From: a virus
Length of the DNA: 47,937 nt
Virus record (IMG/VR): IMGVR_UViG_3300042691_013717
Location: 1-47,937 of that record
Reading direction: 5' to 3' (one strand)
In this document: in pieces, positions 1 through 47,937 of the stretch
How positions within the stretch are numbered: the stretch's first letter is position 1
Layout: each line of letters starts with the position of its first letter
Notes under the pieces: model-generated
What the model was told of the DNA's origin: nothing
The model's input: only the letters and a program-made list of their open reading frames with translations
The model's database searches: none
Translations under genes and position numbers: made by a program

Positions 1-2
1 TT

Positions 3-1067
3 ATCCCGGTGGTGAATGGCGGTACGGCTGCCTCATCTGTCCTTACTCTCCAGTCCACTTCTGGCGCTGGGACGACCGATTCAATTGTCTTTCGCACGGC
101 CTCCCAATTGGAGAGGATGCGCGTCAGTACGGCTGGGGATGTGCTTATCGGCTCTAGTAATGACGCTGGCGATACTCTTCGGTTTTTTGATGTCTACAAC
201 ACTAATACTGGATCAAACGCGGGTGTCATCACTAGATTGATTACGTCCAATGTTGCCGGGACCAGTACAGCAGTCGGGCAAATATTGAAGTACAAGAACG
301 GCACGATGCTGTTCCAAAACAACGAAACAAATTCCGCTGCCAGTATGCAGTTCTATGTTGGCGCGTCGGAGCGAGTGCGGATCACGTCCAGCGGCAATGT
401 CGGTATTGGAACGTCGAGTCCGGACGCCCTACTGACTGTAAATACTATCGCCAGTTTTGGTGATGGCGCAGTCACGACCCCATCCATCGCCCACAAAGGC
501 GACCTGAATACTGGATTCTGGTTTCCTGCGGCTGATGTGATTGCCGCTTCCACTGCTGGGTCTGAGCGAGTCCGTATTGATTCTTCCGGCAATGTCGGTA
601 TTGGAACTGGATCGACTATCCGCTCGATCCTGAACGCTTCCGTTGGAACCGTTACTGGCCCAACAGTGACTGCTGGCTTCACTCTTAGTGCTGTTTATAG
701 CGGCACAACAGCAGTTAATACTATTGATTGGAATTACTCTGGACAGAATGCGTCTCCCGTTCGGCTCGGGGCCACGTTTAACTCCGATGGGAACGGCATG
801 GAGATGGTGTTCTACACGAGTACCGCCCTTAGCGCCACTGGTTCTGAGAGGATGCGTCTGGACAAGGACGGAAGGCTGGCGATTGGCACATCTACTCCGG
901 CTACATCTGCTCGGCTTGAAATAGCAGGAACAACTGGCGCTTTGTTGGTTCCACGACTGACCACCACCCAGCGTGATGCCCTCACTGCCGTGAATGGAAT
1001 GATCATCTACAACACAACAACCAACACCATGCAGGGCCGAATTAACGGCGCATGGGCTGATATGTAA
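3..1067 (+). CDS. Tail fibre protein, C-terminal part (5' end cut by window)
   Basis: The frame is open to the left edge, so the GTG codons near base 9 are probably internal and the N-terminus lies outside the window. The visible 355 residues are Gly/Ser/Thr-rich and repeat the pattern ERVRI-(D/T)SSGNVGIGT three times (last copy ERMRLDKDGRLAIGT), a beta-rich repeat common in trimeric phage fibres. The C-terminus (TTTQRDALTAVNG, IIYNTTTNTMQGRINGAW) is a widespread ending of phage fibre proteins. Likely role: host surface recognition at the distal tail. It heads a run of closely spaced + strand genes. Family assignment is from motif memory; receptor specificity cannot be inferred. Confidence 0.85.
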   Translation: MPVVNGGTAASSVLTLQSTSGAGTTDSIVFRTASQLERMRVSTAGDVLIGSSNDAGDTLRFFDVYNTNTGSNAGVITRLITSNVAGTSTAVGQILKYKNGTMLFQNNETNSAASMQFYVGASERVRITSSGNVGIGTSSPDALLTVNTIASFGDGAVTTPSIAHKGDLNTGFWFPAADVIAASTAGSERVRIDSSGNVGIGTGSTIRSILNASVGTVTGPTVTAGFTLSAVYSGTTAVNTIDWNYSGQNASPVRLGATFNSDGNGMEMVFYTSTALSATGSERMRLDKDGRLAIGTSTPATSARLEIAGTTGALLVPRLTTTQRDALTAVNGMIIYNTTTNTMQGRINGAWADM

Positions 1068-1074
1068 GGAACCC

Positions 1075-1413
1075 ATGTCTATCACCTACGATTGGATATT
1101 CAACCCGCTCGTCGTAAAGCCAGTCGAAGGCTCCCTGACGGACGTAGTCATCATTGTTGATTGGCAGCGCACAGCCGTCGATGGGGTGTATTCTTCGCTC
1201 TGTTATGGTCAGGTCATTCTTGGCCCCCCGAATCCTGCCGCCTACACTCCCTTCAACAGCCTGACGAAATCTCAGGTCCAGGGATGGGTTGTCGCGGAAC
1301 TCACTCAACCGACCGTCGACCAACTCGACGCCAGCTTGGCGAGGGAAATCGAAAACCAAAAGAACCCTCCTTTGGTTCCCATGCCCCCGCCGTGGGATAC
1401 TCCTTCTAACTGA
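1075..1413 (+). CDS. Small tail-fibre-associated protein (DUF7936-like)
   Basis: A 112-residue protein that starts 7 bases after the fibre stop, with AAGGA just upstream of the ATG. It opens with MSITYDWIFNPLVVKP and has a predicted beta-strand-rich middle (DVVIIVDWQRTAVDG) followed by a helix-like segment (FNSLTKSQVQGWVVAEL). Small proteins of this layout often follow fibre genes in phages of aquatic bacteria. No catalytic motif is visible. A role as a fibre partner or chaperone is inferred from position only. Confidence 0.6.
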   Translation: MSITYDWIFNPLVVKPVEGSLTDVVIIVDWQRTAVDGVYSSLCYGQVILGPPNPAAYTPFNSLTKSQVQGWVVAELTQPTVDQLDASLAREIENQKNPPLVPMPPPWDTPSN

Positions 1414-1421
1414 GGCCTTCA

Positions 1422-1796
1422 ATGTACAAGTCTGAATCTGCCGACTTCATCTCTAAGCTCCTGCACGGCGTCACTGCCGCGCACATGCTGCACCTCATGA
1501 CGAAAGGCCCTGGTAGCTACGCTGCGCACAAGGCTCTCGGCGCTCTGTACGAAGGGCTTGGTGATAAGGCCGATTCCCTCGCTGAAGAGTGCATGGGTGT
1601 GCATGGTGTGATTGAGTCCTTCCCTTCTGAGAAGTTCTCAGCGCCGAAGAACCCCGTGTCGTTCGTAGAGGAACTCTACCGCTATGTCACGGACAATCGA
1701 GACAAGGTTGGGCAGGAGTCTCACCTCCAGAATACTGTAGACGAGATCCTCTCCCTACTTGCCTCCACCATGTATAAACTGAGAAACCTAGCGTAA
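1422..1796 (+). CDS. Small helical protein, DUF5856/ferritin-like
   Basis: 124 residues, apparently all helical. It has the arrangement of a phage family annotated DUF5856: an N-terminal helix with HGVTAAHMLHLMTKGPGSYAAHKALGALYEGL, a second helix DKADSLAEECMGVHGVIE, and a C-terminal helix ending in LASTMYKLRNLA. Conserved His and Glu residues (H24, H36, E44, E55, H60 region) could form a Dps/ferritin-like four-helix bundle, but metal or DNA binding is not shown. It lies between fibre and holin-like genes in a tight + strand run. Function unknown. Confidence 0.55.
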   Translation: MYKSESADFISKLLHGVTAAHMLHLMTKGPGSYAAHKALGALYEGLGDKADSLAEECMGVHGVIESFPSEKFSAPKNPVSFVEELYRYVTDNRDKVGQESHLQNTVDEILSLLASTMYKLRNLA

Positions 1797-1805
1797 GGAT
1801 ACATC

Positions 1806-2126
1806 ATGTCTTTCATGTCGAAGCTCAAGGGGTTCTTCTCTCCACGGTCTGTATCCAAGTTCTACGGATACGTCTCTTCTGTCTACCCGATTGTTGAATT
1901 CATCGCTATCGCTACTCCCACGAAGATGGACGACCAGATCGTCGCTGTCGCCAATCAGCTTGGGGTTAAGGCTATGCTTGAAGGCTCCGTGCCGAAGGGT
2001 GAGGTCTTGAAGAACATCGCCGTACAGGCTGCTCGAAAGAAGATGCCTGAAGTCCCTGCGGAGATTGTAGCCAGAGCCGTTGAGGCTGCGTATCAGCAGA
2101 TGAAGGCTCGTGAGTTCTCGCAATAG
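1806..2126 (+). CDS. Small holin-like or membrane-associated phage protein
   Basis: 106 residues, with AAGGA seven bases before the ATG. A basic N-terminus (MSFMSKLKGFFSPRSVSKF) precedes one moderately hydrophobic stretch (YGYVSSVYPIVEFIAIATPT) and a charged helical C-terminus. The pattern TPTKMDDQIV after the hydrophobic helix resembles small phage proteins annotated as LL-H-type holins, but only one clear membrane-capable segment is present. The candidate endolysin is far away on the other strand, so lysis function is tentative. It could instead be a small structural protein. Confidence 0.4.
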   Translation: MSFMSKLKGFFSPRSVSKFYGYVSSVYPIVEFIAIATPTKMDDQIVAVANQLGVKAMLEGSVPKGEVLKNIAVQAARKKMPEVPAEIVARAVEAAYQQMKAREFSQ

Positions 2127-2154
2127 CTTGTACAATGTCAGATGAGGTATCAAC

Positions 2155-2379
2155 ATGACTGATCAGTTCATCTACATTGAAAACGAAAAGGTTCACTTCA
2201 GTGAGCTTAACGAAGAAGAGAAGTATTTGGTGTCCCAGATCACGGACATCAACAACAAGTTGGCGCAGTTGCAGTTCAGCGCCGATCAGTTGAATGCTTC
2301 TAAGGGTGCTTTCAGCGCCAAACTCATCGCCAGCAGGAAGAAGGAAGAGCAGGAAGTCAAAGAACCCGCTCTCGTCTAG
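2155..2379 (+). CDS. Small coiled-coil protein, DUF6447-like
   Basis: 74 residues, starting ATG after GAGGT. A short N-terminal beta-like segment (QFIYIENEKVHFSELNEEEK) leads into a helix ending in Lys/Glu-rich sequence, with Gln/Leu spacing (ITDINNKLAQLQFSADQLNA) suggesting a coiled coil. The layout matches tiny proteins next to tail genes in many environmental phages. No enzymatic motif. Function unknown. Confidence 0.5.
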   Translation: MTDQFIYIENEKVHFSELNEEEKYLVSQITDINNKLAQLQFSADQLNASKGAFSAKLIASRKKEEQEVKEPALV

Positions 2380-2381
2380 GA

Positions 2382-4292
2382 ATGCCGCTCGTCAAAATCC
2401 AACCTAAACCGGGAATCGTCAAGGACGTTACAGAATACTCCTCGGAGGGCTTCTGGTATGACGCCGACAAGATCCGGTTCAGGCTTGGATACCCTGAGGT
2501 GATCGGGGGGTGGCGGGCATATGCAAATGCCGAGACCATCTACGGCACTTGCAGGTCGATGATTCAATGGACGTCCCTGTCCCTAGAGAGGTTCATAGGG
2601 ATAGGGACGAACCAGAAATACTACGTCGAAGCTGGGCAGTACATCAACGACATCACCCCACTGAGGACGACAATCGCCCTGGGGAGCAACCCGTTCCAGA
2701 CCCAGGAAGTCGGCACCGGGAAGATGAAGGTCACCACTCCTTCCGGCCACGATGCAATTGAATATGATTGGGTCACATTCTCCGGCGCTACTGGTTTTGA
2801 CGGGTTCACAGCGGATCAGCTTAACGTAGAGGTTCAGATCACTGAGGTCATAGATGCTACCAGCTTCTATGTAGTGTTTCCTGCTGGCGCTACAATCACT
2901 CCCTCTACCTCTGGTGGTGGCGCTGGAGTCAGTGCCGCGTTCCAGTTGAACATCGGTCTCAACAGTCAGGTCTACGCTACTGGCTGGGGTTCTGGCCCTT
3001 GGGGTCGTGGCCCTTGGGGTAGCGCGTTTTCCCCCACTAGCCCAACAGACAACCTACGCATCTGGTCGAACTCCAACTACGGCCAGGACCTGATCATTAA
3101 CCCTCGCTACGGCAACATCTACTACTGGAGCGCCACAGTTCTGGACCCATTGAATACCAGGGCAGTCCCTTTGTCCTCTATTGCTGGCGCTAACGAAGCG
3201 CCGACAGTTGCTCTCCAGGTCCTTGTGTCCGACATCGACAGGCATGTCATCGCTTTCGGGTGTAACGACATTGGCTCCTCAGAGCAGAACTTGCTCCTCG
3301 TGCGGTGGTCTTCCCAGGAAGACTATCTGGACTGGGAGCCAAGAACTGACAATACTGCTGGCGGGTTCACTGTATCGAGCGGCTCTGAGATTGTAGCCGC
3401 TATTCCGACCCAGCAGCAGATCCTGGTCTTCACGGACAAGGCGCTGTTCACCATGTCCTACACTGGCCCTCCGTATACGTTCAGCTTCACTCGTATCGGC
3501 GAGTCTGTTTCTATCATTGGACCCAAAGCTGGTGTCGATGCTAGAGGCACAGTGTACTGGATGGACAACAACAACTTCTATATGTATAGCGGAAGTGTTG
3601 TGAAGATGCAGTGTCCAGTGTTGAGCTATGTGTTCTCTGATCTGGAGTGGAGCCAGAAGGCGAAGGTCGCCGCTGGTGTAAATGCTCAGTTCAACGAAAT
3701 CTACTGGTGGTATCCCAGTGTTACTGACGGCACTGGCGAGAACAGCAGGTACGTCTGCTATAACTACGTCGAGAACCTCTGGACTATCGGCACCATGGAT
3801 CGCACTGCATGGCTTGATCTAGCCACCGATGGATTCCCTATTGGCGCTATGCCTGATGGTGCCAATCTGCTCCAAGCCAATACCACGACCAACCTCTACC
3901 AGCACGAGTACGGATACACTGCTGATGGCTCCAACATTGTGGCGCGTGTCACCTCTGGCCCCATTGATATCGAGGATGGAGAGCAGTTCTCGTTCATCAG
4001 CAGGATCATTCCTGACGTTCAGTTCGTTACGGACCCAAGGGTCAGCGCCGCAGGGATCACCAAGAAGGTGAATATCCAGGTCTACGGCGTCAACTACCCA
4101 ATGAGCCAATCCGGGTATCAGACTAATACCGTCCTTGTGCAAGGTGAAACACCCGCCTCTACCCAGAAGAACCTGAGGATCAGGGCGCGACAGATTGTCC
4201 TGAAGGCAGAGTCTTTTACGGGTGGGGATCCGGTGTACAAGTGGAGGCTTGGATCTAATCGTCTTCAGATCCAGCCGGACGGTATGAAGTGA
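2382..4292 (+). CDS. Virion structural protein, P22 gp10-like stabilisation/tail-hub type
   Basis: 636 residues. The opening MPLVKIQPKPGIVKDVTEYS then GFWYDADKIRFRLGYPEVIGGW is typical of large phage structural proteins annotated as packaged-DNA stabilisation or tail-hub proteins. The body is beta-rich and aromatic, with recurring Tyr/Trp-Gly segments (GWGSGPWGRGPWGSAF near residue 205; WYPS, YNYVENLWTIG near 450-470), consistent with a propeller-like fold. Likely role: sealing or extending the portal vertex. It is followed by a GTGA-overlapping small gene, so the two are probably translationally coupled. The exact position in the virion is inferred. Confidence 0.6.
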   Translation: MPLVKIQPKPGIVKDVTEYSSEGFWYDADKIRFRLGYPEVIGGWRAYANAETIYGTCRSMIQWTSLSLERFIGIGTNQKYYVEAGQYINDITPLRTTIALGSNPFQTQEVGTGKMKVTTPSGHDAIEYDWVTFSGATGFDGFTADQLNVEVQITEVIDATSFYVVFPAGATITPSTSGGGAGVSAAFQLNIGLNSQVYATGWGSGPWGRGPWGSAFSPTSPTDNLRIWSNSNYGQDLIINPRYGNIYYWSATVLDPLNTRAVPLSSIAGANEAPTVALQVLVSDIDRHVIAFGCNDIGSSEQNLLLVRWSSQEDYLDWEPRTDNTAGGFTVSSGSEIVAAIPTQQQILVFTDKALFTMSYTGPPYTFSFTRIGESVSIIGPKAGVDARGTVYWMDNNNFYMYSGSVVKMQCPVLSYVFSDLEWSQKAKVAAGVNAQFNEIYWWYPSVTDGTGENSRYVCYNYVENLWTIGTMDRTAWLDLATDGFPIGAMPDGANLLQANTTTNLYQHEYGYTADGSNIVARVTSGPIDIEDGEQFSFISRIIPDVQFVTDPRVSAAGITKKVNIQVYGVNYPMSQSGYQTNTVLVQGETPASTQKNLRIRARQIVLKAESFTGGDPVYKWRLGSNRLQIQPDGMK

Positions 4293-4585
4293 ACCGCAAT
4301 ACCCCGATACAGCCTCTTCCCAAGCCACCTTCGGAGTACGATCAGTCGTACTTCGATTCTCTCATCAGAAACCTTGGGATCCACATCTACAATCAGCGCA
4401 TTCCTGGGGAACTCGTTGGGAGTGCGCTCATGTTATTGCAGTGTCCACGGAGCGGGTATGGGCTTAGGGATGGCATGGTGTGGGCAGATGGAGATGGCCT
4501 GCTAAGGATTGTCCTGCCTGGGCAGATCTTCGCTCCAAGCAACAAGATAAAGATTAAACTGGGTACGGTGACTGTAACGACATGA
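4289..4585 (+). CDS. Small conserved virion-region protein
   Basis: 98 residues, starting at GTG in the overlap GTGA with the previous stop, so translational coupling sets this start. Pro-rich N-terminus (IQPLPKPPSEYDQSYFDSLIRNLGIHIYN), then a segment with GLRDGMVWADGDGLLRIV. Small proteins with an N-terminal helix followed by 'G-L-R-x-G-x-x-W-x-D' occur beside gp10-like genes in many environmental phages. It ends in an ATGA overlap with the next gene. Virion association is likely from position; function unknown. Confidence 0.55.
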   Translation: MNRNTPIQPLPKPPSEYDQSYFDSLIRNLGIHIYNQRIPGELVGSALMLLQCPRSGYGLRDGMVWADGDGLLRIVLPGQIFAPSNKIKIKLGTVTVTT

Positions 4586-5682
4586 GCAAGGGTATTGCGT
4601 CTATCGCTAATCAGGTTGCGTCGAGAGGCAGGGGTGGAGATTCCACCCTTTTGCACATTCAGCCCGGGGAACTTGCGGGTATCGCGGCGCTCTTGGGCCA
4701 GGATATTACGATCAACCCCGAGACGGGATTGCCTGAGGCATTCTCGTGGAAGAAGTTGCTGGGTGCGATTGGGTTGGGGGCTGCGGCTGCTGGTATTGCT
4801 ATCGGCACTGGGGGCGCTGGTGGCGGACTGAGTGCCAAGCTGGCGGCTCTTGCTGGAAAGATTGGCCTTGGCGCTGGGGTTTCTGGGGCAGCTAAAGCCG
4901 GGACCGCCGCTGGAATTAGTAAATTCCTGGGTTCTGTTGCTGTTCCCGCTCTCGTCAGTAGTGCTACCTCTCAGGCTGTCGGTGCCGCCATGCCTGATCC
5001 TAAGAAGCAAAACCAGCAGCAACTCAGCGATGCACGCAAGTACATTGAAGACATGAACAAGCGTGAGTATGCTAGGCAGCGTTTCATGTCTGATGCCTAT
5101 GCTCCTCCGGCTACCCCGCCCCAGCAGCAGCAGGCTCCGACTGAACCCGGCGGTATCGCCAGCACCCTCGGCATGAATCCATTCTTTCCTTCTGGCGCTG
5201 TGAATATGGCTGAGGGCGGCAAACTGGAACCCGAAGAGCAGAAAGCCCAGCATATCATCCGCGATGCTATGAGCGCCATCCGTGGTGAGGGCGAGGACCC
5301 TGAGGGCGCTCTAAACACCTACATTGCGTACTACGGCAAAGAGGCGCTTCAGGATCTGTACAAGCGCATGTCTGGTAAAGGTGAAGAGGAAAACAACGCT
5401 GAGGGTGAAGAGGAATACAACCCACCACAGGGAATGGTAAAAGGTCCCGGCAATGGAATGGATGATATGGCTACTGCTCGTATGGCGCATGGTGGTCAGA
5501 AAGTTCTCCTGTCGAACGACGAGTTTATCATACCTGCTGATGTTGTGTCAGGGCTTGGGGACGGCAGCAGTGAATCTGGTGCCAGGAAACTGTACGCGAT
5601 GATGGATCGTGTGCGTAAGGACAGGACAGGCACGACCAAGCAGCCTGGGAAGATTAAGGACAGCAGGGTTCTCCCTGCGTAG
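4582..5682 (+). CDS. Virion protein with Gly/Ala-rich membrane-like segment
   Basis: 366 residues, ATGA overlap with the preceding gene. Residues about 50-140 form a Gly/Ala-rich hydrophobic region (LLGAIGLGAAAAGIAIGTGG and following) that could insert in a membrane. The C-terminal third contains KVLLSNDEFIIPADVVSGLG followed by GDGSSESGARKLYAMMDRVR, a strongly recurring ending in phage structural proteins of aquatic phages. Gln- and Glu-rich linkers lie between. It precedes the three giant genes and may belong to the same ejection or internal-virion group. Molecular function unknown. Confidence 0.55.
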   Translation: MSKGIASIANQVASRGRGGDSTLLHIQPGELAGIAALLGQDITINPETGLPEAFSWKKLLGAIGLGAAAAGIAIGTGGAGGGLSAKLAALAGKIGLGAGVSGAAKAGTAAGISKFLGSVAVPALVSSATSQAVGAAMPDPKKQNQQQLSDARKYIEDMNKREYARQRFMSDAYAPPATPPQQQQAPTEPGGIASTLGMNPFFPSGAVNMAEGGKLEPEEQKAQHIIRDAMSAIRGEGEDPEGALNTYIAYYGKEALQDLYKRMSGKGEEENNAEGEEEYNPPQGMVKGPGNGMDDMATARMAHGGQKVLLSNDEFIIPADVVSGLGDGSSESGARKLYAMMDRVRKDRTGTTKQPGKIKDSRVLPA

Positions 5683-5690
5683 GAGTAGAG

Positions 5691-8600
5691 ATGGCAGATC
5701 CGCTTCAGACTAGTGTACAGACTCAGGATATTCCTGAGTACCTCAGAGATTACCGCTCGGCTCTACTTAACGCTGCCTTCCAGAGTGTCTTCAGCAGGCC
5801 ATTCTTGCAGCAGAACTTTCCTGGCGCTACTTGGTATAACGCCGGGGCGCAGGCTCCTGCCACGGCTGCTCCCACCGGAACCCCTACTGGGACTGCTGCC
5901 GGTACTGCCACTGGCACTACTCCTGGCGGCGATACTCGTACAGATCTTCAGGCTCCAGAAGACCCCACTGCCAAGTCTACTTCCGTTAACAGGATTGCCA
6001 ACGCCCTGGCTATGGTGTCCGGCCAAATGCCCAAGATCCTTGGGATGGTCTGGGACCCTAAGACCAGGACGTACATTCCTGAGGCGTACAAGAATGTTGT
6101 CACGAAGGGGATGGCGAATGGTGGTACTGTCGGTGCCGCCAATTCAACCCCCGAGGACATCATCAAAGCCTACGAAGAACTTCGCAAGAACATGCCTGTT
6201 GGCCTCTTGCCTGATCTCTATGGCGCTGAGGGGTTCAAGAATCTGACTGGCGGCGTAACGCTTCCTGGAAGCAGGAACCCGTTTGGCGGGGGTCGAGGCC
6301 CTACCCAGACATCCTTGTACACCACTGGAACCGACTTCGGGACCACGCTTACTGACTACAACCGTCCTCCCGATATCACGACTGGAACGCCAGTGACTGT
6401 TGGGACTAGGGTTCCTGGTACTGGAGGTGGGTATGGTGCAGCCCCTGGTTACGGCACTGGGGTTACTGGCGTGCCTCGCGTCACTACTGGCGCTGGCGGT
6501 ACTACTGCTGGCTCTAGGCCTACTGGCGGTAGCACTGCTGGAGGCGTTTCGGCTGCTGGTAATGTCTCTGGCGCTCCGGCATTTGGATCGCCGGGGTCTA
6601 CCAATGTCGCTCCGATCTTTACTGCTGGCGCTGCCGGAACGACTGCGGCGAGTCAGGGAGCGGGTGGGTATAACCCGACTCAGTACGCCACCGATCAACA
6701 GGCCGCTGGATTGGCTTCACTCCTTGGTGGGCAGGTTGCGAGTACGAACCCAATAGGGCCTGTCGCTCCTCCCCCGCAGAATCTGATCAACTTTGGGGAC
6801 GGCGCTCAGTTGAATGCTGGCCTGATCCAGCAGGCGCTTGGTCCAATTACTGTTGACGGCGTGACTCGCGCCAGAACTCCTAGCGAGATGACCCAGTCTC
6901 TTGCTGGCTTGCGTACGGAGATTGCGGCTTCTGGCGGAAGCACTTCGCAGGTTGACAGGTTGATTCAGCAGAACAATCAGGCCTACGCTTCTGGCGCTGC
7001 TACTTCTCCTGTGGGACAAGCCACGGCACCTCCTCCTGTAGCCACTCCTCCTCCGGTGACGACTCCTCCTTCCGCAAAACAGTCTCAGGTTGAGAGTCTG
7101 ATTGCGGCATCCCAGCAGAACCCGTTTGTTCCTGGCGCGAGTGTGAGTGCCACTGGCAATGGGTCTGCCACTGTCTCCAACCCAACCATGGGAGCTATTT
7201 CCCAAGGAGTTCAGGGCCTGCTAGATATACTCCAGCAGGTTGAACAGCCTACTGGCAAAGGTGCTGTGGCAAGCGCGGTAGCGCCTGCTGCCAGCCAGCC
7301 TGCTCCTATCTACACCCCTCCTCCCGCTGCTGATACGATGGCCGTTCCGCAGAAGCAAGACCCGATCCAGAGCTTGATTGCTTCTTCGCAGCAGCTTCCC
7401 TACACGCCTTCGCCCACCCCTGTTGTTCCCGAAGCCGGGACTACTGCTATCTCCAGCCCGACTATGGGAGGCATCTCTCAGGGCGTCCAGGGGTTACTGG
7501 ATATACTCCAGCAGGTCAACCAATCCGCACCGGAAAGCACTGCACTAAGCGAAACCTTCTCTCAGCCGGAACCCGCTCCCTCGTACGAACCTGCCCCTGT
7601 ATACGAACCTGAGCCTGTATACGAGCCTGAGCCTACTTACGAGCCAGCCCCTTTGTATGAAGCTGCCCCCGCATACGAGCCTGCTCCCGTGTATGAACCT
7701 GCTCCCTCGTACGAACCCGCTCCTCAGGTTGACTTTGGTGGCGCTTACGATTTCTTCGATCAACCCACTGCCGCCTCTGATTACCAGATGGACGGCGCTA
7801 ACGGCCTTTCACAGTTTGAGATCGGCTCAGACGGGATGGTCATGAACTACAAGCGGGGTGGCGTTATCCGTAGGGTCGTCGGTGGTCCGGTTGACCCGGC
7901 GGGTGGCTTCAGCGCAACTGGAACCAACACTGCCACCACCCAGTCTCCCACCCCGAATCTCCTTGGGATCGGCACTGCACAGACTCCTGCTTCTGGCGGG
8001 TTTGGCGGAACCGGAGGCCTCTCCTCCCTGTTTAGCTCTCTCAACCCGACCGCGCCGACCCAGAACATGTTCAATCCCCCGCCTGTCTACGGCGCACAGC
8101 GGTTGCTTGGGTTTGGACAGGACTTCGGGCAGTACAGACCGAATGTTGGATTCACTGCCAGCAACCTGACCACCAGCGCACTTTCTGGGGCAGGGATGCT
8201 GCCTAGCGTCTTCTCTCAGTTCACTGACCCGAGTGGCAGGGCATACACTGCAATCGAACCCCAGAGCGATTTTGGCAAGGGCGTCTCTAATATCAACTAC
8301 GCCACCGACTTAGCCAACAGGCTGGCTGCCATGGGTACGGGCCTTGCGGAACAGGTTGGGCAGCAGGGTCAGATTCCTAGCTACCTGATGTCGATGATGC
8401 CGAGCATCCAGCAGATGGGCTTTGCGGATGCGATCAAGGTAGCGCCGATCACTGCTCCAACTCTTGCGGCACCTACTGGCGTTACTGCTCCCTCTTTGCA
8501 GTCTTTTGAGATGGGAGCGCCGCAGACTGTCGCCGGACAGAGCATGGATATCCTGGGGAGGCTGGGCGGGTTGAGTCCTGCTTTGCTTCAGGGTGTTCCC

Positions 8601-10157
8601 CAGGTTCAGCAGTTCCAGATGCAGGGGCCTGAAAGGGTAACTGGGCAGACAAGAGACATTCTCCAGGTACTCGGAGGCCTTCAGGGCGCTCAGGTGCAGG
8701 GGGTGCCTCAGGTTCAGCAGTTCCAGATGGGGCCTGCGGAGAGGGTTGCCGCCGGGCAGACTCAGGTAGGGGCATTTGGTCAGCCTCAGGCGCAGCAGTA
8801 CATGTCTCCGTATATGGACGCTGTGACGGAGACCCAGAAACGTGAAGCTACTCGGCAGGCTGCGATGCAGAAGGCTGCTCGGGATGCTGCCGCTGTTCGC
8901 TCTGGAGCGTTTGGCGGAACCCGCCAAGCGGTACAGGAAGGCTTGGCTGAGGAAGCTCTTCAGCGCCAGATCGGTGAGATCGAAGCTGTCGGGAGGCAGC
9001 GGGCGTTTGAGAATGCTCAGGCTCAGTTCGAGAGAGATCGTGCTGCTTCTCTTGCCTCGCAGCAGTCTAATGTGCAGTCTGCTCTCCAGGCCGCTCTCGC
9101 TAACCAGCAGGCTGGTGTTACGACTGGCCGGGAGAACTTAGCCTCGCTTCTTGCTACCCAGCAACTTGGAACCCAATCTGGCCTACAGGCTGCTTTGGCG
9201 AATCAACAGGCGGCACAGCAGGCTGGCCTCACTCAGTACGGGACCAGGGCTGATATCCTTCGCTCTCAATCTGCCCAGGATCTCCAGGCCGCTTTGGCAA
9301 ACCAGCAAGCCGCACAGACCGCTGCCAGGGAGAACCTTGCTGCCAATCTCTCTACTCAACAGCTTGGCACTCAGACCGGGCTACAGGCTGCTCTTGCCAA
9401 TCAGCAGGCGCGTCAACAGGCTGGGCTTACGCAGTACGGGACTACGGCGGATATCCTTCGTAGCCAGTCTGCTCAGGACCTCCAGGCGGCGCTTGCGAAT
9501 CAACAGGCTGGCCTCACTGTTGGCAGAGAGAATCTCGGCGCTCGGCTGGGCGTCCAGAACCTCGCGGCACAGCAGGCTCTTCAGTCTCAGTTGGCGAATC
9601 AGCAGGCTGGGCTTACGGCTGGTCAGGCGAATCTCCAGTCTGCTCTCGCTACTCAGCAACTCGGCACCCAGGCTGGTCTCGAAGCCGCGAAGGCTTCTCA
9701 GTCCGGTGACATCGCCACTTGGCAGATGCAGTTGGATGCCATGAAGCAGGCATCGGCAGAGCAGGAAGCTGCACGCCAGCGTGACTTCACCAACAGGCTT
9801 GCAGCGATACAGCAGGCACAGTCCGGTGCCGCTGGTCTGGCTGGGCTTGGCGGTACAATGATGGGCATTCCTGGCTTGGCGCAGCAGCTTGAGCTTCAGA
9901 GGCTGGCGGCTATGCAGCAGGCTGGTGGCGCTATCGACGCTCGTACTCAGGCGGCGCTGAACATGGCGTACCAGGACTTCATCAACCAGCAGAACTTCCC
10001 GTATCAGCAGATGAACTTCTTGCAGGGCATTCTGGGTGGTGTGCCGACTGGTATGCAAGTGGAGGGTGTGCAGTTCCAGCGACCTGATACCGCTGGCGGT
10101 ATATCCTCTCTGATCGGCTCTATTCCTGGGTTGATCTCCGCAATCGGAAACAAGTAA
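5691..10157 (+). CDS. Giant repeat-rich virion protein (1488 residues)
   Basis: AGGAG sits five bases before the ATG. The first two thirds are low-complexity Gly/Thr/Pro/Ala sequence. A segment near residue 465 (SLIAASQQNPF ... GVQGLLDILQQVEQ) is repeated near 560 (SLIASSQQLPY ... GVQGLLDILQQVNQ), followed by YEPAPx repeats. Near residue 960 GVPQVQQFQM occurs twice. Residues about 1035-1110 hold YMSPYMDAVTETQKREATRQ and SGAFGGTRQAVQEG, a motif seen in large structural proteins of environmental phages. A long coiled-coil stretch with LANQQA repeats fills 1120-1340. Likely an internal or ejection protein, inferred from size, coiled coils and place between gp10-like and LPD38-like genes. Confidence 0.6.
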   Translation: MADPLQTSVQTQDIPEYLRDYRSALLNAAFQSVFSRPFLQQNFPGATWYNAGAQAPATAAPTGTPTGTAAGTATGTTPGGDTRTDLQAPEDPTAKSTSVNRIANALAMVSGQMPKILGMVWDPKTRTYIPEAYKNVVTKGMANGGTVGAANSTPEDIIKAYEELRKNMPVGLLPDLYGAEGFKNLTGGVTLPGSRNPFGGGRGPTQTSLYTTGTDFGTTLTDYNRPPDITTGTPVTVGTRVPGTGGGYGAAPGYGTGVTGVPRVTTGAGGTTAGSRPTGGSTAGGVSAAGNVSGAPAFGSPGSTNVAPIFTAGAAGTTAASQGAGGYNPTQYATDQQAAGLASLLGGQVASTNPIGPVAPPPQNLINFGDGAQLNAGLIQQALGPITVDGVTRARTPSEMTQSLAGLRTEIAASGGSTSQVDRLIQQNNQAYASGAATSPVGQATAPPPVATPPPVTTPPSAKQSQVESLIAASQQNPFVPGASVSATGNGSATVSNPTMGAISQGVQGLLDILQQVEQPTGKGAVASAVAPAASQPAPIYTPPPAADTMAVPQKQDPIQSLIASSQQLPYTPSPTPVVPEAGTTAISSPTMGGISQGVQGLLDILQQVNQSAPESTALSETFSQPEPAPSYEPAPVYEPEPVYEPEPTYEPAPLYEAAPAYEPAPVYEPAPSYEPAPQVDFGGAYDFFDQPTAASDYQMDGANGLSQFEIGSDGMVMNYKRGGVIRRVVGGPVDPAGGFSATGTNTATTQSPTPNLLGIGTAQTPASGGFGGTGGLSSLFSSLNPTAPTQNMFNPPPVYGAQRLLGFGQDFGQYRPNVGFTASNLTTSALSGAGMLPSVFSQFTDPSGRAYTAIEPQSDFGKGVSNINYATDLANRLAAMGTGLAEQVGQQGQIPSYLMSMMPSIQQMGFADAIKVAPITAPTLAAPTGVTAPSLQSFEMGAPQTVAGQSMDILGRLGGLSPALLQGVPQVQQFQMQGPERVTGQTRDILQVLGGLQGAQVQGVPQVQQFQMGPAERVAAGQTQVGAFGQPQAQQYMSPYMDAVTETQKREATRQAAMQKAARDAAAVRSGAFGGTRQAVQEGLAEEALQRQIGEIEAVGRQRAFENAQAQFERDRAASLASQQSNVQSALQAALANQQAGVTTGRENLASLLATQQLGTQSGLQAALANQQAAQQAGLTQYGTRADILRSQSAQDLQAALANQQAAQTAARENLAANLSTQQLGTQTGLQAALANQQARQQAGLTQYGTTADILRSQSAQDLQAALANQQAGLTVGRENLGARLGVQNLAAQQALQSQLANQQAGLTAGQANLQSALATQQLGTQAGLEAAKASQSGDIATWQMQLDAMKQASAEQEAARQRDFTNRLAAIQQAQSGAAGLAGLGGTMMGIPGLAQQLELQRLAAMQQAGGAIDARTQAALNMAYQDFINQQNFPYQQMNFLQGILGGVPTGMQVEGVQFQRPDTAGGISSLIGSIPGLISAIGNK
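7569..7724 (+). repeat. YEPAPx hexapeptide repeats (8.7 units, 18-nt period)
   Basis: Inside the 1488-residue gene, codons for EPAPSY, EPAPVY, EPEPVY, EPEPTY, EPAPLY, EAAPAY, EPAPVY, EPAPSY and EPAP follow without a break. Third positions differ between units, so this is an old or selected protein repeat and not a fresh DNA expansion. It probably forms an extended Pro-rich linker. Confidence 0.9.
9079..9690 (+). repeat. LANQQA coiled-coil repeats with about 62-residue super-period
   Basis: In the C-terminal third of the 1488-residue protein, LANQQA recurs with flanks such as QLGTQSGLQAA, AGLTQYGTRADILRSQSAQ and ARENLAANLSTQQ. The block from QLGTQ(S/T)GLQAALANQQA to SAQDLQAALANQQA occurs twice almost unchanged, showing a tandem duplication. 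Ala/Gln/Leu spacing predicts long alpha-helical coiled coils. Confidence 0.85.
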
Positions 10158-10165
10158 GGTGAAGC

Positions 10166-11491
10166 ATGAATCTCGTTAAGGCAGCAGACGACCTCAAGAA
10201 TCTTTCTGATCAGCAGCTTATGGTTGCTGGTCAGAACCCTGTTGCAGTGCCTCCCTATCTGGTGCTTGCGGAGATGAAGCGCCGGGAACAGTTGAGGGCT
10301 GAGTATGCCAAAGCGCAGCAGGGCCAGCAGCAGCAGCAGCCTGTGATTCAACAGGTGGCGCAGAATCTAGCGCAGGGCCAGCCTCAGCAACAGCAACCCC
10401 AGGCTCAACCCAATCCCCAGGCGCAGGGCATTATGCAGGCGATGCCGCAGGGGGCCATGGGTATGGCAGGTGGGGGCCATGTTGCTAGGTATGCGGATAA
10501 GGGCCGGGTCGTCTCGCCGTACCAGGACTACAGTGATCAGGCGCTGAGGCTTATGGGCCAGATGGCGAATGTGTCGATGGCTAGGCCCAGGCCACCGTCC
10601 TCTAACCGAGAGGCCGTCAGGGCAGAGTACGAACGGGCATACAAAATGCCTGGGATCCAGGAAAAGATCGATGCTGCCAGGGCTTTACTTGGCGCTCAGG
10701 ATTACTCGCAGTACGAAGACTACCTCAGGAGGCAGAGGGCTGAGGCTGAGGCTGGCCGTCCTGTTCTCGGCGCTGCCTTCACTGCTGGCGCTAGGGAGAT
10801 GAGCAGGTTTGATCCTCGCGAGACCTTCGCTGGGAAGCTGGCTCGTGGGATCATGGGTGCCACTGAAGCGATTCAAGCCAACAGGGAGCAGAAGAAGAAG
10901 GATATCCAGACTGCTGTTTTAGCAGAGATGGCCTTCAAGAACATTCTCCAGCAGAACAAGGCTAAAGAGATTGACCTTGCGTCTCAGATGGCCTCAAGCG
11001 AACGTGGCAACGCGATTTCCATGATGAACATGATTGAGTCCAGAATTCAGCGCGAGCAGGAGGCATTCGAGCGGGCGCAGACTGATTTCGATAGATTCAA
11101 TGCCCAGAAGAATCTTGAGACACTAAATGCCCAGTTGAACTACGTCCGAGATCTTGCCAAGATGCAGGCCGAAAAGGAGAGGACCGACAAGGAGCTTCAG
11201 AACCGGCTTGCCGTTGCCAATATCGGGGCTGGCGCTAGGAGTAGGGGTGCCTCTGATCCTAGGGTTATGCAGCTAAATGCCCTCAAGGCTCAAGAGGTTT
11301 CCTTGAAGGATACACTCAAGAGCCTTATGGACCAGAAGAAGTCCATCCCCCTTGGCCGCAGGGGTGATGCCGAGAGAGCATCGATCAACGAGCAGATCAA
11401 GAACGCGACTGCCCAGTTAAGCAAAATCCAAGCGCCATTAGCAAGTCTGAGTGGCATTAAAGTTGTTGATCTTCCCGGCGAACATGACTGA
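10166..11491 (+). CDS. Coiled-coil internal virion-type protein
   Basis: 441 residues, starting 8 bases after the giant gene. The N-terminus (LSDQQLMVAGQNPVAVPPYLVLAEMKRREQL) is a recurring opening of phage proteins in this position. It is followed by a Gln/Pro-rich linker (residues about 50-95), a Gly-rich turn (GMAGGGHVARYADKGRVVSPY) and a long helical region (about 230-420) rich in Gln, Glu and Lys. No catalytic motif. Likely packaged in the virion or ejected with DNA, by analogy with the large helical ejection proteins of podoviruses; this is inference. Confidence 0.5.
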   Translation: MNLVKAADDLKNLSDQQLMVAGQNPVAVPPYLVLAEMKRREQLRAEYAKAQQGQQQQQPVIQQVAQNLAQGQPQQQQPQAQPNPQAQGIMQAMPQGAMGMAGGGHVARYADKGRVVSPYQDYSDQALRLMGQMANVSMARPRPPSSNREAVRAEYERAYKMPGIQEKIDAARALLGAQDYSQYEDYLRRQRAEAEAGRPVLGAAFTAGAREMSRFDPRETFAGKLARGIMGATEAIQANREQKKKDIQTAVLAEMAFKNILQQNKAKEIDLASQMASSERGNAISMMNMIESRIQREQEAFERAQTDFDRFNAQKNLETLNAQLNYVRDLAKMQAEKERTDKELQNRLAVANIGAGARSRGASDPRVMQLNALKAQEVSLKDTLKSLMDQKKSIPLGRRGDAERASINEQIKNATAQLSKIQAPLASLSGIKVVDLPGEHD

Positions 11492-11527
11492 GTTCGTCTT
11501 CCTGTACCATAGCTTTTAGGAAGGCGC

Positions 11528-14500
11528 ATGGCTACCCAAATAATCTATCTACGAGGGTTCGGCTACATGGAAGTTCCAGCCGAACTCACAGGGAGAGAAC
11601 TCTCTGAATATGCTGCCGCAGAGGCAAGGAAGTCAATGCCGTCTCTGGGGCGACCCGTAGCGCCGGAAGAGCCTGAGAAGAAGCCAGAAGTGTCTCTGCC
11701 TATGCAGGTAGTTGCTGGTATCGCTGGTCTTCCTGCTGGTCTTGCATCTGGCTTGGTGGGCAGCACACTTGAAGGCATCGGTGGTTTAACTGGGATCAAG
11801 CCTGTAGAGGAAGCTGGTGTTGCTGTTAATGAGTACATCCAGGAGAAGCTGAGGCAGGCTGTAGGCGAAGAGGCCGCTGCATCTAGGGGCGCTCAGGTCG
11901 GCCAGACTATCGGCGGTATTGCTTCCTTCTTTACTCCAGGTGTTGCTGCAAAAGTTCTTGGTGGCGCTGGCAAGTTGGTGAAGGCCGCTCCTTACTTGAC
12001 TGCCGCTATGTCTGGTATCCAGGGTGCTGGAGAACAGGTTGAGCGCATGCGGGAGCAGGAGGCTCAGGGTGAAGTCATTGACCCGGCGATGCGTCAACTC
12101 TATGCCCTTGGGGCTGGCGCTGGCACCGCTGCGCTGGAAGCTGTTCCGTTTGGCGAGGCGCTTGGCCGTTTTGCGCCGATGAGAAGGATTCTTGGCGCTA
12201 TCCCATCTTCCGCTGAGGCCGAGATCCTTACCCGCGCCGCAGACACTACCCTTGGAAAGCGGCTGGCTGAGGCTGCTATTACCGGCGTGGGCGAGGCCGG
12301 TACTGAAGCGGCGCAGCAGGTTCTCCAGAACGTGATCGAGCAGAGGTACAACCAAGAGCAGGCTGCACTTGAGGGAATCGGTGAGGCTGCGTTGCTTGGC
12401 GGCATTGCTGGGTCTGCCCTTCAGGGTGGCGCTCAGTTGTACCAGGACGTCTACTTCCGCAAGAAAAAACTGCAAGGTGATTTGAACAGGAGAAGGGAGC
12501 TTGAGGCGGAAGGACTGCCATACCTTCCGACTGGAGAGGAGTCTGCCGTTCAGCTTCGCGGCGAGGACATCTCTCTTGTTGAGGGAGAGCGCCCCAAGAG
12601 GGAGAAGCGGGCTGCTACTGAGGCGGCGCTCACCCAAGCCGACCCATTGGCTACGAGTGGCATCTTAGCTCTCCCTGAAGCCAGTGAGGAATCCTTGAAA
12701 GGCGCTGTGTCCTTATCTCAAAGGGCGCGAGAGGAAGCGGAGCTTATCGCTCAGATGCGGCAAGCCCAAGAAGAATCAAACAGGGAGTTTCAAAGACCAT
12801 TCGAAGAAGCGGAAGCCAATAGAATCGCCCAAGAGGAAGCCGCCAGACAGTTGGAGCTTGAGCGCCAGGGTCAGATTAGGAAAGAGTACCGTGAATCTCG
12901 GAGCCAGGAACGGCTTGCGGGCAGAGGGGAGCGAATCAATTCCCTGCCAGACTACCCTGGATTTCTCCCTGATCCAGCGGTGAAGCCTATTGAAGAGTGG
13001 TCTCCGTTACAGCGAAACATCCTGAACAAGTATGTCCAGGATATGACCCCAGAGCAAACCAAGATCTTCGATGACATGACCCCGGAAGAGACTCGGTCTT
13101 TTGTGGATAAGAGTCGGTCGAAGGAAATCTCCAAAGAGCAGGCGGCTGAAGAGGCATCCCTCAAGAACGCATATGCCCAAGAGGGATTCGACAACTTCAT
13201 GCGCCAAAGGCTGTCTGCCAAGATCAAGGCAGATGAGAACTTCGGCATCGCATCTGATCTGGCGCGGTCTGAATTCAAGAAGCCACTTGGGAAGTTGAAG
13301 GACTCTGAACTTATTGCCCTTGGCGATCTGATTGATGTTCGCAGGTCTGAGATCGAATCCCAGAACCAAGAGCTATCCAAGAAGGCGCAAGAGAGAACTC
13401 AGCAGAACGTCGAAGCCGCTGCCGCTGGAATGCCTGAGTTTGGCGATCCGATCTACAAACTCCAGAACCGGGTTGCGTATACTCGATTCGGCACTCAGTA
13501 CAAGAATCTGTCTGATGTGAACAAGGGGCGAGTTGATTCCCTAATCGAGAGCGGGCAAGGGAAGACAGTTACCCCTGAGGAGATCGCGGAAGAAGAGGAC
13601 TTTAAGACTCGCGAAACCCTCTACAACAGGGACGACTACAGATCTGTAAAGAAGGAACTCAACGCCACCGTAAGGGATGAAAGCGGGTTGATACCTGTCA
13701 ATCCAGACACTGTCTACGCCGCCGCCAAGACTGTCTCTGAAGACCCAACAAGCACTATCAAGCCAACTCGCGCAGCATCTAAAGAGATGTTCAATCACAT
13801 GGTTGAGCGTGGAGATATTGTTGAGATTGAAGGCAAACGGTATCTCAACGATGGCGCTCCCGGCCCCAGGTTTGAACTCCCCATCAGCAGCAACCCGAAT
13901 ATCGAACAGCAGCAGCGTGCGTTCAACCTAGAAGAGACAGAGCGCAAAGTTGCTCCCGAGATCAGGGATGCTCTCAAGCGCCGGAATCTGAGCGACATCT
14001 TCACGGTTGGCCTGTCTGAAAAGATCGAAGGAACACCTAACACTGGTCAGTACCTTGACCGTGTGATCAGCATCGCCGTAGCGCCGCAAGGGAAGGTCCG
14101 CTCGATTGACGAAATGATCGGGTCGATGGACCACGAGATCGTTCACGGCATGCGCGAGACTGGGCTGATCAGTGACGCTGAGTGGTCACTGCTTACCTCC
14201 AGGTTCAATGCAGACACACTGAACGACGAGCAGCGTGAGGCGTACACAAAGCTCTACAAAGACCAGGGCATGAATGACCAGAAGGTCAGGGAGGCACTGG
14301 ATGAAGAAGCCGTTGCGATAAAGGCCAAGGAACTGAACAGCGTTGATCCCAAGCGCCTGGACAGGTCTTCTCTCTCGCTGATCAATAAGGCCCGGTACTT
14401 CATGGACTTCGGGCGCAATACCGCTGCCCTTGGATACAGAAGCGCCGAGGATGTTCTGGCTGCGATCAAGTCTGGCGACATCGGCAAGCGTGGATTTACC

Positions 14501-17500
14501 TCTGAGTTTGAGTTGGTAGATGGCAAGGTCAAGCGCGTTGGCATGAAGGAAGTCGCTCCTCGCGTTGGTGGGCAGCAAGAAGCAGAAGTAGAGACCAAGG
14601 TATACGGGGAGGAAGAAGAGGCTGCTGACGAGAAGTACCAGAAGGCGCTCTCTGGTCTAGCCTCGAAGTTTGACCGCAAGACTCCAATCAAGAACGCCCA
14701 GCAGTACCTGATCCAAGATCTCGACATCGCGCCGGAAGATGTGGATGAGATCATCAAGCGGATGATGAGCAGCGGGGACATTGTCAGGGTTGGCAAGTCT
14801 CGCTATATCTCTGACAAAGCCAGGAAGTCTGCTGAGGCTGGCGCTGTTGCTCCCGCTGTGGCAGGCCCAGTACCTCAGGCCACAGCTAAATCAGTTGAAA
14901 AAGCTGCCACTCCCGGCAAAGCAGAACTCGCACCTTCTCAACCTCAAGCGGTCAAGAATGATCCCCTCACCAATCCCCAGGGTTCCGGCGCTGTCACCCC
15001 GTTCTTTGTAAAGAGGCAACCCAAGGGGGTCGTCGATAAGATCAAGGACATCTTCAAGGACAACCTGTCCAGGCAGAAGATGGTGGACAGGTATGATCCG
15101 GTTCGCTTGATGGCAATCAAAGCCTACGCCAAGACCGGGGAAAAGAGGTTCCTCAGCGCCGCAGAAGGCTCGTATCACTCTCTCCTGTTCATGGATAAAG
15201 CTCAGGACATTGCCTTAGCTGGCCTTGAAACTGGCGGCTTCAAGATGGAGGGAAGCATTCTTCTTGCTGCCGACAATCCTGAAATAGCGCCGCTCAAGAT
15301 CTTCCAGCGCCTGAAAGAGAAGGACAAGCTCGACGCATTCTTCAACTTTGCTTACGCCAAAAGGTACAGGGATCTGAAGGCGGCTGGCAAGGACCCTGGT
15401 GGCACAATCTCTGAACAGGATGTCAATCGTGAATACGACAGGTGGGTCAACGATAAAGACATAGACACAGAGATCAATAACTTCAAGCAGTACAACGACA
15501 ACCTAGTAGACATCCTCCGTAAGAGTGGGTTCATCTCTGTAGGTGAGGCGAAGGCCTGGAAGTCTTCGTTCTACATCCCGTTCTACCGTATTCCTACGAT
15601 CAAGACTCAGGATGGGACGGTCGATACTGGAGAGGTCGATGCGCCGAAGATGAACTCTCAGGTCACCAACCTCTCGAATCCCAAGGGGCTGACTGGTCGG
15701 GATCTCTCTGTCAATGATGCGATTGAGAACATCGTCGCCAACACCTACTACATGGTCGGAACTGCTGCTAAGAACTTCTCTGCAAGAAAGGTCGCTAGAG
15801 ACGGTGTGCTCACTGGCTACATGAAGTCAATCGACAAGCCGGGAGATGCAGCTCAAGGCACCAATGTAATAACCATTCGAGAGAATGGCGTCAAGAAGCA
15901 CTACGAAGTTCAAGATGAGACTTTGTATAACGCCGTAGCTGAGTCTGGCTTCCCTGTTCAAGATGTTCTCAAAGGCATGGCGCTGGCTACTGAGGCTCTC
16001 CGCAGGGGTACAACCCTGTCCCCAACCTTCATTGTCAGGAACACGATCAGGGATACTGTCCAGGCGTGGGCGCTCGGTCGATTCGGTAACAATCTCACGC
16101 CTCCGGCTAAGGAGATGTTCAAGGGAATCCAGCTGGCGTACAAGAACTCTCCTGAATTCAAGGCACTGAAGTCTGCTGGCATTTCCAGTTCCGGCTTGAG
16201 AAAGAAGAGCCTGTCTGAAGTAGCCAGGGCTATTCGCCAGGAGATTGGCGAGGAGCAGAAGAACGCCTTGGTCAAGCTGTACGATACCCTTGAGCGTGCT
16301 GCTGAGATCTCTGAGTCCAGCACGAGGACAAAGGTGTATCAGGATGTCCTAGAGAAGACTGGTGATCGAGCGGAGGCTTTGTTTGCCGCTATGGAGACCA
16401 TTAACTTCTCTCGCAAGGGAAGCTCCCGTGGTCTCCAGATCGCCATGGCGCTGATCCCGTTCTTCAACGCCAGAATCCAGGGCGTTGACGTCTTCTACCG
16501 CACCATGAGGGGCGAGAAGATGATGCCGAATCAAGCCAGCGCCGAGATGAAGCGGGCCGCTGTCGCTAGGTTCGCCTACTTCGTGGGCCTGTCTTCGATC
16601 TACGCCTTGCTCATGTCTGACCACCCGGCTTGGCTCAACGCTACCGACGAGGAGCGTGACGCCAATATGTTCTTGCCAATCGACTTTATCCCCGGCATTC
16701 GAGAGGGTACGGTCATCAAATTCCCCATCCCTCAAGAGCTTGGCATTGTCAGCAAGATGCTGCCTGAGAGGATGATCACTATGGCGCTTGGCCGTTCTGA
16801 TGGCGCTGAGTTGGTCGATGCAATGAAGAGAGCAGTGGTGGATACCTTATCCTTCAACCCCATTCCGCAGGTGGCGCTTCCTGCTATCGAGGTTATGGGG
16901 AACTTCGACTTCTACACCCGGAGGCCGATTGAGAATCAGTACCTTGCCAGCCTCCTCCCCGAAGACCGCTACACCGAATACACTACCGGAGTCGCCAAGT
17001 TGGCCGGGAAGGCAGCAGCAGAAACTCCAGTTCCTGTTTCTCCTGTGATGGTTGACCACCTCATCCGTGGATACTTCGGCACAAACGGCGCTTATGCTGC
17101 TGATGTGATCGGCAGGCTACTGGATATGGGCAGTGGAGCGCCAACGCCGGAGAGGTTGAGGTTCTCTGAGCCGTATCTCCTGCCCATCCTTGGCCCTTTG
17201 TTCAAATCTCCAGATGGAAAGAAGGCCGTCGAAGATCTGTACATGATTGACGAGGCCGCGAAGATGGCAGTGACCACCTTGAAGGCATACTCTGAGAGCG
17301 GTAGGGAACTGTCCGAGGCCAAGGAAGAAGAACTCTACACCCTGGCTGAAGTTGGGGAGCAGGTCAAGCCTATTGTCGAGGAGATCAGGGAACTGAATCG
17401 CGCTAAGAGAATGATCCAGTCTGATCCCGATCTATCCCCCAGCGAAAAGAGAGATGAACTGAACGACCTTCAGCAGCAGATCATCTCTCTCGCAAAAGAA

Positions 17501-17542
17501 GCTCAGGAGTTCAAGAAGGAAGTTCCACTGCGGCTTCGGTAG
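11528..17542 (+). CDS. Giant polyvalent protein (2004 aa) with metallopeptidase-like motif and LPD38-like region
   Basis: AGGAAGG precedes the ATG. An N-terminal domain of about 50 residues is followed by Gly/Ala-rich hydrophobic stretches (residues 60-270), then long charged helices (280-560). At residues 869-873 is HEIVH, followed about 55 residues later by DEEAVAIKA, matching a zincin-type peptidase with a distal Glu ligand. A Pro/Ala linker (about 1100-1160) leads to a conserved region. Residues about 1490-1660, with RRGTTLSPTFIVRNTIRDTV and NFSRKGSSRGLQIAMALIPF, resemble large polyvalent protein domain LPD38. Such proteins are virion-borne and enter the cell with DNA. Peptidase activity is inferred from the motif. 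The 3' end overlaps the convergent gene by 32 bases. Confidence 0.7.
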   Translation: MATQIIYLRGFGYMEVPAELTGRELSEYAAAEARKSMPSLGRPVAPEEPEKKPEVSLPMQVVAGIAGLPAGLASGLVGSTLEGIGGLTGIKPVEEAGVAVNEYIQEKLRQAVGEEAAASRGAQVGQTIGGIASFFTPGVAAKVLGGAGKLVKAAPYLTAAMSGIQGAGEQVERMREQEAQGEVIDPAMRQLYALGAGAGTAALEAVPFGEALGRFAPMRRILGAIPSSAEAEILTRAADTTLGKRLAEAAITGVGEAGTEAAQQVLQNVIEQRYNQEQAALEGIGEAALLGGIAGSALQGGAQLYQDVYFRKKKLQGDLNRRRELEAEGLPYLPTGEESAVQLRGEDISLVEGERPKREKRAATEAALTQADPLATSGILALPEASEESLKGAVSLSQRAREEAELIAQMRQAQEESNREFQRPFEEAEANRIAQEEAARQLELERQGQIRKEYRESRSQERLAGRGERINSLPDYPGFLPDPAVKPIEEWSPLQRNILNKYVQDMTPEQTKIFDDMTPEETRSFVDKSRSKEISKEQAAEEASLKNAYAQEGFDNFMRQRLSAKIKADENFGIASDLARSEFKKPLGKLKDSELIALGDLIDVRRSEIESQNQELSKKAQERTQQNVEAAAAGMPEFGDPIYKLQNRVAYTRFGTQYKNLSDVNKGRVDSLIESGQGKTVTPEEIAEEEDFKTRETLYNRDDYRSVKKELNATVRDESGLIPVNPDTVYAAAKTVSEDPTSTIKPTRAASKEMFNHMVERGDIVEIEGKRYLNDGAPGPRFELPISSNPNIEQQQRAFNLEETERKVAPEIRDALKRRNLSDIFTVGLSEKIEGTPNTGQYLDRVISIAVAPQGKVRSIDEMIGSMDHEIVHGMRETGLISDAEWSLLTSRFNADTLNDEQREAYTKLYKDQGMNDQKVREALDEEAVAIKAKELNSVDPKRLDRSSLSLINKARYFMDFGRNTAALGYRSAEDVLAAIKSGDIGKRGFTSEFELVDGKVKRVGMKEVAPRVGGQQEAEVETKVYGEEEEAADEKYQKALSGLASKFDRKTPIKNAQQYLIQDLDIAPEDVDEIIKRMMSSGDIVRVGKSRYISDKARKSAEAGAVAPAVAGPVPQATAKSVEKAATPGKAELAPSQPQAVKNDPLTNPQGSGAVTPFFVKRQPKGVVDKIKDIFKDNLSRQKMVDRYDPVRLMAIKAYAKTGEKRFLSAAEGSYHSLLFMDKAQDIALAGLETGGFKMEGSILLAADNPEIAPLKIFQRLKEKDKLDAFFNFAYAKRYRDLKAAGKDPGGTISEQDVNREYDRWVNDKDIDTEINNFKQYNDNLVDILRKSGFISVGEAKAWKSSFYIPFYRIPTIKTQDGTVDTGEVDAPKMNSQVTNLSNPKGLTGRDLSVNDAIENIVANTYYMVGTAAKNFSARKVARDGVLTGYMKSIDKPGDAAQGTNVITIRENGVKKHYEVQDETLYNAVAESGFPVQDVLKGMALATEALRRGTTLSPTFIVRNTIRDTVQAWALGRFGNNLTPPAKEMFKGIQLAYKNSPEFKALKSAGISSSGLRKKSLSEVARAIRQEIGEEQKNALVKLYDTLERAAEISESSTRTKVYQDVLEKTGDRAEALFAAMETINFSRKGSSRGLQIAMALIPFFNARIQGVDVFYRTMRGEKMMPNQASAEMKRAAVARFAYFVGLSSIYALLMSDHPAWLNATDEERDANMFLPIDFIPGIREGTVIKFPIPQELGIVSKMLPERMITMALGRSDGAELVDAMKRAVVDTLSFNPIPQVALPAIEVMGNFDFYTRRPIENQYLASLLPEDRYTEYTTGVAKLAGKAAAETPVPVSPVMVDHLIRGYFGTNGAYAADVIGRLLDMGSGAPTPERLRFSEPYLLPILGPLFKSPDGKKAVEDLYMIDEAAKMAVTTLKAYSESGRELSEAKEEELYTLAEVGEQVKPIVEEIRELNRAKRMIQSDPDLSPSEKRDELNDLQQQIISLAKEAQEFKKEVPLRLR

Positions 17543-17960
17543 CCTGCTTCTCTGGCGATGACACCCTGGTAGGCGTAATGTTGATAACAACCTTGCGCCT
17601 ATCACTCCTCACCTGCTTAATCTCTATATCCTCAACAGAGTTGCTGGACATACACTCGATTATGCACGCACGATACAACACCCTTAACACGCAGTCCAAC
17701 AGCGCCGGGTAATCCCTTAGCTTGTTCTTGTCGTGATACTCCACCTTGAGCGCCACGCCCTCCACTGGAAGGAACCTGATCTGCTTAGATATCTGCTGCG
17801 CTACCCGGTACAGATCTTTGCTGGCGCTAGGATTTGGCACGTCCTCCCCGCGCTCGTTCTTCAGGCGCATGGATATAGGAAACGATGGGTCGTTGATCGT
17901 CAGCTTGAGCGGCTTGAGCAGCGCACCTACCGCCACATCTTCCGCTACAATGTCTCCCAT
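17511..17960 (-). CDS. Candidate RusA-fold Holliday junction resolvase-like protein
   Basis: 149 residues from ATG at 17960, preceded by GGGACGGGAA; an upstream in-frame ATG at 18002 would overlap the endolysin gene more. An N-terminal strand LKPLKLTINDPSFPISM is followed by a helix and VEGVALKVEYHDKNKLRDYPALLDCVLRVLY, then EDIEIKQVRSDRRKVVINI. This strand-helix order resembles RusA, and RDYPALLD aligns with the RDLDNL catalytic segment, but the second Asp is Pro and the later DD pair is not conserved. It may be an inactive or diverged relative. Last gene of the - strand operon; function uncertain. Confidence 0.35.
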   Translation of the reverse strand: MGDIVAEDVAVGALLKPLKLTINDPSFPISMRLKNERGEDVPNPSASKDLYRVAQQISKQIRFLPVEGVALKVEYHDKNKLRDYPALLDCVLRVLYRACIIECMSSNSVEDIEIKQVRSDRRKVVINITPTRVSSPEKQATEAAVELPS

Positions 17961-18376
17961 TTCCCGTCCCAGGCCACGTCTTTTCCGTCCTTGTACTTCC
18001 ATCTCGCTTTAGTCTCCCTTTTGTCGCAATGTATGAACCCACCTTCGAGGGATACACCAACACCCAGGAAGCGCCCGAACTCTACGATCTTCTTGTAGAG
18101 ATTTTCCAAGCTCATGCCGGGGCTGTGGATATCTACAGCCACGCCCATCCTGTGCCTGCCTACCTTGCCTTTTTTGGCAGCTTCGACAGGGTGACCAGCA
18201 CAGCGATACCCGCTTGTGATTACAACTGGCGCTCCAAGGAAATCCCTGAACTGCTGTAGGAGATCGATGAATTCCTTCTGCATCCCGTGCCTGCCGCAGT
18301 GCTTACAGGTCACCTCAGATAGCTTGAAGTTCTTGGACACCATCCACGAAGACGGAGACTGCTGTGTAGTCTGCAT
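17945..18376 (-). CDS. Endolysin, M15 (VanY-type) metallopeptidase
   Basis: 143 residues. It contains TSGYRCAGHP, then GRHRMGVAVDI and GGFIHCD, giving the zinc ligands H75, D82 and H116 of family M15 D,D-carboxypeptidases. The probable role is cleavage of peptidoglycan peptide cross-links during lysis. There is no signal peptide, so export would need a holin. A CKHCG motif near residue 24 may add structure. No Shine-Dalgarno precedes the ATG; instead a promoter lies directly upstream, so this may be a leaderless gene. An alternative ATG at residue 12 also lacks an RBS. It sits beside dut in the left end of the - strand operon. Confidence 0.85.
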   Translation of the reverse strand: MQTTQQSPSSWMVSKNFKLSEVTCKHCGRHGMQKEFIDLLQQFRDFLGAPVVITSGYRCAGHPVEAAKKGKVGRHRMGVAVDIHSPGMSLENLYKKIVEFGRFLGVGVSLEGGFIHCDKRETKARWKYKDGKDVAWDGKWETL

Positions 18377-18418
18377 ACTACATGATAACCCCTCGCGTCA
18401 CGGCACTCAATCTTGAGT
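18377..18418 (-). promoter_or_regulatory. Promoter of endolysin gene overlapped by palindrome
   Basis: On the - strand, TTGAGT (18405-18410) is 17 bases from TATCAT (18382-18387), which ends five bases before the endolysin ATG. The 14-base near-palindrome ACTCAATCTTGAGT (18405-18418) covers the -35 box and could be an operator. Further upstream is a hairpin CCCCAGG-GGTCA-CCTGGGG. A separate promoter would let endolysin be timed apart from the upstream recombination genes. Inferred from sequence only. Confidence 0.5.
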
Positions 18419-18523
18419 ACAGTGGCCCCAGGGGTCACCTGGGGAGTCTCTGGATTGCTAGTTTAGCGTTTCTCTATTCCTCATTCCTTTCTGTTTGAAT
18501 TCGGTCTCTTGACCGTCTGATAT

Positions 18524-18976
18524 CTACCGAGTTCCGGTAGAACCAAAACCGCCGGAGCCGCGAGAGGACTCCGATAAACTCTGCGCCTGTTCAAAGGCAA
18601 TAGGCTCGTACCTGGATAGCACCATCTGGGCAATCCGCATGCCCTTCTCTACTACGAAAGGCTGGTCTCCGATCTGCCTGTATCCATTCCAGCAGAGGAT
18701 CACGCCGATCTCCCCACGGTAGGCCGGATCGATTGTGCCGGGAGAGTTGAGGACTACGATACCATGCTTCAGCGCCAGACCGGAGCGGCTTCTGATCTGA
18801 GCTTCGCAGCCAGGGGGAAGCTCGATGTGAAGCCCGGTCTTCACTACCTGCGGTTCATTGGGGCGCAGGAACACCTCCTCGTCGGCGTGCAGGTCCATGC
18901 CTGCGTCTTCCATCGCCCCATGCGCGTAGACGGGGATCTTCACAGATGCGCTTGTTGTCTTAAGTTTGACGATCAT
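18524..18976 (-). CDS. dut: dUTPase (dUTP diphosphatase)
   Basis: 150 residues with all five trimeric dUTPase motifs: AGMDLHAD (25-32), RSRSGLA (62-68), GTIDPAYRGE (80-89), GMRIAQM (112-118) and the C-terminal RGSGGFGSTG (139-148). It hydrolyses dUTP to dUMP and pyrophosphate, keeping uracil out of DNA and supplying the substrate for thymidylate synthesis; the window also encodes ThyX, which would use that dUMP. AGGAG lies nine bases before the ATG. Cytoplasmic homotrimer by family. Followed by an intergenic stretch of about 150 bases holding a hairpin and the endolysin promoter. Confidence 0.95.
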   Translation of the reverse strand: MIVKLKTTSASVKIPVYAHGAMEDAGMDLHADEEVFLRPNEPQVVKTGLHIELPPGCEAQIRSRSGLALKHGIVVLNSPGTIDPAYRGEIGVILCWNGYRQIGDQPFVVEKGMRIAQMVLSRYEPIAFEQAQSLSESSRGSGGFGSTGTR

Positions 18977-19097
18977 TCTCTATCTCTCCTGATAACCACA
19001 CTAATACTTTTTTCTCGGCCTCGATGCGGTCAGCCTCGGCTATCTGCCTTCGACGCGAATCAATTGCAGCATCTAAATCGTTGCGAGATTCCAGCAC
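18960..19097 (-). CDS. Possible 45-residue helical protein
   Basis: A GTG-started frame fills most of the space between dut and the next upstream gene and overlaps the dut start by 17 bases. The product starts VLESRNDLDAAIDSRRRQIA and is charged and helical. The same frame is open upstream (AWIDGARFGWNCG) to a TGA but lacks a standard start there, so the true start is unclear. Weak evidence; kept because the operon otherwise leaves no gaps. Confidence 0.35.
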   Translation of the reverse strand: MLESRNDLDAAIDSRRRQIAEADRIEAEKKVLVWLSGEIENDRQT

Positions 19098-19126
19098 CCC
19101 GCAATTCCAGCCGAAACGAGCCCCAT

Positions 19127-19417
19127 CTATCCACGCTCGGTCGGCGCTGGCTCGAAATAATCAGCCACGATCTTTCGATACCGATCGATATCGGTGCGAT
19201 GGATTTGGACCTCAACGTACTTGATCCGCTTGTGTACCGGATCATGGTCGATTGGCTCGCACGATACGATCTCGCCTAGCGCCTCAGCGACTTTCCCGCT
19301 CTCCCGGATGATCTCGGCTGCGGCGCGGAGAAGGCTAACATGCACCAACTCGTACTGAATCGGCCCGCGATCCGCTCCGGCTGCGTCCAGCCGCTCCAGC
19401 ACTTCATCCCTTTCCAT
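19127..19417 (-). CDS. Hypothetical accessory protein
   Basis: 96 residues from ATG at 19417, chosen because AAGGAGG sits seven bases upstream; the longer frame to 19456 has no RBS. Acidic helical N-terminus (MERDEVLERLDAAGADRGP), then IQYELVHVSLLRAAAEIIRES and a strand-rich segment RIKYVEVQIHRTDIDRYRKI. The start overlaps the upstream gene by 14 bases. No family recognised. Confidence 0.65.
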   Translation of the reverse strand: MERDEVLERLDAAGADRGPIQYELVHVSLLRAAAEIIRESGKVAEALGEIVSCEPIDHDPVHKRIKYVEVQIHRTDIDRYRKIVADYFEPAPTERG

Positions 19418-19583
19418 CGCTCGCCTCCTTAATTTCGGTGATCTGTACGCAGGCAATACGGCACTCAGGGTAATTGAACCATATGGCCTTAACTGCCTTC
19501 TTGCTCAACCCGGACTCGCAAAGCTCAATCGTTTCGCCCGTCTCATCAACCAGCGCCCAGCGGCGCTCATTTACTCGCTTCAC
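19404..19583 (-). CDS. Small hypothetical protein (59 residues, GTG start)
   Basis: The GTG at 19583 overlaps the upstream stop as GTGA, and GGAGGAGG is placed four bases before it, giving strong start evidence. The product starts VKRVNERRWALVDETGETIE and continues LCESGLSKKAVKAIWFNY with a C-terminal strand CRIACVQITEIKE. It resembles a small alpha/beta domain. Function unknown. Confidence 0.7.
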   Translation of the reverse strand: MKRVNERRWALVDETGETIELCESGLSKKAVKAIWFNYPECRIACVQITEIKEASDGKG

Positions 19584-19858
19584 AGTTCCTCCTCCTTAAC
19601 TCCCTCGGCCAGTAGCGCGGCGTGGCAGATGGCGGTGGAAAGCAAATTAGCGGCCACCCCGTACTCACAACCCGCTCGGCCAAACGCAAAAAAGACCTGC
19701 TTGCCGATGTCGTGACGAGAGAAAAAACCCCACCCTTCCGCCCGCATAGCCTCCAGCACTTCGCCAGCGTGGGCGAGGTTGGTGAGGGGCTCAAAGCACC
19801 GCGCACCTTTCCATTGGACTAGCTCAGCCAGCAGGCGTGTTTTCTCGGCGTCGGTCAT
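19580..19858 (-). CDS. Phage ABA-sandwich-like small protein
   Basis: 92 residues: MTDAEKTRLLAELVQWKGA, then LTNLAHAGEVLEAMRAEGWG and a C-terminal helix VAANLLSTAICHAALLAEGV. The order (short helix with a W-K, 'A-x-x-V-x-x-M', aromatic strand, then 'A-I-C-x-A-A-L') matches the phage ABA sandwich domain that is common in accessory regions. Molecular role unknown. Starts in an ATGA overlap with the upstream gene. Confidence 0.55.
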   Translation of the reverse strand: MTDAEKTRLLAELVQWKGARCFEPLTNLAHAGEVLEAMRAEGWGFFSRHDIGKQVFFAFGRAGCEYGVAANLLSTAICHAALLAEGVKEEEL

Positions 19859-20091
19859 TTGCTTTCCCCCTCCATCGCCGCCATCAGCGCGCCAAGGGGC
19901 GTGTCGGCGGCGTACGTCCCCGACCCATCACCAGAAATACACACCCACCAACCGTTGTCTCCGGGTTGAGTGAGCGCCCCAGTCTCCTGCTGCCACGCCC
20001 ACGCCTCCAGTGCTTGCGCGGCGAGGGTCAGCACCTCGGATTCCGGCACCTCGTGCCGCAGTGTTTTCGCCGCCGCCTTCAGGTCATGCAT
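19855..20091 (-). CDS. Small ABA-sandwich-like or hypothetical protein
   Basis: 78 residues from ATG at 20091, preceded by GAAGG at seven bases; the frame extends to 20238 without an RBS. Contains AAAKTLRHEVPESEVLTLAAQALEAWAWQQETG then NGWWVCISGDGSG and TPLGALMAAME. The final helix and Trp-rich turn resemble small phage accessory proteins. It overlaps the upstream gene by eight bases and the downstream gene by four (ATGA). Confidence 0.6.
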   Translation of the reverse strand: MHDLKAAAKTLRHEVPESEVLTLAAQALEAWAWQQETGALTQPGDNGWWVCISGDGSGTYAADTPLGALMAAMEGESK

Positions 20092-20281
20092 GGGGTGCCT
20101 TCGCAGCGGCCTCGATCTTGGTGAGAATGTCGGCGCACTGGTCGGCCAACAAGCGATAGATAGCTTTGGACGAAAATTTCGGCCACTCAACCGGCCCATA
20201 GGTGACCCACTGTTCGTAAATCTCCCGCTCGGCTTCAATAATCTCGCGGGCGGCAGAGAGTCGGATCATTTGTTCAGCCAC
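20084..20281 (-). CDS. Small helical accessory protein
   Basis: 65 residues, mostly helix: RLSAAREIIEAEREIYEQWV followed by FSSKAIYRLLADQCADILTKIEAAA. No family recognised. It overlaps both neighbours by eight bases, showing coupling in a compact operon. Confidence 0.6.
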   Translation of the reverse strand: MAEQMIRLSAAREIIEAEREIYEQWVTYGPVEWPKFSSKAIYRLLADQCADILTKIEAAAKAPHA

Positions 20282-20879
20282 GCTGCGCCTCTTTCTTGAT
20301 GCTGGCTACCTTGGCTATCAGCCAATTGACGGCGCAGTATTGCCCATCGCGGTAGCCGGTATCGTAGCTTTCGGACGGTTCCCTAGTTTCTGTGTTTATT
20401 TCTTGCGCCTCAAACGCATTTGCCACCTCCCGCAACAGCGCCGCATCGTGCGCGGCGAGGGACTGGGCGGGGGTCGCGGCGAGGGCGGATTGCGCGATGA
20501 CAGTACGCGGGTCCCGGCTTCGCTCAATGCCATCGTCGGCAATCGTCTCCAGCGCCTTCCGCAGCCGCGCGTTGTCGGCGGCGAGTGCGGTGGACTCCTT
20601 TGCCCATCTCGTCGCCCGCTCTTGGGTCAGCTTCCAGTTCCGCGTGGCGCTGTCGGCCTCCTCCTTCACCGCCGCGAGTTCGGCGCGGAGTGCATCGCGC
20701 TCGTCCACCGTCGCATTGTGCTCCGCGCACAGCGCCGCGACCTCTTCCTGCGCCGCTGCAATCGTCTCGTGTGCCGCCGCGAGTTCGGCGCGGAGTTGGT
20801 CGATGATCGTCATCGGATCGCCGATTTCGTACTCCTGCTTTCCGTTCTTCGCCATGTAGTCGCTCCATGCTTTACCCAT
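20274..20879 (-). CDS. Coiled-coil accessory protein
   Basis: 201 residues from ATG at 20879, with GGAGG about ten bases upstream; the frame continues to 20984 inside the upstream gene without an RBS. Residues about 20-120 are a heptad-patterned coiled coil (IDQLRAELAAAHETIAAAQE and following). The C-terminal part has ESYDTGYRDGQYCAVNWLIAK, a short motif seen near the end of small phage accessory proteins. No enzymatic residues recognised. Confidence 0.65.
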   Translation of the reverse strand: MGKAWSDYMAKNGKQEYEIGDPMTIIDQLRAELAAAHETIAAAQEEVAALCAEHNATVDERDALRAELAAVKEEADSATRNWKLTQERATRWAKESTALAADNARLRKALETIADDGIERSRDPRTVIAQSALAATPAQSLAAHDAALLREVANAFEAQEINTETREPSESYDTGYRDGQYCAVNWLIAKVASIKKEAQRG

Positions 20880-21303
20880 TCGCTTCCGCCTCCCGCCGCA
20901 GTTGCGCGGCTCGTTCTTCCATTCCGTCCGCAACGTCTTGCAGGCACTCGCAATAGCCCGGAGCGACCTTGCCGCGTGACGCAAACTCGGGCGGGTTCAT
21001 GTCGGCCAGATCCTCACGCAGCGTCTTAGCTGACCGCTCCAACTCCTCGGCCGCGCCGATGGCCTTCATGCGGCGGTCGCGGGCGTCTTTCCCGGCCAGC
21101 AGCGCCAAAGCCTCGCGACATGTCGGCGCGGTGACGATTTCTCGCAACCGCCGCACCTCCTCCCGCAGCGCCTCCAGTTCGTCGAGGAGGGCGGGGAGAT
21201 TTGCCTTGCACGCCTCGCCGAACGCAACCTCTTCCTGCCAGAAGACCCCCTTCGTCGCCGCCTCCCACATCCGCCGCAGTTCGGCGATGTCAACCCGGCT
21301 CAT
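20872..21303 (-). CDS. Coiled-coil accessory protein
   Basis: 143 residues. The N-terminal segment MSRVDIAELRRMWEAATKGVFW is followed by a coiled coil (LPALLDELEALREEVRRLRE) and a second helical part with a CECLQDVADGMEERAAQLRRE end. The opening resembles short phage proteins built as an aromatic N-terminus plus coiled coil. It starts in an ATGA overlap with its upstream neighbour. Function unknown. Confidence 0.6.
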   Translation of the reverse strand: MSRVDIAELRRMWEAATKGVFWQEEVAFGEACKANLPALLDELEALREEVRRLREIVTAPTCREALALLAGKDARDRRMKAIGAAEELERSAKTLREDLADMNPPEFASRGKVAPGYCECLQDVADGMEERAAQLRREAEANG

Positions 21304-21776
21304 CGCGCACCCGCGGCGGCGCAGATGACGGCGAGGGCGGTGGACGCCATTAAATAGGTCGTAGTGTCGCCGCGATCAATGCCCAGAGGCTCGGCGCGTC
21401 GTTTGATGTTTTCCAGCGCCTCCGTAGCCACCCGCAGCGCCTCGTCGCGGGGGTCAACCGTTGCATTTTCCGCCCCGCCCAGGATCTCGTCGTACTGCGC
21501 AAGGGCGGATTCGCCGCCGAGATCCACAAACCAGCCGTGCGCCCAGTCTGACCACTTCTCGCCTTCATCGCTGATGATCTTGAGCCACTTCATCAGCTTT
21601 TGCCGCCGCTGGATCTCCGCAAGAAGATAATTGACCTGATCCGCCGCCTCTTCGAGCGCGTGGACTAACATGCAGCCCTTGCTGTTCGCGTCGAGGTGCC
21701 GCCCGTACGTCTCCAGCCCCTTGGCCGCGCGGCGCTCGTGCAAGCGTTGGGCGATCTTGTAGGTTGGTTCAGGCAT
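21300..21776 (-). CDS. Candidate all-alpha MazG-like nucleotide hydrolase-type protein
   Basis: 158 residues from ATG at 21776, with GGAGG six bases upstream. The N-terminal part (RLHERRAAKGLETYGRHLDA, then LVHALEEAADQVNYLLAEIQ) follows a phage MazG-like pattern of 'G-x-x-T-Y-G' and an 'E-E-x-x-D' helix that could bind magnesium and a nucleotide. The C-terminal half is a different helical segment ending ASTALAVICAAAGAR. A nucleotide pool role would fit Dut and ThyX but is inference; it could be an inactive helical protein. Confidence 0.45.
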   Translation of the reverse strand: MPEPTYKIAQRLHERRAAKGLETYGRHLDANSKGCMLVHALEEAADQVNYLLAEIQRRQKLMKWLKIISDEGEKWSDWAHGWFVDLGGESALAQYDEILGGAENATVDPRDEALRVATEALENIKRRAEPLGIDRGDTTTYLMASTALAVICAAAGAR

Positions 21777-22167
21777 ACAGCACCTCCGTCTCGAAATGCG
21801 ATGCGTAAAACTGTTCCAAAACAAACCACACCTCGCTATCGCAGTCGTCAGGATTGACGTGCTCCAGCCGCTCCTCGGCGTACAGGCTGGTGCCGTCGTG
21901 CCAGCAATTGCCGCCCGTTACTTGGCAATCGGTGTGCGATGGCGTGCCCTGCCCCGTTGCGGCGTGGCGCTCGATGCCGTAGGTCGAGAACCCGTAGCTA
22001 TTGCGGTCGTATAGGAATGAGTCCTCTTTCAAGAGCGCCGCGTCATACTTCGCGCCGTGAAAGTGGACGCCGTTTTTAGTCTGCTTGTCGATCAGTTCCC
22101 ACATGTAGATCGTGTTTTTGTCGCGCAAGGTCTGCTTCTTGCGGTAGATGAATTTGGCGTGGTTCAC
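21769..22167 (-). CDS. Conserved phage protein with CWHDGTSL motif
   Basis: 132 residues, GTG start in a GTGA overlap with GGAGG seven bases upstream. It opens MNHAKFIYRKKQTLRDKNTI and has the Cys/His segment HTDCQVTGGNCWHDGTSLYAEE near residue 83, which I recognise as a recurring motif in small phage proteins of unknown function. The Cys and His residues could bind metal. Belongs to the small-gene string of the - strand operon. Confidence 0.55.
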   Translation of the reverse strand: MNHAKFIYRKKQTLRDKNTIYMWELIDKQTKNGVHFHGAKYDAALLKEDSFLYDRNSYGFSTYGIERHAATGQGTPSHTDCQVTGGNCWHDGTSLYAEERLEHVNPDDCDSEVWFVLEQFYASHFETEVLYA

Positions 22168-22373
22168 TTCGCCACCTCCGCGCCGTTCAGCTTCAGGTAC
22201 TCCTGCCTCCGCTGCTTGCGGAGAGCACAGGCGTCACGGTTCGCGGCGCACCATGCAGCGCCATGATGCCACATCGCCTCACGGGAGGGGACCTTGTGGT
22301 AATACTTCATAACTATCGCCCCCATGAGTAGAGGCATGCCTATCACGACGATATTTGTAAAGATCTCCGTCAT
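22164..22373 (-). CDS. Small membrane protein
   Basis: 69 residues, with AAGGAG seven bases before the ATG. A single N-terminal membrane helix (IFTNIVVIGMPLLMGAIVMKYY) is followed by a basic tail with HHGAAWCAANRDACALRKQR. The topology would leave the Cys-containing tail in the cytoplasm or periplasm. One base separates it from the RuvC-like stop. Function unknown. Confidence 0.6.
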   Translation of the reverse strand: MTEIFTNIVVIGMPLLMGAIVMKYYHKVPSREAMWHHGAAWCAANRDACALRKQRRQEYLKLNGAEVAK

Positions 22374-22374
22374 T

Positions 22375-22857
22375 TCATATCTCCTTATCGATTGCGGTTA
22401 ATCCTACGGCTATCGCTGCCCAAGCATCCTTCGATACCTTGTACAGCATCCCGTTCTTCTTCGTGCAGTTCTCTCCGTACAGCGCGGAGTATCGGTCGAT
22501 GATGGCCTGCCGGATGTTTGCGTCCTTGGCTTTGGTAGCGCCGCAGAGATTCATCTTCACGTCTTTGCGGTAGATGCGGACACTCTTGATCCCGTTTGGA
22601 TCCACGGCCTGGAGTATCCGCCCTATCCACACACACGTCTCAAACACCGTGGCACCAACTGCCATACCATATGATGCAATCATTTCCACTGCAATGTCAA
22701 TACGGGTATCCTGACAAATCTCAAGCAACCGTGGTATCAACTTCTTGTTGTCCAGTATCCCGAACTCTTCGATGTACAGGTCCTTGCGTCGAATGACGGC
22801 GTAGGCAGACTGCACCGGGCCTGGATCAATTGCTAGAACTGTGTGGCCGAATGGCAT
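22375..22857 (-). CDS. RuvC-like Holliday junction resolvase
   Basis: 160 residues from ATG at 22857, chosen because AAGGA lies about eight bases upstream; ATG at 22866 has no room for an RBS. The RNase H-fold acidic residues are visible: LAIDPGPVQSAYAV (first Asp), IAVEMIASYG (Glu) and KVSKDAWAAIAVGLT (last Asp). The conserved phage segment ATVFETCVWIGRI lies between. It would cut branched DNA made during recombination and before packaging. It overlaps the recombinase gene by 32 bases, in a recombination operon. Confidence 0.8.
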   Translation of the reverse strand: MPFGHTVLAIDPGPVQSAYAVIRRKDLYIEEFGILDNKKLIPRLLEICQDTRIDIAVEMIASYGMAVGATVFETCVWIGRILQAVDPNGIKSVRIYRKDVKMNLCGATKAKDANIRQAIIDRYSALYGENCTKKNGMLYKVSKDAWAAIAVGLTAIDKEI

Positions 22858-23680
22858 CGACTGCATCCTTCGTGAATCCCGGCGAGAACTTGGCGTACAC
22901 TCGCTCGGTTATGGCAGTGCTGGAATGTCCCAGCAACTTGCTGACCTTGATCAACGGCACACCCTCACGAACCAAGTTCGTGGCAACAGAGTGCCGCATA
23001 ATGTGTGGGCTGAAGGACTTGTCCAGCCCGACTGAGTTGAGCAACTTGCGCCACCAGTAGTTGGGTGAACCGGGACGCCGACCATGCTCGTCGCTTACCA
23101 CGGGCCTGTTGTCAGCCGGATACCCAAGCTGCTGGCGTAGGTTCCACAGGTATGCGTAGAGTTCTGCATTCATAGCGACATCCAGCGCACCCTTCTGCCT
23201 ACTGTTTCTCTTGGCGCTATACCAGATCGTCTGGTTTTGGAGATCGATCTCGCCCCAAGTCAGGCGCATGATAATCCCCATCCGCTGCCCCGTGTAGCAG
23301 AGCAGCATTGCCAGAGTCTTCATCCACGGTTCGTAGTGATCAGCGCCGTCGAGAATCATTCGCATCTGCTCCCAGGTAGCGAACTGTTTCCGGGGCGCTG
23401 ACTCCTTCGGCATCGGAATGTAGGGCTGATGCGTGATCAGCCCCAGCTTCCGGCAGGTATTGATTGCCGCATTCAGTGCCTGAAGATCCCGGCGCAGGGT
23501 GCTACTGGAATACTTCGACAATCCCTTCAGTGCCTCTCGAATCACAGAGGGCTTCAGGCTTTCAATGGCAATCCCATCCAGCGCCTTCAGGTGTTCGTGC
23601 GCCAGTCTCTGTCGATTCCAGAAGAGAATGTCGTCGCTACATTCTCTCCTGTAAATCTCCCAAGCATCTCCCACCAGCAT
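22826..23680 (-). CDS. Tyrosine recombinase / integrase
   Basis: 284 residues, with GGAGG before ATG. The C-terminal catalytic domain has R133 (YTGQRMG), a Lys near 161-163, H226-x-x-R229 (HIMRHS), H252 (LLGHSS) and Y262 (VYAKF); all active-site residues are present. The N-terminal 100 residues form a SAM-like core-binding domain, without the usual arm-binding domain, so the protein is short. It may integrate the genome or resolve multimers. It is unusually placed within the annealase and resolvase operon, and no attP is evident next to it. Confidence 0.88.
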   Translation of the reverse strand: MLVGDAWEIYRRECSDDILFWNRQRLAHEHLKALDGIAIESLKPSVIREALKGLSKYSSSTLRRDLQALNAAINTCRKLGLITHQPYIPMPKESAPRKQFATWEQMRMILDGADHYEPWMKTLAMLLCYTGQRMGIIMRLTWGEIDLQNQTIWYSAKRNSRQKGALDVAMNAELYAYLWNLRQQLGYPADNRPVVSDEHGRRPGSPNYWWRKLLNSVGLDKSFSPHIMRHSVATNLVREGVPLIKVSKLLGHSSTAITERVYAKFSPGFTKDAVDAIRPHSSSN

Positions 23681-23726
23681 ATATTATTCCTCCATGTATT
23701 GCTGGGTGACCAGCATATACCCTCCG

Positions 23727-24002
23727 CTATTCCCAAGGGTTCTTCGAGGCAGGCTTGTTCGCAGGCGCACCGTCACGAACGTACGGCTTCGACGCCTTCA
23801 GGCTGATGAACTGCGTACCCTTGGTGCTAGTCCGGTTCCACCCGGCAAGGTCAAGCTTGGCAGGCTTGCCGCCCTTCAGGTTGTCGACGAGGTACTTCAC
23901 AACCTCGGCGCTCAGTTCGATATCACCCTTGAAGGCGGGTGCCTTGTCGTTCTGCGTCTTGTTGACGAACAGAATGCCACTGTCGGTGTAGTTCTTTTCC
24001 AT
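23727..24002 (-). CDS. Small possible ssDNA-binding/OB-type protein next to ERF
   Basis: 91 residues; AGGAG precedes the ATG by nine bases. It begins with SGILFVNKTQNDKAPAFKGD, has the strand segment KLDLAGWNRTSTKGTQFISL and ends KPASKNPWE. The pattern 'G-x-L-F-x-N ... G-W-x-x-T-S-x-x-G-x-x-F-x-S-L' is typical of small DUF736-like phage proteins with an OB-like strand order. Placement directly after the annealase suggests ssDNA binding, but this is inference. Confidence 0.45.
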   Translation of the reverse strand: MEKNYTDSGILFVNKTQNDKAPAFKGDIELSAEVVKYLVDNLKGGKPAKLDLAGWNRTSTKGTQFISLKASKPYVRDGAPANKPASKNPWE

Positions 24003-24014
24003 GTGAGTTATCTC

Positions 24015-24710
24015 CTACTTGGCTTGCTTGTTTGCATTGGCGAACACAGAGACGACTTCCTGCTCCCTGTCCGCAAAACTTACCTTGATGACGCCGATCT
24101 CTTTCTGATAGCGCCGCCAAACCTGCTTCACTTCATCCTTCGTCCCGCAGTGTTCAAGCTCTTCCTTGACCTGCGAGATGAACGCATCGACATCAATTCC
24201 GGGCGCGTCCTGCTCCTGCACCTGGGGTTTGGATTCCGGCGCTTTCTTCTGGCGCTGAGGGGGAAGGTAGTCCCCGCCCTTGTCGCCGCTGTTGTCGTCC
24301 CGCTCGGGGTCGTCCCCAGTCTCAAGCTGGAACGTCTTGAGCAGGAAGTATTTGTTCGCCCCGGTCAGCGCCTTGTAGATTCCCTTGTCGCCAATCGCAC
24401 CCTTGCTGGAGCGGTCGTTGCCGCACCCAACGAAGTGGCAGACAAGCTCCTCCCCGCTGGAGTGAATGATCCGGTACTGAACCTTGACGGTCGTGTTGCC
24501 GAACTCGTCGGGAAAGGTATGCTCGATCACATCCGAGAGGATGATAAGCTCGTTGGCAATCAGGTGAGGACGCAGTGCCGCGAGAGCGTCTCCCTCTGTC
24601 GCGTACTTGTAGTTGTGGAACTCGTTCTTCCCGGCCTTCTGTACGAACGATACGCCGCTCATCACCTTAAGGATGGCGCTCGTGATATTGCTAGTCCCCG
24701 TATTGGTCAT
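24015..24710 (-). CDS. ERF-family single-strand DNA annealing protein
   Basis: 231 residues. N-terminal ERF domain: FHNYKYATEGDALAALRPHL, then VQYRIIHSSGEELVCHFVGC and GDKGIYKALTGANKYFLLKT, matching the phage P22 Erf superfamily. A charged linker (about 140-180, DDPERDDNSGDKGG, Pro/Gln-rich) leads to a helical C-terminus. It anneals complementary single strands for recombination and genome repair. It overlaps the PD-(D/E)XK nuclease gene by 20 bases; together they resemble an exonuclease-annealase pair. Confidence 0.88.
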   Translation of the reverse strand: MTNTGTSNITSAILKVMSGVSFVQKAGKNEFHNYKYATEGDALAALRPHLIANELIILSDVIEHTFPDEFGNTTVKVQYRIIHSSGEELVCHFVGCGNDRSSKGAIGDKGIYKALTGANKYFLLKTFQLETGDDPERDDNSGDKGGDYLPPQRQKKAPESKPQVQEQDAPGIDVDAFISQVKEELEHCGTKDEVKQVWRRYQKEIGVIKVSFADREQEVVSVFANANKQAK

Positions 24711-25620
24711 TTGGATCCTTTCGTCCTAGAATCTGGTACAACTTCTCGTTCTGCTTCTGGTCGCACTGTTGTGATACCCCGCAGTAGTTTGCTTGGCACT
24801 TCAGTGGGATGCCGAACCGCTTCTCGACATACCCGCCCTGCACCATGCTTGCCTGGAACTCTGCTTCCGTTTCGGTGTCGCAGATCATCTTGGCACGCTT
24901 CTTGCCCTCGACCATCACTGCGAAGGAGTCAGGCCCCCTCCACTGCTCCAGCCCGGTGCAGTATATCAGCCTTTCGCCCATCGCCTGAGACATCTCTACC
25001 TCTTGGTGTAGCGCCACACGTTGCTTGATGTAGGCTTCCTGCTGCTCTTTCGGCCACAGGTTTATCTCAATCGCTTTCACCGCACATTCACCATGATCCT
25101 GGCGCTTGAAGAGGTTCCGCTTGTAGTCTCGCATGATTGCCAGAACCGTGGCGCTGGTGACGGTCTTTCCTGTAGAGCGCCGGATCAGATAGGCGTAGCA
25201 GTTCAACTGCTGCTCCCACTCTGCCGCCAAACCCTTGGCAATCTTTGAGGTGGTCGTAACCTTCCAGTCCCAGAGATGAATCGTGCCGTCATCTTTGGTA
25301 GTCTGGAGGTCCGCCTGACCGGAGACAACCCAGCCGTTGACATCGACGAAGTACCGCTCTTCGACGATCCACTCGGGGTTGTAGTCCTGGAGAGCGGCCT
25401 GGGCGTGTGAGTGCCACGCCGTTCCGAACGAAGACCAGACCATGTCTGCTACGTCGAAGCGGTTACCACTCTTGCTCAGGATCCGAACCCGAGGGGATTG
25501 GATCAGGCCCGTGACCGATATGTTTGCATGACCCCGGTCGTAGCTGTCCGCCGTCAGAACCGCGCACACTGGTTCCGGCAGATCGTGCCTGTTCCCGAAG
25601 GATCTCGTTGTAGATGGCAT
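24691..25620 (-). CDS. PD-(D/E)XK exonuclease (RecB/Cas4-like) with C-terminal cysteines
   Basis: 309 residues. The nuclease core shows GTAWHSHAQ (H70), VSGQADL (D104) and HLWDWKVTT (D118, K120), the D...D-x-K signature of the PD-(D/E)XK fold. Near the C-terminus LKCQANYCGVSQQCDQ supplies three Cys that may bind an iron-sulphur cluster together with another residue. It probably resects DNA ends for the ERF annealer. The N-terminal segment SVTGLIQSPRVRIL belongs to the domain, so the start at 25620 is favoured, though this leaves a 158-base overlap with the RHH gene. Confidence 0.8.
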   Translation of the reverse strand: MPSTTRSFGNRHDLPEPVCAVLTADSYDRGHANISVTGLIQSPRVRILSKSGNRFDVADMVWSSFGTAWHSHAQAALQDYNPEWIVEERYFVDVNGWVVSGQADLQTTKDDGTIHLWDWKVTTTSKIAKGLAAEWEQQLNCYAYLIRRSTGKTVTSATVLAIMRDYKRNLFKRQDHGECAVKAIEINLWPKEQQEAYIKQRVALHQEVEMSQAMGERLIYCTGLEQWRGPDSFAVMVEGKKRAKMICDTETEAEFQASMVQGGYVEKRFGIPLKCQANYCGVSQQCDQKQNEKLYQILGRKDPNDQYGD

Positions 25621-25717
25621 CCGTTGCTAACCTCTTTACTGTTGTGTTCCTTTCAATTGCTGCTACTTTCAGATCCCGGTGCAGCTTATCGGGAATTTCA
25701 ACTGTGAGCCGCGCCAT
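25463..25717 (-). CDS. Ribbon-helix-helix (Arc/CopG-like) regulator, overlapping the nuclease gene
   Basis: 84 residues. Residues 1-44 form a ribbon-helix-helix domain: strand MARLTVEIPDKLHRDLKVAA and helices ERNTTVKRLATDAIYNEILREQ. The remaining 40 residues are Gly/Ser-rich, apparently disordered, and are read out of frame over the start of the nuclease gene. It is the first gene of the recombination operon and lies at the divergent promoter, so it may repress its own operon and perhaps the primase-helicase. The start has no Shine-Dalgarno and lies six bases after a -10 box, suggesting a leaderless mRNA. Confidence 0.75.
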   Translation of the reverse strand: MARLTVEIPDKLHRDLKVAAIERNTTVKRLATDAIYNEILREQARSAGTSVRGSDGGQLRPGSCKHIGHGPDPIPSGSDPEQEW

Positions 25718-25798
25718 GAAGACAGGATACAGGAATGTGGGAATGTTGACAAGCGCAAATGTGTTCCATTTTTCGGTTGCCTGATGTACCCTTGAGTG
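25718..25798. promoter_or_regulatory. Divergent control region between RHH gene and primase-helicase
   Basis: On the - strand TTGTCA (25747-25752), 17 bases, then TATCCT (25724-25729) ends six bases before the RHH ATG. On the + strand TTCCAT (25764-25769), 17 bases, then TACCCT (25787-25792) ends six bases before the primase ATG at 25799. Between them GGAATGT is repeated at 25732 and 25740, eight bases apart, and AAATGTG lies at 25757. RHH proteins commonly bind tandem half-sites at similar spacing, so these are candidate operators. Both mRNAs would be leaderless. Inference from pattern. Confidence 0.55.
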
Positions 25799-27589
25799 AT
25801 GGAGACGCAGGAACTACGAAGGCTGGCAGAGCAGTTCATGGAGATGAACCGTGGATCATGGAGAACACCGTGTCCTGCATGCAGCCCGAACCGGAGGAAC
25901 TCTACCGAGCCAGTCCTGTCCTGGTCACACGGGGACAAGGGTGCCGTGTACTGCTGCCACCACTGCTCCATCTCGGGAGTGATTGGAGACATGGGAGACG
26001 ACGATATGAACATTGAAGACCTCGATTCTTTATTTGCGGAAGAGCCGGAGCCAGCGCCGCAGCCAGTGCTAGGGGAAGTGCGGGTGGAGCTTGACCACAT
26101 GGAGTACCTGAAGATGCGTGGGATCTCACTGAGAACGGCGACCGAAGCCAAGCTGTTCAGTGTCACCAAGTTCTTCCGGGAGGGAGGAGAGACACGGTGC
26201 ATCGCTTTCCCCTACTACGATCTATCCGGCACTCTCATCTCCTCCAAGTACCGCTCAGTGAGAGAGAAGAAGTTCACACAAGATCCTGGCGCTGGAGGGT
26301 TGTTGTTTGGGTTGCAGCAGAAGTTCGACTACGATCTGCCGCTTGTGATCTGCGAGGGCGAGATGGATGCCCTGAGTGTTGCTGAAGTTGGTGCCTCCAA
26401 CTGGGTGTCTGTGCCTGCCGGAGCGCCAGCGAAGGGGGAGAAGAACACCAGCCAGAGGTTCTCGTGGTTCTCGGAGTTGCAGGACTTCCTAGAGCGGTTC
26501 AAGACCTACGTCCTGGCGACCGACAACGATGGCCCCGGCAAAGCTCTGCAAGAAGAACTGACCCGCAGATTCGGGCGCTCGAAGTGTCTGACCCTGGACT
26601 ACCCGAACAACTGCAAAGACCTGAACGATGTACTGATGAAGCACGGCAGGGACGCCTTGCAGAACATCCTCGACAACGCCAAGCCTCTTCCGCTGACGGC
26701 GCTGAACACCGCTGACCACTACTACGAGCAGGTCATGGACTTGTTCCTGAAGGGCGATGGTAAGGGTGAGAGTACAGGGTTTGCCAACGTGGACGAGATC
26801 TACACTGTAGCGCCGGGGCAGATGACCGTAGTGACTGGCGTCCCCTCTTCCGGCAAGAGTAACTTCCTCGACCAGATCATGGTGAATCTGGCGCAGCGTA
26901 ACGAGTGGAAGTTCGCTGTAGCCAGCATGGAGAATGAACCTGCCAAGCATCTGGCGAAGCTGTCTGAGATGTACATGAAGAAGCCTTTCTTCCAGGGTTG
27001 GCCTGGGTGCATGACGATTGACGAGGCGAAGAGGGCGCATAGGTGGTGTCAGGATCACTTCGTCTTCTTAGACTTTGCATCCTCGAAGGACCTGCCTACA
27101 CTCGACAGCTTGCTGGATAGAGCATACGCTGCTGTGATTAGATTCGGTATCAAGGGGCTGGTCATAGATCCCTACAACTGCATCGAGGTACAGCGCAGCA
27201 AGGATTCAAACGAGACCGAAGCGGTGTCCAGCATGTTGAGCCGCGTGTCTGCGTTCGCCAAGACATATCAGGTACATGTCTGGTTTGTGGCGCACCCCGC
27301 GAAGATGATGCGAGAGGGTGGCCGCATCCCGGTGCCGACTGGGTACGACATCAGCGGGTCAGCCCACTGGTACAACAAGACTGACTGCGGGATCACGGTG
27401 CAGCGGAAGGACATGGACGGCTACGTCGAGATCCACTCTTGGAAGTGCCGATTCAAGTGGGTCGGGAAGCAGGGGATGGCGCGGTTGAAGTACGACATTC
27501 CCACGAGTACCTACTACGAACTCCCCAACCTGGACCGCTCGGCTTCGGTTGCGGAGATGTTCGCCGACGACAGTCTTGACGGGTTGTAG
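25799..27589 (+). CDS. Primase-helicase, T7 gp4 type
   Basis: 596 residues from ATG 25799 (GTG at 25796 is an alternative). An N-terminal zinc motif CPAC...CCHHC (about residues 25-56) is followed by a TOPRIM domain with CEGEMDALS (about 186-194) and ATDNDGPGK (about 241-249), and a RecA-like helicase domain with Walker A GVPSSGKSN (about 347-355) and Walker B LVIDPYN (about 454-460). It makes RNA primers and unwinds DNA as a hexamer. No phage DNA polymerase is visible in this window. It is the only + strand gene between two - strand operons, and has its own leaderless promoter. Confidence 0.92.
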   Translation: METQELRRLAEQFMEMNRGSWRTPCPACSPNRRNSTEPVLSWSHGDKGAVYCCHHCSISGVIGDMGDDDMNIEDLDSLFAEEPEPAPQPVLGEVRVELDHMEYLKMRGISLRTATEAKLFSVTKFFREGGETRCIAFPYYDLSGTLISSKYRSVREKKFTQDPGAGGLLFGLQQKFDYDLPLVICEGEMDALSVAEVGASNWVSVPAGAPAKGEKNTSQRFSWFSELQDFLERFKTYVLATDNDGPGKALQEELTRRFGRSKCLTLDYPNNCKDLNDVLMKHGRDALQNILDNAKPLPLTALNTADHYYEQVMDLFLKGDGKGESTGFANVDEIYTVAPGQMTVVTGVPSSGKSNFLDQIMVNLAQRNEWKFAVASMENEPAKHLAKLSEMYMKKPFFQGWPGCMTIDEAKRAHRWCQDHFVFLDFASSKDLPTLDSLLDRAYAAVIRFGIKGLVIDPYNCIEVQRSKDSNETEAVSSMLSRVSAFAKTYQVHVWFVAHPAKMMREGGRIPVPTGYDISGSAHWYNKTDCGITVQRKDMDGYVEIHSWKCRFKWVGKQGMARLKYDIPTSTYYELPNLDRSASVAEMFADDSLDGL

Positions 27590-27594
27590 GTCCG

Positions 27595-28548
27595 TCAGGA
27601 CTTGGCAAGCATACGGGCGTAGGCTTCGGCCTTGGTGGCACCGATGTCGTCCAGACCGTACTTGTGGAGGTGGACCCACCTGTCCGGGTCCTCTTGTTTG
27701 AAGGTATGCTTTTCCCCGTTCTTCTCGGCGCAGACATATCCCTTGTGTTTAGAGTTCTTGCTGAACACCTGGAGGCATATCGTATCGCTGGTCTCTTCTA
27801 CGATATTGGCGCAGAAGACATTGCGTATCCCATAGAGTGCCACAAAAGAGGGAGACATCAGATTGAAAGGCAGGAGATCAACCTCTCGCTTGATCGCTCT
27901 ATTCTCCCCGTACGCAACGATCTTCATATCAGAGAAGCGCAGAGTCCAGCCCTTGCTGTAGTCCGAAGGAGTGGTCGAAGATCCTTGCTTGAAGTCAGCG
28001 CAGTTACCGCTGTACGAGATGACCAGGGACTGCACGATTGATTCAAGTTGCGCGTTTCGCTTGGTTTTCAGCCTGCGGTAGTCTCGCTGGCGCTGGGTGA
28101 AGCGGTGCTCGCGGAGGGTGTAGTGCGGCGCATTGTAGCGCCCTACTTGATCCTTGAATCCAAGCCGCCTGTAGGTAGACCTGATTCTCCCAAGTCTTGT
28201 TTCTATGTGATTAGCTACCAGACCGCCGTAAGAGTAACCGCCGAAAGCCGATGACGCAAAGAAGAGCAGCGACCGAACCCTGGACTGGCAATCTGAAGAC
28301 GGAAACACTTCAAGGAACCTGTTGATAAGCAGCCGATGCAATTCCCCTTCATTGGGGGTATTATTGCTTCCAGCCACCCAGCTTTCACCATCCCAGAGAA
28401 TCCTCTGAAATGAGAAGTCAGACCGCTTCCCTTGAATAAACACGGCACACTTCTTGTTGTACACAATGTCTCTCTCAATATTTGTCCCATCATGGAGGAG
28501 GACTTGCGCCCTCCCCATGGATAGCATCGCGGTGTAGTCAGTAATCAT
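27595..28548 (-). CDS. Hypothetical basic protein, last gene of the MoxR-VWA operon
   Basis: 317 residues; AGGAG is positioned six bases before the ATG. Mixed alpha/beta composition with a basic central region (TYRRLGFKDQVGRYNAPH, then RQRDYRRLKTKRN) and a C-terminal part ending DDIGATKAEAYARMLAKS. No family recognised. It lies ten bases after the VWA protein gene and converges with the primase-helicase, five bases apart. Position suggests it may work with the MoxR-VWA module, possibly as a nucleic-acid-binding component; this is speculative. Confidence 0.6.
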   Translation of the reverse strand: MITDYTAMLSMGRAQVLLHDGTNIERDIVYNKKCAVFIQGKRSDFSFQRILWDGESWVAGSNNTPNEGELHRLLINRFLEVFPSSDCQSRVRSLLFFASSAFGGYSYGGLVANHIETRLGRIRSTYRRLGFKDQVGRYNAPHYTLREHRFTQRQRDYRRLKTKRNAQLESIVQSLVISYSGNCADFKQGSSTTPSDYSKGWTLRFSDMKIVAYGENRAIKREVDLLPFNLMSPSFVALYGIRNVFCANIVEETSDTICLQVFSKNSKHKGYVCAEKNGEKHTFKQEDPDRWVHLHKYGLDDIGATKAEAYARMLAKS

Positions 28549-28557
28549 GGTTGTCTC

Positions 28558-29742
28558 CTATGCTTTAACCGTCTTGATCTTCACGATCTGCCCGAAGGGA
28601 ACCTCGCCCCGGAAGTTGCCGTACTGCATCCACAGAACCGGATACTCCGGCTCCGGCCCGAAGTCGTAGCACTCCAGGTCCGTCAGGTACACGCAGCACT
28701 TGGGCTTGATCTCGTTGTCCTGGGCGTACTTGAACACCGGGGAGAAGCGAGTTCCACCAGACTGCACCTTGCACCCGTCCAGTTCCATCGGCGCTCCCGG
28801 CTTGAACTGGTCATGCTTGTACACAGATGCATCGCAGTACACAACGTGAAGCCTCTCGGGCTTAACGCGGGTCAGGAAGTGGTTGATCATGCCGACGAAG
28901 TTCTCCAGCACGTCATGCGAGATGGAGCCAGAGGTATCGACGGCGACCATCAGTTCGCCAACGCCATCCTTAAGGATGCTCGGCAGGTACATGTCCTGCC
29001 CGATGAAGCGGCGCGAGGGGCGCTGCCAAGTGTAGTCGCGAGGGTAGATCGGCGCGACGAACTTCTCAAACAGGTGACGGTAGTCCTCCTCAGGCTCGCG
29101 GGACTTGAGAAGAACATCGCGCAGGTTGCCCGGCATCTTGCCAGCCGCCTGGGCGTTGGACTCGGCCTGGCTCGTGATGGTCTTGATCTCCTCCTCCATC
29201 TTCTGGCGCTCCTCGGCAGTCCCTTTGGGGTCGAGGACATCGCCGTTGCTGTAGTCGCGACCGGAGCCAGAGCCGTCACCGCTGCTCTTGCCCTTGCCCT
29301 TCGGTTGCGCCGGAAGTAGATCGTAGATCTGCTCCCAGGACATGCCCTCGTAGGTCCGGTCGATCAATGCACCCTGCGGCAGCTTGTACTGGGCATCGGT
29401 CAGCAACAGGTTGACGGCGTAGTCCATCGCCATGTTGGCGCGCATCTGGTCGCGCCCGTTCAGGCGCAGCGGGTGGAGAAGGGCAACGTGCATGATCTCG
29501 TGGATCGCAACGGCCTTGACTTCCTCGGCGCTCATCTCCAGGACGAACTGCGGATTGTATACCACGCAGGTGCCATCGGTCGCCATGGTCGGGCAGTTGT
29601 CGTCGGCAACCCACGGCAGGCGCATCGCAATAGAACCGAAGAACGGTTCCGCGCCGATTGCCATGCGTACGTTCTGGCGCACGATCTTCTGGGCGGCTTC
29701 GCGATGCTTGTCAGTGGACGGGGTGTGTACTGTGGTGTTCAT
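28558..29742 (-). CDS. VWA-like protein with putative metallopeptidase domain
   Basis: 394 residues from ATG 29742, with AAGGAG five bases upstream; the frame extends to 29769 without need. The N-terminal domain has AVAIHEIMHVALLHP with HExxH at 81-85 (putative metallopeptidase, DUF2201/PF13203-like). A Gly/Ser/Lys linker (about 147-175) leads to the VWA-like domain with MIDAS VDTSGSIS at 268-275 and a downstream SGGTRFSP. It forms a three-gene set with a MoxR-type ATPase and a long helical protein. MoxR-VWA pairs are usually ATP-driven protein or cofactor-remodelling machines; the target here is unknown. Confidence 0.8.
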   Translation of the reverse strand: MNTTVHTPSTDKHREAAQKIVRQNVRMAIGAEPFFGSIAMRLPWVADDNCPTMATDGTCVVYNPQFVLEMSAEEVKAVAIHEIMHVALLHPLRLNGRDQMRANMAMDYAVNLLLTDAQYKLPQGALIDRTYEGMSWEQIYDLLPAQPKGKGKSSGDGSGSGRDYSNGDVLDPKGTAEERQKMEEEIKTITSQAESNAQAAGKMPGNLRDVLLKSREPEEDYRHLFEKFVAPIYPRDYTWQRPSRRFIGQDMYLPSILKDGVGELMVAVDTSGSISHDVLENFVGMINHFLTRVKPERLHVVYCDASVYKHDQFKPGAPMELDGCKVQSGGTRFSPVFKYAQDNEIKPKCCVYLTDLECYDFGPEPEYPVLWMQYGNFRGEVPFGQIVKIKTVKA

Positions 29743-29752
29743 GTTGTCTCCT

Positions 29753-29768
29753 TGTCCAAATTTGGACA
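29753..29768. promoter_or_regulatory. Perfect palindrome TGTCCAAATTTGGACA before the VWA gene
   Basis: A 16-base perfect inverted repeat directly upstream of the AAGGAG of the VWA gene. Its arms GTCCAA/TTGGAC recur at 32989, 33233 and 36152. It may be an operator or an mRNA hairpin that controls translation of this gene. Confidence 0.65.
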
Positions 29769-29796
29769 CTGTAATTTTGTGTTGAGGGTGTCGCCG

Positions 29797-30675
29797 TTAG
29801 GCGAACAACCCTCCCATCGTCTTCGCGATAGCGGCAGCGTCCTCGGCAATCGACTTCGCCTGAGCAGCAACGTCGAGCCGGGCGGCATCGTTCTCCCGCA
29901 GCACGTCTGCCTTGTACTGGCACAACTCGTGGTCGATGCGCCGCGCCATGTCGTTGAGTTTGGCGTTGCCTGTCACGTTGAGACGGGGCAAGAGCGAAGC
30001 AAGTTCGATTGTGTTGTCAATCAACGAGTCATGGAAGCTGCCTTCGCGAGTCCCGGTGTAGCCTTCCAGCCGCTCGGCAACGTGCGAGGTTTGGATATAG
30101 ATGCGCTCAAAGAGATCCAGCACGGCACTGTCGTAGTTGGCGGCGAGGCGCTGCTGCATGTCCCGCTCCATCTCGTCAAGGATGGACTGCTGGAGATCCA
30201 CCCGGAAGTCCCCGGCGTCAGGCACCGGAGAAAAGGACACAGACCAATCGAACTTGCCGCGAATGTCCTGGATAGCAGGGAATTCTGACGGGTCGAACAG
30301 TCCGTTGAGGCGATACCGCGCTTCGTCGATCACATCAGGGTAGCTCGCGACGAACTTATCGAGCGCCGCCTGATGTTTCGCGTGGAAGGTAGACATACCC
30401 TCCTGGTAGCTGGTGAAGTTGGCCGTGGGCAGGATGCGGATTCCGTCCGCATCGAGCCAAGGCAGCGTCTGGGTGTAGTGGAACTTCCGCGCCAGCGAGA
30501 TGTTGCTGGAGAGTTCCTGGAGGTACTTCTTGGCGGCGAGTTGCTTGTTGAACCGCCCGACCTCCCCCTTCGTGCCGTGATTGGCTTCGACCTCAGAGGT
30601 CGCCTTCTTGTCGTACTTCCGGGCCGTCCACTGCGAGACGGCGAAGCGAACGAGGACTGCATTATTATTCAACAT
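29797..30675 (-). CDS. Long helical partner protein of the MoxR-VWA module (DUF3150-like)
   Basis: 292 residues, AGGAG before ATG. It opens MLNNNAVLVRFAVSQWTARK and is largely helical, with FNKQLAAKKYLQELSSNISL, the segment TLPWLDADGIRILPT, and PVPDAGDFRVDLQQ. The C-terminus is a charged coiled helix. Proteins of this size and layout commonly sit between a MoxR-type ATPase and a VWA gene in phages and plasmids (DUF3150 group); similarity is by layout and not strong sequence. Function unknown, likely structural within the complex. Confidence 0.6.
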   Translation of the reverse strand: MLNNNAVLVRFAVSQWTARKYDKKATSEVEANHGTKGEVGRFNKQLAAKKYLQELSSNISLARKFHYTQTLPWLDADGIRILPTANFTSYQEGMSTFHAKHQAALDKFVASYPDVIDEARYRLNGLFDPSEFPAIQDIRGKFDWSVSFSPVPDAGDFRVDLQQSILDEMERDMQQRLAANYDSAVLDLFERIYIQTSHVAERLEGYTGTREGSFHDSLIDNTIELASLLPRLNVTGNAKLNDMARRIDHELCQYKADVLRENDAARLDVAAQAKSIAEDAAAIAKTMGGLFA

Positions 30676-30699
30676 GGTAGTCTCCTATATCTCCTGGTG

Positions 30700-31728
30700 T
30701 TAGAACATCAACTGCGAGTATTCGGGGCGAGAGATCATCTCGATGATGGGGCGAGACGTGGGCGCAGCTTTGTCGCGCTTGCACACGTCCTTGAGGAACA
30801 GGCACCCGTACTCCGGCGACAGTCGCTGTATGTAGGTGCAGAGGGCCTTCGAGTTCTGCTTGTCCCAATTAGAGGACAGGTAGATAGAGGTCGCGTAGTT
30901 GGCACTGAGGTCCTTCGGCACAGGGACGGATTCAGGGTCGCGGATGATGGCGCTCAGTTGCGGCAGTGACTGCCACGTCTTGAGGAACCCCAGGAACTCG
31001 TACCCGGTGCCGGAACCGATGGTGCCGCGGATCATGTCGCCAACCACGTCATCACTGGGCTGCTGGTCGAGGATGCGGGAGAGGAACTCGACAGAGCGCG
31101 GAGTGCAGAAGGCGTAGTCGTTCTTGGCGGGTTGCTGCACGAGCAAGTCCTTGCGGAACCCGAAGAAGGCGCGGATCTCGGGGCGGATGTGCGGGGTGAT
31201 AGGGCGAGGGGCGATGATCTCCACCTCGTCGTTCTGGTATCCACCCGCAGCCCACTCAAGCCAGGAATCGTAGCCGGATTCAAGCTCGATGTGCAGGAAG
31301 CGGTTCATGAGCGGGGCCGGGGGCTGGTTGTAGTTGCCGCCGTCCTTGGCACGGTTGCCCGTGGCGCAGATGTACGCGCCGTCAGGCAGGGAGTAGTCGC
31401 CCAGGCGGCGCTCCAGGACCAACTGATACAGGGCGCACTGCACAGACATGGGGGCGTCAGGCAACTCCTCGACGGCGATCAGGGTGTTGCCGTCCTTGGG
31501 GAGCCAGTTGGGGATAGCGCGGTAGCAGACGCCGTCCTTGACGTAGGGGATGCCCATGTCGACGGGGTCCATCTGCGTGGGCCGCACGTCGATATGTTCC
31601 CGGCGCAGAGCAGCGGTGACGGTGCGGATGATGGCGCTCTTGCCGATACCCGCCTGACCCCAGACCCACAGCGGGACCTGAGCATTGATGGCGACCTGGA
31701 TCGCCCTCTTGAACTGATTGGCAAACAT
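30700..31728 (-). CDS. MoxR-type AAA+ ATPase
   Basis: 342 residues from ATG 31728, with AAGGAG eight bases upstream; the frame to 31827 has no RBS. Walker A GQAGIGKS at 24-31, Walker B LIAVEELPDA at 83-92, sensor-1-like ICATGNR and a downstream helical lid with PLMNRFLHIELE. This layout matches MoxR/RavA-clade AAA+ proteins, which form hexamers that remodel partner complexes with VWA proteins. It is the first of three successive module genes. The arginine-finger residue was not assigned. Confidence 0.88.
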   Translation of the reverse strand: MFANQFKRAIQVAINAQVPLWVWGQAGIGKSAIIRTVTAALRREHIDVRPTQMDPVDMGIPYVKDGVCYRAIPNWLPKDGNTLIAVEELPDAPMSVQCALYQLVLERRLGDYSLPDGAYICATGNRAKDGGNYNQPPAPLMNRFLHIELESGYDSWLEWAAGGYQNDEVEIIAPRPITPHIRPEIRAFFGFRKDLLVQQPAKNDYAFCTPRSVEFLSRILDQQPSDDVVGDMIRGTIGSGTGYEFLGFLKTWQSLPQLSAIIRDPESVPVPKDLSANYATSIYLSSNWDKQNSKALCTYIQRLSPEYGCLFLKDVCKRDKAAPTSRPIIEMISRPEYSQLMF

Positions 31729-31759
31729 GTGATCTTCTCCTTGGTTTGGTTGGTTTGGG

Positions 31760-32083
31760 TTAGAACTTCGCGCCGTCGATAATCTGGTTGACCATGGTTT
31801 CACGTTCAACGGTATCGATGGACTCATCCTGGGGCTTGTACAGGTAGGTCTGGTGCTTCTTCGCGAACGACATGAAGAACGGCTTGACGGTAGCCGTGTA
31901 CTTGGCTTCGCAGTCGGAGACCGGGAAGATGTCGGACTCGAACTCGTTCAGGATGATGTAGCACTCCTGCCCGGCTAGTTGCGGTTGATCTTCCAGGCGC
32001 TTGCGGAGCGCCGAAAGTTGAGAGAACCCATCGCGCAGGGCGATTGCAGAGATCGCGCCGAACAACTCGGTGGCGCTAAACAT
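31760..32083 (-). CDS. Hypothetical protein upstream of the MoxR gene
   Basis: 107 residues from ATG 32083, with GGAGG nine bases before; TTG at 32086 is possible. Helical N-terminus (FSATELFGAISAIALRDGFS), then ECYIILNEFESDIFPVSDCE and TVKPFFMSFAKKHQTYLYK. No family recognised. It overlaps the upstream gene by eight bases, and lies about 30 bases before the MoxR ATPase gene. Confidence 0.6.
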   Translation of the reverse strand: MFSATELFGAISAIALRDGFSQLSALRKRLEDQPQLAGQECYIILNEFESDIFPVSDCEAKYTATVKPFFMSFAKKHQTYLYKPQDESIDTVERETMVNQIIDGAKF

Positions 32084-32393
32084 CAAGCATTTCCTCCGCT
32101 TTCCTGATTAGATCCCAAACCTTCTCGTCTTTGGATTCCATGTAGATAGACCTGAGGAGCGGGAGCGCCTCCTGGATGACCAACTCCTTCTCGCCCATCT
32201 CCCGCAAGATAATGCGCGGGTTCCCGGTCGAGTGGTTGTGCGCTGCTCTCATCGCCGAAGTCTCAGCGGAGTTCAGGAAGAATTCTCCGGTGCGTGGTGG
32301 CCGGAACTCCCCGGTCTTTGCGTATCCTGCGGGGTTCCTGGGGTCGGTCAACCCGTAAACGTCTTCGGTGGAAATGGTGATACTGTATGTCAT
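32076..32393 (-). CDS. Hypothetical protein
   Basis: 105 residues; AAGGAG precedes the ATG. MTYSITISTEDVYGLTDPRN leads to a Gly/Thr-rich middle and an amphipathic C-terminal helix (LRSIYMESKDEKVWDLIRKA). No family recognised; shares tight spacing with its neighbours. Confidence 0.6.
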   Translation of the reverse strand: MTYSITISTEDVYGLTDPRNPAGYAKTGEFRPPRTGEFFLNSAETSAMRAAHNHSTGNPRIILREMGEKELVIQEALPLLRSIYMESKDEKVWDLIRKAEEMLDV

Positions 32394-32403
32394 GTTTTCT
32401 CCT

Positions 32404-32595
32404 TTACTTGGCGCTTTCCAGCGGACACCACTCAGGGAACGGTCCGTGTTCCTCGTCGGGCCGCTGGATCAGGACAGGGGCGGGGAAGTTGCGGCACTCC
32501 ATCAGATACCCGCGCCCGTTGGGGTAGGGGATAGTCGTCTCCCCGCAGTGTGGGCAGCGCCCACAGTATTGAATGTTGATTGTTACTCGCTTCAA
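32404..32595 (-). CDS. Small Cys-rich, zinc-ribbon-like protein
   Basis: 63 residues, TTG start with GGAGG five bases upstream. Cysteines in IQYCGRCPHCGETTIPYPN and the later MECRNFPAP and PEWCPLES suggest a zinc-binding fold. Small Cys-rich proteins with an ending like '(P/F)xWCPL' are common in phage early operons. Possible transcription or host-interaction role; unproven. Confidence 0.6.
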   Translation of the reverse strand: MKRVTINIQYCGRCPHCGETTIPYPNGRGYLMECRNFPAPVLIQRPDEEHGPFPEWCPLESAK

Positions 32596-32605
32596 CGTAG
32601 CCTCC

Positions 32606-32725
32606 TTATGCCTTGAAGCTCATGTAGATCACTGCCGCGAACAGCAGCGCCCACAGTGTGTATCCTAGCACGTCTTTTACAGCAGTGTCGTACTGCGCCA
32701 TCGTCTTCAGTACCCTGCACTTCAT
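32606..32725 (-). CDS. 39-residue single-helix membrane protein (paralogue A)
   Basis: Too short for normal gene calls, but supported by GGAGGAG six bases before ATG and an ATGA overlap with the upstream gene. The product starts MKCRVLKTMAQYDTAVKDVL and ends in a membrane helix LWALLFAAVIYMSFKA. A partial paralogue with the same ending lies at 33248-33374. A lysis, superinfection or membrane-anchor role is possible but unknown. Confidence 0.6.
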   Translation of the reverse strand: MKCRVLKTMAQYDTAVKDVLGYTLWALLFAAVIYMSFKA

Positions 32726-32958
32726 TTTCCACTCCTCCATCTGGAATTCGGTTTCGAGTATACCACGCCGCTATCCACCACGAACCCTGCCTTGCGACCA
32801 CAGACGGTCATGGCGAGGTATGCTGTATCCACCCGAAACACGGGGCGGATACGCGATGCGAGTTGCGATATCGTCATTGGGCCTTCGGAGTCCAGGAGAT
32901 CGCGTACGATCTCCCGGCAAACCCCGGCGTCGAGGATGTGCTTTTTGCGTTTAGCCAT
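32722..32958 (-). CDS. Possible winged-helix DNA-binding protein
   Basis: 78 residues; AAGGAG is nine bases before ATG. Basic start MAKRKKHILDAGVCREIVRD, then helix-turn-helix-like GPMTISQLASRIRPVFRVDT followed by a strand-turn VCGRKAGFVVDSGVVYSKPN. This order (helices, recognition-type helix, beta wing) fits a winged-helix fold, but no named family was recognised. Its 5' region holds an operator-like palindrome (32989-33006). Confidence 0.5.
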   Translation of the reverse strand: MAKRKKHILDAGVCREIVRDLLDSEGPMTISQLASRIRPVFRVDTAYLAMTVCGRKAGFVVDSGVVYSKPNSRWRSGK

Positions 32959-32988
32959 GTTAGGCTTCTCCTTAATTATTAAACGTGC

Positions 32989-33006
32989 AGTCCAATGGAT
33001 TGGACT
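32989..33006. promoter_or_regulatory. Inverted repeat AGTCCAAT-GG-ATTGGACT
   Basis: An 18-base inverted repeat spanning the stop region of one gene and the leader of the next - strand gene. On the - strand it reads CTAGTCCAAT..., the same ten bases as the element at 33233. It is part of a small family of GTCCAA/TTGGAC elements in this operon. Confidence 0.65.
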
Positions 33007-33220
33007 AGCTGTTAACTCGGACCCACTGCCTGATGATAGACACTAACACCTTATCGGACGGCGTTAAGTCTCCGAAGATATCGGGCATTGAGGCGCGGGT
33101 GATGAGGTTTTCGATAGCATCCTTCAGGTCGGACAGTTCTATCCTGACGGTGCCATAAAATGTGACCATGCCGTTGTAGGTCATGGCTTCGAGCTGTTCT
33201 AGTATCTCTTTATCTGTCAT
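33005..33220 (-). CDS. Small helical hypothetical protein
   Basis: 71 residues from ATG 33220, with GGAAAG five bases upstream; TTG at 33238 lies inside the palindrome and is less likely. It begins MTDKEILEQLEAMTYNGMVT and ends with a helical part LTPSDKVLVSIIRQWVRVNS. No family recognised. Confidence 0.55.
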   Translation of the reverse strand: MTDKEILEQLEAMTYNGMVTFYGTVRIELSDLKDAIENLITRASMPDIFGDLTPSDKVLVSIIRQWVRVNS

Positions 33221-33232
33221 GTTTTTCTTTCC

Positions 33233-33248
33233 GTCCAACGTATTGGAC
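33233..33248. promoter_or_regulatory. Inverted repeat GTCCAA-CGTA-TTGGAC
   Basis: Third element of the GTCCAA/TTGGAC family, placed right upstream of the RBS of the 71-residue gene. It shares CTAGTCCAAT on the - strand with the 32989 copy. A regulator-binding or mRNA hairpin site. Confidence 0.65.
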
Positions 33249-33374
33249 TAGGCCTTAAAGCTGAGGTACACTACTGCGCCGAACAGGGCGGACCAGTAGG
33301 ACCAGAGGCGGCAGGATGGCCCGCAGCTCGTCTTTCATTGCCTCGATTTCTGCCTTTGTGTATTTGTGTTTCAT
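33248..33374 (-). pseudogene. Frameshifted paralogue B of the 39-residue membrane protein
   Basis: AAGGAG precedes ATG 33374. The zero frame gives 39 residues (MKHKYTKAEIEAMKDELRAI..., stop at 33255), but its end is not membrane-like. A +1 shift near CTGCCGCCTCTGG restores RLWSYWSALFGAVVYLSFKA, which matches paralogue A at 32606-32725, ending at 33248. This is either a broken copy, a base-call error or a programmed shift; sequence alone cannot decide. Confidence 0.55.
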
Positions 33375-33419
33375 GGTGCTCCTTAATTGTTGGTTAGGGG
33401 GGGTTAAAATGCGCCCCGG

Positions 33420-33435
33420 ACGGGCTTGCGCCCGT
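33420..33435. other. Hairpin ACGGGC-TTGC-GCCCGT
   Basis: A six-base-pair GC-rich stem with a four-base loop in the 95-base gap after the zinc-binding gene. No good T-run follows on the - strand, so it may be an mRNA-stabilising or attenuating hairpin and not a full terminator. Confidence 0.5.
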
Positions 33436-33469
33436 TTCGTCCCCCGCCGGGGACTCATCGGCGGGTCGG

Positions 33470-33745
33470 TTACTTGGCGCGACCGTCGACGATGTCGATA
33501 GTCATTTCGTGTTCTTTCGCAATGCGCTCGGCATTGGCACGCATCACTTCATCGAAACAGGTGCCGCAGCAGCCCTTAGTTGCTACAGGGTTGTTTCCCC
33601 GCATGAAGGACACCGCGACCGTGCGGCGGTAGTCCATGATGTCGCTGCAAATGGGGCAGAATATCGTCGACCCCGCGATGTGTTTGAGGAGCTGTTTGTT
33701 CAGCTCTTTCGCCAACGGCGTGAGGATGGCTGATTGTGCGCTCAT
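33470..33745 (-). CDS. Small zinc-binding protein (CPIC...CCGTC)
   Basis: 91 residues; GGGAG before ATG. Helical N-terminus (LTPLAKELNKQLLKHIAGST), then FCPICSDIMDYRRTVAVSF and ATKGCCGTCFDEVMRANAER. The two Cys pairs form a likely zinc ribbon. Phage proteins of this type may bind nucleic acid or a host protein. It is flanked by hairpins on both sides, so its mRNA level may be tuned. Confidence 0.65.
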   Translation of the reverse strand: MSAQSAILTPLAKELNKQLLKHIAGSTIFCPICSDIMDYRRTVAVSFMRGNNPVATKGCCGTCFDEVMRANAERIAKEHEMTIDIVDGRAK

Positions 33746-33779
33746 GTTGTCTCCCTAGGTTTGGTTTCGGCTTCGGTGA

Positions 33780-33823
33780 GGGTAGGCGTGCGCCTACCCG
33801 AATAGCGGGGATATTTCTATCCC
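33780..33823. other. Two hairpins between the Gp88-like and zinc-binding genes
   Basis: GGGTAGGC-GTGC-GCCTACCC (33780-33799) has an eight-base-pair perfect stem. GGGATA-TTTC-TATCCC (33808-33823) abuts the stop codon of the Gp88-like gene. Neither has a T-run on the - strand, so they resemble intercistronic processing or stability hairpins. Confidence 0.6.
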
Positions 33824-34552
33824 TTACGCGATAACCACGAACGGGTTACCGAAAGACTTCTTGAATGAACCCTTAACTCGCAACCCGACAACGGAACCTG
33901 GCGCGTCAGTAAACCGGGCGTCCGATTGGTCGCCGTCGATAACAGGGTAGCCGTTCCATTCTTTTGGTAGCGGGTGGCCCTTGCGGACCGCGAAAACAAC
34001 CGCGACAGAACCGCCACGCGAGAGCCAATCAAGCGACACGCGCAAGGATTCCGGGCGCTCACTGTGACTATACGTCAAGTGATAGCCGTCGACCTGAAAT
34101 GGCGCGATCTTTGTGTAGTCGTACACGGCCACTTCTGACCCGTACTTGGCCGCGCAGTAACGCGAGACCCATGCGCCTACGCCGCGCAAGTCCTGAGACC
34201 CGTTAGGCCGGATTGCCGGGCGCAACCCTTTTCGACGGGCGCGACGCACATGGGCGTCAATCTCCTTGCCCAATTGGGCATAGAATGCCTCACGTTCCTG
34301 CAAATACATGAACGTCCGGTTCAACCGGGCGCGCATGGCGTTCGGCATGTGCATGCGCCCGGCGTGAGCGCCCAGGCAGATGTTGGCGCACGCCCCGGCG
34401 TTAGGGCAGAGGTTTGCGCCACCGTACGGTACTGATTCGGTCGCGGGGCTCATGTAGAGTACGGCTTCCCACGCGCCGGAAGTGGCGCGGGTTTTGTCGA
34501 TCTTTGCTGACCCGTAGGTCAGCAGCTTACTGAATGATTTGGTGTACTGCAT
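33824..34552 (-). CDS. Gp88-domain-like phage protein
   Basis: 242 residues; AGGAGAAGAAAAATG gives the start. The N-terminal part has SAKIDKTRATSGAWEAVLYMSPA, then GGANLCPNAGACANICLGAHAGRM, a Cys motif (C-x5-C-x3-C) characteristic of phage Gp88-domain proteins, followed by LRPAIRPNGSQDL. I recognise the family from these motifs; its function is unknown, although the Cys cluster suggests metal binding. It is the first clear gene of the leftward operon, downstream of the iteron region. Confidence 0.75.
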   Translation of the reverse strand: MQYTKSFSKLLTYGSAKIDKTRATSGAWEAVLYMSPATESVPYGGANLCPNAGACANICLGAHAGRMHMPNAMRARLNRTFMYLQEREAFYAQLGKEIDAHVRRARRKGLRPAIRPNGSQDLRGVGAWVSRYCAAKYGSEVAVYDYTKIAPFQVDGYHLTYSHSERPESLRVSLDWLSRGGSVAVVFAVRKGHPLPKEWNGYPVIDGDQSDARFTDAPGSVVGLRVKGSFKKSFGNPFVVIA

Positions 34553-34653
34553 TTTTCTTCTCCTGTTTTAGCTATTGTGGTATCAAAAACCACATAGCAA
34601 CCCACTAGCACACATGGCGCTTGTAGATTGCTGATAGTTTCTGAAATGTGATA

Positions 34654-34676
34654 GGCGCATAGCATAGCCATGCGCC
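34654..34676. other. Hairpin GGCGCAT-N9-ATGCGCC
   Basis: A seven-base-pair perfect stem; the loop contains GC-ATA-GC that can extend the pairing. It lies in the 5' region of the leftward operon and may act as a leader structure or a protein site. Confidence 0.55.
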
Positions 34677-34752
34677 TACATAGATTCGGCTCTTCTACTA
34701 TCTCGCTACTTAAATTCTTCGCGTTTACTCTGACATACAACATCGTTTCAGC

Positions 34753-34863
34753 TCTGGCGTACTGTTATTTCGATTCTGGCGTACTGTGGATTCACCGTGT
34801 AGGTTACTGTTATTTCCGCACTGATTTACTATCGATTCCGCACTGGCGTACTAATGAGAGGCC
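34753..34863. repeat. Array of five 22-bp iterons with TACT(G/A)T core
   Basis: Core TACTGT/TACTAT/TACTAA starts at 34760, 34782, 34805, 34827 and 34849, steps of 22, 23, 22 and 22 bases. TCTGGCGTACTGT is exact at 34753 and 34775; TACTGTTATTTC is exact at 34760 and 34805; TTCCGCACTG is exact at 34814 and 34836; CTGGCGTACT recurs at 34843. Two helical turns per repeat place all cores on one DNA face, as in initiator or regulator iterons. Confidence 0.8.
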
Positions 34864-35136
34864 ATATGTCAGCGCCCATGTCTCGCATACTCGCTTGCTA
34901 TCACTTTCGCGCTGTTGTGGGCTTACTTGAACTACGCGACACCCCATGTATCACCGTGTTATTGCTCTTACACTCGCGTATGCGCTATACCTCAAGTATC
35001 GATTTACACTTTAAACGTATCATGTATCACTACATTACACGCCGTCACTATGTTACTTAAAACGCGTGACCGCTAGCTACGATATCCATGTAAAGCGTTC
35101 ATGCGCATGGAATGTTACTTTCGCGTAGGTTCTTTC

Positions 35137-35406
35137 CTATTGGATACTTTGGTGCTGGTGGATTAGGACGGGCTTAAACGCTTTCAACTCTAGGTTTACT
35201 GCGCGTTCAGTGTACGTTCCCCTGGCACTTTCTTGCTCTCGCTTGAAACACGTTATAGTCGAATTTCCCCAGTAGGTCGACACCGTCCCGGTGTGGGACT
35301 CAGTATCGCATCCTTCTTCCATTGGGTTCCCGACCATCGTTACCGATGCGCCGGGACCTACCAGTGTCGTTTTGGCGTGCTGTCGTCCGGTTGTCTCTCC
35401 GGACAA
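35137..35406 (-). CDS. Doubtful 89-residue protein
   Basis: An open frame from TTG 35406 without an RBS. The sequence HAKTTLVGPGASVTMVGNPM, then HTGTVSTYWGNSTITCFKRE and ESARGTYTERAVNLELKAF looks protein-like (beta-rich, balanced). If real, it is the only gene of the control region and the first of the leftward operon. The competing + strand frame looks less protein-like. Low confidence. Confidence 0.35.
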   Translation of the reverse strand: MSGETTGRQHAKTTLVGPGASVTMVGNPMEEGCDTESHTGTVSTYWGNSTITCFKREQESARGTYTERAVNLELKAFKPVLIHQHQSIQ

Positions 35407-35602
35407 TTCGCGGTGATCGACTTACGTTTATTGGCCCCGAAGGGCGGCAGCGATCACTACGTCAACTAGTCTATCTAGCGATTGACAGAACATGCAACTA
35501 TCCATTGTCGTTTGTTTTCAATAGTTTGCGGATGGTTAATGGATTTTAATGTTGAGGTTTTCTGAATGGGTTTTAATGGGAGAGGCGGCGCGGGAGTATA
35601 GG

Positions 35603-35637
35603 TAACGCGCATGCGCGTATGCGCGTAGAATGGATGT
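35603..35637 (+). promoter_or_regulatory. Possible leaderless promoter of terS with alternating Pu-Py tract
   Basis: TAGAAT (35626-35631) ends six bases before the ATG at 35638; the -35 region is poor. Bases 35605-35627 alternate purine and pyrimidine without a break and include the palindrome ACGCGCATGCGCGT and the tandem repeat ATGCGCGT-ATGCGCGT, sequences able to adopt left-handed DNA under negative supercoiling. Confidence 0.5.
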
Positions 35638-36240
35638 ATGGCACAAGTGAGAGTACATGCGGACGGCAAGCGGTTGAAAGTAAATGAGATATTGGCGCGG
35701 CTCACCCCAAAACAGAGGAAATTTGCTGAGGGCCTGGTGTATGGGGGCTTGAGTAAGGCTGAAGCGTATAGGCAGGCGTACGCGTGGAACGGCGTAAGCC
35801 AAAAGAGCATGCAAGTCGCAGCGGTCAGGACGGCGAAGAAGTCTAGCGTTGATCTTGCGGTAAAGGCTATGGAAGAGGAGAGAACCGCGCGATGGTGGGA
35901 AAACAAGCGCAAGCTGCAAACGTTCGTTATGGACGGGTTGACGAAAACGGCAACCGAAACAGAATCAGACATAACCCGGCTGAAAGCGTTAGAGTTAGTC
36001 GGCCGTACCAGATACGCTTCTGTGTTCGAAGAGCCACAGGCCAATGAGTCAAACGCTGCTCTATCTGGCGCCATGGTGGATACCCTGCAAGCCAAACTCC
36101 AGTGTTTACTTGGGTTTACTTCGCCTACAATAGGCGAGCCACAAACCGATGGTCCAATTTTGGACACCACTTGTGACCCTGTACCGTCAGACGATACCAC
36201 GCCTACCGACACCCCCACCGGGGGCGGGGAGGGGGAGTAG
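35638..36240 (+). CDS. Terminase small subunit-like DNA-binding protein
   Basis: 200 residues, ATG six bases after a -10-like TAGAAT with no RBS. It has ARLTPKQRKFAEGLVYGGLS and KAEAYRQAYAWNG, the helix-turn-helix pattern of Terminase_2-type small subunits, then LKALELVGRTRYASVFE. The C-terminal 45 residues are Thr/Pro/Asp/Gly-rich and disordered. Small terminases bind packaging sites and recruit the large subunit. It lies about 7 kb from terL, an unusual separation. The 3' part contains a GTCCAA-TT-TTGGAC element. Confidence 0.7.
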   Translation: MAQVRVHADGKRLKVNEILARLTPKQRKFAEGLVYGGLSKAEAYRQAYAWNGVSQKSMQVAAVRTAKKSSVDLAVKAMEEERTARWWENKRKLQTFVMDGLTKTATETESDITRLKALELVGRTRYASVFEEPQANESNAALSGAMVDTLQAKLQCLLGFTSPTIGEPQTDGPILDTTCDPVPSDDTTPTDTPTGGGEGE

Positions 36241-36509
36241 GCCGGGTGCGCTGTGCTGTGCTATGCATAGCATTCCACTCATTCCATCCCCTCCAAAAAA
36301 AACACCCCCTACCCCTTCTCTCCACCACCCTTCCACCCAACGGGACCCTGAACACAGGACACCACCCCCTTCACTTCCGGGTCCCTTGCACACACGGCAC
36401 ATTCTTGCAATATGCTCCCGACAGCAAGCGGTCCCCTCGTCCGCTCCCCCTTTTTCTATCCACACACTACCCTCTTGCACACAGCGCCACATCTCTGTAT
36501 ACTGTGTCC
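36241..36509 (+). promoter_or_regulatory. Pyrimidine-rich leader with duplicated TTGCACACA promoter elements
   Basis: No gene is seen. The + strand from about 36290 to 36350 is nearly free of G (C, A and T tracts). A 12-base palindrome GCTATGCATAGC starts about 36258, and GGGACCC/GGGTCCC form an inverted pair around 36340-36388. CTTGCACACA occurs near 36386 and 36474. The second is part of a good promoter: TTGCAC (36475-36480), 17 bases, TATACT (36498-36503), then six bases to ATG 36510. The first copy lacks a good -10 and may be an operator or relic. Confidence 0.6.
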
Positions 36510-36983
36510 ATGAATAAAAGGACAGAGCTATGGGATGAACCAGCGGCTGCGCGTATCATCGGCCTGTTCAGCGCCGTAGAAGGTCGCAATATCTACACCC
36601 ACTGGCAGATCGGACTCCCTCCATTCCTCATGTTCGGCAGGTACGGGGCCATATTCTCACTCAAGGTCAGCGCCAGAGAAATTGGCTACCTTGAGGTGCT
36701 AATCAGTTCCATGAACGCCCAAGGCTTGCCAAAGGAACTCACATGGAGCCTAGCCTTTACCGTCAGCCTGGAAGACTCTATGCGCCTGAGCGCCCTATTC
36801 TCTATCAAGGGGCCTGAGGACCAAGCCCTTCGGTTGGTGGGGTATCGACATAAAGACAATGGGAACCGTCACCTGAGTGGGTCCTGGGCTGGAGGCACGG
36901 TGAGGGTCACAGAGAAGGAATTCCAGCACCTATCTCTTTTGATCGGCGCTGTAAACGAACACGGCCTGCCGAAAGGAATCTAA
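36510..36983 (+). CDS. Two-unit member of the E-H motif microprotein array
   Basis: 157 residues, leaderless start. It contains two similar units of about 75 residues. Each starts with a short strand-like segment (ARIIGLFSAVEG; MRLSALFSIKG) and ends with a helix: AREIGYLEVLISSMNAQGLP (55-74) and TEKEFQHLSLLIGAVNEHGLP (134-154, read as T-E-K-E-F-Q-H plus LSLLIGAVNEHGLP). The same end motif occurs in the following tiny genes, so this is a fused double unit and the first of the array. No known family recognised; function unknown. Confidence 0.65.
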   Translation: MNKRTELWDEPAAARIIGLFSAVEGRNIYTHWQIGLPPFLMFGRYGAIFSLKVSAREIGYLEVLISSMNAQGLPKELTWSLAFTVSLEDSMRLSALFSIKGPEDQALRLVGYRHKDNGNRHLSGSWAGGTVRVTEKEFQHLSLLIGAVNEHGLPKGI

Positions 36984-36984
36984 C

Positions 36985-37254
36985 ATGCCCGAAGAAATCA
37001 GAGCGGCGCTACGGAGCATTCCAGACTCCATCACCCTGTCACACCTCTTCTGTCAGATGCCGAAGGAAGAAGGATTCTCGGAAGGCAGGTACACAAAAGA
37101 CAAGCTGATGGCATACGCAAGCGAGAAGTACGCCTGGATCGACAGCGCCTACATGGGCCTACACGACGCCACCACCCCAGAAGCGCAACACGCTGCCAAG
37201 CTGATCCACGCCATGAACAAAGAAGGCATGCCGGAGGAACTGAAGCATGCCTAG
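36985..37254 (+). CDS. E-H motif microprotein 2
   Basis: 89 residues, one base after the first array gene. Contains SITLSHLFCQMPKE, then DSAYMGLHDATTPEAQHAAK and LIHAMNKEGMPEELKHA. The ending T-x-E-A-Q-H-x4-L-I-x-A-M-N-x-x-G-M-P-E-E-L is the clearest single copy of the array motif. Its own start MPEEIRAAL resembles the motif's end, as if units had been split from a longer tandem protein. Confidence 0.65.
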   Translation: MPEEIRAALRSIPDSITLSHLFCQMPKEEGFSEGRYTKDKLMAYASEKYAWIDSAYMGLHDATTPEAQHAAKLIHAMNKEGMPEELKHA

Positions 37255-37277
37255 CGCCAAGGTGTTCAGCAAGGCAG

Positions 37278-37463
37278 ATGATCCACTACAACGCAATCCA
37301 TCTGTCCATATTCTACGGGGTTGACGTCTGCCCTTGCCTGGGCAGCGGCTGGAGAAGGTTTCAGAAGATCAAACACGAAGAGCATCGATACCTCTACATG
37401 TTGATCGGCGCTCTCAATAGAGACTGCGCCAGAGGAAGATTGCCGAAGGAGCTAAGCCATTGA
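37278..37463 (+). CDS. E-H motif microprotein 3
   Basis: 61 residues; AAGG three bases before ATG. Strand-like start MIHYNAIHLSIFYGVDVCPC, a basic turn SGWRRFQKIK, then EEHRYLYMLIGALNRDCARG and LPKELSH. The ending matches the array motif with a small insertion. It ends in a TTGA overlap with the next gene. Confidence 0.6.
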   Translation: MIHYNAIHLSIFYGVDVCPCLGSGWRRFQKIKHEEHRYLYMLIGALNRDCARGRLPKELSH

Positions 37464-37657
37464 TTGACCAGAACTTAATCAACATCCGGTACTTCTTCTC
37501 CCACCCCAAGACGTACTTCAAGAGAACCGCAGCGATGATGCTGGCCGACAGGATTATCCCAGGTATGCATGAGGTGATGAACGGAGAGTTCGTGGGAGAC
37601 GGAGAGACGGAACACGCCTACCGAATCTTCCTGGCGCTGGAGAGAGAGCATGATTGA
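37460..37657 (+). CDS. E-H motif microprotein 4 (TTG start)
   Basis: 65 residues, TTG in a four-base TTGA overlap, with AAGGAG eight bases before. NLINIRYFFSHPKTYFKRTA, then DGETEHAYRIFLALEREHD. The motif is present but the C-terminal G-(L/M)-P part is lost. Coupled to its neighbours by overlap. Confidence 0.6.
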   Translation: MIDQNLINIRYFFSHPKTYFKRTAAMMLADRIIPGMHEVMNGEFVGDGETEHAYRIFLALEREHD

Positions 37658-37937
37658 GCCGCTAGACCGCGCCACCAATTCTCACCTCGTAAGGCTTATG
37701 GCCGTGGAGGACATCGAGCTACTGGACGACGTTCTAATAGCAGCAGACGAATACATCATCCGTCTCTATGGCGCTGGAGAGAAGGAGCATGGGACCGGGT
37801 TCAACCCTGACGCAACCTCCCTTCCACCCTGGCTGGATCTCTCTTGGGACGCAATCGAGCTGACCCGTGGGGAACACTGGTACATATTCAACGTCTTCAA
37901 ACACTGGCGCTACACAGAGAACAACAATGGAGCATGA
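37650..37937 (+). CDS. E-H motif microprotein 5
   Basis: 95 residues with GGAGAGAGAGC before the ATG. A longer N-terminal part (RATNSHLVRLMAVEDIELLD, Pro/Trp-rich middle PPWLDLSWDAIEL) precedes TRGEHWYIFNVFKHWRYTE. The E-H pair is kept, while the helix is more aromatic. Overlaps the previous gene by eight bases and the next by eleven. Confidence 0.6.
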   Translation: MIEPLDRATNSHLVRLMAVEDIELLDDVLIAADEYIIRLYGAGEKEHGTGFNPDATSLPPWLDLSWDAIELTRGEHWYIFNVFKHWRYTENNNGA

Positions 37938-38124
37938 GATCTACGACCCTGTGGAGGCTGGAAAGATCAACAGGCTCTACTACAGTGGTCAGAACTGGTA
38001 TGACCGCCACTGCCATGTGTCCCTGGAACACCTGCGCCCCGGTTTTATCAGAATCACAACCAGGGAGCGGGAACACATCTACGCTCTATTCAGAGCCATA
38101 AACAGGCATGGAGTTGAACTGTAG
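37927..38124 (+). CDS. E-H motif microprotein 6
   Basis: 65 residues from ATG 37927; the frame is open upstream. EAGKINRLYYSGQNWYDRHC leads to EHLRPGFIRITTREREHIYA and LFRAINRHGVEL, a near-perfect match to the array ending (E-R-E-H-x4-L-F-R-A-I-N-R-H-G). The RBS is weak, so translation may be coupled to the upstream gene. Confidence 0.6.
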   Translation: MEHEIYDPVEAGKINRLYYSGQNWYDRHCHVSLEHLRPGFIRITTREREHIYALFRAINRHGVEL

Positions 38125-38386
38125 CGCCACATCGAACACAGAAGTATACTACAATGAATCAGGAGACACCGTGACCCACATCTTCGGCGGTAGATTTGTG
38201 AAATGGACATCTGGATTGATCTGGGGGATCGATAAAGACCAGATAAGACTGAACTCATTCGGCGCTTGGGCCTTAGCTACCCACTACCCCTATGTCAACT
38301 TCGTCATTCAATACAACCACAGAGAACGACAGCACTTCATGAGGATCTTTAATCTCTGCGCGGTCAAGATAGAAGAGCGCCGTTGA
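38108..38386 (+). CDS. E-H motif microprotein 7
   Basis: 92 residues. SNTEVYYNESGDTVTHIFGG and a beta-rich centre (FVKWTSGLIWGIDKDQIRLN) lead to YNHRERQHFMRIFNLCAVKI. The motif is kept as R-E-R-Q-H. It has the longest strand-rich N-terminal domain of the single-unit copies. Confidence 0.6.
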   Translation: MELNCSATSNTEVYYNESGDTVTHIFGGRFVKWTSGLIWGIDKDQIRLNSFGAWALATHYPYVNFVIQYNHRERQHFMRIFNLCAVKIEERR

Positions 38387-38420
38387 CATCGCGTTATGCA
38401 GCAAGGAAAGGAGACCGCGA

Positions 38421-38612
38421 TTGAAATACTCCGGCGCTATCGTAAAGACCGCTACCCGCCTAATGTGGGGGCCTGAATCCGAAGCCAATACCTTCTACAT
38501 GGACTCCGCTGGGATGTTCGATTCCTTCAATGAGGCCCCCATGTACGGAGACGAATGGACCCACGCAGCAAAGATCATGACTACCGAGGAGGCGTGGTTT
38601 GGGTACGAGTAG
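38421..38612 (+). CDS. E-H motif microprotein 8 (TTG start)
   Basis: 63 residues; AAGGAG seven bases before TTG 38421. SGAIVKTATRLMWGPESEAN, then MYGDEWTHAAKIMTTEEAWF. The ending E-W-T-H-A-A-K-I-M aligns with A-Q-H-A-A-K-L-I of copy 2, though the rest has diverged. Confidence 0.55.
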   Translation: MKYSGAIVKTATRLMWGPESEANTFYMDSAGMFDSFNEAPMYGDEWTHAAKIMTTEEAWFGYE

Positions 38613-38892
38613 GACAAGACAATCCAGAAGGCACCTATTTGATCCAGCGCCGGAAAAGGTTGTGGCGCTGAAGCTCACAGCCTACTTCTGTCCCCAACCA
38701 TCCGACATGCTGCTTATCCACGGCACTTGGCACGGGTGCCACAGGATCTGGGCTAAAGGAATGCGGCACTCAGATCACTTCACCCTGCACGGGCCGAACC
38801 GGGATCACCTGGGTGTTGTGTGCCGGGACAAAGAAGGCGAGTACGCGAAGACGGTACTGGAGGCGCTTGCGAGGGAATATGCCTGTATTTAG
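38599..38892 (+). CDS. E-H motif microprotein 9 (TTG start)
   Basis: 97 residues; GGAGG six bases before TTG 38599, overlapping the previous gene by 14 bases. It carries VVALKLTAYFCPQPSDMLLI, then a His/Gly-rich part and DKEGEYAKTVLEALAREYAC. The His is replaced by Tyr (E-G-E-Y), as in the first copy. More diverged. Confidence 0.55.
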   Translation: MGTSRTRQSRRHLFDPAPEKVVALKLTAYFCPQPSDMLLIHGTWHGCHRIWAKGMRHSDHFTLHGPNRDHLGVVCRDKEGEYAKTVLEALAREYACI

Positions 38893-39106
38893 AGGGAAAG
38901 AGTTTGAAGAGATAAGGTCGTGGATCTTTGAGAGCGGGGAGGATCTGTTTGTCGGCCATAGCGATGAACTTGAAGAGTACTTCATCACGACGGACTATTC
39001 TCTAGACATCTACACCAACACCACCGCAGTCGAAGCCGAGCATGCCATAAGAGTGCTAGGATGTATATCAGGCGCTTTCAAAACACAAGGAGAATCAAAC
39101 ACTTGA
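38879..39106 (+). CDS. E-H motif microprotein 10
   Basis: 75 residues from ATG 38879, GAGGG before. FRGKEFEEIRSWIFESGEDL, strands VGHSDELEEYFITTDYSLDI, then TTAVEAEHAIRVLGCISGAF. The motif E-A-E-H-A-I-R-V-L is kept. It ends in a TTGA overlap with thyX, so the array and thyX share one transcript. Confidence 0.6.
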   Translation: MPVFRGKEFEEIRSWIFESGEDLFVGHSDELEEYFITTDYSLDIYTNTTAVEAEHAIRVLGCISGAFKTQGESNT

Positions 39107-39924
39107 AGCAAATCTCTGCAAAGGTAGTAGCAGACTCTGTATCGCCTAAGGGCATCAGGCTTATCACAATGGAGTGCCAGTTCCCAAGGTTCATCCTGGC
39201 GCAAGTCAACACGCACCGTGACTTCTCCAGGAACTCCGCTTCCTCTCGCGCTATCCCAATTCACAAGCGCCTGCAAGAAGTAGAGGAGGATCCGTACATC
39301 CCTATCTACCTCGGCGCTAACCAACCTGGGATGCAGTCTGGGCCGCAGGTGTCCGTGCAGCAGAAGTGGGCGGCAGAGAATGCCTGGAAAGCTGCTGCCG
39401 CCAATGCAGTGTACTCTGCCAGGATTATGGCAAGCGCCGGTATTCACAAAGAGGTTGTGAACAGACTGCTGGAGCCTTTTCTCTGGCACAAGGCCATCAT
39501 CTCTGCGACGGAGTGGGAGAACTTCTTCTCTCAGCGCCTGAATCACGATGCCCAGCCGGAGATCAGACAACTGGCGCGGGTTATGCGGGATGCGATTGAC
39601 GCTAGCGTGCCGTTGCATCTAGCCGAAGGCGACTTCCACCTGCCCTATATCCAGCCTGAAGAACTGACCTCCGTGCCGAAGTTCACCTGCATGGCGATGT
39701 CGGTTGCCCGGTGCGCCCGTGTCTCCTACCTGAATCACGACGGCACATACAGCGTACAGAAGGACATGGACCTCTTCAAGAAGCTGAAGAGCGCGATGCC
39801 GCCGCACTTGTCTCCCTTCGAGCATGTAGCGCGTCCCATGGGGAGCAAGGATGTGCAGAAGGGGAACTTCCAGGGCTGGGTTCAGTTCCGGCACATCGTC
39901 GAAGAAGTTGCGGATATTTTGTAG
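39103..39924 (+). CDS. thyX: Flavin-dependent thymidylate synthase ThyX
   Basis: 273 residues from TTG 39103, with AAGGAG ten bases upstream and a four-base overlap with the preceding gene. The ThyX signature is THRDFSRNSASSRAIP (residues 37-52; H38, R39, S42, N44, S46 and R49 fit RHRxxSxNxxSxR with an initial T for R). Later segments include PYIQPEELTSVPKFTCMAMS and HLSPFEHVARP. It makes dTMP from dUMP using FAD, NADPH and methylene-tetrahydrofolate, and would work with the phage dUTPase. It is the last protein gene of the rightward operon. Confidence 0.9.
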   Translation: MKQISAKVVADSVSPKGIRLITMECQFPRFILAQVNTHRDFSRNSASSRAIPIHKRLQEVEEDPYIPIYLGANQPGMQSGPQVSVQQKWAAENAWKAAAANAVYSARIMASAGIHKEVVNRLLEPFLWHKAIISATEWENFFSQRLNHDAQPEIRQLARVMRDAIDASVPLHLAEGDFHLPYIQPEELTSVPKFTCMAMSVARCARVSYLNHDGTYSVQKDMDLFKKLKSAMPPHLSPFEHVARPMGSKDVQKGNFQGWVQFRHIVEEVADIL

Positions 39925-39930
39925 TGCCAA

Positions 39931-40006
39931 GCTCCCGTAGCTCAGTGGATAGAGCGGTCGCCTCCTAAGCGACAGGCCGCAGGTTCAATCCCTGCCGGGA
40001 GCGCCA
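39931..40006 (+). tRNA. tRNA-Arg (CCU anticodon), CCA encoded
   Basis: Acceptor stem GCTCCCG/CGGGAGC, D-arm GCTC-AGTGGATA-GAGC, anticodon stem GTCGC/GCGAC with loop CTCCTAA (anticodon CCU, reads AGG), T-arm GCAGG-TTCAATC-CCTGC, discriminator G and encoded CCA. All arms pair perfectly, so it appears functional. AGG codons are used often in this phage's genes, which may explain its presence. It lies six bases after thyX and before the twin terminators. Confidence 0.95.
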
Positions 40007-40026
40007 GAATCAGGTACAATAGAAGT

Positions 40027-40093
40027 ACCCACCACAACGCCCTGGAGACAGGGCAGTCGCACAAAAGCCCACCGAAAGGTGGGCTTCTTGTTT
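40027..40093 (+). ncRNA. Possible small RNA ending at the first twin terminator
   Basis: Between the tRNA and the terminators is a 50-base gap with a hairpin GCCCTG-GAGA-CAGGGC (GNRA-type loop, about 40040-40055) and an upstream TACAAT (40015-40020) resembling a -10 box, but no clear -35. It could be a separate short RNA or the 3' trailer of the tRNA transcript. Confidence 0.35.
40065..40093 (+). terminator. Rho-independent terminator (first of two)
   Basis: AAGCCCACC-GAAA-GGTGGGCTT followed by CTTGTTT; a nine-base-pair stem with a tetraloop. It ends the terS-array-thyX-tRNA transcript. The other strand also has a T-run (GGTGGGCTTTTGTGC), so it can work in both directions. Confidence 0.9.
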
Positions 40094-40103
40094 AGGCACA
40101 CAA

Positions 40104-40144
40104 AAGCCCACCGAGGAGAGTACCCCAAGGTGGGCTTCTTGTTT
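40104..40144. terminator. Second twin terminator, bidirectional
   Basis: The same stem AAGCCCACC/GGTGGGCTT with a 16-base loop, then CTTGTTT. CAAAAGCCCACCGA is shared with the first copy, so this is a duplicated terminator. On the - strand it follows the excisionase-like genes and has TTTTGTG after the stem. Confidence 0.85.
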
Positions 40145-40156
40145 GTGAGGAGCAGC

Positions 40157-40357
40157 TTAGGCGGCAGCTTCGTCCGTATTGGGCTTGGCAGCCGGAGTGC
40201 CGTTCACTTCACCGTGCAGCCAGGACCACGGGATCCGGTACACCTTCCCAAACCGCTTGGACGGGATACGCCCGTCACGCAGCATCTTGTTCACCATAGC
40301 CTTCGAGAGATTCAAGAAGGCAGCAGCCTCAGAGATCTTAGCCAGACCGATTTCCAT
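40157..40357 (-). CDS. Excisionase-type helix-turn-helix protein (HTH_17), copy C
   Basis: 66 residues. IGLAKISEAAAFLNLSKAMV, NKMLRDGRIPSKRFGKVYRI, then PWSWLHGEV: a MerR-like winged HTH of the HTH_17/excisionase group with the pattern 'V-A-x-x-L-x-x-S ... G-x-I-P-x-x-R-x-G-x-x-x-R-I'. Such proteins bind DNA in recombination directionality or transcription control. Last of three tandem copies. Confidence 0.7.
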   Translation of the reverse strand: MEIGLAKISEAAAFLNLSKAMVNKMLRDGRIPSKRFGKVYRIPWSWLHGEVNGTPAAKPNTDEAAA

Positions 40358-40361
40358 GTCG

Positions 40362-40625
40362 TTACTCGCTTTCCTTGGAGAAGATTTCGCTCAGGGTAAT
40401 AGGCTCACGCTTGGGAGCAACCTTGCCGGAGATGGTCTCGAATGAGGTGGCACTGTCGATAAAGCGCCGGATGTCATCCATTCGGTAGCGTACTGCCTTG
40501 CCGATCCTGATGAACTCTGGACCACCACCAAACCTTCTGAGCAGCCTGATCTTCACAACGGATAGATTGAGGATCTTGGCTACTTCATTCTCTCTCAGAA
40601 GACTCTCGATTGCGTCTTTGTGCAT
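40362..40625 (-). CDS. Excisionase-type helix-turn-helix protein (HTH_17), copy B
   Basis: 87 residues; AAGGAG before the ATG. LLRENEVAKILNLSVVKIRL, LRRFGGGPEFIRIGKAVRYR and MDDIRRFIDSAT match the HTH_17 pattern with a longer tail that may mediate other contacts. Overlaps copy A by 41 bases. Confidence 0.7.
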   Translation of the reverse strand: MHKDAIESLLRENEVAKILNLSVVKIRLLRRFGGGPEFIRIGKAVRYRMDDIRRFIDSATSFETISGKVAPKREPITLSEIFSKESE

Positions 40626-40851
40626 GATTGCTCCTTGTGCGGCCTATGCCTGTTTCAGTATACAGTCTACCAGATTCGACATACTCAAGTACATCGGATT
40701 CCCTGTACCGTATTGATCCACCTAGCCGTACGAAGCGTGGTCCTCTTCCCTGGAGTCTCCATTTCCTCACGCTGGATATAGAAGCGCCGAGGATCTCTGC
40801 AACCTCTGTGTCTAGCAGGAGAGGCCTTCTGCCTGTTGATGTCTCTTGCAC
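40585..40851 (-). CDS. Excisionase-type helix-turn-helix protein (HTH_17), copy A
   Basis: 88 residues from GTG 40851, without an RBS; TAAACT six bases upstream is a possible -10, another leaderless candidate. LLLDTEVAEILGASISSVRK, WRLQGRGPRFVRLGGSIRYR and ESDVLEYVESGRLY match AlpA/excisionase HTH proteins. A tail rich in Arg/Ser follows. First of the three - strand copies. A phage-type excisionase partner for the recombinase is possible. Confidence 0.7.
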   Translation of the reverse strand: MQETSTGRRPLLLDTEVAEILGASISSVRKWRLQGRGPRFVRLGGSIRYRESDVLEYVESGRLYTETGIGRTRSNHAQRRNRESSERE

Positions 40852-41335
40852 AGGTATAGTTTAGCGCCGGATCGACCTTAGAATCGATTAGACAATAGGG
40901 GGTGCTATTGGTGCTCTTCCCTAATCGTCAGTATCCAGGCCCAAGAGAAACCAGCCTTACTGAACCCATCCCATCCATCAATCAGCCTCAAAGGTAAGGG
41001 TTGAGGGAGGTCAGGTGATTAGGTGACGAACCAATCTCTTTCAAAACTTTCCCCTTGGTTTCCAAGCTGAACTGAGGCCATTCCAAAGTCCCCAGCGCGT
41101 CATCTCTTTGACCTGAAGTGCTCAATTTATTCTTCAGGTGAATGCCGAAGCATGGTACGAATCGGAACTCGGTGCTGGGCGTTACCCCAACCCTTAGGGA
41201 AAGAACTGTTGGACCTAGAGCTAATTCGGTGGCTAATCTGGGTCCTGCAGCCGCCACAACGTCTGCCAGATGGGCTTTCGCCTCATCCCCATTCTATGCC
41301 TGACGTTCATCCGGCGCAAGAGAAAAGTGCCGTGC
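40852..41335. other. Intergenic stretch with no supported gene
   Basis: About 480 bases. Open frames 41152-41469 (+) and 40988-41257 (-) lack RBS and family traits. I see scattered short repeats (GATTAG at about 40886 and 41017 in the text) but no clear array. It may have promoters for the excisionase-like genes or a remnant of deleted DNA. Confidence 0.5.
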
Positions 41336-41450
41336 TATACTCTCCATGTAGTCCGTCCATTCCAACGATGGCCACAAACATCGGGACCTCCTACAACCCT
41401 GCGGTGCAAGCCCCCTCCTTCTTCCAATGGCTAGAGGGGGTTTCGCTTTT
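41336..41450 (+). ncRNA. Candidate small RNA: extended -10 to terminator
   Basis: TGC-TATACT (41334-41341) is an extended -10 box. About 70 bases later a stem CCCCCTC (41411-41417)/GAGGGGG (41434-41440) is followed by TTTCGCTTTT, a rho-independent terminator. The ATG at 41369 gives a 33-residue frame without an RBS, so a non-coding RNA of about 100 bases is more likely. The terminator also separates it from the convergent DUF559-like gene. Confidence 0.45.
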
Positions 41451-41929
41451 CATGCCCTATTTTCCTTAATGAGCCTCTGTGCTTTGGCGAAGATGATGTT
41501 GCGAACATAAGCCACGGCGCGGCCAGTATGGTTGATCGCCATGTCGTTTGTTATGCGAATAGTCGTAATCCCGTTCCTCAATAGGGCCGAATCTCGATGA
41601 TTGTCCCGCTCGATCTGTTCTGGCGCATTGTGGTAGTCTCCGTCGATCTCAACGCACACGCCAACCGTTGGGAAGTAGAAGTCGAGGATGTATCCAAGAA
41701 CAACCTCTTGGCGCAAGAAGGGCCAACTCCTAAGCCTACTTCTTCCCAGGCGATAGGCAAACGCTGCTTCTGCCATAGTGGGTTTCAGGAGTTGCCTTCT
41801 GGCTGTTTCGAACTTCTCTGGCTTAACGCGCTGCCTGAGGTTTTCGATATTGATCAGATTACCAGGGAGATTCTTGGCTCCTGGATTGCGGGGGTTCCCA
41901 CGGGGGGTCAGTATCAAATCAATCTCCAT
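41450..41929 (-). CDS. DUF559/Vsr-like endonuclease
   Basis: 159 residues. The core TMAEAAFAYRLGRSRLRSWP, FLRQEVVLGYILDFYFPTVG and VCVEIDGDYHNAPEQIERDN matches the DUF559 PD-(D/E)XK nuclease pattern: E in the first helix, LDF Asp, ExD (EID) and the G-D-x-H segment, then ITTIRITNDMA. All expected acidic residues seem present. It is alone on the - strand between a terminator and a + strand cluster. It may be a nicking or homing-type enzyme, or act on host DNA; the target is unknown. Confidence 0.7.
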   Translation of the reverse strand: MEIDLILTPRGNPRNPGAKNLPGNLINIENLRQRVKPEKFETARRQLLKPTMAEAAFAYRLGRSRLRSWPFLRQEVVLGYILDFYFPTVGVCVEIDGDYHNAPEQIERDNHRDSALLRNGITTIRITNDMAINHTGRAVAYVRNIIFAKAQRLIKENRA

Positions 41930-41985
41930 ACAGAATTATAATTCGAATTCCCCGAGGTTTCTCATCCGCCTCCGAGTTGCCCCTA

Positions 41986-42020
41986 TTGCACAGCATGAAT
42001 CACAGTAGTACACTGTGTTC
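41986..42020 (+). promoter_or_regulatory. Leaderless promoter TTGCAC-17-TACACT-6-ATG
   Basis: TTGCAC (41986-41991), 17 bases, TACACT (42009-42014), then GTGTTC and ATG 42021. It is nearly identical in shape to the promoter at 36475 (same TTGCAC, 17, TATACT, GTGTCC, ATG). No Shine-Dalgarno is present, so the mRNA probably starts at or next to the ATG. Confidence 0.65.
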
Positions 42021-42413
42021 ATGCTATACCAGGAGTGGCTGGATTCCCTGAGCCTGTCGGAGTTCATTGCGAACCAAGAGGACCTGTCTTCCGGCGCTAA
42101 CCCCTATCAGGATGCGGCTGAGATTATCGGGGAGTTCCCGGATCTGAAGCGCAAGATCATCATGCGTAAAGAGACGACGAAGTGGGAACTGTTCCTGAAG
42201 GAAGGGCGTGCCGCTATGCGACAGACGTGCGCTTCGCCCTGGGGAGACCACCTCGTCAAGTGTGCCGAGTACATGTACGGCATGCCGCCTGGGGGGTGGA
42301 AGATCACGAAGAGGAGCAAGAGTGGAAAAAGACAGACTGATTCAACAAGAAGCCGAAAGAGTTCTACGGCGCAAGGCGAAGAGCATGGGCAAGCTGACGA
42401 GTACGCAGATTGA
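42021..42413 (+). CDS. Hypothetical protein, first gene of a short + strand cluster
   Basis: 130 residues, leaderless start. MLYQEWLDSLSLSEFIANQE, then an acidic/helical middle (YQDAAEIIGEFPDLKRKIIM), YMYGMPPGGWKITKRSKSGK and a charged tail. The tail is encoded in a 92-base overlap with the next gene in another frame. No family recognised. Confidence 0.55.
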   Translation: MLYQEWLDSLSLSEFIANQEDLSSGANPYQDAAEIIGEFPDLKRKIIMRKETTKWELFLKEGRAAMRQTCASPWGDHLVKCAEYMYGMPPGGWKITKRSKSGKRQTDSTRSRKSSTAQGEEHGQADEYAD

Positions 42414-42582
42414 TACGGCGCTGGCAGAAGAGGTAGAGAGGGAGCGCAAGAAGGTACAGGAGGGGGAAGAGTGGGTGGAATCAATCTCCGGCGCTATAAA
42501 GGCGTTCAATGGCGGAAAGCCGTTCGTGTCAGACTATGTAGGGTTCAAGGATGGCAGGAGGACTTTCAAGATCGAGTATTGA
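42322..42582 (+). CDS. Small helical hypothetical protein (GTG start)
   Basis: 86 residues from GTG 42322; AGGAG five bases upstream. It is charged and helical (VEKDRLIQQEAERVLRRKAK, LAEEVERERKKVQEGEEW), with a C-terminal part GGKPFVSDYVGFKDGRRTFK. Overlaps the preceding gene by 92 bases. Function unknown. Confidence 0.55.
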   Translation: MEKDRLIQQEAERVLRRKAKSMGKLTSTQIDTALAEEVERERKKVQEGEEWVESISGAIKAFNGGKPFVSDYVGFKDGRRTFKIEY

Positions 42583-42615
42583 TATTCTCGGTTTATGCGC
42601 CAGGAAGAGCCTATC

Positions 42616-42855
42616 ATGCTGTCAGAGCAGGAGTTGTCCGAGTTCACCAAGATCTCCATTCCATGCCTGAAGCACTGGCGCAGTATCGGGTACGGGCCAC
42701 CGTTCGTGAAGTACAAGGGCAGGGTTGTGCGGTACGAATACGGGGGAGTTCTGGGTTGGGTGGAGTCGTGCTTAGTGGAGCCTGGAGATGATTCAGAGCC
42801 GGGTATGAGGTTGGTGGACGGGATCTACGAGATCGTGGTGTATGGGAGCAGGTAG
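42616..42855 (+). CDS. Excisionase-type HTH protein, copy D
   Basis: 79 residues from ATG 42616, with AGGAAGAG before; an earlier ATG at 42595 has no RBS. MLSEQELSEFTKISIPCLKH, WRSIGYGPPFVKYKGRVVRY and EYGGVLGWVES match the HTH_17 pattern. A diverged fourth relative of the three - strand copies. Confidence 0.6.
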   Translation: MLSEQELSEFTKISIPCLKHWRSIGYGPPFVKYKGRVVRYEYGGVLGWVESCLVEPGDDSEPGMRLVDGIYEIVVYGSR

Positions 42856-42858
42856 TGT

Positions 42859-42960
42859 GATAGGATGGGGTTGTTCAGTCTGACGGCTGGACACTCCGAA
42901 AGTCTCCTATCGGTTTGGTGTACAGGGCTTGTCAGCGGATTGGGCAAGCCCTTTTTTATT
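42859..42960 (+). terminator. Structured element ending in a strong terminator
   Basis: GATAGGA (42859-42865) pairs with TCCTATC (42905-42911), enclosing about 40 bases. Then AGGGCTTG (42924-42931)/CAAGCCCT (42945-42952) is followed by TTTTTATT, a rho-independent terminator for the + strand cluster. The first stem may be part of a short structured RNA. Confidence 0.75.
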
Positions 42961-42964
42961 GGCG

Positions 42965-43246
42965 CTAGCCCTTGATCGATTGCTCGATGTGCCGGAGATG
43001 GGTTCTGATGGCTTCCATCTCGGCGATGTACCTGTCGTTGGTCACATAGTTCTGGCCGACGCGAGTCATGATCTCATCTGGGAGCTTGGCGAGTTGGATC
43101 TGGATCTTCGAGATCTCTTGGGTGATGACGCTCTCGAACTTCCTGAGGTTCGCTTCGGATGCCGCGCCGTCTTTGTGGTAGCGGCTGGTCAACTGCACCA
43201 GTAATACTACGGCGCTCATTGCAATCGAGATCCAAGCAGTGTCCAT
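42965..43246 (-). CDS. Membrane-anchored coiled-coil protein (spanin- or holin-like)
   Basis: 93 residues from ATG 43246; TTG at 43255 is an alternative nearer the AGGAG. One N-terminal membrane helix (AWISIAMSAVVLLVQLTSRY) precedes a charged helical region (SEANLRKFESVITQEISKIQ, KLPDEIMTRVGQNYVTNDRY). The topology fits an inner-membrane spanin or a superinfection protein; there is no accompanying outer spanin nearby. It is on the - strand just upstream of terL. Confidence 0.55.
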   Translation of the reverse strand: MDTAWISIAMSAVVLLVQLTSRYHKDGAASEANLRKFESVITQEISKIQIQLAKLPDEIMTRVGQNYVTNDRYIAEMEAIRTHLRHIEQSIKG

Positions 43247-43308
43247 CAGGCGCAAACTCTCCTGTACAGATTCTACCTTCGTGGCGCTGGGTAGGCGATG
43301 ATGGTGGT

Positions 43309-44850
43309 GTGAATATAAGGAATGTCCTTGCGGGAAAGTACACCCCGCAGCAGATCGACACGATCATCAAGAACGCGAAGAAGCTGCCACACCACGAGCA
43401 GGTAGAGTTGATGAGCCTGCTAGAAGCGTATGAGAAGCAATTGAAGGTTCAGGCATGCCAGACCAAGTTCATAGACTTCGTAAAGGAGATGTGGCCTGCG
43501 TTCATTCCTGGTCGGCACCATGCGATTATGGCGGATGCATTCGAGAGAGTGGCTGAAGGTAAATGCAAGCGTCTCATCATCAACATGGCACCACGCCACA
43601 CCAAAAGCGAATTCAGTTCATATCTTTTGCCTGCATGGTTCTTGGGTAGGTATCCTGGCAAGAAGATCATTCAAACGGCGCATACAGCAGAATTGGCAGT
43701 TGGTTTCGGTAGAAAGGTCAGGAACCTAGTCGGTAGCAGTCATTACCAAACAGTGTTTCCTGGAGTTGCTTTGTCATCAGATTCCAAAGCAGCAGGAAGG
43801 TGGAACACTAATAAGCAGGGTGATTATTTTGCTATCGGTGTGGGCGGGGCGGTAACAGGTAAAGGCGCAGACCTTTTAATTATCGATGACCCTCACAGTG
43901 AACAAGAGGCTGCTCTAGCGGCTACAAACCCAGACATCTATGACAGTGTGTATGAGTGGTACACATCTGGTCCAAGACAGCGTCTTCAGCCTGGAGGTGC
44001 CATCGTGATCGTAATGACGCGCTGGAGCAAGCGCGATCTTTGCGGCCAGATCCTTAAGGCGTCGATGCAGCGGGACGGGATGGATGAGTGGGAGGTAATC
44101 GAGTTCCCTGCCATTATGCCCTCCGGCCAGCCGCTCTGGCCTGAGTTCTGGTCTCTCGAAGAACTCAACAAGATCCGAGCCGAACTGCCCGTCTCCAAGT
44201 GGTCTGCCCAGTACCAGCAGAATCCCACCTCAGAAGAAGGTGCGCTTATAAAGAGGGACTGGTGGAGGATCTGGGACAGGGACGACCCGCCGAACTGCGA
44301 CTACATCATTCAAAGCTGGGACACCGCGCTGACCAAGGGAACCCGCTCGGACTACTCTGCCTGCACGACCTGGGGCGTCTTCTACGACAGCGACTCTGAC
44401 GGGAAGAAGAGGACGAACATCATCCTGCTGAACGCATTCCAGGACAAGCTGGAGTTCCCAGAACTGAAGCAGAAGGCACTGGAGGAGTACAAATACTGGA
44501 AGCCAGACTCGTGCATTATCGAAGCAAAAGCTGCTGGCGCTCCCCTTGTCTTTGAAATGCGCCGTATGGGCATACCGATACAGGATTACACTCCATCACG
44601 AGGGAATGACAAGATTGCTCGTGTTAATGCTGTGAGCGACATATTTGCTTCTGGCTTTGTCTATGCGCCTCCATTGAGATGGGCTGAGGAGGTTATAGAG
44701 CAGTTCGCTTCCTTCCCTAACTCTGATCACGATGATCTTGTTGACAGTTCCACCCAGGCTCTGTTGAGATTTAGACAGGGCGGTTTTATCTCAACGCAGT
44801 CTGATGAAGATGAAGAGCCTATTTCGCGAAAGAAAGCAGACTACTACTGA
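43309..44850 (+). CDS. terL: Terminase large subunit
   Basis: 513 residues from GTG 43309; the longer frame runs over the - strand neighbour, and no ATG is available earlier in a better place. ATPase domain: Walker A APRHTKSE (94-101), Walker B LLIIDDP (189-195), with GDYFAIGVGGAVTGKGAD before it. Nuclease domain: SWDTAL (D338), IIEAKAAG (E405) and SDHDDLVDS (D473-D479). It translocates DNA into the capsid and cuts it at packaging ends. The middle (about 43560-43985) looks more AT-rich than neighbours, suggesting a recombined patch. Confidence 0.95.
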   Translation: MNIRNVLAGKYTPQQIDTIIKNAKKLPHHEQVELMSLLEAYEKQLKVQACQTKFIDFVKEMWPAFIPGRHHAIMADAFERVAEGKCKRLIINMAPRHTKSEFSSYLLPAWFLGRYPGKKIIQTAHTAELAVGFGRKVRNLVGSSHYQTVFPGVALSSDSKAAGRWNTNKQGDYFAIGVGGAVTGKGADLLIIDDPHSEQEAALAATNPDIYDSVYEWYTSGPRQRLQPGGAIVIVMTRWSKRDLCGQILKASMQRDGMDEWEVIEFPAIMPSGQPLWPEFWSLEELNKIRAELPVSKWSAQYQQNPTSEEGALIKRDWWRIWDRDDPPNCDYIIQSWDTALTKGTRSDYSACTTWGVFYDSDSDGKKRTNIILLNAFQDKLEFPELKQKALEEYKYWKPDSCIIEAKAAGAPLVFEMRRMGIPIQDYTPSRGNDKIARVNAVSDIFASGFVYAPPLRWAEEVIEQFASFPNSDHDDLVDSSTQALLRFRQGGFISTQSDEDEEPISRKKADYY

Positions 44851-44852
44851 CC

Positions 44853-45143
44853 ATGTTCAATCCGAACCAACTGTCTACTATGGCGCAAGTCGATGAGACT
44901 GTCGCTCAACTGAATGCTGCCAAGATTGGTAATGGCGTTGCCGCCATCTACATCCCCGAGTGGAGCGGCCCGTTCCCTGAACCCAGCGATGGTGAAGCGC
45001 GTCAGTATTGCCTGACGTACAACAATGGATCGACTGGGCATAACGTGGGCCTGATCCGGGTTACCATCGAAAATAACCCGAACACTTGGCAGGCCATGCT
45101 TCAGGCTGATGCCGCTGTCACGGAAACCAAAGAAGAAGAGTAA
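44853..45143 (+). CDS. Small hypothetical protein between terL and portal
   Basis: 96 residues, two bases after the terL stop. MFNPNQLSTMAQVDETVAQL, NAAKIGNGVAAIYIPEWSGP and a strand-rich end, with an acidic tail. Position between packaging genes suggests a virion or assembly role. No family recognised. Confidence 0.55.
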   Translation: MFNPNQLSTMAQVDETVAQLNAAKIGNGVAAIYIPEWSGPFPEPSDGEARQYCLTYNNGSTGHNVGLIRVTIENNPNTWQAMLQADAAVTETKEEE

Positions 45144-45148
45144 CCGCA

Positions 45149-47722
45149 ATGATTGACAAGCCTCTTGATGAAATGGACTTCGGTCCCGAAACTGAAGAGG
45201 GCGCCGAGATTGAAATCGGTGTTCTGAATCCAGAGGCTGTGTCTGTTGAAACCGAAGACGGTGGCATGATCATCGAGTTCGGTCCGCCGGAGGAAGAGGG
45301 TGGGTCACTGGGCGACCTCCCTCACTCCGTGAATCTGGCAGAGCATATTGATGACTCTGAATTGGCCTCTATTGGGCGCAGGATCCAGGATGTCTACCAG
45401 GAAGATCTGAACTCCCGGCAGGACTGGGAGCGTGCATATAAGGATGGACTGGACTACCTCGGAGTGAAGACCGAGGACCGGAACAAGCCTTGGGCTGGCG
45501 CTTGTGGGCTATACCACAACATGATCATGGAGGCGGCTGTTCGCTTCCAATCCAACGCCATCATGGAAATCTTCCCGGCCTCTGGGCCTGTGAAGACGCA
45601 GATCGTCGGTGAGGTCAACGAGGAGAAGGAAGATCAGGCGCTCCGCATGCAGACGGACCTGAACTACCTGCTCACCCAAGAGATGAAGGATTACCGTCCA
45701 GAGACTGAGCGCATGCTCTTTGGTCTGGCGCTGTGCGGCTCTGCGTTCAAGAAGATCTGCTTCGATCCGCTGACGGACATGCCGGATATCAAATATGTTC
45801 CGGCGCAGGACTTCATTATTCCGTATGGCGCTACGTCTCTCAAGACAGCCAGCAGGTATATCCATGTCCTCACAAAGAACATCAACGAAGTCAAGAAGCT
45901 ACAGTACACTGGGTTCTATCGCGATGTTGACATCCAGCCTGACTACGATTCCAACTCTCAGCTTCAAGACAAGATTGACAAGGTTAGCTACGAGTACAAG
46001 CAGGGCGACGAAGAATCCGTTACTCTTCTTGAGGCTCATATCGATCTCGATATTCCTGGCCTGGAGCATTCTGACGATGATGGTAGGGCTACTGGCATTG
46101 CATTACCTTATGTCGTCACTGTAGACAAGACCTCTGGCAAGGTCCTCTCGGTCTACCGGAACTGGGACGAGGACGATCCCAAGAAGAACAAGCTGATCTG
46201 GTTCTCGGCCTATAATTACGTCCCTGGCATCGGCGCTTACGGCTACGGCTTGATCCATCTGATCGGCGCTAATGCCAAGGCTTCTACTGCCATCCTGCGT
46301 CAGTTGATTGATTCCGGCACTCTTGCGAACCTCCCTGGTGGCCTGAAGGCTAAGGGCATGCGTGTCGCCGGGGACGATTCCCCGATTCAGCCGGGCGAGT
46401 GGAGAGATGTCGATGTCGCTAATGGGGACATTGCTCGGTCGCTTTACCCTCTTCCTTATAAAGAGCCATCGCAGACACTGTTCCAACTCCTCGGGAACGT
46501 GGTGGAGGATGGCCGCAGACTCGCTTCTATCGCGGATGCTGAGATTGGGGATGTCAATTCTCAAGCGCCTGTAGGCACCACGCTGGCGATTATGGAGCGG
46601 GCGATGAAGGTGATGAGCGCCATTCAAGCTCGTCTCCATGCTTCGCTTCAGGATGAGTTCGCGATCCTTGTCCGGGTGATCCGTGACAGTGGATCCGACC
46701 GATACAAGATTGACTTCGGAAGGATGAATGGGGACAAGCGGGCCGACTTTGACGACCGCATTGATGTGATCCCTGTGTCCGATCCGAATGCGGCCACGAT
46801 GTCGCAGCGAGTGATGCAGTATCAGGCTGCAATCCAACTCGCCGCTCAAGCGCCGCAGTTCTACGACCTGCCTGAGTTGCATCGGAAGATGCTGGAAGTC
46901 CTGGGTGTTAAGGATGTGAAGAAGATTATCCCTGAGAAGGTCGATGCTCCACTCCTCGACCCCATCTCGGAGAACCTGAACATCACCAACATGAAGCCTG
47001 CTAAGGCTTACCAAGTGCAGGACCACGATTCTCACATCAAGGCGCATATGGCTTATGTGCAGAATCCAGCGGTTCAGCAGAGTTTGGGACAGAATCCTCA
47101 GGCAAACGCTATCTTCGCTGCGTTCATGGCGCACATTGCAGAGCATGTAGGCTTTGCATATCGCGCCCAGATCGAGCAGAAGTTGGGTATCCCGCTTCCT
47201 GCACCGGGAGAACCTATGCCTGGGGACATTGAATCCAATCTTTCCAAGGCAATTGCTGACGCTTCGCAGATGCTTTTACAGCAGGCGCAGGCTCAACAGC
47301 AGCAACAGCAATTCCAGCAGCAGGCTCAGGACCCCGTTATGCAGCTTCAGCAGGCTGAATTGCAGATCAAGCAGGCTGAGTTGCAGATGAAGGCGCAGGA
47401 ATCGCAGCAGAAAGCCCAGCTTGAAGTCGTCAAGAACCAGACAAAGGCTCAGTTGGAGAGCGCCAGGATTCAATCTCAGGCCCAAGTGGCTCAACAGGCT
47501 GCTGCACAACGCGCCCAGCAGTCTCAAAGTGAACTGGCACTGGACAACCAGCGCCTGCAACTTGAAGTTCAGCGTCTACAGAAGGACCGCCAGGAGTCTG
47601 AAGCCAGGATTCAGGCTGAAATGCAGCGAATCCAGACCGAAAACGACATGGCAAAGGCGAAGATTGCAGAGATCTTAGCCCGGATGGACTCCATGGGAGG
47701 CAATGTTGGACCTACGGTCTAG
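45149..47722 (+). CDS. Portal protein
   Basis: 857 residues. Acidic N-terminus, then DVYQEDLNSRQDWERAYKDG and LDYLGVKTEDRNKPWAGACG, QSNAIMEIFPASGPVKTQI and FGLALCGSAFKKICFDPLTD, a layout typical of large portals in podovirus-like environmental phages. The region LDSGTLANLPGG-like (IDSGTLANLPGGLKAKGMRV) is near residue 390. The C-terminal 170 residues are Gln-rich coiled coil. The portal forms the dodecameric DNA channel at the capsid vertex and docks terminase. Length is at the upper end because of the Gln-rich tail. Confidence 0.85.
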   Translation: MIDKPLDEMDFGPETEEGAEIEIGVLNPEAVSVETEDGGMIIEFGPPEEEGGSLGDLPHSVNLAEHIDDSELASIGRRIQDVYQEDLNSRQDWERAYKDGLDYLGVKTEDRNKPWAGACGLYHNMIMEAAVRFQSNAIMEIFPASGPVKTQIVGEVNEEKEDQALRMQTDLNYLLTQEMKDYRPETERMLFGLALCGSAFKKICFDPLTDMPDIKYVPAQDFIIPYGATSLKTASRYIHVLTKNINEVKKLQYTGFYRDVDIQPDYDSNSQLQDKIDKVSYEYKQGDEESVTLLEAHIDLDIPGLEHSDDDGRATGIALPYVVTVDKTSGKVLSVYRNWDEDDPKKNKLIWFSAYNYVPGIGAYGYGLIHLIGANAKASTAILRQLIDSGTLANLPGGLKAKGMRVAGDDSPIQPGEWRDVDVANGDIARSLYPLPYKEPSQTLFQLLGNVVEDGRRLASIADAEIGDVNSQAPVGTTLAIMERAMKVMSAIQARLHASLQDEFAILVRVIRDSGSDRYKIDFGRMNGDKRADFDDRIDVIPVSDPNAATMSQRVMQYQAAIQLAAQAPQFYDLPELHRKMLEVLGVKDVKKIIPEKVDAPLLDPISENLNITNMKPAKAYQVQDHDSHIKAHMAYVQNPAVQQSLGQNPQANAIFAAFMAHIAEHVGFAYRAQIEQKLGIPLPAPGEPMPGDIESNLSKAIADASQMLLQQAQAQQQQQQFQQQAQDPVMQLQQAELQIKQAELQMKAQESQQKAQLEVVKNQTKAQLESARIQSQAQVAQQAAAQRAQQSQSELALDNQRLQLEVQRLQKDRQESEARIQAEMQRIQTENDMAKAKIAEILARMDSMGGNVGPTV

Positions 47723-47900
47723 GTTCTTCAAGAGGATTGACGAGCTTACGGAGACGAACGCCACCCATCTCGTCTCTGGTTCGTGCGGTGACTACGCCGA
47801 ATACAAAATGATGGTTGGAAAACTCGCAGGACTCCAGCAAGCACGACAAGAATTTCAGGAAATCTGGGACAAGCTTGTCCAGCAAGTTGAAGAGGACTGA
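47703..47900 (+). CDS. Small protein after the portal
   Basis: 65 residues, overlapping the portal stop by 20 bases. DLRSRFFKRIDELTETNATH, then YKMMVGKLAGLQQARQEFQE and a helical end. Small helical proteins with 'Y-x-x-x-x-G-x-L-x-G-L' directly after the portal are common in such phages. Function unknown. Confidence 0.6.
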   Translation: MLDLRSRFFKRIDELTETNATHLVSGSCGDYAEYKMMVGKLAGLQQARQEFQEIWDKLVQQVEED

Positions 47901-47932
47901 CGCAAACGCTGCTCTAGCGCAAAAAGGACAAC

Positions 47933-47937
47933 ATGAA
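47933..47937 (+). CDS. Start of the next gene, cut by the window end
   Basis: AAAAAGGACAAC is followed by ATG at 47933, so a gene clearly starts here. Only five bases are visible. By synteny it could be a scaffold, protease or capsid gene, but nothing can be read. Confidence 0.45.

Follow-up and report, generated by a model that had tools for sequence, protein, structure and literature searches.

We describe an array of ten tiny genes in a virus of bacteria, in which a domain of about 65-95 residues has been duplicated in tandem and has since diverged, units being lost, fused or truncated one at a time. We regard the anatomy of this array and its birth-and-death evolution as nearly certain. 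Whether its proteins are directed at the host is evenly balanced, and we hold the overall reading, in which small proteins of a birth-and-death family act on the host and probably in counter-defence, a function that we infer, with as much doubt as confidence.

Results

The window, that is, the whole stretch of DNA analysed here, corresponds to a virus record in IMG/VR, 47,937 bases long, and the distant kin of its portal protein (about 25-43% identity) are Planktothrix phage Pag-Yong1, Pelagibacter phage HTVC023P and Roseobacter phages. The array occupies 36510-39106 on the + strand, its genes (g1-g10) being separated by short overlaps or gaps. An earlier note on this DNA had described ten consecutive small genes of which the first holds two fused units, and this description is correct, the genes overlapping or abutting. 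On the left the array is bordered by a candidate gene for the small terminase subunit (TerS; 35638..36240, + strand), which was named by its position, length and relatives and gave no match in a Pfam search; no relative of it was found in a collection of bacterial and archaeal genomes. On the right lies thyX (39103..39924, + strand), which encodes a flavin-dependent thymidylate synthase (PF02511, E 7.6e-15). We chose the starts of g1-g10 as likely ones from Shine-Dalgarno sites and orthologs. The TTG starts, said in the note to be frequent, are few in fact (g4 and g8), and the probable start codon of g7 and g9 is GTG.

Five units form one significant family, with E-values down to 1e-5 between paralogues in BLAST. 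They are the two halves, g1a and g1b, of g1 (36510..36983, 157 aa), together with g2 (36985..37254, 89 aa; HMM E 1e-28; orthologs in contigs L003 and L096), g3 (37278..37463, 61 aa, a core member cut at its N-terminus) and g6 (37927..38124, 65 aa; HMM E 3e-19). In 23,198 six-frame ORFs the members were cleanly set apart from the rest by a profile built on their C-terminal segments, and a leave-one-family-out HMM recovered the tested units at E 5e-11 to 0.002. With the full-length family HMM all members scored at E <= 1e-11, while the best of some 2,300 decoys, made by shuffling or reversal, reached E 0.09.

The same full-length HMM search gave no significant E-value for g4 (37460..37657, 65 aa, TTG start), g5 (37650..37937, 95 aa), g7 (38171..38386, 71 aa, GTG start after AGGAG), g8 (38421..38612, 63 aa, TTG start), g9 (38662..38892, 76 aa, GTG start) or g10 (38879..39106, 75 aa). 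For g7, which has an ortholog in L096, the start at 38171 is more likely than the alternative at 38108. We dropped p-values from shuffled sequences because the profile begins with Met and is thereby biased toward real proteins, and used 1,542 natural ORFs similar in size as the background. Against these, p was 0.0006 for g7, 0.003 for g5 (0.0006 for its orthologs) and g10, 0.006 for g9, 0.011 for g4 and 0.055 for g8, g4 and g5 thus ranking as weak family members. In hhalign the core aligned to g7 with E 6e-4, to g5 with 9e-4 and to g10 with 4e-3, and g7 aligned to g8 with E 1e-3, all at low hhalign probabilities. Relatives contain clear paralogues of both g7 and g10, those of g7 being x13 and x14 of L096 (E about 1e-6). 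As judged from these comparisons, all ten genes are likely to be paralogs, and this is proven for g1a, g1b, g2, g3 and g6. The claim of ten related copies, which was to be checked by profile comparison of the C-terminal segments, therefore stands at significance for these five units; g4, g5 and g7-g10, taken one by one, are too weak in E-value to carry it. The recurring word CAGCGCCACA was also considered as a signal of the array and was dropped, its near-matches being scattered across the whole window.

The C-terminal motif that the copies had been said to share is of two kinds. Its helix part (T-x-x-E ... L-I-x-A-I-N) belongs to the protein, whereas the GLPxEL tail doubles as the Shine-Dalgarno sequence of the next gene: the codons for G-L-P-K-E-L or G-L-P-K-G-I, for example CCG AAG GAA CTC or CCG AAA GGA ATC, contain AAGGA or GGAG 6-9 nt before the following start. 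A Shine-Dalgarno-like core lies at most 18 nt from the start at 33 of 35 junctions in three phages, the background being 41 out of all 101 start codons of the window array, real starts included. Since the following gene has its ribosome site in this tail, a duplicated unit would bring with it a translation signal for whatever follows, and the array genes are probably translationally coupled. A promoter-like sequence, TTGCAC-N17-TATACT (36475..36503, + strand), ends 6 nt before the start of g1 in a near-leaderless arrangement; it is the single match to this pattern on the + strand of the window and is kept at the equivalent place in L003 (8838) and L096 (842). A scan with the plain promoter consensus gave no more matches than chance. 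The array genes probably form one operon read from this site, and it is from this one promoter-like site that early expression is supposed.

Homologous arrays of varying copy number are found in related phages, in agreement with the proposal of a repeatedly duplicated and quickly evolving domain: the window has 10 genes, L003 (TerS 77% identical) nine, and L096 at least 17. The array of L003 has a one-unit g1 and an extra g10-like gene, and lacks g3 and g7, while that of L096 includes six further units not in the window. In L096 g1a and g1b are separate genes (877-1140 and 1128-1379), and a 2-nt difference joins their frames in the window, so g1 is a recent fusion. L096 also has a full-length g3 of 90 aa (2146-2418). 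In the window, the start of a lost unit precedes g3 and is joined out of frame, at about 37247-37290, to a g3 that lacks its first third, and g3 is thus what a deletion left behind. Scans of viral contigs and phage records with single proteins reached little of this: g1 gave nothing usable, g2 found the contig of L003 alone, and g9 found that contig and L096 alone.

We estimated dN/dS among the window, L003 and L096 by the simple Nei-Gojobori method, on genes that are short. The values for the array genes are mostly 0.3-0.7 (g2, 0.41), reaching 1.1 for g4, whose orthologs are 48-68% identical, as compared with 0.13-0.22 for TerS and 0.07 for thyX. The array genes thus look translated and constrained, though less than their neighbours, and with dN/dS mostly below 1 there is no support for diversifying or positive selection among these three phages. 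Far below the rest of the array are g8 (0.03-0.20; 94-95% identical between phages) and g9 (0.10-0.21; 91-95% identical), hinting at a fixed and different role for these two. Between the window and L003, dS is uneven over 35638-39924 (about 1.3 for TerS, about 0.26-0.61 for the array genes and 0.14 for thyX), which suggests mosaic exchange.

A different array of tiny genes, hereafter type 2, is present in L083, L084, L097 and L104, and is flanked by TerS and thyX wherever both can be seen. Where the array is long enough to be counted, it comprises about 12-17 genes, whose proteins carry the tail E-x-x-x-L-L-R-L-Y-D-x-Q-x4-Q-x-x-I. Because the core profiles of type 1 (the window, L003 and L096) and type 2 do not align, we do not claim from their cores that the two kinds of unit share an origin; the link is confined to the family of g10, since the two array types end in homologous genes. 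A profile of the type-1 g10 matched the genes that end the type-2 arrays with E 6.5e-5 (L084) to 0.003, and hhalign of g10 with them gave E about 1e-7. Both types occur in one metagenome, 3300035703 (L096 of type 1, L104 of type 2). A type-2 unit searched against phage records found nothing. Upstream in type-2 arrays there is a repeat element in which a GCGTAGC..GCTACGC inverted repeat is followed by a ATAGACACCAT..ATGGTGTCTAT inverted repeat and then by GG and a start codon (L097 9845-10179, L084 near 103, L083 near 4480, L104 near 6340).

Other contigs have no array at all. L007, the portal and TerL of which are 91% and 86% identical to those of the window, matches neither array nor thyX, and its interval between TerS and TerL holds a C5 DNA methylase gene (PF00145, E 1.5e-31; 10051-11061) and other genes on the - strand. 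Among loci collected through ThyX, L086 and L088-L090 have thyX and no array (L087 was left out). The locus, with TerS on one side and the thyX, HTH and TerL genes on the other, is replaceable; it is accessory and rapidly exchanged, which is a trait of early takeover and counter-defence panels. The contigs L103 (46,739 bases) and L106 (53,261 bases) stop just after TerS and start just before or inside TerL, and such ends fit an assembly break at a variable region. A packaging end next to TerS is the alternative cause, considered because L005 and L106 stop at identical bases. Just after TerS, at 36260-36290 of the window, there is a perfect palindrome, GCTATGCATAGC, followed by ATTCCAC/ATTCCAT repeats and kept in relatives; several contigs, L005 and L106 included, stop at or near it, and this stretch may mark a packaging site or the border of the variable region.

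AlphaFold2 models made from family alignments gave the order E-H-E-E-E-H for type 1 (an ortholog of g1b; pLDDT 84.7, pTM 0.69) and E-H-E-E-E-H-H for type 2 (pLDDT 88.1, pTM 0.77). The array domain is accordingly predicted to run strand, short helix, three strands and C-terminal helix, and the two types, compared by element order alone, are predicted to have a like succession of strands and helices despite their unrelated core sequences. A Foldseek search against viral models found nothing at E <= 0.001 for either type. In comparison with PDB chains the best Z was 4.2 and 4.7 for the two models and none reached 5; Z below 5 is a range common among unrelated folds, and the absence of a match excludes no fold. 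PipX was listed for both models (Z 4.2 and 3.9) and the NusA-binding YkuJ for type 1 (Z 3.2 and 3.0), at scores that many unrelated folds share. That the domain belongs to no named family, as had been supposed, is borne out by PHROGs, Pfam, NCBIfam, PADLOC and PDB sequences, in which there was no significant match (the lowest E was 0.02 in PHROGs and, for a single type-2 member, 0.016 in Pfam). For the ten window proteins Pfam gave no family at E <= 1, and for 16 type-1 members it gave ATE_N alone, at E 0.18. The calculated pI ranges from 4.3 to 10 among the copies, and the idea of acidic DNA mimics was dropped on this account.

Discussion

The array would be best understood as a panel of small diversified proteins that act early against host factors or defence proteins, each copy perhaps fitted to its own target or variant of a target. 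The role in host targeting or anti-defence that the earlier note had put forward fits the position of the array, its turnover and the alternative genes found in the same interval, although known anti-defence and host-takeover proteins include none alike in sequence and no convincing fold match. The note had also offered parts of one hetero-oligomer as a possibility. We do not favour it: genes were gained, lost, fused and truncated independently, and because pI varies so widely within one family of small domains, different targets are favoured over a single oligomer.

Other explanations have to be weighed against this. Mostly neutral duplication, with g8 and g9 alone functional and the rest a decaying expansion under weak selection, would account for dN/dS values of 0.3-1.1, the truncated g3 and the fused g1, but we consider it rather unlikely, since most pairs are clearly below 1, the frames are open in three phages, the ribosome sites are retained at nearly all junctions, and a longer second array type is maintained at this locus. 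It is unlikely, too, that the proteins are small modulators of transcription or host regulation, such as RNA polymerase binders, rather than counter-defence proteins; PipX and YkuJ among the structural matches point that way, but Z-scores of this size are common for the tool, many unrelated folds score equally, and sequence gives no support.

The location of the array, directly 3' of TerS on the same strand with TerL and portal downstream, could also suggest a part in packaging or morphogenesis, as small subunits that assist assembly or the terminase and perhaps form one hetero-oligomer. Copy number and content, however, vary freely among phages with similar structural genes, units can be truncated, and L007, so close to the window in portal and TerL, does without the array, which makes this quite improbable. 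Least of all do we expect a cluster for toxin-antitoxin function or superinfection exclusion: the genes are small, overlap and share a strand, as they would in such a cluster, but there is no paired pattern, one family follows in a run in place of alternating partners, and Pfam, NCBIfam and PADLOC gave no match. A host-directed panel hence remains our preferred reading.

We found no description of such arrays in phages in the open literature searched, and several known systems resemble this one in part. The multigene families (MGFs) of African swine fever virus are tandem paralogs whose copy number varies by isolate and which are tied to host interaction; they share with the array the tandem paralogs and the varying number, but belong to a eukaryotic virus, encode larger and unrelated proteins and follow another expression logic. 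The host-takeover module of SPO1 is likewise a dense run of many small, early, host-directed phage genes, but these are not paralogs, the phage is far larger, and there is no sequence match to the array proteins. In T6, segmental amplification driven by SegB changes the copy number of anti-defence loci (PMC13096335), so that copy-number change of counter-defence genes does occur in a phage; those events are recent and driven by a homing endonuclease, whereas the array copies are old and diverged and no such endonuclease was seen in the array. The closest precedent that we found is AcrID1, whose homologs are clustered in rudiviruses (SIRV1, SIRV2, SIRV3), where the clustering has been attributed to gene duplication and a possible diversification of function (PMC11065993). 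As there, small paralogs are clustered in one viral genome, but AcrID1 is a proven family of CRISPR inhibitors from archaeal viruses and the array proteins have no Pfam match.

Should the copies prove to act in counter-defence or takeover, a single locus would yield dozens of new small proteins together with their natural variation, a clear test of how phages diversify such proteins by duplication of a unit, complete with the ribosome site for the following gene, and then by divergence, deletion or fusion, and a counterpart in bacterial viruses of viral multigene families and AcrID1 clusters. If their function differs, the architecture still documents rapid turnover of arrays in phages. More tentatively, and with doubt prevailing, the locus might be the phage counterpart of the multigene families of eukaryotic viruses, in which a self-propagating unit, the domain plus the next ribosome site, lets a repertoire of at least ten host-directed proteins be built, reshuffled and lost, and in which two unit families unrelated in sequence and similar in scaffold compete for one locus in a single environment.

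Several further genes were noted in the window. A tRNA-Arg gene (anticodon CCT; 39931-40006, + strand) follows directly after thyX, and a gene for a DUF559-type nuclease-like protein (41450-41929, - strand; PF04480, E 1.3e-14) lies between the array region and TerL. A tyrosine integrase gene is found at 22826-23680 (PF00589). At 40157-40851, on the - strand, three adjacent small HTH_17 (excisionase-like) genes form a small run of paralogs, and runs of similar look are present in L007 and L102.
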